Shown here piece by piece: positions 1 through 64,000 of a stretch of 64,000 nucleotides of DNA. The stretch is from positions 24,167 to 88,166 of the forward strand of contig SCUD01000035.1 of the NCBI GenBank assembly GCA_004297335.1. The letters are read 5' to 3'. The position numbers and the translations under genes are program-made. Source of the stretch: Gammaproteobacteria bacterium (GTDB lineage Bacteria; Pseudomonadota; Gammaproteobacteria; Steroidobacterales; Steroidobacteraceae). The notes under the pieces are model-generated. The model did not search any database, had not been told where the DNA came from, and saw only the letters and a list, made by a program, of their open reading frames with translations. Within the stretch, counting starts at the first letter, position 1. Each line of letters begins with the position of its first letter.

Positions 1-168
1 GCCGAGGTCGGCACGGTAGGCGGCGAGCGTGTTCGGCGACAGGCCACGCTCCATCCAGACCGCCTCGAGAAAGCGCGTGACTACCGGCTCGACGCCGTCA
101 TCGGCCGCGGCCACCGCGGCCAGTGTCGACGTGCGCAGCGCGGTGGATGACTTCAAGGCGATGGTCAT
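1..168 (-). CDS. xerD: tyrosine recombinase XerD, N-terminal part (runs off left edge)
   Basis: Reverse-strand reading from ATG at 168 gives MTIALKSSTALRTSTLAAVAAADDGVEPVVTRFLEAVWMERGLSPNTLAAYRADLG; FLEAVWMERGLSPNTLAAYRADL is typical of the Xer SAM-like N-terminal domain. Not in ORF track because it is truncated. Confidence 0.75.
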   Translation of the reverse strand, partial: MTIALKSSTALRTSTLAAVAAADDGVEPVVTRFLEAVWMERGLSPNTLAAYRADLG

Positions 169-364
169 TCGCGTTCCTGCTCTTCGCTCCGGACGGCGCG
201 GCGCGCGCGCCCGGCGGTTGCCAACGGGTCTTTTCGACAGAATGCGGGCGCAGTATGGTGCGCGGTCGCTGGCGAGGGGCGTGAAGTGGCTCACAGACCC
301 CCATGCTCGTTAACATAACCGGACCTGTATCACACAACATGACCAGCCGGGGGAATCGCGGTTC

Positions 365-1078
365 ATGAGTTTCCATCCATTGCGACTGCTGTGGGCCGGA
401 TGGATGTGGCTGCTGCTCGCGATCATGGTACTCGCTGCGGCAGTGGCGGTCCTGTTGCTGCCGTCGCTGCCGGCACGCCGCCGGGCCGCGCGGGCGATCG
501 GCCGCAGCTACTTCTGGCTGGCCGGCATGCCACTGCACTACCAGGGCCTCGAGCGACTGCCGCCGGGACCCTGCATCGTGGTTGCCAATCATTCCAGCTA
601 CCTCGACGGGCCACTGCTGTTTGCGGCGCTGCCGCCGCGCTTCGCCTTGGTGATCAAGAAGGAGGCATCGCGCATTCCCGTGGCCGGCAGGCTGCTCACG
701 CGCATGGGCCACCAGTTCGTGGAGCGATTCGACCGCCACGAGGGCGCCAACGACGCCCGGCGCATCCTGCGCGCCGTCGCCGCCGGCGAATCGGTGGCCT
801 TTTTCCCGGAGGGGACCTTCAGCGACCGCGACGGGCTGGCGCGCTTCCATGCCGGCGCGTTCGCCACCGCCGTCCGGGCTGGCGTCCCGGTCGCCCCGGT
901 TGTCATCCGCGGCACGCGCCGGGCCTTGCGTTCCGGAACCTGGATGCCTCGCCGGACCCGGCTCGAGGTCGTGGCCCTCGATCCTCTGCCGCCCGCGCCC
1001 GGCGATGATGCCGCCGCGCGGTTGCGGGATCTCGCCCGCGAGCGCATGGGCACCGTCCTCGGTGAAGGCTTGCTCTAA
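365..1078 (+). CDS. 1-acyl-sn-glycerol-3-phosphate acyltransferase (PlsC family)
   Basis: N-terminal TM helix, NHSSYLD (HX4D) and FPEGTFS motifs. Confidence 0.88.
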   Translation: MSFHPLRLLWAGWMWLLLAIMVLAAAVAVLLLPSLPARRRAARAIGRSYFWLAGMPLHYQGLERLPPGPCIVVANHSSYLDGPLLFAALPPRFALVIKKEASRIPVAGRLLTRMGHQFVERFDRHEGANDARRILRAVAAGESVAFFPEGTFSDRDGLARFHAGAFATAVRAGVPVAPVVIRGTRRALRSGTWMPRRTRLEVVALDPLPPAPGDDAAARLRDLARERMGTVLGEGLL

Positions 1079-1096
1079 CCGGAGCCGCGTCGCTGC

Positions 1097-4000
1097 CTAC
1101 ATGCTCCGCCGGTACTGCCCGCCGACGGTGTAGAGGGCCCGGGTGATGCGCCCGAGCGAAGCGACCCGCACGGTGTCCATCAGTTCGGCGAACAGGTTGC
1201 CGCCCTGCACCGCGACCTGCTGCAGCCGCGCCAGCGCGGCCTCCTGCCCGCCGGCATGCGCCGCATTGCAGGCCCGCACGCCCGCCACCTGGGCCTGCTT
1301 TTCCGCCTCGGTCGAACGAATCAGCTCCGCACCGCGGATCTCGTCCGGGTTGGCGCGATCGGGCAGGAAGGTGTTGACACCGATGATCGGCAGGCTGCCG
1401 TCATGCTTTTTCCGCTCGTAGAGCAGCGACTCTTCCTGGATCCGTCCGCGCTGGTACATCGTCTCCATCGCACCCAGCACGCCACCGCGCGCGGACAAGC
1501 GCTCGAACTCGCGCCAGACGGCCTCCTCGACCTGGTCGGTCAGCTGGCTGATCACGAACGAGCCCTGCCAGGGATTCTGGTTGTGGTTGAGGCCGAGCTC
1601 GCGCGCGATGATCAGCTGGATGGCGACCGCGCGACGCACACTCTCCTCGGTCGGCGTGGTCAGTGCCTCGTCGTAGGCGTTCGTATGCAGGCTGTTGCAG
1701 CTGTCGAACAGCGCGTACAGCGCCTGCAGCGTCGTGCGGATGTCATTGAACTGGATCTCGCGGGCGTGCAGCGAACGCCCGGAAGTCTGGATGTGGTACT
1801 TGAGCATCTGGCTGCGCGGCCCGGCGCCGTAGCGCTCGCGCAGCGCGCGCGCCCAGATGCGGCGCGCAACCCGGCCGATCACCGCATACTCCGGATCCAT
1901 GCCGTTCGAGAAGAAGAACGACAGGTTCGGGGCGAAGTCGTCCACGCGCATGCCACGCGCCAGGTAGTACTCGACGATCGTGAAGCCGTTCGCCAGCGTG
2001 AAGGCGAGCTGCGTGACCGGGTTCGCGCCGGCCTCGGCGATGTGATAGCCGGAGACCGACACCGAGTAGAAGTTCCGCACCCCCTGGTCGATGAAGTGCT
2101 GCTGCACGTCGCCCATCAGCCGCAGTGCGAACTCGGTCGAGAAGATGCAGGTGTTCTGCGCCTGGTCCTCCTTGAGGATGTCGGCCTGCACGGTGCCGCG
2201 CACGCGCGCGAGCGCCTCGGCGCGGATCCGCTCGTAGGTCGGGCGATCGAGGATCTCGGCGCCGCTGACACCGAGCAGCCCGAGGCCGCTGCCGTCGTGT
2301 CCGGGTGGCAGTTCGCCGCGATAACCCGGCCGCTCGCGACCCGCAAAGCGCGCCGCGAGCGCCGCCTCGACCTCCGCCCAGCGCCCCTCGGCGCGCAGCC
2401 AGCGCTCGACCTGCTGGTCGATCGCGGTGTTCAGGAACATCGCCAGGATCATCGGCGCCGGCCCGTTGATGGTCATCGACACCGAGGTCGAGGGCGCACA
2501 CAGGTCGAAGCCGGAATACAGGCGCTTCATGTCATCGAGCGTCGCGACCGACACGCCCGAGTTGCCGATGCGCCCGTAGATGTCCGGCCGTTCATCCGGA
2601 TCCTCGCCATACAGCGTGACCGAATCGAAGGCCGTCGACAGCCGCACCGAACGGTGCCCGCGCGCGAGATAATGAAAGCGTCGGTTGGTGCGCTCCGGCA
2701 TGCCCTCGCCGGCGAACATCCGCGTGGGATCCTCGTCCTCCCGCCGGTAGGGATAGATGCCTCCGGTGTACGGATAGGAGCCTGGCAGGTTCTCCTCCAG
2801 CAGGAACGCGAGCTGTTCGCCCCAGTCACCGCTCTGCGGCACCGCGATTTTCGGCAGCCGCAGCCCCGACAGCGACTCCGTGTAGTTGGCACCCGCGACC
2901 TCGCGGTCGCGCACCCGGTAGCGATACTCCTCCGCCGTCGCCGCTTGCGCCCGCGTCGGCCAGTCCCGGAGCAGCGCCAGGTTGCTTGCGCCGATGGCTG
3001 CCAGTGCGTGGCCGTACTCCTCCCGGAGCCGCGCGAGTGAAGCATCCGCGGCCGCGGATGCATCGGCCGCAACCGGCTCGAGCGGCGCCGGCAACGCCGG
3101 GTCGGCGAGAGCCTCCAGTGCGCGCCACAAACCCTGCGCCCGGCTCGCGGCAGCGGCCGCCTCCCCCGCACGGCGGCGCGTCTCACGCCCGCCTGCGGCG
3201 ATCTCGGCCAGGTAGCCGACCCGCTCGCCCGGGATGATGGCCTGGCGGCGCGGCGTGCCGAGTGGCGCGACGGTGACCGGCAACCATGGCTGCTGCTGGC
3301 CCCAGCCCGTGTGCAGCCGCGCGCACAGCGCCGCAAACAGCGCATTCACGCCGGCGTCGTTGAACTGGCTGGCGATGGTCGGATACACGGGCAGCTGCTC
3401 CGGTGGCAGCTCGAACAGCTTGCGGTTGCGCGCGACCTGCCGGCGCACGTCGCGCAGCGCATCCTCGGCCCCCTGCTTCTCGTACTTGTTCAGCGCGACG
3501 AAATCGGCGAAGTCGAGCATGTCGATCTTCTCGAGCTGGCTCGCCGCGCCGTAATCGGCGGTCATCACGTACAACGACAGGTCGACCAGGTCGACGATCT
3601 CGGTATCGCTCTGGCCGATGCCCGCGGTCTCGACGATCACGAGGTCGAAGTCCGCCGACTGCACCAGCCGCAGGACGTCGCCGAGCACGGCGCTCGTCGC
3701 CAGGTGCTGGCGGCGCGTCGCCAGCGAGCGCATGAAGATGCGCCCGCCGGCCAGTGAGTTCATCCGGATCCGGTCCCCGAGCAGCGCGCCACCACTGCGG
3801 CGACGGGTCGGATCCATCGCGATGACCGCGACGCGGCGGCCCGGGAAGCAGCGCAGGATGCGCGCGAGCAGTTCGTCGGTCAGCGATGACTTGCCGGCGC
3901 CGCCGGTACCGGTGATACCGAGTACCGGCGCCCGGACCCCGGGCTGCGAACCGAGGTCACGCACCCGCGCCGCCAGTGGCCCCTCGCGGTCCCGTTCGAG

Positions 4001-4546
4001 CGCCGAGATCGCGCGCGCGAGGCCGACCGGATCGGCGGCGGAGACCGCGCTGCCCGCGAAGGCCGGCCGCGCCACGGCGCCGACCCGCCGCAGCACGTCC
4101 TCGATCATGCCGTCGAGGCCGAGCCGCTGGCCATCCTCCGGGGTGTAGATCTTCTCGATGCCGGCGGCCTCGAGCGCCGCGATCTCCTCCGGCGCGATCG
4201 TGCCGCCGCCACCGACCACGACGCGGATGTGCCCGGCGTTCTGCGCGCGAAGCTCCGCCAGGAGGTAGCGGAAATACTCGTTGTGACCACCCTGGTAGCT
4301 GCTGATGGCGATGCCGTCGGCGTCCTCCTGGATAGCCGCGCCGACGAGGTCGGCGACGCTGCGGTTGTGGCCGAGGTGCACGACTTCGGCACCGTGGGCC
4401 TGCAGCAGGCGGCGGATCACATTGATCGCCGCATCGTGACCATCGAACAACGAGGCGGCGGTGATGAAACGCAGCGGCTCGCGCCGCTCCCCGGCTGACG
4501 CCGGATCATCGCGGTCTTCCGGGGTCCGGGCAAGCGGTTGACTCAC
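1097..4546 (-). CDS. icmF: fused isobutyryl-CoA mutase (B12-binding + MeaB-like GTPase + mutase large domain)
   Basis: B12-binding domain, GITGTGGAGKSSLTDELL P-loop GTPase, then PTRMFAGEGMPERTNRRFHY and QADILKEDQAQNTCIFSTEFALRLMGDVQ, matching the IcmF order. Start GTG at 4546 chosen over the longer ORF start. Confidence 0.92.
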   Translation of the reverse strand: MSQPLARTPEDRDDPASAGERREPLRFITAASLFDGHDAAINVIRRLLQAHGAEVVHLGHNRSVADLVGAAIQEDADGIAISSYQGGHNEYFRYLLAELRAQNAGHIRVVVGGGGTIAPEEIAALEAAGIEKIYTPEDGQRLGLDGMIEDVLRRVGAVARPAFAGSAVSAADPVGLARAISALERDREGPLAARVRDLGSQPGVRAPVLGITGTGGAGKSSLTDELLARILRCFPGRRVAVIAMDPTRRRSGGALLGDRIRMNSLAGGRIFMRSLATRRQHLATSAVLGDVLRLVQSADFDLVIVETAGIGQSDTEIVDLVDLSLYVMTADYGAASQLEKIDMLDFADFVALNKYEKQGAEDALRDVRRQVARNRKLFELPPEQLPVYPTIASQFNDAGVNALFAALCARLHTGWGQQQPWLPVTVAPLGTPRRQAIIPGERVGYLAEIAAGGRETRRRAGEAAAAASRAQGLWRALEALADPALPAPLEPVAADASAAADASLARLREEYGHALAAIGASNLALLRDWPTRAQAATAEEYRYRVRDREVAGANYTESLSGLRLPKIAVPQSGDWGEQLAFLLEENLPGSYPYTGGIYPYRREDEDPTRMFAGEGMPERTNRRFHYLARGHRSVRLSTAFDSVTLYGEDPDERPDIYGRIGNSGVSVATLDDMKRLYSGFDLCAPSTSVSMTINGPAPMILAMFLNTAIDQQVERWLRAEGRWAEVEAALAARFAGRERPGYRGELPPGHDGSGLGLLGVSGAEILDRPTYERIRAEALARVRGTVQADILKEDQAQNTCIFSTEFALRLMGDVQQHFIDQGVRNFYSVSVSGYHIAEAGANPVTQLAFTLANGFTIVEYYLARGMRVDDFAPNLSFFFSNGMDPEYAVIGRVARRIWARALRERYGAGPRSQMLKYHIQTSGRSLHAREIQFNDIRTTLQALYALFDSCNSLHTNAYDEALTTPTEESVRRAVAIQLIIARELGLNHNQNPWQGSFVISQLTDQVEEAVWREFERLSARGGVLGAMETMYQRGRIQEESLLYERKKHDGSLPIIGVNTFLPDRANPDEIRGAELIRSTEAEKQAQVAGVRACNAAHAGGQEAALARLQQVAVQGGNLFAELMDTVRVASLGRITRALYTVGGQYRRSM

Positions 4547-4550
4547 GATG

Positions 4551-4564
4551 TTACCGATGAGTAA
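4551..4564. promoter_or_regulatory. palindrome TTAC-CGATGA-GTAA in the icmF/TetR intergenic region
   Basis: ttaccgatgagtaa; 4-bp inverted arms between divergent icmF and a TetR gene. Confidence 0.4.
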
Positions 4565-4568
4565 AATA

Positions 4569-4580
4569 ACTGCAAGCAGT
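4569..4580. promoter_or_regulatory. palindrome ACTGC-AA-GCAGT in the icmF/TetR intergenic region
   Basis: Perfect 5-bp arms, 2-bp spacer. Confidence 0.4.
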
Positions 4581-4593
4581 ATCGACCCGGCGC

Positions 4594-5268
4594 TTGCCTC
4601 CGTCAAGCGCGGCGGCGGGAGAACAGGTGGCAGGACACAGCCGGAACACAGCTTCGCCGCCCGGTCCGTCCCCGTGGAGCGGTGGGCGACGGCGACGGGA
4701 TCGCGCATTGAAGCGCGAAGCGGTGATCCGCGCGGCTGCCCTCGCCTTCCGGGAGCGCGGCTACCACAACACCTCGCTCGACGACATCGCCGCCGAGCTC
4801 GGCGTCACCAAGCCGACGCTGTATTACTACGTCCGCAGCAAGCAGGATCTGTTGTTCGAGTGTTTCACGGCCGGGCTCGCGGGTATTTTTGCGGCGCTCG
4901 ATGAGGCGCGGCTGTCCGCTGCCAGCGGGTGCGAGCGCCTGCGCATCGTGCTGCGCGGTTACGCGCTGGCGATCACCTCGGAGTTCGGCTGGTGCATGGT
5001 CCGGGCCGAGGATCAGGACCTCGATGCCGCGCTCGGCGCCCGGATCCGCGCACGCAAGGCCGAGATTGACCAGCAGATCCGCGCCCTGATCCGGGAAGGG
5101 ATCGTCGATGGCTCGATCCGCGACTGCGATGCCAAGCTCACCGCCTTCGCGATCGCCGGTGCCCTGAACTGGATCGCGCACTGGCATCGGCAGGCCGAGG
5201 AACTCGGTCCCGGCGAGATCGCGGACCGGTTCATCGGATTCTTCGAGGAAGGCCTGCGCCCGCGCTAG
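4594..5268 (+). CDS. TetR/AcrR family transcriptional regulator
   Basis: HTH AVIRAAALAFRERGYHNTSLDDIAAELGVTKPTLYYYVRSKQDLL. True start may be downstream of 4594. Confidence 0.88.
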   Translation: MPPSSAAAGEQVAGHSRNTASPPGPSPWSGGRRRRDRALKREAVIRAAALAFRERGYHNTSLDDIAAELGVTKPTLYYYVRSKQDLLFECFTAGLAGIFAALDEARLSAASGCERLRIVLRGYALAITSEFGWCMVRAEDQDLDAALGARIRARKAEIDQQIRALIREGIVDGSIRDCDAKLTAFAIAGALNWIAHWHRQAEELGPGEIADRFIGFFEEGLRPR

Positions 5269-5295
5269 CGCCGGGGCCAGGCGAGACATTTTTCT

Positions 5296-5310
5296 TTTTG
5301 CAGGGCAAAA
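5296..5310. promoter_or_regulatory. inverted repeat TTTTGC-AGG-GCAAAA upstream of thiolase
   Basis: Direct reading; near-identical to 13033-13048. Confidence 0.5.
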
Positions 5311-5395
5311 TCAACCACCCGGATGGGCCGGCGCCGGCTGGAAGGCCCGGCCGGCAGAGCGGGAAACGAGCAATACTTCAATCAGGATCAAAGAC

Positions 5396-6577
5396 ATGCG
5401 AGACACTTCTGCCGTCATTCTCAGTGCCCGTCGCACGCCGATCGGGGCTTTGCTCGGCTCGCTGGCCTCGGTCACGGCACCCGAACTTGGCGCCGCCGCA
5501 CTGAAGGGCGCGGTGGAGGCGGCCGGTATCGAGGCTGCGTCCGTCGACGAGGTGATCCTCGGCTGCGTGCTGCCCGCCGGACAGGGCCAGGCCCCGGCCC
5601 GCCAGGCAGCGATCGCCGCTGGGGTGCCCGCCTCGGTCCCGGCAACGACGATCAACAAGATGTGCGGATCCGGCATGAAGGCCGTCATGCTCGCGGCCGA
5701 TCAGATCGCCGCCGGCAGTGCCGGCCTCGTGCTCGCCGGCGGCATCGAGTCGATGAGCAATGCGCCCTACCTGCTGCCGAAGGCCCGCGCCGGCTATCGC
5801 ATGGGCCATGGCGAACTGCTCGATCACATGTTCTGTGACGGCCTGCAGAGCCCCTGGGACGGCCAGATGATGGGAGCATTCGGCGAGGCCACGGCGGCGA
5901 AATATGGATTCACGCGCGCGGCCCAGGATGCCTTTGCCGCCGAATCGGTGCGCCGCGCGCTCGCCGCCGTTGAATCAGGCGCCTTCGAGGCCGAAATCGC
6001 CCCGCTCACGATCCGCGACCGCAAGGGCGAGCGGATCATCGCGCGCGACGAGACTCCTTTCACCTGCTCGATCGAGAAGATCCCGCAGCTGAAGCCGGCC
6101 TTCGCCAAGGACGGCACGGTCACCGCCGCGAGTTCCTCCTCCATCTCCGACGGCGCCGCGGCGCTCGTGATCGCGGGCGCCGGAGTGGCGAAGGATGCCG
6201 GATTGCGGCCGCTTGCACGCATCGTCGCCCACGCCTCGCACGCGCAGGCCCCGGAGTGGTTCACGACGGCACCGGTCGGCGCGGTACGGAAGGTGCTGGA
6301 CCGCGCCGGCTGGAAGGCCGCTGACGTGGACCTGTTCGAGATCAATGAAGCCTTTGCGGTCGTGACGATGGCCGCGATGCAGGAGCTCGGCCTCGACCAC
6401 AGCCGCGTCAACGTCCACGGCGGCGCCTGCGCGCTCGGGCATCCGATCGGTGCCTCGGGAGCCCGCATTCTCGCGACGCTGCTGCACGCGCTCGCCAGCC
6501 GCGGTGGCCGGCGCGGGGTCGCGTCGCTGTGCATCGGCGGTGGCGAGGCGACTGCGATCGCCGTGGAACTGCTCTGA
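5396..6577 (+). CDS. acetyl-CoA C-acetyltransferase / thiolase
   Basis: NKMCGSGMKAVM active-site Cys, NVHGGACALGHPIGASGARI and CIGGGEATA motifs. Confidence 0.92.
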   Translation: MRDTSAVILSARRTPIGALLGSLASVTAPELGAAALKGAVEAAGIEAASVDEVILGCVLPAGQGQAPARQAAIAAGVPASVPATTINKMCGSGMKAVMLAADQIAAGSAGLVLAGGIESMSNAPYLLPKARAGYRMGHGELLDHMFCDGLQSPWDGQMMGAFGEATAAKYGFTRAAQDAFAAESVRRALAAVESGAFEAEIAPLTIRDRKGERIIARDETPFTCSIEKIPQLKPAFAKDGTVTAASSSSISDGAAALVIAGAGVAKDAGLRPLARIVAHASHAQAPEWFTTAPVGAVRKVLDRAGWKAADVDLFEINEAFAVVTMAAMQELGLDHSRVNVHGGACALGHPIGASGARILATLLHALASRGGRRGVASLCIGGGEATAIAVELL

Positions 6578-6584
6578 GCGGAGC

Positions 6585-7322
6585 TCAGGCCCCGGCCGGA
6601 TCGATTCCGACACCCATCGACAGCGGAATGCCGGCGACCTCGTAGCCGCGCCGGAAATCCTGCACATGGCGTGACATCCACGTCGCCGCCGCCGCGGCGT
6701 CACCGGCGGCGACCGCCTGCAGGATCTGCTGCTGCGCCATGCCGATGCGCCGGCGCGCCTGCGGTACCCGATCAATGATGACGGCCAGTCCCGGCTGCAG
6801 CAGTTGCATCAGCGGCTCGTTCAGCAGCACGAAGACCGGGTTGCCGCTGCCCTCGGCGAGCGCATCGAAGAACTGCGCGACACTGCTGACTGCGATCGTC
6901 CGGTCAGCGTCGGCTCCGGCAAAGCGTGTCGCCGACTCCCGCAACCGCCGCACGATTTCGCTGTCACGGCGCCGCGCCGCTGCCGCGGCGATGCCGGGCT
7001 CGACCGCCAGCAGCGCCTCGCAGACATCCACGACCCGCGCCTCATGCAGCGTCAGCGTCTGGGAGAAATCGCCGGCGAAGGACTCCTTGGTCGGGCGCGT
7101 GACATAGAGCCGCTTGCCGCCCCCGCGCCGGCCCAGGAGTCCACCGCTCTGCAGCTGGCGCAGGGCCTCACGCACCGTCGACCGGTTGACCTCGAACTGG
7201 CGGGCGAGCTCGGTCTCGGTCGGCAGTGCCGCGCCCTCGCGCAGCTCCCGGTTGAGGATGCGCTCCCGGATCGCCTCGCAGACCCGCCGGTAAGCCGGCT
7301 CACGGCCCAAGGGTTCGAACAT
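6585..7322 (-). CDS. GntR family (FadR subfamily) transcriptional regulator
   Basis: Start MFEPLGREPAYRRVCEAIRERIL; HTH LPTETELARQFEVNRSTVREALRQLQSGGLL; helical FCD-type C-terminus. Confidence 0.88.
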   Translation of the reverse strand: MFEPLGREPAYRRVCEAIRERILNRELREGAALPTETELARQFEVNRSTVREALRQLQSGGLLGRRGGGKRLYVTRPTKESFAGDFSQTLTLHEARVVDVCEALLAVEPGIAAAAARRRDSEIVRRLRESATRFAGADADRTIAVSSVAQFFDALAEGSGNPVFVLLNEPLMQLLQPGLAVIIDRVPQARRRIGMAQQQILQAVAAGDAAAAATWMSRHVQDFRRGYEVAGIPLSMGVGIDPAGA

Positions 7323-7356
7323 GTCACATCCCAGCCAACTAGGGCTTGATTGTCGG

Positions 7357-7369
7357 ATTGTCGGACAAT
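7357..7369. promoter_or_regulatory. 13-bp palindrome ATTGTC-G-GACAAT, candidate FadR-subfamily operator
   Basis: Contains TTGTCGGACAA = TNGTNNNACNA; lies between divergent gntR and acyl-CoA dehydrogenase genes. Confidence 0.6.
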
Positions 7370-7411
7370 TATGATGCGGGCGCAAGATCCGGGCGACATC
7401 AAGGCCAGTCC

Positions 7412-8575
7412 ATGTTCCAGGTCGAGTTCGACTTCCAGCTCGGTGAGCGCGCCGAGGAGTTGCGCAACGCGGTGCGCGAGTTCGCTGCGAGGCGCATCGT
7501 CCCGCTCGCCGGCGCAATCGACCGCGACAACCGCTTTCCGCGCGAGCTGTGGCCGGAACTGGGAGCCATGGGCCTGCTCGGCCTGACGGTGCCGGAGGAA
7601 TACGGTGGTCTCGGCTTTGGTTACCTCGAGCACGTGATCGCGATGGAGGAAGTCAGCCGCGCCTCGGGGGCCGTCGGCCTCTCCTACGGCGCGCATTCGA
7701 ACCTCTGCGTCAACCAGCTCGTCCGCTGGGGCAGCGACGAGCAGAAGCGCAGGCTGCTGCCGCACCTGATCTCGGGTGAACATGTCGGCGCGCTCGCGAT
7801 GAGCGAGCCAGGAGCGGGCTCCGATGTGGTCTCGATGCGCACGCGCGCCGAGCCCTGCGCCGACGGTTTCCTGCTGAACGGCAGCAAGATGTGGATCACC
7901 AACGGCCCGGAAGCCGACACGCTGATCGTCTATGCGACGGTCGCGCCCGGCAGCGGTGCCGCTGGCATCACGGCTTTCATCGTCGAGCGCGGCATGCCGG
8001 GTTTCCGCAGCGCGCAGAAACTCGACAAGCTCGGCATGCGGGGCTCCGACACCAGCGAACTCGTGTTCGAGGACTGCGTGGTCCCGGCCGGAAATCTGCT
8101 CGGCGAGGTGGGCGGCGGTACCGCGATCCTGATGTCGGGCCTCGACTACGAGCGCGTGGTGCTGACCGGCGGGCCACTCGGCCTGATGCGAGCCGCCCTG
8201 GACCTGATCGTGCCGTACCTGCATCAGCGCGAGCAGTTCGGCCAGCAGATCGGCAGCTTCCAGCTGATGCAGGCGCGGCTCGCGGATCTCTATACGGACT
8301 TCAATGCCGCCCGTGCCTACGCCTACTCGGTAGCCCGGGCCTGCGACAGCGGCCGCACGACCCGTTTCGACGCGGCGGCCTGCCTGCTGTTCGCCTCCGA
8401 ACGGGCGACCCGCGCCGGTCTCGAGGCCATCCAGGTCCTCGGCGGCAACGGCTATATCAACGATTACCCGGCCGGCCGTATCCTGCGCGACGCCAAGCTC
8501 TACGAGATCGGCGCCGGTACCAACGAGATTCGCCGCCTGCTGATCGGCCGCGAGCTGTTCCGGGCCACCGCCTGA
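7412..8575 (+). CDS. liuA: isovaleryl-CoA dehydrogenase
   Basis: Acyl-CoA dehydrogenase family; [19 protein letters not shown] and [14 protein letters not shown] typical of IVD; followed by MCC genes. Confidence 0.9.
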
Positions 8576-8598
8576 AGCCGGCCTCCGAGGAACTGCCG

Positions 8599-10209
<1,611 letters not shown>

Positions 10210-10212
10210 CCG

Positions 10213-11001
10213 ATGCTGCGACTCGATCGTGACCCGCGCGGCGTGGTGACGCTGACGCTCGACCGCCCCGAGGCCCGCAACGCGCTCTCGGCCGCACTGG
10301 TCGCCGAGCTCACGGCGGCGCTGGAGCGTCTGGCTGCCGACCCGGAGGTCCGCATCGTGCTGCTGACCGGCGCCGGCACGGCCTTCTGCGGCGGCGCCGA
10401 CATCGGCGAGATGCGCGCGGCCGGCCAGGCGTCACCCGCGGCGAACGAGGCCGATGCACGGCGCTTCACCCGCATGCTGGAATGCCTCGAGGGCCTGCCG
10501 CGACCGACGGTCGCCGTGGTCAATGGCGCTGCCTACGGCGGTGGCATCGGACTGATCGCGGCCTGCGACATTGCGATCGCCGCGGAGGACGCCCGCCTGG
10601 CCATTTCCGAGGTTCGCCTCGGCATCCTGCCGGCGATGATCTCGCCGTACGTGGTCCGCGCGATCGGGCTGCGGCAGGCCCGACGCTGGTGCCTCAGCGG
10701 CGAGGCGATGGATGCGGCGACCGCCGCGCGCATCGGCCTCCTGCACGAGACCGCGCCGGCCGCTGGCCTTCCGGCCGCTGTTGCCAGGCACGTGGAGGCG
10801 CTGCTGGCGGGCGGACCTGGCGCGCAGTCCGAAATCAAGCGCCTGCTCAACGCCGCCGCCGGTCGCGACGAAGCGAGCGACCGCGCCCGGAGCGCGACGA
10901 ATGCGCAGTGGCTCGCGCGGCTGCGCGCCAGCGACGAGGGCCGGGAAGGCCTGTCGGCCTACATCGAGAAGCGCCGCCCGGCCTGGTGGCGCGGCGCATG
11001 A
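10213..11001 (+). CDS. liuC: enoyl-CoA hydratase/isomerase family (probable methylglutaconyl-CoA hydratase)
   Basis: Crotonase fold: LTGAGTAFCGGADIGEM, VNGAAYGGGIGLIAACDIAIA; position between MCC beta and alpha. Confidence 0.85.
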   Translation: MLRLDRDPRGVVTLTLDRPEARNALSAALVAELTAALERLAADPEVRIVLLTGAGTAFCGGADIGEMRAAGQASPAANEADARRFTRMLECLEGLPRPTVAVVNGAAYGGGIGLIAACDIAIAAEDARLAISEVRLGILPAMISPYVVRAIGLRQARRWCLSGEAMDAATAARIGLLHETAPAAGLPAAVARHVEALLAGGPGAQSEIKRLLNAAAGRDEASDRARSATNAQWLARLRASDEGREGLSAYIEKRRPAWWRGA

Positions 11002-12971
11002 AGCTGCAGCGCCTGTTGATCGCGAACCGCGGCGAAATCGCCTGCCGCGTCATCCGCAGCTGTCGGCGGCTCGGCGTCCGCACCATCGCGGTGTACTCGG
11101 AGGCCGACCGCGGCGCCCGGCATGTGCGCGAGGCGGACGAAGCCTGGCCGATCGGCCCTTCCCCGGCGCGCGAGTCCTACCTCGACATCGGCCGCATCCT
11201 GGATACCGCGCGGGCCGCGCGCGCGGATGCGATCCACCCGGGCTACGGCTTCCTGTCCGAGAACGCGGACTTCGCCGCGGCCTGCGCCAGCGCCGGCATG
11301 GTCTTCATCGGCCCGCCGCCCGCGGCGATCCGGGCGATGGGCCTCAAGCACGAGGCCAAGGCGCTCGTCGCTGCCGCCGGCGTGCCGGTCGTGCCGGGCT
11401 ACGCGGGCGAGGAGCAGTCGGCGGCCCGGCTCCTCACTGAGGCGCGCAGCATCGGCTTCCCGCTGCTGGTCAAGGCGGTCGCCGGCGGCGGCGGCCGTGG
11501 CATGCGCGTCGTGCGTGCTCAGGAGGAGCTGGCCGATGCGATCACCGCGGCCCGCGCCGAGGCCGAGAGCGCCTTCGGCGACGGGCGCCTGCTGCTGGAA
11601 CGGTTCCTCGAGCAGCCGCGGCACATCGAGGTCCAGGTCTTCGGCGACCAGCACGGCGGTTGCGTGCACCTGTTCGAGCGCGAGTGCTCGGTACAGCGCC
11701 GCTACCAGAAGATCATCGAGGAATCCCCGTCGCCGTTCATCGATGCTGCCACTCGTGCCGCGATGACCGCGGCTGCGGTGCGCGCCGCGCGGGCGGTGGA
11801 TTATGTCAATGCCGGCACCATCGAGTTCATCGTCGCCGCCGACGGCAGCTTCTGCTTCATGGAGATGAACACGCGCCTCCAGGTCGAGCACCCGGTGACC
11901 GAAGCGATCACCGGCATCGACCTGGTCGAATGGCAGCTGGCCGTCGCCGATGGCGCGCCGCTGCCGCTCGCCCAGGAGCAGATCCGGCAGCAGGGCCATG
12001 CCTTCGAAGCCCGCATCTGCAGCGAGGACCCGGCCCGGGGCTTCCTGCCGTCGACCGGCGTGGTCGAGCGCTTCATCGCCCCGGAGCCCGACGCGAGCTG
12101 GCGCATCGACCGCGGCGTGGACGATGGCGATGCCGTCAGCGTCTGGTACGACGCGCTGGTCGCGAAAGTCATCGCGACCGGTGTCGACCGGGCCTCGGCG
12201 CTGGCGACGCTGCGGCACCGGCTCAATCGCACGGCGCTACATGGGGTCACGACCAACCTCGCGCTGCTGCGCAGGATCCTCGCGCATCCGGATTTCGCTG
12301 CCGGCGGCGTCGATACCGGGTTCGTGGACCGCGAACTCGCAAAGCTCGTGCGGCCGGCGCATCCCGATCCGCGGGCGGTGCTGCTCGCCGCGCGGGTGGC
12401 GGTCGACGGGATCGAGACCGCTGCCCGCGGTTCTGACCGGCTGTCGCCCTGGTCGCGGGGCGACGCCTGGCGCATGGCCGCGCCGGCGGTCCATTCCCTG
12501 GGACTGCAGCTGCCGGCGTTCCAGCGCGTCCGCGCCCGCTGCCAGGATGACCGGATCGAGGTCGCGATGGACGGCGAGGCCCTCGCGGGGCGAGTCCGCA
12601 GTGACGGGCGACAGTTTGTCGTCGAGATGGGCCCGGAGTCCCGGGGATTCGAGTTGATCCGCCACGGTACGCGGCTCCAGATCATCGGCGATCAGGCCGA
12701 TGAGATCACCCTCGCCCCGGCCTGGCCCTTCGAGCGCAGCGTGGACGATGCCGAGGCGCATCCGTCCTCGCCCCTGCCGGGACGGGTCGTCGCGCTCCAC
12801 GTCGCCACCGGGGACCTGGTCGAAGCCGGCCAGATCCTGGCGGTCGTCGAGGGCATGAAGGTTCAGCACTCCATCCGGGCGGCCCGCCCCGGGCGGATCA
12901 CCTCGGTGCGGGTCGCCCAGGGCGATCTGGTCGATGCCGAGGCCCTCCTGCTCGAACTAACACCGACCTGA
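10998..12971 (+). CDS. liuD: 3-methylcrotonyl-CoA carboxylase alpha subunit (biotin carboxylase + BCCP)
   Basis: LLIANRGEIACRVIRSC, FLSENADFA, MEMNTRLQVEHPVTE, C-terminal VVEGMKVQH biotinyl site; ATGA overlap with liuC. Confidence 0.93.
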   Translation: MKLQRLLIANRGEIACRVIRSCRRLGVRTIAVYSEADRGARHVREADEAWPIGPSPARESYLDIGRILDTARAARADAIHPGYGFLSENADFAAACASAGMVFIGPPPAAIRAMGLKHEAKALVAAAGVPVVPGYAGEEQSAARLLTEARSIGFPLLVKAVAGGGGRGMRVVRAQEELADAITAARAEAESAFGDGRLLLERFLEQPRHIEVQVFGDQHGGCVHLFERECSVQRRYQKIIEESPSPFIDAATRAAMTAAAVRAARAVDYVNAGTIEFIVAADGSFCFMEMNTRLQVEHPVTEAITGIDLVEWQLAVADGAPLPLAQEQIRQQGHAFEARICSEDPARGFLPSTGVVERFIAPEPDASWRIDRGVDDGDAVSVWYDALVAKVIATGVDRASALATLRHRLNRTALHGVTTNLALLRRILAHPDFAAGGVDTGFVDRELAKLVRPAHPDPRAVLLAARVAVDGIETAARGSDRLSPWSRGDAWRMAAPAVHSLGLQLPAFQRVRARCQDDRIEVAMDGEALAGRVRSDGRQFVVEMGPESRGFELIRHGTRLQIIGDQADEITLAPAWPFERSVDDAEAHPSSPLPGRVVALHVATGDLVEAGQILAVVEGMKVQHSIRAARPGRITSVRVAQGDLVDAEALLLELTPT

Positions 12972-12976
12972 GCGTT

Positions 12977-12993
12977 GTTTTGCGTCGCAAGAC
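12977..12993. promoter_or_regulatory. imperfect inverted repeat GTTTTGCG-T-CGCAAGAC
   Basis: 8-bp arms with one mismatch; related to the TTTTGC...GCAAAA repeats. Confidence 0.35.
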
Positions 12994-13032
12994 GCGCTAA
13001 CGTTCTGTCCTTTAAGGGCTGCAGGCACCTCG

Positions 13033-13048
13033 TTTTGCAGGTGCAAAA
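13033..13048. promoter_or_regulatory. perfect inverted repeat TTTTGCA-GG-TGCAAAA upstream of SDR
   Basis: 7-bp arms, ends 9 bp before ATG at 13058. Confidence 0.5.
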
Positions 13049-13057
13049 GGATGGGAC

Positions 13058-13819
13058 ATGGACCTGAAGAAGAAAGTCGTCGTGATCACCGGCGGTGGTC
13101 GTGGGCTCGGGCGGGCGATGGCACTGGCCTTTGCGGCCGAGGGCGCCGACATCGCAGTACTTGACCTCGACGCCGCGGAACTGGCCGAAACCTGTGCGCT
13201 GTGCCAGGCGCAGGGAGTGCGCGCGAGCGCGTATCCGGCCAACGTCACGAACGAAGCACAGGTGATTGCGAGCCTCGACGGCGTGGTCGCCGACTTCGGC
13301 CGTCTGGACGTGATGATCAATAACGCCGGGATCACCCGCGATGCGCTGCTGGTCAAGGTCAAGGACGGCGAGGTCGTCGGCGGCATGACCCTGGCCCAGT
13401 GGCAGGCGGTCATCGACGTCAACCTGACCGGCGTATTCCTGGGCGGGCGTGAGGCGGCCGCACGCATGATCCGGCTCGGCAACGGCGGCCTGATCATCAA
13501 TATTTCCTCGGTCTCCCGCGAGGGCAACCCCGGGCAGACCAACTACACGGCCGCCAAGGCCGGGGTCGCGGCGATGGCCGTGGTCTGGGCCAAGGAGCTT
13601 GCGCGCTACGGCATCCGCAGCGCCGCCATCGCCCCGGGGTTCTGCTCGACCGAGATCCTGTCCTCGATGAAGCCGGAGGCGCTCGCCAAAGTCACGGCCC
13701 CGGTGCCGCTCAAGCGCCTGGGCGAACCGGCCGAGATCGCCTCGACTGCGGTCTTCATCGCCCGGAATGATTTCGTGACCGGGCGCGTGATTGAGGTAGA
13801 CGGCGGCCTGCGCCTGTAA
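13058..13819 (+). CDS. short-chain dehydrogenase/reductase (FabG-like)
   Basis: [27 protein letters not shown] motifs. Confidence 0.88.
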
Positions 13820-13856
13820 TATTGACCCTCAGGAAGCATCAGGAGAATCCAGCACC

Positions 13857-14624
13857 ATGCAATCCGACCAGATCAGGGCCGTCGTCACCGGCGGTGCTTC
13901 AGGCCTCGGGCTCGCCACTGCGACCCGCATCATTGCCGGCGGCGGACGGGCCGTGCTGCTCGACCTCCAGGACGAACTCGGCAAGGCCGCCGCGGCGCGA
14001 TTGGGGGCCGCGGCCCGTTTCGAGCACTGCGACGTCACCGATGAGGCCGGGACCGAGGCCGCAATCGGCGCCGCCGCGAAGTGGCTCGGCGGGCTGAACG
14101 TCGCGGTGAACTGCGCCGGCATCGGCGTGGCCGCGAAGCTGCTCGGCAAGGACGGCCCGCTGTCCACGGCCGCGTTCACCCGCGTGCTCACGGTCAACAC
14201 CGTCGGCCACTTCACCGTGGACCGCGCGGCGGCAGCGCTGATGCAGCACAACACGCCGGACGCCGGCGGTGAACGCGGCCTGCTGATCCACACCGCGTCG
14301 GTCGCCGCTTACGAAGGCCAGATCGGCCAGGTGGCCTATTCGGCCTCCAAGGCCGCGAATGCCGGCATGATCCTGCCGCTGGCGCGCGAGCTCGCCCGCT
14401 TCGGCATCCGCGTCGTCGGCATCGCGCCGGGCCTGTTCGCGACGCCGATGATGGCCGGCCTGCCCCAGGAAGCTCAGGACTCCCTCGGCCGCCAGGTGCC
14501 ATTTCCGCCGCGCCTCGGCAAGCCCGAGGAATACGCCGACCTGGTCGCGGCGATCTGCGCCAATCCGATGCTGAACGGCACGACCATCCGGCTCGACGGC
14601 GCGATCCGCATGGCGCCGAAGTGA
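13857..14624 (+). CDS. SDR family, 3-hydroxyacyl-CoA dehydrogenase type-2-like
   Basis: TGGASGLGLATA, VNCAGIGVAAK, YSASKAANAGM, resembling bacterial HSD17B10 homologues. Confidence 0.85.
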   Translation: MQSDQIRAVVTGGASGLGLATATRIIAGGGRAVLLDLQDELGKAAAARLGAAARFEHCDVTDEAGTEAAIGAAAKWLGGLNVAVNCAGIGVAAKLLGKDGPLSTAAFTRVLTVNTVGHFTVDRAAAALMQHNTPDAGGERGLLIHTASVAAYEGQIGQVAYSASKAANAGMILPLARELARFGIRVVGIAPGLFATPMMAGLPQEAQDSLGRQVPFPPRLGKPEEYADLVAAICANPMLNGTTIRLDGAIRMAPK

Positions 14625-14639
14625 TCGCGGGCTGAGCCG

Positions 14640-16031
14640 ATGCGCCGCGGCACCGCCTGGTTGTCGCTCACGGCACTGCTGGCCGTTCTTGCGGCCGGCT
14701 GTGCCGCGGGCCCGCGGCCAGCCGCGGTCCCGGCCGGCATCGACGTCCCGGTCGAGTACTACCGGCTCGACAACGGCCTGCGCGTCGTGCTGTCGCGCGA
14801 TGCGAGTGCACCGACGGTCACGGCCGGCGTCTGGTACCGGATCGGCTTCCGCAACGAGCCGCGCGGCCGCACCGGCTTCGCGCACCTGTTCGAACACATG
14901 ATGTTCCAGGGCTCGGCCAACCTCGGCAAGATGGAGTTCATCCGGCTGATCGAGGGCAACGGCGGGATCCTGAACGGCTCGACGCGCTTCGACTACACCA
15001 ACTACTTCCAGGTCGTGCCGGCGCACACGCTGGAAACCGTGCTGTGGGCCGAGGCGGATCGCATGCGCGGGCTGGCCATCACGCAGGACAACCTCGACAA
15101 CCAGCGCAGCGTGGTCCAGAACGAGGTCCGCGATAACGTACTGAACCGGCCGTATGGCGGCTTCCCGTGGCTGTCGCTGCCGCAGCTCGCCAACGAGAAC
15201 TGGCACAACGCGCACAACTTCTACGGCGACATGGCTGATCTCGACGCGGCGACGCTCGCAGACGTGCGTGAGTTCTTCGAGCGCTACTACGCTCCGGGCA
15301 ACGCCGTGCTGGTCGTCGCCGGCGATTTCGACCCGCAGCAGGCCCGCGGCTGGATCGAGCGTTACTTCGGCCCGGTGCCGGCGCGCGCGACACCGCCGCG
15401 GCCGGATGTGTCCGAGCCGCGCCAGCAGGCCGGGAAGAGGCATTCGCAAGTGGATCCGCTCGCGCCGCGGCCCGGCCTCGCGCTCGCCTGGCACGTGCCA
15501 CCGCGCGGCACGCCGGAGCACTACGCTTTCGGCCTGCTCGACCAGATCCTGCTGCAGGGCGAGGACAGCCGGCTCTGGCAGCGGCTGGTCCGCGAGCGCG
15601 GTTTTGCCGGCGAGGTCGCCGGCGGCGTCAACCTGCTTGGCAATCTGTTCGACTACGACGGCCCGATGCTGTGGATGGTCTACCTCGTGCACGATGATCC
15701 GGCCGCCGCGGATGCGATCCTCGCCGAGCTCGACGCCGAGATCGCCCGCATACAACGCGAACCGCCGTCGGCCGCGGAATTCGAGCGGGCACTGACCAAG
15801 CTGCGCGCCGGCCTCTATGATCTCGCCGGCTCGAATACGCGCTTCGGGCTGAGCAACCTGCTGGCCGCATTTGCGCTGTTCGACGACGACCCGTCCCGGA
15901 TCAATCGCCTCGAGGAGCAGTTCCGTGCAGTCACACCGGAGCTGATCCGGCAGGTCGCCGCGGACTGGCTGCAGCCGGAGAATCGCACGATCCTGAGCCT
16001 GGCGCCGGGCCGCGCGGCGGGCCAGCCATGA
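14640..16031 (+). CDS. M16 family zinc peptidase, predicted lipoprotein
   Basis: Lipobox-like LLAVLAAGCAAG; HLFEHMMFQGS (HXXEH). Confidence 0.88.
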   Translation: MRRGTAWLSLTALLAVLAAGCAAGPRPAAVPAGIDVPVEYYRLDNGLRVVLSRDASAPTVTAGVWYRIGFRNEPRGRTGFAHLFEHMMFQGSANLGKMEFIRLIEGNGGILNGSTRFDYTNYFQVVPAHTLETVLWAEADRMRGLAITQDNLDNQRSVVQNEVRDNVLNRPYGGFPWLSLPQLANENWHNAHNFYGDMADLDAATLADVREFFERYYAPGNAVLVVAGDFDPQQARGWIERYFGPVPARATPPRPDVSEPRQQAGKRHSQVDPLAPRPGLALAWHVPPRGTPEHYAFGLLDQILLQGEDSRLWQRLVRERGFAGEVAGGVNLLGNLFDYDGPMLWMVYLVHDDPAAADAILAELDAEIARIQREPPSAAEFERALTKLRAGLYDLAGSNTRFGLSNLLAAFALFDDDPSRINRLEEQFRAVTPELIRQVAADWLQPENRTILSLAPGRAAGQP

Positions 16032-17383
16032 GGCCGGCCGTGCTCGCCGCGCTCGTCCTCGGCGCGACGCTGCTCACCGGCGCCCACGCGGCCGAGGCAC
16101 CACCACCGCCCGGCACGCCACGCGACTTCACGCTGCCGGCCAAGGAGACCGTGCACCTCGACAACGGTCTCGCGATCACCTTCGTTCCGTGGGGGCGCAT
16201 CCCGAAGACCACCGTGCTCGCGGTCGTACGCACCGGCAACATCGACGAGGGCGAGAACACCTGGCTCGCCGACGTCGCGGTCGAGATGCTGCGCGAAGGC
16301 GCGGCCGATCGCTCCGCCGAAGACATCGCGCGCGACGTCGCCGGCATGGGCGGCAGCCTCGCGCTCGCCGCCGGTGCCGAGCAGACGACCATCGGCCTGT
16401 CGGTGCTCTCGGAACATGCGCCGCAGGCGGCGCGGCTGATCGCCGACCTGCTGCGGCGGCCGCGCTTCCCGGCCGGGGAACTGCCGCGCGTGCTGGCGAA
16501 TTTCGAACGCCAGCTGAGTGTCGCTAGGGCGGAACCCGATGCGCTTGCGGATGAGGCGCTCGCCGCACTGGTCTGGGGCGATCACCCGTTTGCGCGTACC
16601 CTGCCGCGCCCCGGCCAGCTCGCGGGTTACGGCATCGAGGCGGTTCAGGATTTCCATGCGCGCAACTTCGGCGCGCTGCGCACCCAGGTGTACGTCGCTG
16701 GCCGCTTCGACCGCAGTGCGCTCGAGCAGGCGCTGCGCGAAGTCTTCGCCGACTGGGCAGCGGGCCCGCCGCCGGCCGAACGGCCGCCGGTCGCGAGCCA
16801 GCAGGCCCGGCAGCAGTTCATCGAGCGGCCCGGCTCGAACCAGACCACCGTGCGGATCGCGGTGCCGGTCACCGGGCCGGCGCAGGAGGGCTGGTTCCCG
16901 GTCTCGGTGATGAACACGCTGCTCGGCGGCTCGTTCATCTCGCGGATCACGACCAACCTGCGCGAGGACAAGGGCTATGCGTACTCGCCCGGCTCAACGC
17001 TCCGCGTGTTCCGCGGTGCCGCACTGTGGGTGCTCGAGGCGGACGTGACCGCCGCGCACACCGCGGCCGCACTCGCGGAGATCGAAAGCGAGATCGAGCG
17101 CCTGAGCCGCGAGCCACCATCGCCAGAGGAGCTGCGCGCCATCGCAAACTATCGCGCCGGCCTGTTCGTCGTGGTCAATTCGAGCGCCAGTGGCCTGCTC
17201 GCGCAGCTCGCCTTCCTCGAACTGCACGGCCTGCCGGACGAGTACCTGACCCGCTGGGTCGCCAATGTCCACGCGGTGACCCCGGCCGAGGTCAGCGCCG
17301 CCGCCGCGCGCTTCCTGCGCCCCGAGGCGATGACGACGGTCCTCGTCGGCGAAAAAGGGGACAGTCCCCTTTTTTCGCCATAG
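16028..17383 (+). CDS. M16 family peptidase-like protein (no HXXEH seen)
   Basis: Signal peptide; HLDNGLAITFVPWG; LLGGSFISRITTNLREDKGYAYSPGS. Last residues EKGDSPLFSP come from the repeat at 17348-17413. Confidence 0.85.
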   Translation: MRPAVLAALVLGATLLTGAHAAEAPPPPGTPRDFTLPAKETVHLDNGLAITFVPWGRIPKTTVLAVVRTGNIDEGENTWLADVAVEMLREGAADRSAEDIARDVAGMGGSLALAAGAEQTTIGLSVLSEHAPQAARLIADLLRRPRFPAGELPRVLANFERQLSVARAEPDALADEALAALVWGDHPFARTLPRPGQLAGYGIEAVQDFHARNFGALRTQVYVAGRFDRSALEQALREVFADWAAGPPPAERPPVASQQARQQFIERPGSNQTTVRIAVPVTGPAQEGWFPVSVMNTLLGGSFISRITTNLREDKGYAYSPGSTLRVFRGAALWVLEADVTAAHTAAALAEIESEIERLSREPPSPEELRAIANYRAGLFVVVNSSASGLLAQLAFLELHGLPDEYLTRWVANVHAVTPAEVSAAAARFLRPEAMTTVLVGEKGDSPLFSP

Positions 17384-17413
17384 GCGGAAAAAGGGGACTG
17401 TCCCCTTTTTCGC
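17348..17413. repeat. REPIN-like inverted pair of GGCGAAAAAGGGGACAGTCCCCTTTTTTCGCC elements
   Basis: Two ~31-bp palindromic units at 17348-17379 and 17383-17413, in inverted orientation around ATA. Confidence 0.75.
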
Positions 17414-17425
17414 TATACTTCCCGC

Positions 17426-19018
17426 ATGAGTGACGTGATGGAATACGACGTGGTCGTGGTCGGCGCAGGCCCGGCCGGCCTCGCCTGCGCGATCCGTCTG
17501 AAGCAGCTGCAGCCGGAGCTCAGCATCTGCGTACTGGAGAAAGGCTCGGCGGTCGGAGCGCAGCTGCTCTCCGGCTGTGTCATGGAGCCCGGCCCGCTCG
17601 ATGCGCTGCTGCCCGAGTGGCGCGAGTCGCCGCCCGCGATCTGCGTGCCGGCGGCGCGCGACGAGTTCCGGCTGCTGACCCGGCGGCGGAGCTGGTGGCT
17701 GCCGAATCCGCCGCAGATGCACAACCAGGGCAACTTCATCCTTTCGCTGGGCCTGCTCGGCGCGTGGATGGCGACCCGCGCTGAGGCGCTCGGCGTCGAT
17801 GTCTTCCCGGGCTTCGCCGCCGCCGAAGCGGTGGTTGCCGACGACGGCCGGATCCGTGGCGTACGCATCGGCGACATGGGTCTCGAGAAAGACGGCACGC
17901 CGGGACCGAACCACACGCCGGGTGCGGAGATCCATGCCGGCACGACCGTGCTCGCCGAGGGCTGCCGCGGCAGCGTCACCAAGCAGGTGATCGCGAAGCT
18001 CGGTCTCGCGCGCGACTGCTCGCCGCCGACCTTCGGGCTTGGCTTCAAGGAGCTGTGGCAACTGCCCGCCGGGCGGGCCGAGCCCGGGCTGATCCGCCAT
18101 ACGATCGGCTGGCCGCTCGATCACCGCACATATGGCGGCAGCTTTCTCTATCACCTCGACCAGGATCGCGTGTACATCGGTTTCGTCGTCGGGCTCGACT
18201 ACCGCGATCCGCGCTTCAGCCCCTTCGAGGCATTCCAGCAATTCAAGCATCACCCAAGCGTCCGGCCGCTGCTCGAGGGTGGCGAGCTGATCGCCTATGG
18301 CGCGCGCACGATCGCGGCCGGCGGCTGGCAGTCGCTACCGCGCATGGACGCGCCGGGCCTGCTGCTGGTCGGCGACGCCGCCGGCACCCTCAACGTGCCG
18401 AAGATCAAGGGCGTGCACCAGGCGATCCGCTCCGGCGTGCTGGCCGCGGAGCATCTCGTCGAGCGCGGCACGACGGAAGGCTTCGATGCGCGCTTCCGCG
18501 CTTCCGCCGGTGGCCAGGAGCTGCGCCGCGTGCGCAACGTCAAGCCCGGCTTCAAGGCCGGCCTGTGGGCGGGCCTCGCCAATGCCGGCCTCGAGACCGT
18601 GCTCGGTGGTCGCAGCCCGTGGACGCTCGCGAACCACGAGAACCACACGGCGCTGCAGCGGCTCGACGCCGCCACGCCCGAGCGCGGCTGGACCGAGCGC
18701 ACGCTGCCACCGCGCGACCGGCTCGCCGCGGTCTTCAATGCTGGCAACGCGCACGAGGAAAGCCAGCCCGTACACCTGAAGGTGGCCGATCCCTCGATCT
18801 GCGTGACCCGCTGCACCGCGGAGTTCGGCAATCCCTGCGAGAAGTTCTGCCCGGCCGGCGTCTACGAGATGGTCGCCGACGACACCGGCGCTCGGCGCCT
18901 GCAGATCAACGCCGCGAACTGCGTGCACTGCAAGGCCTGCGATATCAAGGATCCTTACGCCATCATCACCTGGACCGTTCCCGAGGGCGGCTCCGGGCCG
19001 AACTACAACCAGTTGTAG
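17426..19018 (+). CDS. electron transfer flavoprotein-ubiquinone oxidoreductase
   Basis: DVVVVGAGPAGLACAIRLKQL; C-terminal NCVHCKACDIKDPYAIITWTVPEGGSGPNYNQL 4Fe-4S region. Confidence 0.95.
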   Translation: MSDVMEYDVVVVGAGPAGLACAIRLKQLQPELSICVLEKGSAVGAQLLSGCVMEPGPLDALLPEWRESPPAICVPAARDEFRLLTRRRSWWLPNPPQMHNQGNFILSLGLLGAWMATRAEALGVDVFPGFAAAEAVVADDGRIRGVRIGDMGLEKDGTPGPNHTPGAEIHAGTTVLAEGCRGSVTKQVIAKLGLARDCSPPTFGLGFKELWQLPAGRAEPGLIRHTIGWPLDHRTYGGSFLYHLDQDRVYIGFVVGLDYRDPRFSPFEAFQQFKHHPSVRPLLEGGELIAYGARTIAAGGWQSLPRMDAPGLLLVGDAAGTLNVPKIKGVHQAIRSGVLAAEHLVERGTTEGFDARFRASAGGQELRRVRNVKPGFKAGLWAGLANAGLETVLGGRSPWTLANHENHTALQRLDAATPERGWTERTLPPRDRLAAVFNAGNAHEESQPVHLKVADPSICVTRCTAEFGNPCEKFCPAGVYEMVADDTGARRLQINAANCVHCKACDIKDPYAIITWTVPEGGSGPNYNQL

Positions 19019-19019
19019 G

Positions 19020-20969
<1,950 letters not shown>

Positions 20970-20973
20970 ACCG

Positions 20974-22086
20974 ATGAACCCCGCGCCGCCGCTTGCGGCC
21001 CGGATCACGGCCGCGCTCGCCACCCACGGCTACCAGCCCGATGCCGCGCAGCGTCGCGCGATCGCCCGGCTCGAGGACCTGCGCCGGCGCCTGCTGGTGC
21101 GCTCCCGGCGGCCGCCGCTGCTGGCGCGCGGACTCGCCGCGCTCACCCCGCGCCGCCGCGTGGCGCCGCTGCGCGGCCTGTACTTGTGGGGCGCGGTCGG
21201 CCGCGGCAAGACCTTCCTGATGGACCAGTTCTGCGCCGAGCTGCCGCTGCCGGACAAGCAGCGCGAGCACTTCCACCGCTTCATGCAGGAGGTGCACGGC
21301 GGCCTGCGCCGGCACCAGGACACGCCCTCGCCGCTCGAGCGGGTTGCCGCCGACCTGGCCGCCGGCACGCGCCTGCTGTGCTTCGACGAGTTCGTCGTCA
21401 ACGACATCGCCGACGCGATGATCCTCGGCGGCCTACTCGAGGCGCTGTTCGCCCGCGGCGTCACGCTGGTCGCGACCAGCAACGTCGCGCCCGCCGACCT
21501 GTACCGCGACGGCCTGCAGCGCGCCCGCTTCCTGCCGGCGATCGCGCTGCTCGAACGCCACTGCCAGGTGCTCGAGCTGGACGGCCCCGACGACTACCGT
21601 CTGCGGCAGCTCGAGCGGCTGCCGACCTTCCTTGGCGCCGGCGTCGCCGACCGCGAGCAGCGCCTGGCCGCGGAGTTTGCCGCGCTGGCCGCCGACGGCG
21701 CCGCTGCGAATCCGAACATGGTCATCGTCGGGCGGCCGCTGCCGGCGCGCGCTGCCACCGCCGACATTGCCTGGTTCGACTTCGACGAACTGTGCGAACG
21801 GCCGCGCGCCGCCGCCGACTACATCGAGCTGGCGCGCTGCTACCACACGGTGCTGATCAGCGCCGTGCCGGTGCTGGATGCACTGGCCGACGACGCCGCG
21901 CGGCGCTTCATCACGCTGGTCGACGAGTTCTACGACCGCGGCGTCAAGCTGCTGTTATCCAGCGCCGCGGCCACGCCCGATGACCTGTACCGGGGCCAGC
22001 GCCTCGCCTTCGAGTTCCGGCGCACCACCAGCCGATTGCACGAGATGCAGGGGCGGGAGTATCTGGCGCGGGCGCATCGGGCTTAA
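20974..22086 (+). CDS. zapE: cell division protein ZapE / AFG1-family ATPase
   Basis: GLYLWGAVGRGKTFLMDQF Walker A, LLCFDEFVVNDIADAMIL Walker B, ATSNVAPADLYRDGLQRARFLPAI. Confidence 0.92.
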   Translation: MNPAPPLAARITAALATHGYQPDAAQRRAIARLEDLRRRLLVRSRRPPLLARGLAALTPRRRVAPLRGLYLWGAVGRGKTFLMDQFCAELPLPDKQREHFHRFMQEVHGGLRRHQDTPSPLERVAADLAAGTRLLCFDEFVVNDIADAMILGGLLEALFARGVTLVATSNVAPADLYRDGLQRARFLPAIALLERHCQVLELDGPDDYRLRQLERLPTFLGAGVADREQRLAAEFAALAADGAAANPNMVIVGRPLPARAATADIAWFDFDELCERPRAAADYIELARCYHTVLISAVPVLDALADDAARRFITLVDEFYDRGVKLLLSSAAATPDDLYRGQRLAFEFRRTTSRLHEMQGREYLARAHRA

Positions 22087-22192
22087 GGGTGGGCGTTCCG
22101 TGCCACATGCGCATCGAGGATGCCATCGGTAGGCCCTGGTAAGTCGCCGGTCGACTTGTGCGGCGTCCCAAAGTGCGATGTCCGCTGCATAG

Positions 22193-22303
22193 TCAGGCGG
22201 CCACGCGGGAGACGCACAGTTCGTTTCGGTGCTTCTCGACATGCCACAGGTCGTACTGCATCTGCTGGTTCATCCAGCTCTCGGAGCTCGTGCCGACAGC
22301 AAC
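22193..22303 (-). pseudogene. C-terminal remnant of HigA/XRE addiction-module antidote
   Basis: Minus-strand peptide VAVGTSSESWMNQQMQYDLWHVEKHRNEL matches the HigA C-terminal signature (GTSAESWLNLQ.QYDLW) with no HTH in the same frame upstream. Confidence 0.65.
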
Positions 22304-22320
22304 TTGCGACTGGAAATGCG

Positions 22321-22509
22321 TCAGCTGGGATCTGGTACACCGAGGTCGCGGCAGATCTTGCGCGCCAGGTGATCGTTGATTTCGTTGTGCCGCGGTATAG
22401 CTGAACGGCGATTCTGTACTGGGTTGTGCCACCAGGAGTGCCGGCCTCCTTCCCGTAGAAGCGAGCAACTGTAGGCCTCCAGGTGCCTAGTCAGATCTCG
22501 CCGCTTCAT
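22321..22509 (-). CDS. hicA: HicA family toxin
   Basis: MKRRDLTRHLEAYSCSLLREGGRHSWWHNPVQNRRSAIPRHNEINDHLARKICRDLGVP. Confidence 0.85.
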   Translation of the reverse strand: MKRRDLTRHLEAYSCSLLREGGRHSWWHNPVQNRRSAIPRHNEINDHLARKICRDLGVPDPS

Positions 22510-22718
22510 ACGGCGATTTCAAACTCCTCGTAGCTACCCCCGGCCGCACGAATGGCGTCCGATCGATTCAGCTCCAGGGCTTCACGCAACGTTGTGCGAA
22601 GCGATTCGATGAGTTCATCGCGGGTCGGCTCCTGGCAGTTGACACCTGGGACCTCTTCGATCCAGCCGATCCACCATGCCGCATCCTGCTTCACAACCGC
22701 AGTGTAGCTCGCGTTCAT
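22506..22718 (-). CDS. hicB: HicB family antitoxin
   Basis: MNASYTAVVKQDAAWWIGWIEEVPGVNCQEPTRDELIESLRTTLREALEL; overlaps hicA start by ATGA. Confidence 0.8.
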   Translation of the reverse strand: MNASYTAVVKQDAAWWIGWIEEVPGVNCQEPTRDELIESLRTTLREALELNRSDAIRAAGGSYEEFEIAV

Positions 22719-22857
22719 GACCATCTACCCTCTAAGACCTGCGGCTAGTCTACCGCACATAATCATCAGGAAACGGCCGCCGTAACTTGTTGAAATCTTT
22801 ACAAGACGACCCAGACCGGCGACATGCGGTGACACCAGGCCGCGGAAGGTCAACATC

Positions 22858-25734
22858 TCACCGCACCCACCGCGCAACGTATAGATCCGTATCGCGCGCG
22901 CCTTCCCGGTTGGCGCGGTTGCTGGCAAACACCAGCCACTGGCCGTCTGGCGAGAACATCGGAAAACCGTCGAAGCCGGGCGCGCTGGTGATGCGCTCGT
23001 CCGCGCCGTCCCAGCTGACGAAACGCAGGTCGAACTCGCGGGCGTCGGCGCCGGCGTTGCTCGAATAGAGCACGCCACGCCCGTCCGGGGTCGGGTACGG
23101 CGCGAAGCTGCCGGCGCTGTGCCGGGTCAGTTGCCGCACGTTCGCGCCGTCGGCATCCATCACGAAGATCTCGAGGCGGCCGGGCCGCACCAGGTCCTGG
23201 CCGAGCAGCCGCTGGTAATCGGCAAGTTCCTCGCCCTGCAGGCGCGAGGCGCGCCAGACGATCCGGCGGCAGTCGGGCGTGAAGAACGCGCCGCCGTCAT
23301 AGCCGGGCGTGTCGGTCAGCTGGCGGACATTGCCGCCGTCGGGGTCGGCAACGAACAGGTCGAGGTCGCCGTGGCGCGTGCTGGTGAACAGGATGCGGCC
23401 ATCGGCGAAGCACTCGGTCGCCTCGGCGTCGTAGCCGGGCCTGGCGATGACCGGTGTGGTGACGCCATCCGCGTTGCGGCGGACGATGTCGTAGCTCGGG
23501 TAGACCGGCCAGACATAGCCCTGCGAATGGTCGGGCCGCGTCGGGCAGTCGCGCGAGGCGGCCTCGGTGGTCGCGTAGATCAGCGACTGGCCGCCCGGGA
23601 AGTCGAAGTAGCCACAGGTGGTGCGGCCGGCGCCGCTCGAGACCAGCGTGGTCGCGCCGCTGTCGAGGTCGAGCACGTATTGCGCGTCGCAGCCGCCGCC
23701 GGGTGGCGTGCGCTGGAAAATCAGCCGGCGGCCGTCCGGCGACCAGTAGGCCTCGGCGTTGTCGCCGCCGAAGGTCAGGCGGCGCAGGTCGGCGAGATGC
23801 CGCTCGTCGGCGCGCAGCAGCTCCGGAACCGCCTGGCCGGCGCGCGGCGTCCAGGCATCCGGTGCCGGCGGCTGCGCCGCCTGGCCCGGCCGCTGCGCCA
23901 GCGTCGCGCGCAGCCGCAACTCGCTGCCGTCGCGCCGCACGACCACCTCGATCGTGTCGCCGGGCCGGTGCTCGCGCAGCACGAAGGTCATGTCGTAGAG
24001 GTTGTTGACCGTTACGCCAGCCATGCCGACGATCACATCGCCCTTCTGCAGGCCCGCCCGCTCGGCCGGGCTGTCGCGGCGCACGTCGGCGAGGCGAACA
24101 CCGCCGGTCGTCGCCTCCATCGCCGTGTAATCCGGCACCGAGCCGAAGTACGCACCGTAGCCGCGGCTGTCGCCCGCGGTCGGCGCCGCGGCGCTGGTGC
24201 GCACGTAGTCCGGTCGCGGGCCGCGGCGCAGGCCATCGGCGAGCGCGGCGGTCAGGCGCGCGACCGCCGCCCCGCCGGCCAGGTTGAGCAGCGCGGCATC
24301 GTCCTCCGGCGTGTGGTACTGCTCGTGCGCGCCGGTGAACAGGTGCACGACCGGCACGCCGGCGGCGTAGAAGCTGGAATGATCGCTCGGGCCGTAGCCA
24401 TCGCCGCCGGCCGTGATCCGTACACCCGGCACTGCCTTGCCCGCCGCATCCAGCAGGCTTCCCCAGGCCGTCGAACTGTCGGCGCCGAGGACCTGCAGCC
24501 GGTCCTCGTTCATGCGCCCGACCATGTCGAGGTTGATCATCGCCGCGATATCGCCGATCGCGCCGACCGGCAGGTGCTCGACGAACCAGCCACTGCCGCC
24601 GAGGCCGAGTTCCTCGGCCGAGAAGGCGACGAACAGCAGCGAGCGCCGGTTGCGCGGCGCCGCGCCGCCCGCCTGCAGCACACGCGCGGCGCACAGCAGG
24701 CCGGCGACGCCGGAGGCGTTGTCGTCGGCGCCGTTGTGGATCGCGCGCTCATCCGGCCGGAAGCTGCCCTGGCCGCCCCAGCCGAGGTGATCGTAGTGGG
24801 CGCCGACCACGACGTACTCGCGGGCCAGCGCGCCGCGCCCCGGCAGCAGGCCGATCACGTTCTGCGTCGGCGCGATCACCGGCTCGAGATCGACGCGGCC
24901 AGTGACCTGCCGGCCGGGCAGCACGAACGAGGACGGCTGGTAGCTGCCGTCGATCGCCGCCTGCGCCCGGGCGAGCGTCGTGCCGGCGCTGCCCAGCCAA
25001 AGGTCGGCGAGCGCCCGGGTGACCTGCAGCACCGGGATGCCGGCATCGGCCAGCGGCCCGAGTAACTTCAGCGGCGGCAGCTTGTCCGGTTCGTCCGGCG
25101 CCTGTGGCGGCGCGACCAGCACCAGCGCCGCGGCGCCGGCCTCGCGAGCGACGATCGCCTTGGCGCGCAGGTCCGAATAGCGGGTCGGCTTGCGGCCGGC
25201 GAACGGCGACTGCTCGTCGTTCTCGCCCGGCTCGTAGCGCAGCGCGAGCACGATTTTGCCGGTCACGTCGAGACCGGCGTAGTCGTCGTAGTTGAGGTCA
25301 CGGGCGCGGATGCCGTAGCCGGCAAACACCAGTTCACCGGCGAATTCGCCCGACCTCGCGAAGCCGAGCGGGATCCAGTCGACACCGTAGCCGGCATCCT
25401 GCAGCTCGTTGTTCGCGCCGGCGCGAACGCCGGTGTTCACCGTGAACGGCTGCCGCCGTCCCGGCGCCGGTACTGCGAGGCCGAGGCCATCCATCCACGC
25501 GGCAATCGCCTGCGCCGCCTGGTCGTTGCCCGGCGTGCCGGTGCCCCGCCCCTCCAGCGCGTCGTCGGCGAGTCGCTCAGTGACCTCGCGGAAGCAGCTC
25601 TCCGGGTCGGCCGGCAGCCGCGGGGCCGGTCGGGCGAAGGCGTTGCCGGCGATCAGAGTTGCTGACACCAGCAGGGCGCCGCTGCAGCTCATCGACACGA
25701 GTTGCCCCCGCCTACCGAACGAGATACGCGCCAT
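22858..25734 (-). CDS. secreted M28 family aminopeptidase with PDZ domain and TolB-like (PD40) repeats
   Basis: Signal peptide; VVGAHYDHLGWGGQ, HNGADDNASGVAG, FSAEELGLGGS; PDZ AERAGLQKGDVIVGMAGVTVNNLYDM; PD40-like SPDGRRLIFQR, TPDGRGVLYSS, SPDGQWLVFASNR. Confidence 0.88.
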   Translation of the reverse strand: MARISFGRRGQLVSMSCSGALLVSATLIAGNAFARPAPRLPADPESCFREVTERLADDALEGRGTGTPGNDQAAQAIAAWMDGLGLAVPAPGRRQPFTVNTGVRAGANNELQDAGYGVDWIPLGFARSGEFAGELVFAGYGIRARDLNYDDYAGLDVTGKIVLALRYEPGENDEQSPFAGRKPTRYSDLRAKAIVAREAGAAALVLVAPPQAPDEPDKLPPLKLLGPLADAGIPVLQVTRALADLWLGSAGTTLARAQAAIDGSYQPSSFVLPGRQVTGRVDLEPVIAPTQNVIGLLPGRGALAREYVVVGAHYDHLGWGGQGSFRPDERAIHNGADDNASGVAGLLCAARVLQAGGAAPRNRRSLLFVAFSAEELGLGGSGWFVEHLPVGAIGDIAAMINLDMVGRMNEDRLQVLGADSSTAWGSLLDAAGKAVPGVRITAGGDGYGPSDHSSFYAAGVPVVHLFTGAHEQYHTPEDDAALLNLAGGAAVARLTAALADGLRRGPRPDYVRTSAAAPTAGDSRGYGAYFGSVPDYTAMEATTGGVRLADVRRDSPAERAGLQKGDVIVGMAGVTVNNLYDMTFVLREHRPGDTIEVVVRRDGSELRLRATLAQRPGQAAQPPAPDAWTPRAGQAVPELLRADERHLADLRRLTFGGDNAEAYWSPDGRRLIFQRTPPGGGCDAQYVLDLDSGATTLVSSGAGRTTCGYFDFPGGQSLIYATTEAASRDCPTRPDHSQGYVWPVYPSYDIVRRNADGVTTPVIARPGYDAEATECFADGRILFTSTRHGDLDLFVADPDGGNVRQLTDTPGYDGGAFFTPDCRRIVWRASRLQGEELADYQRLLGQDLVRPGRLEIFVMDADGANVRQLTRHSAGSFAPYPTPDGRGVLYSSNAGADAREFDLRFVSWDGADERITSAPGFDGFPMFSPDGQWLVFASNRANREGARDTDLYVARWVR

Positions 25735-25989
25735 CGTCAGGCTCCCGATCACTGGTCCCCGGCAGGAGCGAGACCTGCCATTGCCGCAGTGTACTGGGTT
25801 TCAAAATTTCGACGACGCAGGTCCCGTTGGCCGGAGTGGTCCAGAATAGGCGGGGCGTCCAGGACTTGGGAGCAGTTCGATGAGCATGCAATCGCCGCTG
25901 GACCAGCTGCTGAGGTCCGGCCCAGGCAAGATCGGCGGCACACCGGCCGGCGCACGGCCGGCCTGCGCCCAAGCCGGCGGTTGACTGCC

Positions 25990-26826
25990 GTGGCGCGAGC
26001 CCAGTGCCTGTGCGGAGCTGTCGCCTGGGAGCTCGACGGGCCGTTCGAGTCGATGGTGCATTGTCATTGCTCGCGCTGCCGCAAGGCGCACGGCTCTGCC
26101 TTCGCGACCTACCTGGCCGGCCGGGCGGAGAACTTCCGCCTGGCTGGCGCGATCGATCGGGCCGGTTGGAAATCGGCGCCCGGCGTGATGCGCTGTTTCT
26201 GCCGGCATTGCGGTTCGGTGGTGCCCGGCGACCCCGTCGATGGACAGGTCTTCGTGCCAGCCGGGAATTTCACCGCGGACCCCGGCATTCGTCCGCTGGC
26301 GCACATCTTCACAGCCTCGAAAGCCCCGTGGTACGAGATCCGCGATCGCCTGCCCCGCTTCGACGGCTATCCGCCCGGCATTGCAGCGCCCGCTTTTCCG
26401 GAGCGCCGATCGCCGGACCCGCCGGGCACGCCGCGCGGGAGCTGCCTGTGCGGCGCGGCCGCGTATCGACTCACCGCCGCGCCGCAGCGGTGTGTGAACT
26501 GCCACTGCAGCCGATGCCGCCGGGCCCGCTCGGCTGCGCATGGCTCCTATCTCTTCGCGGCCGTGACCTATACGCGCGGCGCCGAGGTGCTGCAGCTGTT
26601 TACGCTGCCGGAAGCGCCGCGCTTCAGCTACGCGTTCTGTAGTGCTTGCGGCTCGTCGCTGCCGCGCCCCGCCGCCGGTCCAGTCGGCATTCCGATGGGC
26701 ACGCTGGACGACGATCCCGGCCTGCGCCCGCAACTGCACATTTTCGTCGGCTCGAAGGCGCCGTGGTTCGAGATCACGGATGACCTGCCCCAGTACCGGG
26801 AATTCCCGCCGGGCGCGGGCGGCTGA
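25990..26826 (+). CDS. tandem GFA (glutathione-dependent formaldehyde-activating/CENP-V) domain protein
   Basis: Two copies of CLCGA...CHCSRCR...C..CGS, each ending in HIF.(A/V)SKAPW(Y/F)EI. Alternative TTG start at 25981. Confidence 0.85.
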   Translation: MARAQCLCGAVAWELDGPFESMVHCHCSRCRKAHGSAFATYLAGRAENFRLAGAIDRAGWKSAPGVMRCFCRHCGSVVPGDPVDGQVFVPAGNFTADPGIRPLAHIFTASKAPWYEIRDRLPRFDGYPPGIAAPAFPERRSPDPPGTPRGSCLCGAAAYRLTAAPQRCVNCHCSRCRRARSAAHGSYLFAAVTYTRGAEVLQLFTLPEAPRFSYAFCSACGSSLPRPAAGPVGIPMGTLDDDPGLRPQLHIFVGSKAPWFEITDDLPQYREFPPGAGG

Positions 26827-26843
26827 AGAAGCGCGGCACGCCG

Positions 26844-28328
26844 CTACGGCAGGTCCGTACCGCCCATCAGGTAACGATCGACCTCGCGCGCGACGCCGCG
26901 GCCCTCGTTGATCGCCCAGACCACCAGGCTCTGGCCGCGCCGGCAGTCGCCGGCGGCGAATACGCCGGGCACGCTGGTGGTGAAGCGGCCATGCTCGGCC
27001 CGCACGTTGCCGCGCTCGTCGCTGGCGACGCCGAGATCGCGCAGCAGCGGCTGTTCCGGGCCGAGGAAGCCGAGTGCCAGCAGCACCAGTTGCGCCGGGC
27101 GCCGGCGCTCGCTGCCGGCCTGTTCGCCCGCCTGCCAGCGGCCGGCGGCATCGCGCTGCCAGGCGACCTCGATGGTCTCCAGTTCCGCGACCTGGCCATC
27201 GTCGCCGCCGAGGAAGCGCCGCACCGTGGTCTGGTAGATGCGCGGGTCGCTGCCGAAGCGCGCCGCCGCCTCCTCCTGGCCGTAGTCGGTGCGCTGGACC
27301 TTCGGCCACTCCGGCCACGGATTGTCGCCGGCGCGCTCGGCCGGCGGCCGCGGCAGGATCTCGAACTGGACGATCGAGCGGCAGCCCTGGCGCAGCGCGG
27401 TCGCGACGCAGTCGGTGCCGGTGTCGCCGCCGCCGATCACGACGACGTCGCGGCCGCGGGCCTGGATCGGCGTCTCATCGGGGCTGCCGGCCAGCAGCGC
27501 GCGGGTCGCGGCGCTCAGGTAGTCCATCGCGAAGTGCACGCCGGCGAGTTCGCGGCCCGCGACCTCGAGGTCGCGCGGCCGCGTCGCGCCGGTGCACAGC
27601 ACGGTCGCATCGAAGTCCTTGAGCAGCAGCAGCGCCTCGACGTTCTCGCCGACATGCGCGTTGCAGATGAACTTGACGCCCTCGGCCTCGAGCAGCCGCA
27701 GGCGCCGCTCGACCACCTGCCGCTTGTCGAGCTTCATGTTCGGGATGCCGTATTGCAGGAGCCCGCCCGGGCGGTCGGCGCGCTCCAGCACGGTCACCTG
27801 GTGGCCGGCGCGGTTCAGCTGCGCCGCCGCCGCCAGCCCGGCTGGGCCGGAACCGATGACGACGACCTTCTTGCCGGTGCGCGCCGCCGGCGGTTCCGGC
27901 AGGATCCAGCCCTCCTCCCAGCCGCGCTCGACGATGCTGTTCTCGATGTTCTTGATCGTCACCGGCGGGCCCTTCATGCCGACCACGCAGGAGCCCTCGC
28001 AGGGCGCCGGGCAGACCCGGCCAGTGAACTCCGGGAAGTTGTTGGTGCGGTGCAGGCGCGCCAGTGCCTCGCGCCACAGTCCGCGATAGACCAGGTCGTT
28101 CCATTCCGGAATCAGGTTGTTGACCGGGCAGCCGGAGGCGGCGCCGGCCAGCAGCAGGCCGGTATGGCAGAACGGGATGCCGCAGTCCATGCAGCGCGCG
28201 CCCTGCTGGCGCAGGCGCTGCTCCTCCATCTCGTGGTGGAACTCGTCCCAGTCGCGCAACCGGTCGCGCGGGCTGCGGTCGACCGGCAGCTCGCGCAGGT
28301 ACTCGATGAACCCGGTGGGCTTGCCCAT
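26844..28328 (-). CDS. gltD: glutamate synthase small subunit
   Basis: [85 protein letters not shown]. Confidence 0.96.
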
Positions 28329-28329
28329 C

Positions 28330-32967
<4,638 letters not shown>

Positions 32968-33048
32968 ATAAGGGGTCCAGCGGACCAGAAACGGGGGCGG
33001 CCAGTGGAAGTGTACGGATCCGGGCAGCCGCAGGGAAGCCTCTCTTTT

Positions 33049-33747
33049 CTAACGGGAAGCGTCACTGCGGATCCGGCCGTCCACGAGCTCGACGATGCGG
33101 TCGCAGCGCCCGGCCAGGCGCGGATCATGGGTGACGACCAGCAGCGCAAAGCCGCGCTCCTGGTGCAGCCGCCGCAGCAGCGCGAACACGGCGTCGGCGG
33201 CCTGGGTGTCGAGGTTCCCGGTCGGCTCGTCGGCGAGCACGAGGTCGGGCCGGCCGGCCAGCGCCCGGACGATCGCCACCCTCTGCTGCTGGCCACCCGA
33301 CAGCTCGTAGGGCTTGCGGTCAGCCAACGGACCAAGGCCGACCGCCTCGAGCAGCGCCAGCGCCTCCTGCCGCTGCACCATCGTGGGGCGCCGGCCGCGG
33401 GCCATCGCCGGCAGCAGCACATTCTCGAGTGCCGTGAATGCCGGCAGCAGGTGGTGGAATTGGAACACAAAGCCAATGCTGCGGCCGCGCAGGCTGGTGC
33501 GGCGCCCATCGTCGAGGGCGCGGGTCGGTTCGCCCAGCAGGCACAGCTCGCCGGCGCACGGCGTATCCAGCAGGCCGATCAGGTTGAGCAGCGTGCTCTT
33601 GCCCGACCCGGATGGGCCGATCAGCGCGGCGAACTCGTGCCGCCCGAGGCGCAGGTCGATGCCGTGCAGCACCTCGACCTCGCCCGGCGTGCCGACCGCG
33701 TAGCGCTTGCGCAGGCCGCGCAGTTCCAGCACCGGCGGTTCAGACAT
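33049..33747 (-). CDS. ABC transporter ATP-binding protein (LolD/MacB type)
   Basis: [18 protein letters not shown] Walker [33 protein letters not shown]. Confidence 0.93.
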
Positions 33748-34960
33748 TGCGCAGTGCCTCGACCGGGTCGAGCCGCGCCGCCCGCCGCGCCGGCACGACC
33801 GCCGCCAGCATGCCGACGACCGTCGCCAGCGCTGCCGCGGCCAGGAACAGCGCGGGCGTCACCTGCAGCTCGAAGGCGCCGCGGCCGCTGCGCGCCAGGC
33901 CGAGCGCGTCCCAGCCGAGCAGAAGCGCGCCGCCGATCAGGCTGCCGAGCGCGGCGCCGATCAGGCCGACGATCGCGCCCTGCAGCAGGAAGATACGCAG
34001 CACCTGGGCGCGCTGCGTGCCGACCGCGCGCAGGATGCCGATCTCACGGCCGCGCTGGACGACGCTGACCGCCAGCACGCTGGCGATGCCGAACGCCGCC
34101 GCCAGCGCGACGAACACGCGGATCAGGTTGCTGGAGAGCGTCTGTGCCGCGAGCGCATCGAGGATGTTGCGGTTGATCGTCATCCAGCTCTCGGCGGTGA
34201 CGCCAAGCCGGGCGGCGATGCGGCGCGCGACCGCCTCGGCCTGCAGGTAGTCGCGTACCCGCAGGTCGATGCTGGACACGCCGCCCGGCAGGTCGAGCAG
34301 CGCCTGGGCCGGGCGCAGCGCCAGGTAGACGAAGCGCGCATCCAGCTCACGCGTGCCGAGCTCGAAGATCCCGGTAATCGTGAACACGTCGGCCCGGCCG
34401 GTGCCGGCGTCGAGCCGGATCCGGTCGCCAACCACGGCGCCGAGCTCGGCGGCGAGCTGCGCGCCGATCGCGATGTCGTTGCCGGCCACCTGCCAGCGCC
34501 CGGCGACCAGGTGACGCGGGACGGGCACGATCCGCGTGTACTGGGCCGGCTCGATGCCCATCAGCGCGACCGAGCGGCTGGCGCTGCCGCGCCGGGCCAG
34601 CGCCGGGCCGGAGGCGAGCGGCGACACCGCGGTGACCTCGGCGAAGCCGGCGAGCGCAGCGACCAGGCTCTGCCACTGGTCCACCGAGCGCAGCCGCTGG
34701 GCTCGCTGGTCGACCCGCGAAAGCAGGTGCTGCCCGGTACCCGCGCGCAGCGGCCGGGCAACCTCGTCCGGCGCGCGGATCCGGATGTGCGACTGCGTGC
34801 CGAGCGTGCGCTCGATGATCTGCGCCTGCAGCCCACCGATCAGCGCCGTCAGGAAAACGATCACGGCGACGCCGACCGCGATGCCGGTGACGATCAGCAG
34901 GCTCTGCGCGCGGCCCTCGCGCAGCAGCCGGGTCGCCAGCGTCCATTCGAACCACAGCAC
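33740..34960 (-). CDS. ABC transporter permease (FtsX/MacB type)
   Basis: WFEWTLATRLLREGRAQSLLIVTGIAVGVAVIVFLTALIGGLQ; C-terminal [22 protein letters not shown] start at 34960. Confidence 0.88.
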   Translation of the reverse strand: MLWFEWTLATRLLREGRAQSLLIVTGIAVGVAVIVFLTALIGGLQAQIIERTLGTQSHIRIRAPDEVARPLRAGTGQHLLSRVDQRAQRLRSVDQWQSLVAALAGFAEVTAVSPLASGPALARRGSASRSVALMGIEPAQYTRIVPVPRHLVAGRWQVAGNDIAIGAQLAAELGAVVGDRIRLDAGTGRADVFTITGIFELGTRELDARFVYLALRPAQALLDLPGGVSSIDLRVRDYLQAEAVARRIAARLGVTAESWMTINRNILDALAAQTLSSNLIRVFVALAAAFGIASVLAVSVVQRGREIGILRAVGTQRAQVLRIFLLQGAIVGLIGAALGSLIGGALLLGWDALGLARSGRGAFELQVTPALFLAAAALATVVGMLAAVVPARRAARLDPVEALRNV

Positions 34961-34971
34961 GACCGGCGGCC

Positions 34972-36156
34972 TCAGCGGCGCGGGCGGGCGCGGGAGCCGG
35001 CCGCGGGCGTGCTGCTGCCGGGCAGCACCAGGTCGCCGGCGTCCAGTCCCTCGAGCACCTCGGCAAGCCCGAGGCCGCGCAGGCCGACCCGGATCGCGAC
35101 CCGCTCGATCCGCCCGGCGCGCAGCCGCAGCACCGCCGCGCGGTCGCCGGCGGACTCGCGCAGCGCATCGGTCGGGATCACCAGCGCCCGCTCGCGCCGG
35201 CCGACCTCGACATCGATCGAGACGGTCATGTCCTGGCGCAGGTTCGCCGGCGGGTCCGGCACGACGACCCGGATCTCGATCGTGCCGGTCTGCACGTCGA
35301 CGGCCGGGGCGATGAACGTGACGCTGCCGGGGACGCGCTCGTCGGGGAACGCATCCGCGGACACCAGCGCCGGTTGCCCCAGCTGCAGCCGGTCGAGGCT
35401 GCGCTCGTCGACCGCGGCGACCACCTCGGTCGCGCCATCGACCGCGAGTTCGACGATGCCACGGCCGGCCGTCACGACGTCGCCGGGCTCGGCGAGCCGG
35501 CGCAGCACGGTGCCGGCGACCTGGCTGCGGATCTCGGTGCGGGCGAGCTGCGCGCGGGCCGTCGCCAGCCGCTCGCGCAGCAGCGTCTCCTCGACGCCGC
35601 CGGAGGCGAGTGCCGCAGCCACCACCCGGGCGCGCTTCCATTCCGCCTCCGCGAGCTGCAGCGCCTGTTCGGCCTGCTCGGCCCGCTCGGTTGCGACCAG
35701 GCCGCGACCGGCGAGTTCGCGCTGGCGCGCGGCCTCGCGCCCGGCCTGATCGTGACGCACTTCGGCGGCCGCGAGCGCCGCAGCGGCTTCCGGCCGCTGC
35801 CGCCCGGCCAGCTGGCCGAGCGCCGCCGCGGCCTCGCTGACGCGGGCGCGCTGCTCGCGATCCTCAAGGCGCGCAACCAGGTCGCCGGCGGCGATCCCGG
35901 CGCCCTCGGCGACCAGCCGTTCAACCAGCGTTCCGGTGATCTCACTGCCGATGGTTACGCGCGAACGCGTCTGCACCCGTCCGGTCGCGACGACATTTGC
36001 GACCAGCGGTGCGGCGCTGACCTGATAGACCTCGATGGCCGGGGTCACGACGCCACGCGTAAGCCAGGCAGCGAGGACCAGAGCCGGCGCCAGCGCCAGC
36101 CACGGCCCGGGTCGCCTGAAAAATGCCGGCAGTCGTTCGACCATCGCCGGCGACAC
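34972..36156 (-). CDS. efflux periplasmic adaptor subunit (HlyD/MacA family)
   Basis: N-terminal TM, VVATGRVQTRSRVTIGSEITGTLVERLVAEGAGIAAGDLVARLEDREQ lipoyl-like, coiled coil, GTIEIRVVVPDPPANLRQDMTVSIDVEV. Confidence 0.88.
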   Translation of the reverse strand: MSPAMVERLPAFFRRPGPWLALAPALVLAAWLTRGVVTPAIEVYQVSAAPLVANVVATGRVQTRSRVTIGSEITGTLVERLVAEGAGIAAGDLVARLEDREQRARVSEAAAALGQLAGRQRPEAAAALAAAEVRHDQAGREAARQRELAGRGLVATERAEQAEQALQLAEAEWKRARVVAAALASGGVEETLLRERLATARAQLARTEIRSQVAGTVLRRLAEPGDVVTAGRGIVELAVDGATEVVAAVDERSLDRLQLGQPALVSADAFPDERVPGSVTFIAPAVDVQTGTIEIRVVVPDPPANLRQDMTVSIDVEVGRRERALVIPTDALRESAGDRAAVLRLRAGRIERVAIRVGLRGLGLAEVLEGLDAGDLVLPGSSTPAAGSRARPRR

Positions 36157-36164
36157 CAGCTGAT

Positions 36165-36449
36165 TCAGCGCGCGCTGCTGCCGGCCACCGGCCGCGGCTC
36201 ATCCACCCGGTAGACGGCGGAGATCTCGTGGCTCACGGTGTCGCGCAGCACATTGAACCACTGCCCGCAGCCATGCGTATGGCACCAGCGCTCGGCGAGC
36301 TCACCCCGCGGATTGGCCCGGAAATACAGATAGCGCCCCCATTCCTCGTCGCTGCAGCCCGGCCCCGGGCGCGCGATATGCGACTCGCCGCCATAGCTGA
36401 ACTCGGGCTCGTCACGCGGGCCGCAAAACGGGCATTCAATCGTCAGCAT
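36165..36449 (-). CDS. soxD: sarcosine oxidase delta subunit (SoxD)
   Basis: MLTIECPFCGPRDEPEFSYGGESHIARP...GCGQWFNVLRDTVSHEISAVYRVDEPRP; zinc-binding CPFCG plus CHTHGC. Confidence 0.9.
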   Translation of the reverse strand: MLTIECPFCGPRDEPEFSYGGESHIARPGPGCSDEEWGRYLYFRANPRGELAERWCHTHGCGQWFNVLRDTVSHEISAVYRVDEPRPVAGSSAR

Positions 36450-36460
36450 CGGCAGCTCCC

Positions 36461-36480
36461 GGAAAAGGGGACTGTCCCCA
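36461..36480. repeat. single REP half-element GGAAAAGGGGACTGTCCCCA
   Basis: Same core as 17383-17413. Confidence 0.65.
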
Positions 36481-36483
36481 ATA

Positions 36484-38112
36484 TTACAGCTTTGCCAGCA
36501 GGCGGAGCAGCGGTTGCGGCTCGCCCATCCGGAACAGCGGCGCGAAGCTGTTGTCGCGGAAGGCCGCGACCATCTCGCGGATCGGGCGATCGAGCTGCAT
36601 GTCCTCGGTCATGTACGGCACATGGCTGCGGACAAAGTCGAACGCGGCGCGCGTCGGGCCCAGCCGGTCGGCGCCGCGGATCTCGACGGCCTGCGCCAGC
36701 GCGATCAGCTGCATCGCGACGATCTTCTCGGTCAGGTTGATCACCAGCGCGCAGTCGCGCGCGGCGTGCACGCCGAGCGAAACCTTGTCCTGGTTGTGGC
36801 ATTCGGTCGACTGCGAGTGCACCGAGGCCGGGTTGCAGCGCATCAGCGCCTCGACCAGCAGCGAGGTGCAGGCGAGCTGCATGCCCTTGAAGCCGTGGAA
36901 CACGGCGCGCTGTTCCTCGCTGCGGCCCGGGTCGACGAGGTTGGCCGGCAGGCCATTGCTGAACTTCTCGTCGATGATCAGCTCGAGCTGGCGCTCGGCC
37001 ATCTGCGCGACGTTGGCGACCGCGGTCTTCAGCGCGTCCATCGCCATGCACACATGCCCGCCATAGAAGTTGCCGGCGTTGAACAGGTGCCCGGTCGCGG
37101 CGTCGTACAGCGGATTGTCGTTGGCGGAGTTCAGCTCGTTCTCGATCCACTGCGTCGCCCATTCGAGTACGTCGTCGAGCACGCCCGCGATCTGCGGCGA
37201 GCAGCGGATCGAATAGCGGTCCTGGATCTTGAGGCGCAGCCGCCGCGCCTCGGCGCCGTCGAAGGCGCCAACCTCGGCGAACACCTCGTCGAGGTTGCGC
37301 GCCAGGTGGCTGCCGTCGAGCCAGGCCAGCACCTGGGCCGCGAAGCGCTGCTGGCCACGATGGTTCTTCAGCACGTGGGCGAGCGGCTCGAAGGCGTTGC
37401 GTACGCCGAGCAGTGCCTCGGTGGTCATGGCCGTGGTCAGTGCCGAGAATTCGACGATCTGCGCGGCGCGGAACAGGTTGATCGCCGCGACGCCGGTCAT
37501 CACCGAGGTGCCATTGACGATCCCAAGCCCTTCCTTGGCGCGCAGCGTCAACGGCTTCAGGCCGCATTCGGCCAGCGCCTCGGCGGCTGGCATGATCCGG
37601 CCGCGGAACCAGACCTCGCGGTCGCCACACAGCGTCGCGCCGAGATAGGACAGCGGCACCAGGTCGCCGCTCGCACCCACCGAACCCTGCACCGGGATGC
37701 ACGGCGTGATGCCATGGTTCAGGAAGTCGACCATCTGCTGCAGCAGTTCTACCCGCACGCCCGAATAGCCCTTGGTGTTGGAATTGAGCCGGGCGAGCAG
37801 GATCGCGCGGCCCTCGGGCACGCCGAAGTATTCGCCGGTGCCGGAACCGAGGCAGCGCAGCAGGTTGCGCTGCAGCTCGTCCACGCGCTCGCGTGACAGC
37901 TGCCGGTCGCAACTGTCGCCGAAGCCGGTGGTGACACCGTAGATCGGCTTGCCCTCGGCAATCAGCTGGTCATTCAGCGCACGCGAAGCCCGCACCTGCG
38001 CGAGGCAGGCCGGATCCGGGTCGAGCGCCACCGGAAAGTCGAGGAAGGCTACGCACATCAGCTCGCCGATCGTGAGCGTGCGGCCGTTGATCAGGACGGT
38101 ATCGCGGTGCAT
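36484..38112 (-). CDS. MIO-dependent aromatic amino acid ammonia-lyase or aminomutase (HAL/PAL/PAM family)
   Basis: GSVGASGDLVPLSYLG (Ala-Ser-Gly MIO triad), YGVTTGFG, NSANDNPLYD, HNQDKVSLG; selectivity pair Cys-Leu in NLLRCLGSGTG. Confidence 0.9.
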   Translation of the reverse strand: MHRDTVLINGRTLTIGELMCVAFLDFPVALDPDPACLAQVRASRALNDQLIAEGKPIYGVTTGFGDSCDRQLSRERVDELQRNLLRCLGSGTGEYFGVPEGRAILLARLNSNTKGYSGVRVELLQQMVDFLNHGITPCIPVQGSVGASGDLVPLSYLGATLCGDREVWFRGRIMPAAEALAECGLKPLTLRAKEGLGIVNGTSVMTGVAAINLFRAAQIVEFSALTTAMTTEALLGVRNAFEPLAHVLKNHRGQQRFAAQVLAWLDGSHLARNLDEVFAEVGAFDGAEARRLRLKIQDRYSIRCSPQIAGVLDDVLEWATQWIENELNSANDNPLYDAATGHLFNAGNFYGGHVCMAMDALKTAVANVAQMAERQLELIIDEKFSNGLPANLVDPGRSEEQRAVFHGFKGMQLACTSLLVEALMRCNPASVHSQSTECHNQDKVSLGVHAARDCALVINLTEKIVAMQLIALAQAVEIRGADRLGPTRAAFDFVRSHVPYMTEDMQLDRPIREMVAAFRDNSFAPLFRMGEPQPLLRLLAKL

Positions 38113-38273
38113 GGGAACCCCCGTGGCGCTGGCCGGAGCCGGTTGCAGAAGCTGGAAATCCTATGCCCCTTGCGGCGAAATTGGCTTGCGTTTATTGTCC
38201 TGAGGAGCGATTCTTTGAATGATCCTTTGTGCAACAGGCGTCAGACTGGTAGATTCATTCGGAGGAATCCGGG

Positions 38274-38795
38274 ATGTCCGATCGCCCGCTCGATGCCTGC
38301 GACCAGCGCATGCTGGCGGCGCTGCAGCGCGATGGCCGCATCACCAACCAGCGCCTCGCCGAGTCGGTCGGGACCTCCGCCGCGGCTTGCTGGCGCCGGC
38401 TGCAGCGACTCGTCACGGGCGGCACGATCCGGCGCTTCACGGCAATCGTGGATCCCGCAAGCCTCGGCTACCAGCTGTGCGCGCTGACCTACGTGACGCT
38501 GGCCCGGCACTCGCGTGACGTCGCGGTGCAGTTCGAGCGTGCGGTCACCGAGCGCGACGAGGTCTTCGATTGCCTGGCGGTGACCGGGGACGCCGACTTC
38601 CTGCTGCGCATCTACGTCACCGGCATGGCCGGCTACGACCGCTTTCTCGAGGATTTCCTGTTCACCCTGCCAGGAGTCTCGACCGTGCGCACGAGCTTCG
38701 TGCTGCGCGAGGTCAAGGCCGGTGGCGTGCTGGCGCCGGCACCGCCGGCGGCGCCGGCCCGCGAGCTGCGCGGCCGCCGGGCGCAGCGGCGGTGA
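38274..38795 (+). CDS. Lrp/AsnC family transcriptional regulator
   Basis: LDACDQRMLAALQRDGRITNQRLAESVGTSAAACWRRLQRLVTGGTIRRFTAIVDPASLGY; RAM domain. Confidence 0.9.
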   Translation: MSDRPLDACDQRMLAALQRDGRITNQRLAESVGTSAAACWRRLQRLVTGGTIRRFTAIVDPASLGYQLCALTYVTLARHSRDVAVQFERAVTERDEVFDCLAVTGDADFLLRIYVTGMAGYDRFLEDFLFTLPGVSTVRTSFVLREVKAGGVLAPAPPAAPARELRGRRAQRR

Positions 38796-39451
38796 GGGCC
38801 CGGGTGCGCGGTCCGGCTGGCCACGGGGGTCGCGTGGGCGCGACGGACAAGGCGGGGCCGCGCCGGCGAGCACGAGCCGTTCCGGGCGGCAAGCGCCCGG
38901 CGCCACTCGGTCGCGAAGCGTGGCTGGACGCCGCGAGGTCGGCGCTGATCGAGGCCGGCATCGGCGGCGTCGAGGTCGGCAAGCTGGCGCGCCGACTCGG
39001 CGTCACCCGCGGAGGGTTCTACTGGTTCTTCCGCAGCCGCGCCAGATTGCTGGACGAGCTGCTGGCGTACTGGGAGCGGACCAGCGCTGCCCTGTTCGAA
39101 GGCATCCTGCGCCACGATACGCGTCATGGCATCCGGGAGTTCAGGGCTCTCGTCGATCTGTGGCTCCAGGAGACAGAGTACGATCCGGCCTGGGATGCGG
39201 CGATCCGCGACTGGGCCCGCACCTCGCCGAAGGTCGCCCGCGTTGTCCGCCGCGCCGACGACCGGCGCATCGAGGTGTTGCGCCAGGTGTTCATGGACCT
39301 CGGCTACGGGAATCCCGAGGCGCTGGTGCGGGCGCGCGTGACCTATTACCACCAGATCGGCTACTACGCGCTCGGCGTCCGGCAGACCCGGCGCGAGCGC
39401 CTGAAGCTGCTGCCGTACTACGTGAAGGTGCTGACCGGCCGCCCCGCCTGA
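38792..39451 (+). CDS. TetR/AcrR family transcriptional regulator
   Basis: DAARSALIEAGIGGVEVGKLARRLGVTRGGFYWFFRSRARLLDELLAYWE; GTGA overlap with Lrp stop (alternative GTG 38834). Confidence 0.8.
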   Translation: MRARVRGPAGHGGRVGATDKAGPRRRARAVPGGKRPAPLGREAWLDAARSALIEAGIGGVEVGKLARRLGVTRGGFYWFFRSRARLLDELLAYWERTSAALFEGILRHDTRHGIREFRALVDLWLQETEYDPAWDAAIRDWARTSPKVARVVRRADDRRIEVLRQVFMDLGYGNPEALVRARVTYYHQIGYYALGVRQTRRERLKLLPYYVKVLTGRPA

Positions 39452-39498
39452 CCGGGCCGGCGCTTGACAGCGGTGGACGCATTCCGGAGACTTCCCCA

Positions 39499-39510
39499 TA
39501 CACTAGTGTA
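39499..39510. promoter_or_regulatory. perfect 12-bp palindrome TACACTAGTGTA upstream of soxB
   Basis: Direct reading; in the TetR-soxB gap. Confidence 0.5.
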
Positions 39511-39537
39511 CGGACGGGCCGCAGCAGCCAGCAGCAG

Positions 39538-40788
39538 ATGACGATGGCGAGGTATTCCCTGCCGGTCCTGTTCGGTCACGCGCTCAGCGGCCACCGCCAC
39601 TGGCCGCGGGCGCTGCGTTGCGCTGAGTCGAAGGCGGCTTACGATGCACTGATCGTCGGTGGTGGCGGCCACGGCCTTGCCACCGCGTATTTTCTCGCGG
39701 CGCGGCACGGTATGCGCAATATCGCCGTGCTCGACAAGGGCGCGATCGGCCACGGCAATTCCGGGCGCAACACCCAGGTCGTGCGCTCGGATTATTTCCA
39801 CCTGCCCAGCTCCCGCTTCTTCGAACGCTCGCTCCGGCTCTACGAGGGTTTGAGCCGCGAGCTCAACTACAACGTGATGCTGAGCCAGCGCGGCAAGATC
39901 AATCTTGCGCACAGCCCGCACGACCTGGAGGTCCTGCGCCGCGCGACCAATGCCATCCGGATGAATGGTGTCGACGCCGAACTGCTGAGCGTCGACGAGC
40001 TGCGCCGCCTCGAACCGGCGCTGAACCTGCGCTGCCGCTATCCGATCGAGGGCGGCGCCGTGCAATGGCGCGGCGGCATCGCGCGCCACGACGCGGTCGT
40101 CTGGGCTTTCGCGCGCGCGGCTGGCCGGCTGGGCGTGGATCTGATCCAGGGCTGCGAGGTCACCGGCTTCCTGCTCGAGCGCGGCCGGGTCACCGGTGTC
40201 GAAACGACCCGCGGACGCATTGCCGCTCCGCGGGTCTGTCTTGCGGTCGCCGGGCATTCCTCGGTCCTCGCCCGCCGTGCCGGACTCGAGCTGCCACTCA
40301 ACAGCATGGCCCTGCAGGCGATGGTCACGGAACCGGTGAAGCCGCTGCTGAACACCGTACTGCTGTCGCCGGCGATCCACGTCTATCTCAGCCAGTCGGA
40401 CCGCGGCGAAGTCGTCATCGGCGGCGGCGCTGACATCTTCCACTCCTACGCACAGCGCGGCGGGTTGCCGGTGCTGGAGGCAAACGCGCAGGCCGCGGTC
40501 GAACTGTTCCCCGCGCTCAGCCGACTGCGGGTGATGCGCCAGTGGGCCGGCATCGTCGACATCTCGCCGGACACCAGCCCGATCATGGGCCTGACGCCGG
40601 TCGCCGGGCTCTACCTCAACGCCGGCTGGGGCACCGGCGGCTTCAAGGCAATTCCGGCCGGCGGCGAGACGATGGCCTGGACAATGGCGCACGACCGGCC
40701 GCACGAGCTGATCACGTCCTTCGGACTCGAGCGTTTCACGACCGGCGCACTGGTCGATGAAGGCGCGGCCTCCGGAGTGGCGCACTGA
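39538..40788 (+). CDS. soxB: sarcosine oxidase beta subunit
   Basis: ALIVGGGGHGLATAYFLAARHGMRNIAVLDKGAIGHGNSGRNTQVVRSDY; NAGWGTGGFKAIPAGG. Confidence 0.94.
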   Translation: MTMARYSLPVLFGHALSGHRHWPRALRCAESKAAYDALIVGGGGHGLATAYFLAARHGMRNIAVLDKGAIGHGNSGRNTQVVRSDYFHLPSSRFFERSLRLYEGLSRELNYNVMLSQRGKINLAHSPHDLEVLRRATNAIRMNGVDAELLSVDELRRLEPALNLRCRYPIEGGAVQWRGGIARHDAVVWAFARAAGRLGVDLIQGCEVTGFLLERGRVTGVETTRGRIAAPRVCLAVAGHSSVLARRAGLELPLNSMALQAMVTEPVKPLLNTVLLSPAIHVYLSQSDRGEVVIGGGADIFHSYAQRGGLPVLEANAQAAVELFPALSRLRVMRQWAGIVDISPDTSPIMGLTPVAGLYLNAGWGTGGFKAIPAGGETMAWTMAHDRPHELITSFGLERFTTGALVDEGAASGVAH

Positions 40789-43565
40789 TGGGATACCGCC
40801 TCCCGACCGGTGGCCGCATCGACCGGGCCCGGCCGCTGCGCTGGCGCTGGAACAAACGCGAGCTCACGGCCTTCGCTGGCGACACCATCGCCTCGGCGCT
40901 GCTCGCGAACGACATCCGCATCGTCGGCCGGAGCTTCAAGTTCCATCGCCCGCGCGGCCTGCTCGCGGCGGGCGTCGAGGAACCGAACGCACTGGTGACC
41001 CTCGGCCACGGCGCGGAGACGGACCCGAGTGCCTGCGCGACGATGATCCCCGTTCGCGAGGGACTCGAAGTCCGCAGCCAGAATGCCTGGCCCGGCATCG
41101 GTTTCGATCTGGGGCGAATCGTCGATGCCCTGGCGCCGCTGTTTCCGGCCGGCTTCTACAACAAGACCTTCCTCTGGCCCTCATGGCATCTCTACGAGCC
41201 GTGGATCCGCCGCGCGGCCGGCCTCGGCCCGGCTCCGCGGCTGCCCGATCCTGCGCGTTACGAGACGATCAGCGCTCACTGCGACCTGCTCATCGCCGGT
41301 AGCGGGCCGGCTGGCCTCAAGGCTGCTCTCGCGGCCGCGCAGGCCGGCCTGGCGGTGATCCTCGCCGACCAGGACTGCGAGTTCGGCGGCGAACTGCTCG
41401 GCTCGCGCGAACGGATCGATGGAGCGCCGGCGATGGACTGGGTCGGGCGCGTGGTCGCCGAACTGCGCGCGGCACCGCGCGCAACCCTGCTGCCGGCGAC
41501 GACAGTATTCGGACTCTACGATCACGGTCATGCCGGCCTGCTGCAGCGTCTCAATCCGGCCAGTACTGCCGGCCAGCTGCGCCAGCGTTACTGGCGGGTG
41601 CATGCGGCGCAAACGCTCGTTGCGACCGGTGCGATCGAGCAGCCGCTGGTGTTCGAGTACAACGATCTGCCGGGCATCCTGCTGGCCGGCGCGATCCGCC
41701 GGTATGCCAACCGCCATGCCGTCGCCGCAGGCCGGCGGATCGTGTTCGCAACCAACAACGATTCGGCCTATGTCGCGGCGCTCGATCTCGCGAGCGCCGG
41801 CGTCGCGGTGCCGTTGCTGCTCGACAGCCGCGACGAAGTGCCATCCACCCTCGCCGCCGCATTGCGCGAGCAGGGCATCGAGGTCGCGGCTGGTACCGTC
41901 GTCGTGCGCGCGCAAGGCCGGCGCCGGCTGCGCGGCCTGCGAGTCGGCCGCCGGCGCGCGAACGGCAGCATCGGCGATCTGCGCGAGATCGCCTGCGATG
42001 CGCTCGGCATGTCGGGCGGCTGGGTGCCGACCGTCCATCTCTCCCGGCAGCGCAACGTCGCCACAGCGGGTGCGGCCGCCGCCGCGGCAACCGCGACGGT
42101 GGTCCGCACGCCGGCCGGCCGTGCGCGCCGGCAGTGGCTCGATTTCCAGCACGACGTCACGGTCGCTGACATCGAGCTCGCAGTGCGCGAGGGCTACGAG
42201 CACATCGAGCACGTGAAGCGCTACACCACCGCCGGCATGTCGATCGACCAGGGTCGCACGAGCAACCGCAACACAATGTTGACGGTCGCGGCGCAGACGG
42301 GCCGTGACCCGGCCGCGATCGGCACGACGACCTTCCGTCCGCCGTACACGCCGGTGACCCTCGGTGCGCTGGCCGGACGGCAGACCGGCGAGCGCTACGC
42401 CCCGCGCCGGCGGCTGCCGGCACACACGGAGCACGAGGCCCTCGGTGCGCAGTGGTGGGAGGCCGGCGGCTGGATGCGCCCGAGCTGCTACCCGCACGCC
42501 GGCGAGACCGCGCAACAGGCGATCCGGCGCGAGGCGCTTGCGGTGCGCAGTGCCGCCGGCATCTACGACGCCTCGCCGCTCGGCAAGATCGAAGTCACCG
42601 GCGCGGATGCGGGCGTATTCCTCGACCGCTTCTACTGCAACAACATGCGGACGCTGGCGCCGGGCCGGGTGCGCTATGGGCTGATGCTGAACGAGGCTGG
42701 CGTGATCATCGACGACGGCACCGTCGCGCGCCTCGACGCCGACCGCTGGCTGGTCACGACGACCAGCGGTGCGGCGGCACGCATCGGGCTGTGGCTGGAT
42801 GAATGGCGCCAGTGCGAGTGGCCGGAGCTCGAGGTCTGCGTCACGCCGATCACCGCACAGTGGGCGACCGTCGCGCTCTCGGGTCCGCGCGCGCGCGCTA
42901 TCCTCGCCCGGCTCGGGCCCGATTTCCCGATTGATGGCGAGTCGCTACCGCATCTCTCGGTGCGCGAGGGTCGCCTCGCCGGAGTGCCGGCCAGACTTTA
43001 CCGGGTGAGCTACTCCGGCGAGCTCGGCTACGAACTCAACGTGCCGGCGCGCTGCGGCGCCGCGCTGTGGCGCCGGCTGCTGGCAGCGGGCGCCGATGCC
43101 GGCATCACACCGTACGGCATCGAGACGGTGCTGTTGCTGCGCCTCGAAAAGGGCTTCCTGCACGTTGGCGTGGACACCGACGGGACGACCGCGCCCGCTG
43201 ACGTCGGCTGGGGAGAAATCGCGGCGAAGAAGAACGCTGATTTCATCGGCCGGCGCTCGCTCACGCGCGCCGACAACCGGCGCGCGGATCGCCTGCAGCT
43301 GGTCGGGTTGACGGGGACGGATGCCGGAGTGCTCGTGCCCGGCGCACACCTGCGCCTGGCCGGTACCCGCGAAGGCAGCGACGGCTGGGTGACCTCGGCC
43401 GCGGTGTCGCCGGTGCTCGGGCGTCCGATTGCGCTCGCGCTCCTGCGCGGCGGCCACGCTCGCCGCGGCGAGCGAGTGGCGGTGCACGATCTCGACCGCC
43501 AGTGCACGGCCGAAGTCGTCGCAGCGCCCTTCTACGACCCGCAGGGAGTACGCCTGCATGCCTGA
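40788..43565 (+). CDS. soxA: sarcosine oxidase alpha subunit
   Basis: FRPPYTPVTLGALAGR, GSGPAGLKAALAAAQAG, GCV_T-type C-terminus; TGATG overlap with soxB. Confidence 0.94.
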   Translation: MGYRLPTGGRIDRARPLRWRWNKRELTAFAGDTIASALLANDIRIVGRSFKFHRPRGLLAAGVEEPNALVTLGHGAETDPSACATMIPVREGLEVRSQNAWPGIGFDLGRIVDALAPLFPAGFYNKTFLWPSWHLYEPWIRRAAGLGPAPRLPDPARYETISAHCDLLIAGSGPAGLKAALAAAQAGLAVILADQDCEFGGELLGSRERIDGAPAMDWVGRVVAELRAAPRATLLPATTVFGLYDHGHAGLLQRLNPASTAGQLRQRYWRVHAAQTLVATGAIEQPLVFEYNDLPGILLAGAIRRYANRHAVAAGRRIVFATNNDSAYVAALDLASAGVAVPLLLDSRDEVPSTLAAALREQGIEVAAGTVVVRAQGRRRLRGLRVGRRRANGSIGDLREIACDALGMSGGWVPTVHLSRQRNVATAGAAAAAATATVVRTPAGRARRQWLDFQHDVTVADIELAVREGYEHIEHVKRYTTAGMSIDQGRTSNRNTMLTVAAQTGRDPAAIGTTTFRPPYTPVTLGALAGRQTGERYAPRRRLPAHTEHEALGAQWWEAGGWMRPSCYPHAGETAQQAIRREALAVRSAAGIYDASPLGKIEVTGADAGVFLDRFYCNNMRTLAPGRVRYGLMLNEAGVIIDDGTVARLDADRWLVTTTSGAAARIGLWLDEWRQCEWPELEVCVTPITAQWATVALSGPRARAILARLGPDFPIDGESLPHLSVREGRLAGVPARLYRVSYSGELGYELNVPARCGAALWRRLLAAGADAGITPYGIETVLLLRLEKGFLHVGVDTDGTTAPADVGWGEIAAKKNADFIGRRSLTRADNRRADRLQLVGLTGTDAGVLVPGAHLRLAGTREGSDGWVTSAAVSPVLGRPIALALLRGGHARRGERVAVHDLDRQCTAEVVAAPFYDPQGVRLHA

Positions 43566-44139
43566 GGTCGCCCCGCTGGAACCGCAACCGGTCCTGCCGC
43601 CGGGCACCCTGACCCTGTCGCCGCGCCTGCGACTGACAGTGCCACCGCCGCTCGCCTGGGTGCGGCTGCAGCTCTCCGCCCGCGAGCTGGCCGCGGCACC
43701 AGCCGCACTCCGGGTGGGCGGCATACCGCTGCCGGACCGGATCAACCGCTGGGCCGGGCCAATCCCCGTGATCTGCCGGATCGCGCCGGATCTCTGGATG
43801 CTGCAGGCAAGCGGCATGGAGCCGGCGCGGCTCGTGGCGATGACCGCCACCGCCTGCACCGGGCGTGCCGGCGCGATCACCGACCTGTCGGATGCGCTGG
43901 CCACGATCGCGCTCACCGGCGATGACGCGACTGCGCTGCTCGCCCGCGGCTGTGGCCTGGACCTGTCGCCCGCCGCGTTTCCGCCGGATGCCTGCACCCG
44001 AACACGGTTCGCGCAGCTCGCGGTGCTCGTCCGACGCACAGCCATCGATGGTTACGAGCTGACCGTGGAGGCGTCGGCGGCGCGCTGGCTGTACGATTGG
44101 CTCGTCGATGCGGCCGCCGGCCTCGACCACAGGGAGTGA
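43558..44139 (+). CDS. soxG: sarcosine oxidase gamma subunit
   Basis: Small GCV_T-like protein immediately after soxA (TAITDLSDALATIALTGDDATALLARGCGLDL). Confidence 0.8.
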   Translation: MPEVAPLEPQPVLPPGTLTLSPRLRLTVPPPLAWVRLQLSARELAAAPAALRVGGIPLPDRINRWAGPIPVICRIAPDLWMLQASGMEPARLVAMTATACTGRAGAITDLSDALATIALTGDDATALLARGCGLDLSPAAFPPDACTRTRFAQLAVLVRRTAIDGYELTVEASAARWLYDWLVDAAAGLDHRE

Positions 44140-44145
44140 ACCGAT

Positions 44146-45009
44146 TTGCAGCCACCAAGCTATGTGTTGACCACCTCGACCCCGGACACGACCGGCATTG
44201 TCGCGGCGATCACCGGCTTCCTGGCCGAGCGCGGCGCGCTGATCACCGAGACTCAGCATTTCCGCGATCCGCCGGGCAACCGCTCGTACCTGCGCGCAGT
44301 GTTCCAGGACGCGGGGACCGGCCAGTTGCCCGGCCCGGCCGGCTTTGCGACCGCCTTCAGCCCAACCGCCGCGCGCTTCGGCATGGACTGGCAGCTGCAT
44401 GAAGCCGCCCGCCGCTGCCGAATGCTGATCGCCGTCTCGCGCCAGGGTCACTGCCTGAACAGCATGCTGAACCGCTGGCACAGCGGCACGCTGCCGGTCG
44501 ACGTCGCCGGCGTGGTATCGAACCACGACGACCAGCGCCGGCTCACCGAGTGGTACGGCCTGCCCTACCACTGCCTGCCGATCGGGCCCGATGGCAAGCT
44601 GGCGCAGGAAGCCCGGCTCCTCGAACTGTTCGAGTCGACCGGTGCGGAACTGCTGGTGCTCGCGCGCTACATGCAGGTGCTGTCCGCCGCGGCCTGCCGA
44701 CTCCTCGCCGGCCGCGCAATCAACATCCACCATTCCTTCCTGCCCGGCTTCAAGGGCGCGCGACCCTATCACCAGGCCTACGAGCGCGGCGTCAAGCTGA
44801 TCGGCGCGACCGCGCACTACGTGACCGAGGATCTCGACGACGGCCCGATCATTGAACAGGAAGTGGAGCGCGTGAACCACAACATGGACCCTGAGGAGCT
44901 GACCAGCATCGGTCACGACCTCGAGAGCGTGGCCCTGAATCGCGCGGTCCGCTGGCACGCGGAGCGCCGCATATTCGTGCACGGCAACCGGACCGTCGTG
45001 CTGCGCTGA
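44146..45009 (+). CDS. purU: formyltetrahydrofolate deformylase
   Basis: ACT domain, then VVSNHDD, HCLPIG, VLARYMQVLS, NIHHSFLPGFKGARPYHQAYERGVKLIGATAHYVTEDLDDGPIIEQ. TTG start. Confidence 0.95.
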   Translation: MQPPSYVLTTSTPDTTGIVAAITGFLAERGALITETQHFRDPPGNRSYLRAVFQDAGTGQLPGPAGFATAFSPTAARFGMDWQLHEAARRCRMLIAVSRQGHCLNSMLNRWHSGTLPVDVAGVVSNHDDQRRLTEWYGLPYHCLPIGPDGKLAQEARLLELFESTGAELLVLARYMQVLSAAACRLLAGRAINIHHSFLPGFKGARPYHQAYERGVKLIGATAHYVTEDLDDGPIIEQEVERVNHNMDPEELTSIGHDLESVALNRAVRWHAERRIFVHGNRTVVLR

Positions 45010-45031
45010 GCTGACCGGCTTCCGGAGGCCT

Positions 45032-45051
45032 GTCAATACACCTGTATTGAC
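45032..45051. promoter_or_regulatory. inverted repeat GTCAATACA-CC-TGTATTGAC
   Basis: Perfect 9-bp arms, 2-bp spacer, between purU and the amidohydrolase. Confidence 0.55.
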
Positions 45052-45117
45052 CCCTGCCGGGAGCATCCGCGGGCCAAGATCAGGCATGATGCAATGTCCG
45101 CTGAACGGAGATTGCCG

Positions 45118-46428
45118 ATGTCCACGACCGTCCGCCTGCTTACCCTCACCCTGCTCGCCAGCGCCACGGCACTCGCGGACGAAGCACCGCCCGGTGACGC
45201 CGCTGCGCTCGCCGCCGAGGTCGCCGCTCCGGTCCTCGCCTGGCGCCGCGACCTCCACGAGCATCCCGAGCTCGGCAACCGTGAGTTCCGCACCGCGAAA
45301 CTCGTTGCCGACCACCTGCGCGGGCTCGGCCTCGAGGTGCGCACCGGCATTGCCCATACCGGCGTCGTCGGCATCCTGCGTGGCGGCCGGCCGGGGCCCC
45401 GGCTGGCGCTGCGCGCGGACATGGACGCACTGCCGGTCACGGAACGCGTGGACCTGCCGTTTGCCTCCCGGGTCGTCGCCGAGTACCGCGGCCAGCAGAC
45501 CGGCGTCATGCATGCCTGCGGTCACGACACTCATACGGCGATCCTGATGGGCGTTGCCCAGGCGCTCGCCTCAATTCGAGGAAAGCTTCCGGGTGAGGTC
45601 ATGTTCATCTTCCAGCCGGCCGAGGAAGGAGCGCCAGACGGCGAGGACGGCGGTGCCGCGATGATGCTGGCCGAGGGATTGTTCCAGGACTTCACACCGG
45701 ACGCAGTGCTCGGCCTGCATGTGATCGCCGGCATGCCCTCGGACACCATCGCCACCCGCGCCGGTCCGTTCATGGCCGCGGGCGATTCCTTCAGCATCCG
45801 GGTGATCGGGCGCCAGAGCCACGGCTCGCGCCCATGGAGCGGTATCGATCCGATCGTCGCCGCGGCCGAAATCATCACCAGCGCACAGACCGTGGTCAGC
45901 CGCCAAGTGGACCTCACGCGTGCACCGGTGGTGCTGTCCTTCGGCGCCATCCACGGTGGTATCCGCTCCAATATCATCCCGGACTCGGTCGAACTGATCG
46001 GCACGATCCGCACCTTCGAGCCGGACATGCGCGACAAGGTCTTCGCAGGACTGAAGAGCGTGGCCGAACACGTCGCGGCCGCCCATGGCGCCAGGGTCGA
46101 GACGAAGATACCGGACGAGCAGGGCTACCCGGTAACCCGCAACGATCCGGCACTGACGGCGCGCCTGCGGCCAAGCCTGGCCCGCGCCGCCGGCGGCCGG
46201 CTGATCGAAATCCCGCCGATCACGGGTTCCGAGGACTTCAGCTTCTACGGGCAGCATGCTCCCGCGCTCTTCTTCTTCGTCGGCGCCACGCCACCCGGTC
46301 CGGACGCAGCGTCCGCGCCAACGAATCACTCTCCGGAGTTCTTCGTCGACGAGGCAGCGCTGCCGCTGGGTACCCGGGCGCTGCTGCAGGCCTCCCTCGA
46401 CTTCCTGGCCGGCGCCGGCACCGACTGA
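45118..46428 (+). CDS. secreted M20 family amidohydrolase/carboxypeptidase
   Basis: Signal peptide; HEHPELGNREF, RADMDALPV, HACGHDTHTAIL, FQPAEEGAPDGEDGG; ATG 45118 has an upstream GGAG. Confidence 0.9.
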   Translation: MSTTVRLLTLTLLASATALADEAPPGDAAALAAEVAAPVLAWRRDLHEHPELGNREFRTAKLVADHLRGLGLEVRTGIAHTGVVGILRGGRPGPRLALRADMDALPVTERVDLPFASRVVAEYRGQQTGVMHACGHDTHTAILMGVAQALASIRGKLPGEVMFIFQPAEEGAPDGEDGGAAMMLAEGLFQDFTPDAVLGLHVIAGMPSDTIATRAGPFMAAGDSFSIRVIGRQSHGSRPWSGIDPIVAAAEIITSAQTVVSRQVDLTRAPVVLSFGAIHGGIRSNIIPDSVELIGTIRTFEPDMRDKVFAGLKSVAEHVAAAHGARVETKIPDEQGYPVTRNDPALTARLRPSLARAAGGRLIEIPPITGSEDFSFYGQHAPALFFFVGATPPGPDAASAPTNHSPEFFVDEAALPLGTRALLQASLDFLAGAGTD

Positions 46429-46454
46429 ACCGCACCCGGCCGACCGCCGGCCAG

Positions 46455-47312
46455 CTACAGCGGGTCGGCCGCGAAGGTGTCGCAGCGCGCCGGATCGCCG
46501 CTCTCGAAACCAGCCCGGAACCAGCGCACGCGCTGGGCTGCTGAGCCATGACTGAAGGCATCCGGCACAACAGCTCCCTGCGACTGCCGCTGCAAAGTGT
46601 CATCGCCGATGGCGGTAGCTGTGTTGAGCGCCTCCTCGACATCGCCCGCTTCCAGCCAGGCGTGGCGCCGCTCGGCGTGGTAAGCCCACAGGCCGGCGTA
46701 GCAGTCCGCCTGCAACTCCTGGCGCACCAGCAGGCCGCCATCGCCCTCGACCTGTGCGCCCCGGCGGCGCGCATCGTTGACGCGGCCCGCCACGCCGGTC
46801 AGCGTCTGCACATGGTGGCCGACCTCGTGGGCGATCACGTAGGCCTCGGCAAAATCGCCGCCTCCACCCAGCCGGCCTTCCATCTGCTGGAAAAAGCCGA
46901 GGTCAATGTAGACCTTCTGGTCGCCCGGGCAATAGAACGGCCCGGCTGCCGCCGACGCTCCACCGCAGGCCGAGTCCACCTGGCCGCTGAACAACACCAG
47001 CGTTGGCGGCTGGTATTCCTGGCCGCTGGCCGTGAAGATCGCGCTCCAGACGTCCTCGGTCTCGCCGAGGATGCTGGCGACGAACTGCGCGGCCTCGTCA
47101 TCGCCCGGTGGAGCCGCCGTTCCGTCCGCCGGCGGCGCGGAAGTCTGCTGCATCTGGGCTACGAGTCCGAGCATCTCGAGCGGGTTCCTGCCGAGCAGCA
47201 GGCCGATCACGATCACCGCGCCGATTCCGCCCAGGCCGAGCTTCAGGCCGCCCCCTGCCATGCCCCGACGATCCTCGACGTTCGTGCTGCGTCGTGCGTT
47301 GCGCCATTTCAT
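46455..47312 (-). CDS. neutral zinc metallopeptidase (YpfJ family)
   Basis: MKWRNARRSTNVEDRRG, single TM, YVIAHEVGHHVQTLTGV, RQELQADCYAGLWAYHA. Confidence 0.93.
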   Translation of the reverse strand: MKWRNARRSTNVEDRRGMAGGGLKLGLGGIGAVIVIGLLLGRNPLEMLGLVAQMQQTSAPPADGTAAPPGDDEAAQFVASILGETEDVWSAIFTASGQEYQPPTLVLFSGQVDSACGGASAAAGPFYCPGDQKVYIDLGFFQQMEGRLGGGGDFAEAYVIAHEVGHHVQTLTGVAGRVNDARRRGAQVEGDGGLLVRQELQADCYAGLWAYHAERRHAWLEAGDVEEALNTATAIGDDTLQRQSQGAVVPDAFSHGSAAQRVRWFRAGFESGDPARCDTFAADPL

Positions 47313-47439
47313 CGAGTTGCCTCTCCGGGCTGCCGGATGGCGCATTGTCCCCTGATTTCACCTTCGCCGCGACACTGCAGACACGCGCGCCGATTCTCGG
47401 CTACGCTGGCAAGGTAACACCGGACTGCGCGGAGCTGGC

Positions 47440-48798
47440 ATGGCTGAAAAAGTCGAAACCTGGTCCTCGCACCTGGCCTTCTATCTCTGCGTGGCCGGGG
47501 CAGCCGTCGGCCTGGGATCGCTGTGGCGTTTCCCGTTTCTCGCCGGCCAGTACGGCGGCGGCCTGTTCGTCCTCGTGTTCGTACTGGCCTGCGTGTTGAT
47601 CGCCGTGCCACTGTTGACCGCGGAGTTCATGCTCGGCCGGCGCGGTGGGCCGAACGTCCCGGCCGCGGCCGGCCGGGTCGCCACCGCGGCCGGCCGCTCC
47701 CCGCGCTGGGCTGCGATCGGGACCCTTGGCACGCTCGCGATGCTGCTGATCATGAGCTACTACACGGTGATCGGCGGCTGGGTATTCGCCTACGTCGGCG
47801 CCTATGCCTCGGGTGCTGCGGCAGGACTCGACTCCGCCGAGCTCGCCGCCCGCTTCGCGGCGCTGCTGGCCGATCCCTGGCGGCTCGCGTTCTGGCACGC
47901 ACTGTTCATGCTGGCGACCGTGGCGATTTCGATCGCCGGCCTGCATCGCGGCATCGAGCGCGCGAACGAAGTGATGCTGCCGGGCCTGTTCGGCATCCTG
48001 ATCGGCCTCGCCGCCTACGCGCTCAGCCAGGGCGACGCGCACGCGGCCATCGCCTTCCTGACTCACGTCGATCTGTCGCAGCTCAGCGGCGAGCTGGTGC
48101 TGGCCGCCGTGGGCCAGGCGTTCTTCGCGACCGGCGTCGGCATGGCGATCATGATGGCCTATGGCAGCCACGTGACCGCGGACGAGTCGCTGCCACGATC
48201 GGCCGTGATCGTCGTGAGCTCGATCGTGCTCGCCTCGGTGCTCGCCAGCCTGCTGATCTTTCCGCTGGTGTTCGGCTCCGGCGTGGATCCGGCGCACGGG
48301 CCACAGCTGGCCTTCATCGTGCTGCCCTCGATCTTCGTCGACATGCCGGGCAGCACGCTGATCGGCACCCTGTTCTTCGTGCTGCTGGCCTTTGCGGCGT
48401 TGTCATCGGCGATCGCCGGCTTCGAGCCCGCCGGCGCCTGGCTGATGGAGCGCTACGACCTGCGGCGCGGCCGCGCGATCGCGCTGATTGCCGCCGCGAC
48501 CTGGCTCGCCGGCATCGGCACGGTCCTGTCCTTCAATCTCTGGCGCGAGGTGCACCCGCTCGCGGCATTCGAGCGCTTCCGGACCGCGACCATCTTCGAC
48601 CTCACCGACTTCATCGCCGCCAACCTGTTGCTGCCGGCCGGCGCCCTGTTGACCTGCATCCTGGTCGGGTGGCGCCTGGCCCGCCGGCACATCGGCACGG
48701 ACTTCGGGCGCGACGCCCGGGTCGCCACCGTACTGCTCGCACTGCTGCGCTACCTGTGCCCGCTCGCAATCGTTGGCGTTCTGGCGGGCGCGCTCTGA
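47440..48798 (+). CDS. sodium-dependent transporter, SNF/NSS family
   Basis: AVGLGSLWRFPFLAGQYGGGLFVLVFV; multiple TM segments. Confidence 0.92.
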   Translation: MAEKVETWSSHLAFYLCVAGAAVGLGSLWRFPFLAGQYGGGLFVLVFVLACVLIAVPLLTAEFMLGRRGGPNVPAAAGRVATAAGRSPRWAAIGTLGTLAMLLIMSYYTVIGGWVFAYVGAYASGAAAGLDSAELAARFAALLADPWRLAFWHALFMLATVAISIAGLHRGIERANEVMLPGLFGILIGLAAYALSQGDAHAAIAFLTHVDLSQLSGELVLAAVGQAFFATGVGMAIMMAYGSHVTADESLPRSAVIVVSSIVLASVLASLLIFPLVFGSGVDPAHGPQLAFIVLPSIFVDMPGSTLIGTLFFVLLAFAALSSAIAGFEPAGAWLMERYDLRRGRAIALIAAATWLAGIGTVLSFNLWREVHPLAAFERFRTATIFDLTDFIAANLLLPAGALLTCILVGWRLARRHIGTDFGRDARVATVLLALLRYLCPLAIVGVLAGAL

Positions 48799-48815
48799 GC
48801 CAGCGTGAGGCCGTG

Positions 48816-48821
48816 TATAAT
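48816..48821 (+). promoter_or_regulatory. putative -10 box TATAAT upstream of NAD-GDH
   Basis: gtgTATAATcc; no clear -35. Confidence 0.35.
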
Positions 48822-48832
48822 CCGCCGCACGT

Positions 48833-48859
48833 TTCCGGCCTCCCCGGGATGGGCCGGAA
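48833..48859 (+). promoter_or_regulatory. 5' leader hairpin TTCCGGCC-N11-GGCCGGAA before NAD-GDH
   Basis: Perfect 8-bp arms, 15 bp before ATG 48875. Confidence 0.45.
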
Positions 48860-48874
48860 GCGCAGGGAGCACCG

Positions 48875-51800
48875 ATGCCAGGCACCATCCCGGCCGCGCG
48901 CCGGGACCTCATTGACCGGATCGCCGCCCATGCGCGGCGTCTCGCGCCGCGGCGGCTGCCGGTAGCCGCCGGCCGGTTCACCCGACTCTTCTTCCGCGGC
49001 GTCTCCGAACTGGACCTCGCTGCCCGCACTGAGCGGGACCTCGCCGGTGCGGCACTCTCGCTGCTCGCACTCGGCCAGCGCCGGCGCTCCGGCCGCCCGC
49101 TGCTACGGGTCTTCAACCCGGAACCGCGCCGTGACGGCTTCGGTTCCGGGCACACCATCATCGCGGTCATCACCGACGACATGCCGTTCCTGGTCGATTC
49201 GCTCGGCATTGTCTGCGCGCAATCCGGACTGGCCGTTCACCTGCTGGCGCATCCGGTATTCTCCGTCACGCGCGACCGCCGCGGGCGCTTGACCGGCGTG
49301 TTCCTCGACACCACGCCCCCGGCGGCGCGGACCGAGTCCTGGCAGTTCATCGAGGTCGACCGGGAGACAGACGCGCAGCGTCTCGCCGCACTCGAGCGGC
49401 GCATCCGCGCGACGCTCGATGACGTATCGCGCGCCACCAGGGACTGGCGGCGGATGCGTGACCGGGCTCTCGCGATCGCCGGCGAACTCGCTGCCGGTCT
49501 CCCGGGCGTACCGGCCCGCGAGCTGCGCGAAACCGAGGCCCTGCTCCGCTGGATGGCCGACAACCATTTCACGCTGCTCGGCTACCGCGAGTACCGCCTG
49601 CGGCGCGGTCGCCATTACGACCTGCTCGAGCCGCTGCCGGACACCGGGCTCGGGCTGCTGCGCGGCCGCCGGCGGCGACGCGAGCGTCCAATCGAGCTGC
49701 GTGGCGAGGTCCGCGAATTCGCACGCGCGCCGGATCCGCTGATCATCACCAAGGCGAACTCGGTCGCGACCGTCCACCGGGCGACCTACCTCGACTATGT
49801 CGGTGTCAAGACCTTCGACGGCGCCGGACAGGTGACCGGGGAGCGCCGCTTCATCGGACTGTGGACCTCATCGGCCTACAGCCATAGTCCCGGCGACATT
49901 CCGGTGCTGCGCCACAAGGTGCAGCGCGTCATCGCGCAGTTCGGCCAGCTGCCCTCGAGTCACGACAGCAAGGCCGTCGCCCACGTGATCGAGACCTTTC
50001 CGCGGGACGAGCTGTTCCAGGCGAGCGTGGCCGACCTCGCGCGGATGGTGCGGGGCATCGTCAATCTCTATGAGCGCGCCCAGGTGCGCCTGTTCGTGCG
50101 CCGGGACGTGTTCGGGCGCTTCCAGTCCTGCCTCATCTACGTGCCGCGCGATCGCTACAACACCCAGGTCCGCGAACGCATCGAGCGCCTCGCGCTCGAG
50201 GCCTTCGGTGGCCAGGCGGTGGAATCGCAGGTCCAGCTGTCGGAATCCGCGCTCGCCCGCGTGCACCTGCTGGTCCGCACACCGCCCGGCACCGTCCAGT
50301 TACAGGACGCGGCCGAGCTCGAGCGACGCATCCGCGAGACCGTCCGCACCTGGCAGGACCACCTGCGGGACCGCCTGCAGCAGGACCGGGACGAGACCGC
50401 CGCCCGTCGCCTGATGCACGACTGGGGACAGGCCTTCCCGGCGGCCTACCAGGAAGACACGCCGCCCGCGGCCGCGCTCACCGACATTGCCACCCTCGCG
50501 GCGCTGGCCGCCGACCCCGATGGCCTGCACATGCATCTGTACCGGGCCGAGGGCCAGCCGGCACACCGCGTGCAGTTCAAGCTGTACCGCCAGGACCGTC
50601 CGATCCCGATTTCCGATGTCCTGCCGACGATCGAGAACCTGGGCCTGCGCCTGATCAGCGAGCGTCCCTACGAGATCGGGTCGGCCGCCGGCCGGTTCTG
50701 GATCCAGGACTTCGAACTCGAGCATCCGCGCGGCATACGCATCGAACTCGCGAACGATGGTCCGCGCTTCAAGTCGTCGTTCGCCAGCGTCTGGCACGGT
50801 TACGCGGACAACGACGGTTTCAACCGGCTGGTACTGGCGGCGGATCTCGACTGGCGCGAGGTGACCGTGTTGCGCAGCTACGCGCGCTGGTTCGTACAGC
50901 TCGGGCTGCCGCTGTCCCAGGCCTACATGGAGGAGGCACTGGCGAGCAATGCGGAAGCCGCCGGCTGCCTGCTGCGACTGTTCCTGGCGCGCTTCGATCC
51001 ACGGCCGGACCGGACGCTGGCGCGACGCCGTACCCTGCGCCAGCGCGGCCTCTTCGAGCGCCTGCTGGCACGGGTCGCGCGCGGCGACGACGACCGCATC
51101 CTGCGGGCCTTCCATGCTGCGATCGAGGCCACGCTGCGGACCAATTACTTCCAGGCCGGGCCCGACGGGGCGGCCAGGCCCTGCCTGGCGCTGAAGATCG
51201 ACCCACGCCGGGTACCGGAGACGCCGCTGCCACGGCCCATGTTCGAGATCTTCGTGCACTCACCACGCTTCGAGGGCGTGCACCTGCGCATGGGCCAGGT
51301 GGCACGCGGCGGCCTGCGCTGGTCGGACCGACGCGAGGACTTCCGCACCGAGATCCTCGGCTTGATGAAGGCCCAGAACGTCAAGAACACCGTGATCATT
51401 CCGGTCGGGGCCAAGGGCGGCTTCGTGCCGCGCCGCCTGCCTGCCGGGCGCGAGGAGGCGCTACGCGAGGGCACGGAATGCTATCGCGGATTCGTCCGCG
51501 CGCTGCTCGACGTCACCGACAACGTGGTCGGCGGCCGGGTGGTGCCACCGCCGGGGGTCGTGCGCCATGACGGTGACGACGCCTATCTGGTCGTCGCCGC
51601 CGACAAGGGCACCGCGACCTTCTCGGACACAGCCAACGCAATCTCCGCCGAATACGGCTTCTGGCTCGGCGACGCCTTTGCCTCCGGTGGCTCAGCGGGC
51701 TATGACCACAAGCAGATGGCCATCACCGCCCGCGGTGCCTGGGAGTCGGTGCGGCGCCACTTCCGCGAACTGGGCGTCGACATCCAGAACCAGGATTTCA

Positions 51801-53701
51801 CCGTTGCTGGCATCGGCGACATGTCCGGCGACGTGTTCGGCAACGGCATGCTGCTGTCACCGCACATCCGCCTGCTGGCGGCGTTCAATCACCAGCACAT
51901 CTTCCTCGATCCTTCGCCGGACGCCGCCGCGAGCCATGCCGAGCGCCTGCGCCTGTTCCGGCTGCCGCGGTCCGGCTGGGACGACTACGACCCGCGGCGA
52001 CTGTCGCCCGGCGGCGGTGTGCACTCGCGCCAGGGGAAGTCGCTGGCCCTGTCGCCGCAGGCACGCGCGATGCTCGGCGTCGAGGCCACGAGCCTGCCGC
52101 CGGCCGAGGTCATCCGCGCGATCCTGCGCATGCCTGTGGACCTGCTGTGGAATGGCGGCATCGGCACCTACGTCCGCGCCAGCGACGAGAGCGATGCTTC
52201 GATCGGCGACCGCACCAACGATGCCGTGCGCGTCACCGGGCGCGAGCTGCGCTGCCGCGTCGCCGGCGAAGGCGGCAACTTGGGTTTCTCGCAGCGCGGC
52301 CGCATCGAATACGCACAGAGCGGCGGTCGCGTCAACAGCGACTTCATCGACAACTCCGGGGGCGTCAACTGCTCGGACGTCGAGGTCAACCTGAAGATCC
52401 TGCTGAATCCGCTGGTCCGTGCCGGGCGGCTCCGGCAGGCAGCGCGCAACCGGCTGCTCGCGCGAATGACGGATGAAGTGGCCGGGCTGGTGCTGCGCAA
52501 CAATTACCTGCAGAGCCTCGCGATCTCGACGCTGCAGGCCCGCGCCGCCGAGCGCATCGCCGAACTCGGCCACGTGATCCACGCGCTGGAGCGCGGCGCC
52601 GGGCTCGATCGTGCACTGGAAGCGCTGCCCGCCGACGAGGAACTCACGGAACGACGACGCAAGGGCCTCGGGCTGGCCCGCCCGGAACTCGCGATGCTGC
52701 TGTCGTACTCGAAGATCTGGCTGTACGACCGGCTGATCGGCAGCGACGCGCCCGAGGACCCCTGGCTCGGTACCGAACTCGTGCGTTACTTCCCGCAGCC
52801 GGTGCAGAAGCGCTTCGCGCCGGCGATCGCCCGCCACCAGCTGCGCCGCGAGATCATCGCGACGGCCATCACCAACAGCCTGGTGAACCGGATGGGCCCG
52901 GTATTCGCGATTCGCGCCCTCGAGGATACCGGTGCCGGTATCGCCAGCATTGCGCGGGCCTATGCGATCGCGCGCGAGATCACGCGCATGCGCGAGCTGT
53001 GGAGCGAGATCGAGGCGCTCGATGACCGGGTGCCGGCCGCGCTGCAGTACGACATGATCTACGAGACCACGCGGCTGCTGCGTCACCTGAGCTACTGGGT
53101 GATCCGGAACCTCGGCGCCGACCTCGACATCGAGCGGGCCGTATCGCGGCTGGGACCCGGCCTGCGAGAACTGCTGCGCGAGCTGCCCGAACTGGTTTCC
53201 GGCGTGGAGGCCGCGAGCTACCAGCGCGGGCTCGCGCGATTCGGGGCCGATGGCGTTCCGGCCCGGGTCGCGCGCCGGGTCGCCATCCTCGACGCGCTGC
53301 ATGCCGGTGTCGACATCGTCGAGGTCGCCCTCGCCCGCCGTGCTCCGACCATTTTCGCGGCGCGCGTCTACTTCGACCTCGGCACGGCTCTCGGGCTCGA
53401 CTGGATCCGCGGCGAGGTTGAGCGGCTGCCGGTCGAGGGCCACTGGCAGGCCATCGCTCGCGCTGCGCTGCGCGAAGAGGCATACTCGCTGCACCGCCGT
53501 CTCTGTGACCAGGTGCTCGCCCGCGGTACCCGCCGCGAGCCAGCTGCCGCCGTTGCGGCCTGGATGGCGGATGCCGATTTTGCGGCCGACGGACTCGGCC
53601 GCCTGATTCAGGAGATGCGTAACGTGGGGACCACCGACTTCCCGACTCTTTCCGTCGCGCTGCAGGCGGTGCGGCGCCTGGCCGGCCGCCGGGGCGAATG
53701 A
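48875..53701 (+). CDS. NAD-specific glutamate dehydrogenase (large, GDH180-like)
   Basis: 1608 aa; [14 protein letters not shown]-term, [79 protein letters not shown]. Confidence 0.96.
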
Positions 53702-54453
53702 TGCCCGGCAAGCTCGTGCTGGTACGTCACGGCCAGAGTACCTGGAACCTCGAGAACCTCTTCACCGGCTGGACCGACGTCGACCTGACAGCGCAGGGCT
53801 GCGCCGAGGCGCAGGCGGCGGGGCGCCTGCTGCGCGAGGGAGGCTTCGAATTCGACCTCGTACTGACCTCGGTGCTGAAGCGGGCGATCCGCACGCTGTG
53901 GATCATGCTCGATGAGATGGACCGCATGTGGCTGCCGGTCGAGCGCCACTGGCGCCTCAACGAACGCCATTACGGCGCGCTGCAGGGCCTCGACAAGGCC
54001 GAGACCGCGGCGAAGTTCGGTGCCGACCAGGTGCTGGTCTGGCGGCGCAGCTACGACATCCCGCCGCCGCCGCTCGAAGGCGACGATCCGCGGCATCCGC
54101 GCTTCGATGCGCGCTACCGGGGCGTCGCCGCGACCGAGCTGCCGGCCACCGAGTCACTGAAGGATACCCTCGGGCGCGTGCTGCCCTGCTGGCGCGAGCG
54201 CATCGCGCCGGAGCTCGCCGCCGGTCGCAGTGTCCTCGTGGTTGCGCACGGCAACAGCCTGCGCGCACTGGTCAAGATGCTCGATGACATGTCCGACGAC
54301 GAGATCGTCGGCTTCAATATTCCGACCGGCGTGCCGCTGCTCTACGAGCTGGGGCAGGATCTGCGGCCGGCGGTGCCGCGGCGTTTCCTCGGCGATCCGG
54401 CAGCGATCGAGGCCGCCGCACTCGCCGTCGCCAGGCAGGCAGAGCGACGCTGA
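53701..54453 (+). CDS. gpmA: 2,3-bisphosphoglycerate-dependent phosphoglycerate mutase
   Basis: [58 protein letters not shown]. Confidence 0.96.
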
Positions 54454-54457
54454 ACTC

Positions 54458-54775
54458 TCACTCGTCGGGGGCGATCTCGACGCGGATGCCTTCCAGCTTC
54501 TGATCGAAGCGGAACTGGCAGGACAGCCGCGAAGTCTCCGGCCGGTAGCCATCGAGCTGGCCGAGCCGCTCGCGCTCGTCGTCCTGCATCGCCGGCAGCC
54601 GCGAACGCCAGGGCTCCGCGACATAGACGTGGCAGGTTGCGCAGGAACACAGCCCGCCGCAAACCGCCGCGACGCCATAGTCGAGATCGCGAAGTGTTTC
54701 CATCAGGCTGAGACCCGCCTTGCCCGGCACCCGATGCTCGCGCCCGTCCCGATCCGTCACGACGATCTCCGCCAT
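54458..54775 (-). CDS. 2Fe-2S ferredoxin (adrenodoxin-like)
   Basis: MAEIVVTDRDGREHRVPGKAGLSLMETLRDLDYGVAAVCGGLCSCATCHVYV, CX5CX2C...C. Confidence 0.88.
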   Translation of the reverse strand: MAEIVVTDRDGREHRVPGKAGLSLMETLRDLDYGVAAVCGGLCSCATCHVYVAEPWRSRLPAMQDDERERLGQLDGYRPETSRLSCQFRFDQKLEGIRVEIAPDE

Positions 54776-54877
54776 CGCCACACTCCTTGTCGCAGTCCGA
54801 TGCCGGACCCGGCCGGGTGGCGCGAGATCCGAAGGGGGCGCCAGTTTGCTGGAGCCCTGCGGTCCCCGCAAGCGCCC

Positions 54878-56509
54878 TCAGTGGAACAGGTTCGCCGTCA
54901 CGGTCCCGACTGCGGCAGCGACATGGGCGCGCGCCCGGAGGTCGCCGATCACCCGGGCCACGTAGCCGCCGAGGAACTGATCGCGGTCGTCGAAGATCAG
55001 TGGCCGGGAGTCGCTGGGCGGAACCTCGAGCACCGCGCGTACCGCCTCGTAGAGCGCCGCGGTCGCCGGGGACAGCGTACCGCGCGCATCGCAGGTTCCG
55101 GCTACCCGCTGCGACCTCAGGTCCGCGGCCTGCACGGCGAAGATCAGCGCATTCGCCAGATAATGCTCCAGCAGGTCCAGCGAGCGGCGCGCGAGCAGCG
55201 CCGAGCCCATGCCCTGGCTGTTGACGTTCTGGTTGAACTGCTCGGCATGGGTCGGGAACCGGTCGGCCAGCGAGTTCCCGTACCACGAGATCAGCGGCAT
55301 GATCGAGTTGCCGGCCGTCTGCAGGGCCTTGAGACCCAGGTTGGTCCGGTGCTCCGGATTGCCGACCAGGCACGGCGGCAGGCCGTTGTTGAAGGCCGGC
55401 TCGACCAGCAGCGCGATCTGCACGTCCAGGTGCTTGGCCACCATGCCGAGGTGATAGCGCAGCTGGTCCATGCCGACGGCGGTGTACTGCGCGAGGAAGT
55501 TGCCACCGTGGTGGATGAAGTCCCCGGCCACGTCGATCAGCGGATTGTCGTTGGCCGAATTGGCCTCGATCTCGATCGAGCCGGCGATCTGGTTGACGCC
55601 GTCGATGATGGGACCGAGGAACTGCGGCAGGCAGCGCAGCGAGTAGCGGTCCTGCACCAGCCGGCCACGACGGCTTTCGATGTCGCCATGCACGGCGTCG
55701 AACGTGAGCTTTGATCCTGCCAGCAAACGGGCCATCTCGCGCGCGGTGCGGACCTGCCCTGGATGCGGCTTGTGCTCGTGGATGAACGGATCGAAGGAAT
55801 GCGCGGTACCGGTCAGCGCCTGGATGTAGATCGCGTGCACGCCGAGCGCAATCGCCAGCAGGTAGCGGGTGCGATCCAGGCAGTTCGCGGCGACGCCGGT
55901 GCAGACCGACGTGCCATTGGCCAGCGCCAGGCCCTCCTTGGCGGCGAGCGGAATCGGCTTGAGCCCCAGCTGGCTGAGTGCCGCGGGTGAATCCATGACC
56001 TGGCCGCGCAGGTCGACCTTGTAATCCGCGCTGACGCCGGTGAGCGCGCCGGCCATGTAGGCGAGCGGGATCAGGTCACCGCTCGCACCGATCGAGCCGA
56101 GCTCGTGGACCAGCGGAGTTGCGCCGGCGTTCAGGAAGGTCGCGAACCGCTGCAGGATCTCCAGCCGGATGCCGGAGACGCCCCGCATCAGCGAATTCGC
56201 CCGCAGCAGCAGCGCGGCCCGGACATCCGGCACCGGCAGCAGGTCGCCGGCCGTGGCTGAAAGGTGGAAGACCAGGTTCTGCTGCAGCTGGGCCGCGAGC
56301 TCCGGCGGTATGTATTGATCCGCCATGCCGCCGAACAGGGTGGTCACGCCGTAGATTGCCCGCCCGGCGTCGACGGCATCCTGGATGTAGGCGCGCGAAG
56401 CCTCGATCCGCGCGGTCGTGTCCGCATCATCCGCCAGCCGCACCGGGGCGCCGCGCGCCACCGCGGCGATGTCGGCGATCCTGAGATCCGAGCCGCTGAT
56501 CGTGATCAT
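54878..56509 (-). CDS. MIO-dependent aromatic ammonia-lyase, AvPAL-like with His-Leu selectivity pair (predicted tyrosine ammonia-lyase)
   Basis: GSIGASGDLIPLAYMAG MIO triad; LLLRANSLMRGVSGIRLEILQR, RFPTHAEQFNQNVNSQG as in cyanobacterial PALs; NLVFHLSATAG selectivity segment. Confidence 0.9.
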   Translation of the reverse strand: MITISGSDLRIADIAAVARGAPVRLADDADTTARIEASRAYIQDAVDAGRAIYGVTTLFGGMADQYIPPELAAQLQQNLVFHLSATAGDLLPVPDVRAALLLRANSLMRGVSGIRLEILQRFATFLNAGATPLVHELGSIGASGDLIPLAYMAGALTGVSADYKVDLRGQVMDSPAALSQLGLKPIPLAAKEGLALANGTSVCTGVAANCLDRTRYLLAIALGVHAIYIQALTGTAHSFDPFIHEHKPHPGQVRTAREMARLLAGSKLTFDAVHGDIESRRGRLVQDRYSLRCLPQFLGPIIDGVNQIAGSIEIEANSANDNPLIDVAGDFIHHGGNFLAQYTAVGMDQLRYHLGMVAKHLDVQIALLVEPAFNNGLPPCLVGNPEHRTNLGLKALQTAGNSIMPLISWYGNSLADRFPTHAEQFNQNVNSQGMGSALLARRSLDLLEHYLANALIFAVQAADLRSQRVAGTCDARGTLSPATAALYEAVRAVLEVPPSDSRPLIFDDRDQFLGGYVARVIGDLRARAHVAAAVGTVTANLFH

Positions 56510-56515
56510 TGGAGC

Positions 56516-56570
56516 TGTCCTTTCCGGGTTGGCTGGCGAGGGCATCAGCCTAGCGAACCGGCCGGAAAGG
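56516..56570 (-). promoter_or_regulatory. structured 5' leader that can sequester the Shine-Dalgarno of the lyase
   Basis: CCTTTCCG-GCC-GGTT-CGCTA-GGCTG...CAGCC-AACC-CGGAAAGG on the minus strand, 17 potential bp; 3' arm includes the AAGGA 8 nt before ATG 56509. Confidence 0.55.
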
Positions 56571-56644
56571 GGCTTTCTGATGCGGCCCCGGAACTTCGTG
56601 TCACCGGCAGATCACACCGCGCGGCGGGCACCTGCCGGAAATGT

Positions 56645-57121
56645 CTACCCGGTAGCCTGCTGCAGCGGCAGCGCGGTCGTGTACTTCACCTCGCGCAGCG
56701 CGAGGCTCGAGCGCACACGCACCAGGCCCGGAATCTTGAACAGGAATTCGTGCAGGAACCGGTCGTAGGCCTGCGCGCCGGTGACCATGATCTTGAGCAC
56801 GTACTCCGCCTCGCCCATCACCGAATAGCATTCGACGATCTCCGGCACGCCCGCCACCGACTCCTCGAAGCGGCGCACCTCGTCCTCCTTGTAGCACTGC
56901 AGCTGCACGGTGGCCCAGGCGATGATGTCGAGCCCGATCTTGGCCGGGTCCACCAGCGCGACATAGCGCCGGATCACGCCGCTGTCCTGCAGCGCCTGTA
57001 CGCGACGCCAGCAGGGCGAGGCCGACATGCCGGCCTGCTCGGCCAGCTCCTGATTGGTGATCCTGCCGTCCTGCTGCAGGATCCCGAGCAGTCGCGCTTC
57101 GCTGGCAGTGAGCTTGCCCAT
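56645..57121 (-). CDS. Lrp/AsnC family transcriptional regulator
   Basis: MGKLTASEARLLGILQQDGRITNQELAEQAGMSASPCWRRVQALQDSGVIRRYVALVDPAKIGLD. Confidence 0.92.
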   Translation of the reverse strand: MGKLTASEARLLGILQQDGRITNQELAEQAGMSASPCWRRVQALQDSGVIRRYVALVDPAKIGLDIIAWATVQLQCYKEDEVRRFEESVAGVPEIVECYSVMGEAEYVLKIMVTGAQAYDRFLHEFLFKIPGLVRVRSSLALREVKYTTALPLQQATG

Positions 57122-57142
57122 GACTCCGTCCTCTCGAATGGC

Positions 57143-57976
57143 CTAGCTTGGCGCCGGCCGCGGCAGCTCGCAAGTTGCCCCGGCCATCGGTGCCGGCGGT
57201 CCGAGTCGTCCGGCCTGCAGGGCCCAGCCCTGGCACAGGCAGGCGAAGATCTCCCGGAGTGCGGGCAGCCGCGCCGCGATTGCCGGCGCGCCGGGGCCGT
57301 AGCCGTCGAGGAGTACCCGCACCTGCGCCGTGGCCAGGTCGTGGTACCCGATGCAGGCTGCGACATCGGCTGCCGGATCGCCGGGCCCGGCGTATTCCCA
57401 GTCGAGGGCGATCAGCTCCCGACCGGTATCGATCAAGTTGAGGTGATGCAGGTCATGATGGCACGGCACCAGCCGCTCGGGCGAATCCAGCCCGGCCCGG
57501 AGCACGGCAAGACGCTCGGCGAGAGCGGACACCGTGGCGGCATCGGGGCCCTCGCGCAAGCCGGCAAGAAAACCGGCCGCGCGCGCGCCGATATCGACGG
57601 CCGCGAGGCCCGCTGGCACCGGCAGCGCATGCAGGCGCGCGAGCCAGCCGCCGAGCCGCCACAGCAGTGCCTCCTCGCGCAGATCCTCGCGGCTGAGCGT
57701 ATGCCCCTGGATGAAGCGTGTGACCAGGAGTCCCGATTCCGGCCGCGCGCAGACAACTGCGGGCGCCAGCCCGGCCGCGGCGGCAAGGCGCTGGATTGCG
57801 AACTCTGCCCGATGATCGACGCCAAGCAGCGCGGCATCGGCGTGTGGCACCCGGACCACGAGGTCGTGGCTGGGGTCGCGCACGCGCAGCGTGCGATTCA
57901 GCAGTCCGCCGGAAAGCGGCTGCACATCAGGGCTTGCGCAGCCGAGTTCCTCGAGCAGGCCGGCTGGAATCTCCAT
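57143..57976 (-). CDS. APH/choline-kinase-like phosphotransferase, predicted thiamine kinase
   Basis: PLSGGLLNRTLRV, LVPCHHDLHHLNLIDTGRELIALDWEYAGPGDPAADVAACI; last gene of TPP-riboswitch operon. Confidence 0.8.
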   Translation of the reverse strand: MEIPAGLLEELGCASPDVQPLSGGLLNRTLRVRDPSHDLVVRVPHADAALLGVDHRAEFAIQRLAAAAGLAPAVVCARPESGLLVTRFIQGHTLSREDLREEALLWRLGGWLARLHALPVPAGLAAVDIGARAAGFLAGLREGPDAATVSALAERLAVLRAGLDSPERLVPCHHDLHHLNLIDTGRELIALDWEYAGPGDPAADVAACIGYHDLATAQVRVLLDGYGPGAPAIAARLPALREIFACLCQGWALQAGRLGPPAPMAGATCELPRPAPS

Positions 57977-58590
57977 CACGCAGCAGGCTCCAGCGCGCTC
58001 CGCCAGGACCGCCAGCCGGCGATGGCGAGGAACGCATAGGCGAGATACAGCGCCGCGGTGAAGGCCAGCCCCTGGCTGAGAAACAGCAGCGCGAGCCCGG
58101 CATCGATGGCGACCCACCAGATCCAGCTCTCGAGCACGCGCCGCGCGAGCATCCAGGTCGCGGCGACGCTGGCCCAGGTGCCGAGCGCATCGGCCAGTGG
58201 GGCCACCGCCTCGGTGTATCGCCCGAGCAGCGGTGCGGTAATTGCGCTCAGGGCCAGCACCGCGAGACCGGCCGCGAGCTGCGGCCGCAAAGTCCAGCGC
58301 CGCGGCGCAAACCCCACTGTGCCAGACTCCGGGCGCCAGGCCAGCCAGCCATACACCGCCATCGCCACGTAGATCACCTGCAGGGCCGCCTGCAGCAACA
58401 GCCGCGCATCGAGGAACACGAACGCATACAGGGCGGTGCCTGCGCCGCCAGCGATCCAGCAGCCGCGGTGCCGGCGGATGGCCAGGACGATGTAGATGAC
58501 GCCGAGCAGCACCGCGAGCTGCTCCGTGAAGCTGGCGTCGCGGGCGCCCGCGACGAAGGCGTCCAGCAAGCCCTGCGACGCCTCAGTCAC
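57976..58590 (-). CDS. PnuC family transporter (PnuT-like, predicted thiamine uptake)
   Basis: Seven-TM-like small protein; QLAVLLGVIYIVLAIRRHRGCWIAG, ALQVIYVAMAVYGWLAWR; TGATG overlap with kinase. Confidence 0.82.
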   Translation of the reverse strand: MTEASQGLLDAFVAGARDASFTEQLAVLLGVIYIVLAIRRHRGCWIAGGAGTALYAFVFLDARLLLQAALQVIYVAMAVYGWLAWRPESGTVGFAPRRWTLRPQLAAGLAVLALSAITAPLLGRYTEAVAPLADALGTWASVAATWMLARRVLESWIWWVAIDAGLALLFLSQGLAFTAALYLAYAFLAIAGWRSWRSALEPAA

Positions 58591-58825
58591 CGCCGCCGAG
58601 TACCTTCATCACGAACACCGAGCGCCAGGGCGAGGCAAAGCTCCTGGCACATTCCTCGGCGAGCGCTGCGAACACGAGCTCCAGTTCGCCGCTGAGCTGG
58701 GTGCTCATCGCGTTGGTGACGACGCGCAGGCCCGGGCGGGCGTTGATGCGGTCAATGAAGTCCTGGATCGGCGGGATGAAGTCCCCTGCGAGTGGATACA
58801 GGCTCAGTTCGACGGCAATGTGCAT
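58583..58825 (-). CDS. thiamine-binding/MTH1187-YkoF family protein
   Basis: MHIAVELSLYPLAGDFIPPIQDFIDRINARPGLRVVTNAMSTQLSGELELVFAAL. Confidence 0.7.
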   Translation of the reverse strand: MHIAVELSLYPLAGDFIPPIQDFIDRINARPGLRVVTNAMSTQLSGELELVFAALAEECARSFASPWRSVFVMKVLGGGD

Positions 58826-58843
58826 GGAAGATCCCCGGGTGGT

Positions 58844-60925
58844 TCAGAAGGAGTAGCGCGCGGTGACGCCGAACTGGCGCGGATCACCGAACCGCAGGTA
58901 CAACCGCTCCGGAAAATCCGGTGGCTCGTTGCCGAAGAAGAACCCGCGGACCGGATAGCGCCGGTCGAAGGCATTGTGGAGCCAGGCATGCACCGACCAG
59001 TGCTCGCGTTCATAGCCGGCGCGCAGATGGGTCAGGAATCGGGCGCCGGCGCGCTGGTCATGGCTGGCGTCGTGATAGAAGCCGGCCTCACCGCTGCTGT
59101 CGATGCGGGCCATCCAGCCGGCCGGGTGGCGCCAGGTCGCCGAGGCCGCAAGCTTCCATTCCGGCGCATGCGCCCAGGCGCGACCGCTCAGGTTGCGCGT
59201 ACCATGCTGATAGCCCAGGAAACGCGAGCGCAGCAGTGACCCGCTCGCGCCGAGCTCGAGTCGTGCGGTCGCACGCCAGCGCAGCGAACCTTCGGCGCCC
59301 CAGGCCTCGCCGCTCGCCGCGTTGTCGGTCAGGAACAGGAAGGTCAGCGGATCCTGCGGGTCGAGCTGCAGCGAGCTCGCGACCTGCTGGCGCTCGCGCC
59401 GCGTGTAAAACAGGTTCACGTCAGCCGCAAGCGGCCGTTGCATCCCCTGGACCTTCCAGCCAGCCTCCAGGTTCCACAGGTATTCGGGATCGAACAGGCG
59501 ACGGTCGTCCGGCACGGCCGCTCCGATGTTGAAGCCACCGGCCTTGAAACCGCGTGACAGTGCGAGCCAGAGGCTGCGGGTCGCATCCAGCCCATGCGTC
59601 ACCGAGACCTGGCCGCCCCACATGTGGTCGCGAGGATGGAAGGCCGCGCCGTCGCTGTCGGCATAACGCGCCTCGCGCTCCTCGAGCCGCAGCCCCAGGG
59701 CGAGCCGCGTGGCACCGGTCAGGGATCGCTCGACCTGCCCGTACAGCGCGCGGCTGGTTGCGTGGTAATCGCTGTCGAGCGCGCGCTCGTAGGGCCAGTC
59801 CAGGTACAGCCCGTCATCACGACTGCGATTCGTCTCCTCGAGCCGCAACAGCCAGACGCCGGCGAGCCACGTCCAGTCGCCGTCGGTGTCCGACAGCAGC
59901 CGCAGGTCCTCGGACAGCGTGCGCCGCCCGCGCAGCGTCCGCGAGAAGAAGTCGTAGGGCCCGGCCGCGCTCCAGTCGGCATCATTGCCCCAATCACCGT
60001 CGAAGCTGGCCTCGATGTCGGACTCTGCCCAGGCCGTCGTCGAACGCAGCTCGAGGCCGCCGGCACCGCGCCGGCTCGCGTCCAGCGAGACCCCGGAGGA
60101 GCGCTGCGCGTCACGGCCCGGCCGGTCCGAGAGCGTCTGGAAGCTGTTGTCGATCGCAAAAGCGTCGTAACCGTTGTCGAAGTCGAGATACAACAGGCCC
60201 AGGTCAGCGCGCCAGCCGCGCGGCAGCTCCAGATGCAGTTTCAGCCGCGCGCTCAGCTCGTCGCGGCCATTGGTATCGTCGCGGCCGAGGAAGGCGTTGC
60301 GCCGGAAGCCATCCGACTGCGCACGCTGAAGCACCGCACGCCAGGCGCCGCCGGCACCGGCCGGCAGTGGACCTCCGGTCACGACGCCGGCGGACCACAG
60401 CCCGTCGTCGCCGGCACCAGCCTCCAGCGCGACGCCAGGCTCGGCGACCGGATCGCGGGTCTTCACCTTGATCAGGCCGGCGAGCGCATTGGCGCCATAG
60501 CGTGTGCCCTGCGGGCCGCGCAGCACCTCGACCTGCTCGACGTCGAACAGCGAGGCAACCATGCCGATGCCGCTGAAATCAATCTCGTCGATCAGGAAGC
60601 CGACCGAGGGATTCGGCGCGCCCTGGTACTGCTCCAGCTCACCGATGCCGCGCAGCTGGAAATAGCGCGGGCGCGCGCTGGCGCCCGCCCAGGACAGCGA
60701 TGGCACCTGTGGCAGCAGTTCCTCGAGATGCTGCACCGCACCGTCGCGGACGGTGTCGCGGCCGAGCACCGTCACACTCGCCGGCAACTCCAGCACCGGC
60801 ACCATCCGCAGCGTCGCGGTGACGATGACCTCCTCGAGCGGCACCGGTTCCTGCGCCAACGCAGCGATCGGGCCGGCGAGTGCCAGCAGCAATGGAAACA
60901 GCGGGAATCTTCGGGTCAGCGGCAT
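58844..60925 (-). CDS. TonB-dependent outer-membrane receptor (predicted thiamine receptor)
   Basis: Signal peptide, EEVIVTATLR, plug VEVLRGPQGTRYGANALAGLIKVKT, C-terminal FGVTARYSF; preceded by TPP riboswitch. Confidence 0.9.
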   Translation of the reverse strand: MPLTRRFPLFPLLLALAGPIAALAQEPVPLEEVIVTATLRMVPVLELPASVTVLGRDTVRDGAVQHLEELLPQVPSLSWAGASARPRYFQLRGIGELEQYQGAPNPSVGFLIDEIDFSGIGMVASLFDVEQVEVLRGPQGTRYGANALAGLIKVKTRDPVAEPGVALEAGAGDDGLWSAGVVTGGPLPAGAGGAWRAVLQRAQSDGFRRNAFLGRDDTNGRDELSARLKLHLELPRGWRADLGLLYLDFDNGYDAFAIDNSFQTLSDRPGRDAQRSSGVSLDASRRGAGGLELRSTTAWAESDIEASFDGDWGNDADWSAAGPYDFFSRTLRGRRTLSEDLRLLSDTDGDWTWLAGVWLLRLEETNRSRDDGLYLDWPYERALDSDYHATSRALYGQVERSLTGATRLALGLRLEEREARYADSDGAAFHPRDHMWGGQVSVTHGLDATRSLWLALSRGFKAGGFNIGAAVPDDRRLFDPEYLWNLEAGWKVQGMQRPLAADVNLFYTRRERQQVASSLQLDPQDPLTFLFLTDNAASGEAWGAEGSLRWRATARLELGASGSLLRSRFLGYQHGTRNLSGRAWAHAPEWKLAASATWRHPAGWMARIDSSGEAGFYHDASHDQRAGARFLTHLRAGYEREHWSVHAWLHNAFDRRYPVRGFFFGNEPPDFPERLYLRFGDPRQFGVTARYSF

Positions 60926-60928
60926 GCC

Positions 60929-61026
60929 TGCTCCCTCCGCCGGTACTAACCGGATCAGGTTCAACGGGTTCGCCGGTCAGCCCGCGTGGGCATCCGACGT
61001 CTCAGGTCTTTGAGACCACCCCAAGG
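60929..61026 (-). ncRNA. TPP riboswitch (THI element)
   Basis: Minus strand: CTTGGGGTGGTCTCAAAGACCTGAGACGTC...AACCCGTTGAACCTGATCCGGTTAGTACCGGCGGAGGGAGCAGG, with conserved CTGAGA and TTGAACCTGATCCGGTTAGTACCGGCG-AGGGA cores. Confidence 0.95.
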
Positions 61027-61114
61027 CGCAGGCGGATGTTAGTGAAGATAGCGAGCGGATGCAATGGGAGGGCGCGGATCGCCCACAGGCGCCACCGGCG
61101 GCGGAAACGCGCGC

Positions 61115-61390
61115 TCAGCCGCCCTGCTCGCGAAGGCGACCCTCGACGTATTTGTGCAGAATGCTCGCTACGAGAGTCTGATAGGGAGTGCCTTCGGCCA
61201 GCGCCCGCTTCTGCAGCCCACGAAGGTCCTTTGACGAGAGCCGGATGTTGATCCTCGCATCCTTGCGAGACATCGCCTCCGCATACGCCTTGTGCCGCAT
61301 CCGTGTCCGGGCAGCGCCTTTCGAGCGCTTGAGCCTGCCCGCTTCATACGCCTCCAGAATCTCTGTCTCTTCCCGATCCAGTTCACTCAT
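61115..61390 (-). CDS. CopG/RHH-type antitoxin
   Basis: MSELDREETEILEAYEAGRLKRSKGA...KDARINIRLSSKDLRGLQKRALAEGTPYQTLVASILHKYVEGRL. Confidence 0.8.
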   Translation of the reverse strand: MSELDREETEILEAYEAGRLKRSKGAARTRMRHKAYAEAMSRKDARINIRLSSKDLRGLQKRALAEGTPYQTLVASILHKYVEGRLREQGG

Positions 61391-61520
61391 TTGCTTTGCC
61401 TCGATCCTTCTTCGTGGCCTTCCGACTCGACAAAGGGCACGAGAAAGACATAAGCCTCGATAGCAATCGCGTGGACCCGTTGCCCAGGGTAGCGGTCCTG
61501 ACTTGGAGGATCATATGTGA
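61383..61520 (-). pseudogene. degraded toxin gene partnering the RHH antitoxin
   Basis: Frame 1: SDFTYDPPSQDRYPGQRVHAIAIEAYVFLVPFVES; shifted frame: RKATKKDRGKANE*, whose stop overlaps the antitoxin start. Resembles the 'RYPGQR..VV.I..YAYLVPFV...FLKTIIPSRKATKKY' toxin family with internal losses. Confidence 0.65.
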
Positions 61521-61649
61521 AATCACTAAAGCGCGACCAAGCCCTCTGCGATCAACGGGACCACGTTTCCATTTGTGTGCAGCCGGCCGGGGCAGACACG
61601 AATACGCAGATTGTGATAGTTTGTGTACATTCAGTCACGGGGTTGACCG

Positions 61650-61892
61650 ATGTCCACGACAATGACCATCCGCCTCGACGACGAGGTCAAGGAGCGCCTG
61701 GACCAGCTGTCCGCGGCGACACAACGCAGCAAGTCGTACCTGGCGGCAGAAGCCATTCGCGTGTTCGTCGATACCAATGCCTGGCAGATCCGCGAGATCC
61801 AGGCCGCGCTTACCGAGGCGGATGCCGGCGACTTTGCCAGCGACGAGGCAGTCGCGAGGGTCGCGAGAAAGTGGCGCGCGCGTGCGCGTTAG
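61650..61892 (+). CDS. RHH/ParD-like antitoxin
   Basis: MSTTMTIRLDDEVKERLDQLSAATQRSKSYLAAEAIRVFVDTNAWQIREIQAALTEADAGDFAS. Confidence 0.88.
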   Translation: MSTTMTIRLDDEVKERLDQLSAATQRSKSYLAAEAIRVFVDTNAWQIREIQAALTEADAGDFASDEAVARVARKWRARAR

Positions 61893-62166
61893 ATGGCTGT
61901 CCAAGGCCCTGCACAACCTCGCGGACGAGGCCGATTTCATCGCGATCGATGACCCGAAGGCCGCGGGGCTCGTGGTCAGCCCTGTCCTGGACGCTGTGCA
62001 ATCTCTCGCGCAGCAGCCCGGAATCGGCCGCCCCGGGCGTATGCCCGGAACCAGGGAACTCGTCGTGCCCCGGACCCGCTACATCGTGCCCTACCGCGTG
62101 CGCAGTGATACCGTGGAGATCCTGCGGCTGTTCCACACGGCACGGCGACTGCCGGAACGCTGGTGA
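61882..62166 (+). CDS. ParE/RelE family toxin
   Basis: VRVRWLSKALHNLADEADFIAIDDPKAAGLVV...GRPGRMPGTRELVVPRTRYIVPYRVRSDTVEILRLFHTARRLPERW; GTG start overlaps antitoxin end. Confidence 0.88.
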   Translation: MRVRWLSKALHNLADEADFIAIDDPKAAGLVVSPVLDAVQSLAQQPGIGRPGRMPGTRELVVPRTRYIVPYRVRSDTVEILRLFHTARRLPERW

Positions 62167-64000
62167 TCAGCCTACCGCGCCCCGCTCCGCCTGCCACTGC
62201 CCGAAACTGCCGCCCTGCTCCGCGAGCCGCAGCAGCAGCGGCGCCGGCGTCCAGTAGCGCGGGCCCTGTTCGCGCTCGTAGCGGCGCGTAGCCGCGAGCA
62301 CGGTGGCGAGGCCAGTGGTGTCTGCATGGAACATCGGCCCACCGCGCGTACGCGGGAAGCCATAACCGTTGCACCAGATCACGTCGATGTCGGCCGGGCT
62401 CGCGGCGATGCCTTCCTCGAGGATGCGCGCGCCCTCGTTGACGAGCGCGTAGATGCAGCGCTCGACGATCTCGCGCTCGTCGATCGCGCGCTCAGCGATG
62501 CCGAGCTTCGCCGCCTCGGCGCGGATGATCCTGGCGACCTCCGGATCGTTCTGGCGCGGGCTGCCCGGCGCCTCGTAGCGATAGAAGCCGCGCCCGGTCT
62601 TCTGCCCGAAGCGGCCGAGTTCGGCGAGCCGGTCGGAGACCCGGAAGAAGCGCGGATCGTCCGGGCGATCCTGCCACTCGCGGCGCACGTTGAAGCCGAT
62701 GTCGAGACCGGCGAGATCGCCGACCGCGTTCGGGCCCATGGCCATGCCGAAGCGCTCCATCGCCGCGTCGATCTGTTCCGGGCTCGCGCCCTCGAGCAGC
62801 ATCAGCTCCCGCTCCCGGCCGTAGGCGTACAGCATCCGGTTGCCGACGAAGCCGAAGCAGTTGCCGACCGTGACCGCGATCTTGCCGATGCGCTTGGTGA
62901 CGGCGCGCGCAGTCGCGAGCGCCGCCGCGGAACTCTCCCGCCCGCGCACGATCTCGACGAGACGCATGATGTTGGCCGGACTGAAGAAGTGCATGCCGAC
63001 GACATCCGCAGCGCGGCCGCTCGCGGCGGCGATCGCATCGACGTCCAGCGTCGAGGTATTGGTCGCCAGCACCGTGCCCGGACGGCAGGCCGCGCCCAGG
63101 TTCGCGAACAGCTCGCGCTTCACCGCCAGGTTCTCGAACACGGCCTCGATGACGAGGTCGGCATCCCGCGCCACGCCGATCTCGCCGCTGCCATGGACCC
63201 GCGCGGTCGCGGCCTGCGCCTCCGCTGCGCTCATCCGGCCCTTGGCCGCGGACTGGGCGAAAGTCTGCGCGACCCGCTTGAGTCCGGCCTCGAGCCCCTG
63301 CGCCTGCGCGTCGATCAGCGTGACTTCGAAGCCCGCGGTCGCGAGGCTGATCGCGATGCCGGCACCCATGGTGCCGGCGCCGATCACCGCGACCCGCTGC
63401 ACGGCGCGCGCCTGGCCACCGCCGCTGCCATCGCCGCGCTCGGCAAAGAACAGGTGCCGCAGCGAGCGTGATGCAGTCGAATGCCGGGCCTCGTCGAACA
63501 GCTCCCGCGCGCGGGCATCGGCCGCCGGGAACGCCAGGCGGGCGGCGGCCTCGGTGGCGAGGATCACGCGCTCCACCGCCGCGGACCCGCGCTGCGCGCG
63601 CGGCAGTGAGCGCCGGTATTCCGCGAAGAACTCCGCCGCGCAATCGGGCGCCGGCAGGTCGCACAACCGCCGCACGGGAACCGCCTGTTCGATCAGCTCG
63701 AGTGCATAGCGCACGGCACCGGCCCGGACGTCCCCATCGAGCAGCCGGTCCACCAGGCCGAGTGCACCGGCACGCTCCCGGTCGATCGGCTGGCCAGCGG
63801 TCATCAACTCGAGCGCAGTCTGCCAGCCCACCACGCGCGGCAGGCGCACCGTAGCACCGGCACCGGGCAGCAGGCCGAGCGTGATCTCCGGCAGGCCGAA
63901 GCTCAGATTCGGTGCCGCAGCACGATAGTGGCACGCGAGCGCCACCTCGGCGCCGCCGCCGAGCGTCGCACCGTGCATCGCGGCAATGACCGGCTTGGTG
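62167..64000 (-). CDS. 3-hydroxyacyl-CoA dehydrogenase / enoyl-CoA hydratase fusion (FadB/FadJ-like), truncated at right edge
   Basis: Crotonase part HGATLGGGAEVALACHYR...; VAVIGAGTMGAGIAISLATAGFEVTLID; TNTSTLDVDAIA; frame open to window end. Confidence 0.9.
   Translation of the reverse strand, partial: TKPVIAAMHGATLGGGAEVALACHYRAAAPNLSFGLPEITLGLLPGAGATVRLPRVVGWQTALELMTAGQPIDRERAGALGLVDRLLDGDVRAGAVRYALELIEQAVPVRRLCDLPAPDCAAEFFAEYRRSLPRAQRGSAAVERVILATEAAARLAFPAADARARELFDEARHSTASRSLRHLFFAERGDGSGGGQARAVQRVAVIGAGTMGAGIAISLATAGFEVTLIDAQAQGLEAGLKRVAQTFAQSAAKGRMSAAEAQAATARVHGSGEIGVARDADLVIEAVFENLAVKRELFANLGAACRPGTVLATNTSTLDVDAIAAASGRAADVVGMHFFSPANIMRLVEIVRGRESSAAALATARAVTKRIGKIAVTVGNCFGFVGNRMLYAYGRERELMLLEGASPEQIDAAMERFGMAMGPNAVGDLAGLDIGFNVRREWQDRPDDPRFFRVSDRLAELGRFGQKTGRGFYRYEAPGSPRQNDPEVARIIRAEAAKLGIAERAIDEREIVERCIYALVNEGARILEEGIAASPADIDVIWCNGYGFPRTRGGPMFHADTTGLATVLAATRRYEREQGPRYWTPAPLLLRLAEQGGSFGQWQAERGAVG

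Follow-up and report, generated by a model that had tools for sequence, protein, structure and literature searches.

A rare Cys-Leu selectivity pair in a probable BagA-branch, phenylalanine-type ammonia-lyase encoded inside a sarcosine-oxidase-type locus of a gammaproteobacterium

The described enzymes that share a clade with the protein studied here, which we call MIO1, are BagA/FevW and the actinobacterial phenylalanine ammonia-lyases (PALs) SrPAL and BlPAL, joined to it through actinobacterial relatives that score 571-672 bits on the BagA model. In the BagA clade, a Phe-Leu selectivity pair marks PALs and Tyr-His marks tyrosine ammonia-lyases (TALs), and PALs have been found at 54-58% identity to BagA (PMC5651878). 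A different pair is known from the Taxus phenylalanine aminomutase (PAM), whose Cys107 has been described as responsible for substrate recognition; in the C107S variant, activity and beta-selectivity were slightly raised (PMC11374720). The pocket residues of plant PALs and plant PAMs are nearly the same and alone do not tell the two apart (PMC5651878).

The window analyzed here is a stretch of 64,000 nucleotides from a gammaproteobacterial assembly, and all positions below refer to it unless another locus is named. MIO1 is an intact reading frame with an ATG start and a GC3 of 0.91. It belongs to the MIO family, with 533 bits on PF00221, Ala-Ser-Gly at 147-149 and the catalytic lid Tyr58. The assembly (187 contigs, incomplete; 97.6% complete) holds three MIO genes, namely MIO1, MIO2 and hutH on contig 146. 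The features of MIO1 are:
36484-38112, minus strand: MIO1, MIO-dependent aromatic amino acid ammonia-lyase (proposed), 542 aa, with Cys87-Leu88, MIO triad 147-149, lid Tyr58, Lys409/Glu437 and Asn440-Gln441
37849-37854, minus strand: codons of Cys87-Leu88, the selectivity pair (computed from the ORF start at 38112 and the residue numbers; alignments)
37666-37674, minus strand: codons of Ala147-Ser148-Gly149, predicted to cyclize to the MIO group (computed from the ORF start and the residue numbers)

The MIO1 segment NLLRCLGSGTG aligns with NLVWFLKTGAG of AvPAL (F107-L108), NLVRSHSAGVG of SgTAM and SLVLSHAAGIG of PpHAL. Alignment to AvPAL, SgTAM, AdmH and PpHAL fixes the selectivity position and confirms the Cys-Leu pair that an earlier note on this DNA had read there. 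That note had also placed a Cys at this position in Taxus PAM, and the PDB sequences of that enzyme indeed read ELQESLIRCLLAG, i.e., the same Cys-Leu pair as in MIO1. The Gln, Arg and Leu pocket positions of the Taxus enzyme (TcPAM) match as well by a constant numbering offset. TcPAM differs in being plant-type and longer, its PDB chains having 696-707 residues. Within the BagA/aryl-polyene clade of our tree (30 members), Cys at the selectivity position is confined to MIO1; the residue occurs again, paired with Val, in L011, a relative of the AdmH type.

For the rest of the pocket, we compared 25 AvPAL active-site positions of our own choosing. MIO1 keeps 19 of them, SgTAM 17, AdmH 16 and HAL 14. 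Among those kept in MIO1 are, in AvPAL numbering, Lys419, Glu448, Asn451, Gln452, Gln311, Tyr314 and Arg317 (K409, E437, N440, Q441, Q297, Y300 and R303 in MIO1); the PAL-type Lys/Glu positions are A/N in SgTAM, M/T in AdmH and M/S in HAL. Measured against a PAL pocket of Phe-Leu plus the AvPAL residues, MIO1 retains Leu, Lys, Glu, Asn, Gln, Arg and Tyr and has Cys in place of Phe. Its departures from AvPAL are F107C, I423L, H359N, G86D, M222V and A447T. D86, V222 and T447 are common to MIO1 and its actinobacterial Phe-Leu relatives, and N359 to most of them. Cys87 thus seems to have arisen late, within a lineage of lyases whose members otherwise carry Phe-Leu, the published PAL pair.

The best NCBIfam model for MIO1 is that of the BagA/FevW tyrosine ammonia-lyases (NF041222), on which it reaches 507 bits, far under the 1000-bit cut-off for equivalence. 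It scores 415-423 bits on the HutH models, 410 on D-beta-PAM, 373 on tyrosine 2,3-aminomutase (TAM, TIGR03832; cut-off 501) and 251 on Taxus PAM (TIGR04473; cut-off 1250), the lowest of all models. We placed MIO1 in a 45-protein IQ-TREE phylogeny, which lacked Taxus PAM and was drawn with a midpoint root; there it fell within the BagA-type aromatic ammonia-lyase clade. It joined actinobacterial lyases (support 96/82), and this group joined the aryl-polyene-type lyases of gammaproteobacteria (98/89). The BagA-type and aryl-polyene-type lyases together then joined AvPAL and MIO2 (100/98). The AdmH-type mutases, SgTAM and the HALs lay on the other side of the tree. AU tests rejected a grouping of MIO1 with the AdmH-type mutases (p-AU 5.8e-07) and with SgTAM (p-AU 2.6e-05). 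An AdmH-type pocket is likewise lacking: AvPAL positions 419, 423, 448 and 451 are Lys, Leu, Glu and Asn in MIO1 versus Met, Phe, Thr and Phe.

MIO1 shares with the BagA-type lyases the YGVT-x-GFGDS lid, the STExHNQDKVS motif and the PAL-type Lys/Glu pair; unlike them, it has neither Phe-Leu (PAL) nor Tyr-His (TAL) and lies outside any biosynthetic cluster. The lid and HNQDKVS motifs of the aryl-polyene-cluster lyases, the gammaproteobacterial sister group, are also similar to those of MIO1, but these enzymes carry Phe-His or Tyr-His and, where examined, are encoded among acyl carrier protein and ketosynthase genes. Among the sampled genomes of the same genus, family or order, no MIO1 ortholog exceeded about 38% identity, and the best relatives in the class and phylum samples reached at most 47%. 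A scan of the genome collection returned five actinobacterial relatives (45-49% identity in the best tblastn segment) and a plasmid search one at 47%. Because the closest relatives found are only 44-50% identical and the end branch of MIO1 is long (1.19), any transfer of function to it is loose. The relatives sit in polyketide-like and aryl-polyene-like clusters. On the Pseudonocardia plasmid pLS2-2 (L090, 8400-21548), for example, a BagA-type Phe-Leu lyase gene lies beside carboxyl transferase, biotin carrier protein and ketosynthase genes, and this locus resembles a polyketide-type cluster with a cinnamate starter.

An AlphaFold2 model of MIO1, built from an alignment of seven sequences, had a mean pLDDT of 77, with low confidence in the lid loop (59-72) and the MIO residues. 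It matched AvPAL, SgTAM, AdmH, HAL and TAL about equally (query-normalized TM 0.74-0.81). With the lid loop poorly predicted from so few sequences, the model confirms the fold and does not bear on the choice between lyase and mutase.

MIO1 is divergent from an Lrp-type regulator gene (Lrp1) across a 161-bp gap, as the earlier note had stated. Unmentioned there, the two genes sit inside a sarcosine-oxidase-type (sox) locus, with soxD on one side and tetR-soxB-soxA-soxG-purU-M20 on the other:
36165-36449, minus strand: soxD (sarcosine-oxidase-type complex, delta subunit); no second soxD turned up in the genome; 34 bp separate it from MIO1, which lies upstream
38113-38273, no strand: divergent intergenic region between MIO1 and Lrp1, 161 bp, GC 0.56 (whole window, 0.70); presumed to hold the promoters and an Lrp site
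38274-38795, plus strand: Lrp1, Lrp/AsnC-family regulator, 173 aa (Lrp model 124 bits, under the equivalog cut-off)
38888-39451, plus strand: core of the sox-locus TetR-family regulator, which shares 67% identity with the TetR encoded beside soxD in two family genomes
39538-40788, plus strand: soxB, beta subunit (FAD-dependent oxidoreductase)
40788-43565, plus strand: soxA, alpha subunit (1158.6 bits, just below the cut-off of 1164)
43558-44139, plus strand: soxG, gamma subunit
44146-45009, plus strand: purU, formyltetrahydrofolate deformylase (above cut-off)
45094-46428, plus strand: amidohydrolase of the M20 family; by eye, its N terminus appears to carry a signal sequence

In the divergent region we found no match to the sigma-70 consensus, and a promoter and terminator scan gave nothing above chance. 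As soxD follows MIO1 by 34 bp on the same strand, it is probably read through from MIO1, and the two would be co-transcribed; MIO1 with Lrp1 forms a two-gene divergon between soxD and tetR-soxBAG. Six family genomes carry soxB at 74-82% identity, and MIO1 is absent from the sox locus in all of them. In three, all of the same genus (G962, G1004, G085), soxD lies right next to soxB, the two genes being divergent; in two (G170, G1067), soxD is divergent from a TetR gene and an M19-type dipeptidase gene lies ahead of soxB; in the last (G173), the soxD-tetR and soxBAG parts are about 13 kb apart. DNA alignment to G962 places window positions 36449 and 39553 at 6671 and 6706 there, with MIO1, Lrp1 and TetR absent. 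Gain of MIO1 in this lineage is the simpler reading, and loss elsewhere is possible.

A second MIO gene, again with an Lrp-type regulator, lies 17 kb from MIO1:
54878-56545, minus strand: MIO2, second MIO enzyme, AvPAL-like, pair His-Leu
56645-57121, minus strand: Lrp2, second Lrp-family regulator, directly upstream of MIO2

MIO2 is the close AvPAL relative of this genome, whereas in MIO1 the AvPAL residues F107, I423 and H359 have become Cys, Leu and Asn. MIO2 and Lrp2 are also absent from G962, where window positions 54775 and 57332 correspond to 24475 and 24706, and of 200 family genomes, G947 is the only other one in which a MIO2-like gene (57% identity) was found. A 2Fe-2S ferredoxin-like gene (54458-54871, minus strand) directly follows MIO2; it lies outside the MIO2 cassette, since G962 has it without MIO2. 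Elsewhere in the order, two AdmH-type MIO enzymes (L102, 6327-8572; L103, 3258-5474) with the pairs Ser-Val and Cys-Val reach 729-741 bits on the D-beta-PAM model, below its cut-off of 800. Their genes are also divergent from an Lrp gene, so MIO and Lrp recur as a pair. Genes further along in both loci resemble, by eye, CoA-ligase-type enzymes, and the two enzymes may serve to break down aromatic amino acids instead of making antibiotics.

Genes for aromatic catabolism are present in the genome. The genes boxC-boxB-boxA, for aerobic benzoyl-CoA degradation, lie together on contig 71 (L153, 82-4330) and all score above their cut-offs, as does pobA. Phenylalanine 4-hydroxylase (phhA) and homogentisate 1,2-dioxygenase (hmgA) had no match in the 97.6%-complete assembly with the models used, equivalents outside these models being possible. 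Near MIO1 we identified no acyl-CoA ligase that would act on cinnamate. In the family, boxB occurs in 14 of 200 genomes and does not track MIO genes: G986, of the same genus, has boxB without a MIO2-like gene, and the reverse holds for G947. We found no relevant literature on bacterial phenylalanine degradation via cinnamoyl-CoA and box genes.

From its sequence and its place in the tree, we propose that MIO1 probably serves in catabolism as a phenylalanine-type ammonia-lyase, a BagA-branch enzyme whose Cys-Leu pocket is rare. The Ala-Ser-Gly triad would form the MIO electrophile, to which an aromatic L-amino acid would become attached through its alpha-amine; Tyr58 would abstract the beta proton, and an aryl-acrylate and ammonia would leave. 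Cys87-Leu88 would line a hydrophobic pocket, roomier than one with Phe-Leu and without the His that serves substrates with a ring hydroxyl or an imidazole. Given Leu at 88, the absence of His and the hydrophobic pocket, the likely substrate would be L-phenylalanine or a bulkier nonpolar analog. Cinnamate might then pass through cinnamoyl-CoA and beta-oxidation to benzoyl-CoA, which the enzymes encoded by boxABC can degrade, and a route from tyrosine through coumarate and 4-hydroxybenzoate to PobA would fit MIO2 with its His-Leu pair. Lrp1 presumably controls MIO1 in response to the amino acid.

Other identities have to be weighed against this one. Automatic pipelines might name MIO1 HutH, given its 415-423 bits on the HutH models, but these scores lie under the cut-offs of 524 and 539. 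The E414 residue of PpHAL reads the imidazole; MIO1 has Gln441 at this Glu position, Cys-Leu instead of Ser-His and no hut neighbors. The hut locus is on another contig (146), where the genome's own HutH follows hutU near hutF and hutC, carries Ser-His and scores 663-699 bits on the HutH models. On residues, scores and this separate locus, a histidine ammonia-lyase is hardly credible and we reject it, in line with the earlier note, which had found no hut genes around MIO1 and doubted such a label. A BagA-like ammonia-lyase acting on tyrosine (or DOPA), by which 4-hydroxybenzoate would be supplied to the PobA route, would agree with BagA/FevW as the best model and with the presence of pobA. It is nonetheless unlikely: the Tyr-specific enzymes of the BagA clade carry Tyr-His or Phe-His (PMC5651878), MIO1 has neither His, and of the enzymes in this genome MIO2 suits that role better. 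The earlier note had preferred an aminomutase, in which the enzyme would hold the acrylate, rotate it and re-add ammonia at the beta carbon to give a beta-amino acid, as Taxus PAM does. The shared Cys-Leu pair speaks for it, as do the pocket residues that fail to discriminate plant PAM from PAL (PMC5651878); AvPAL itself is described as showing weak mutase-like activity (PMC6413883). However, the shared cysteine is described as a substrate-recognition residue in the Taxus enzyme, and the three characterized mutases carry three different pairs (Cys-Leu in TcPAM, Ser-His, the same as in HAL, in SgTAM and Ala-Val in AdmH). Because mutases vary at the pair and C107S keeps its activity and beta-selectivity (PMC11374720), the pair informs on the substrate ring and says little about whether the reaction is that of a lyase or a mutase. 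The tree places MIO1 with lyases, its groupings with AdmH-type mutases or SgTAM are rejected, the Taxus PAM model gives the lowest score and no biosynthetic cluster using a beta-amino acid is seen around the gene. An aminomutase is therefore improbable and that preference unsupported.

Phenylalanine degradation leaves the position of MIO1 in the sox locus unexplained. MIO1 might instead work with the sox complex: a periplasmic M20 enzyme would free an N-methylated aromatic amino acid, SoxBDAG would demethylate it, PurU would recycle the one-carbon unit and MIO1 would deaminate the product. The position of MIO1 between soxD and tetR-soxBAG-purU-M20, with the genome's only soxD just downstream on the same strand, points this way. 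The sox loci of other family genomes carry M19 dipeptidase, POT peptide transporter, gamma-glutamyltransferase and SNF-type transporter genes nearby, and the dipeptidase, POT transporter and gamma-glutamyltransferase would suit imported peptide-like compounds. We nevertheless regard such a coupling as rather doubtful, since six orthologous sox loci lack MIO1, so that the sox complex does not need it, and the pairing occurs in one genome only and could be a chance insertion. There is, in our estimate, only a slim chance of an unrecorded route in which a sox-type complex N-demethylates an aromatic amino acid freed by M20 and a Cys-Leu lyase then converts it to the acrylate, soxD and the lyase gene sharing one transcript.

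If MIO1 is indeed a lyase, this bacterium may degrade phenylalanine and tyrosine via two plant-style lyases, MIO1 and MIO2, instead of the homogentisate pathway. The selectivity pair would then be a poor guide to mutase versus lyase, with Cys-Leu found both in the Taxus mutase and in a lyase by descent. Bulky phenylalanine analogs of use in biocatalysis may also fit into a natural Cys-Leu pocket of this kind.
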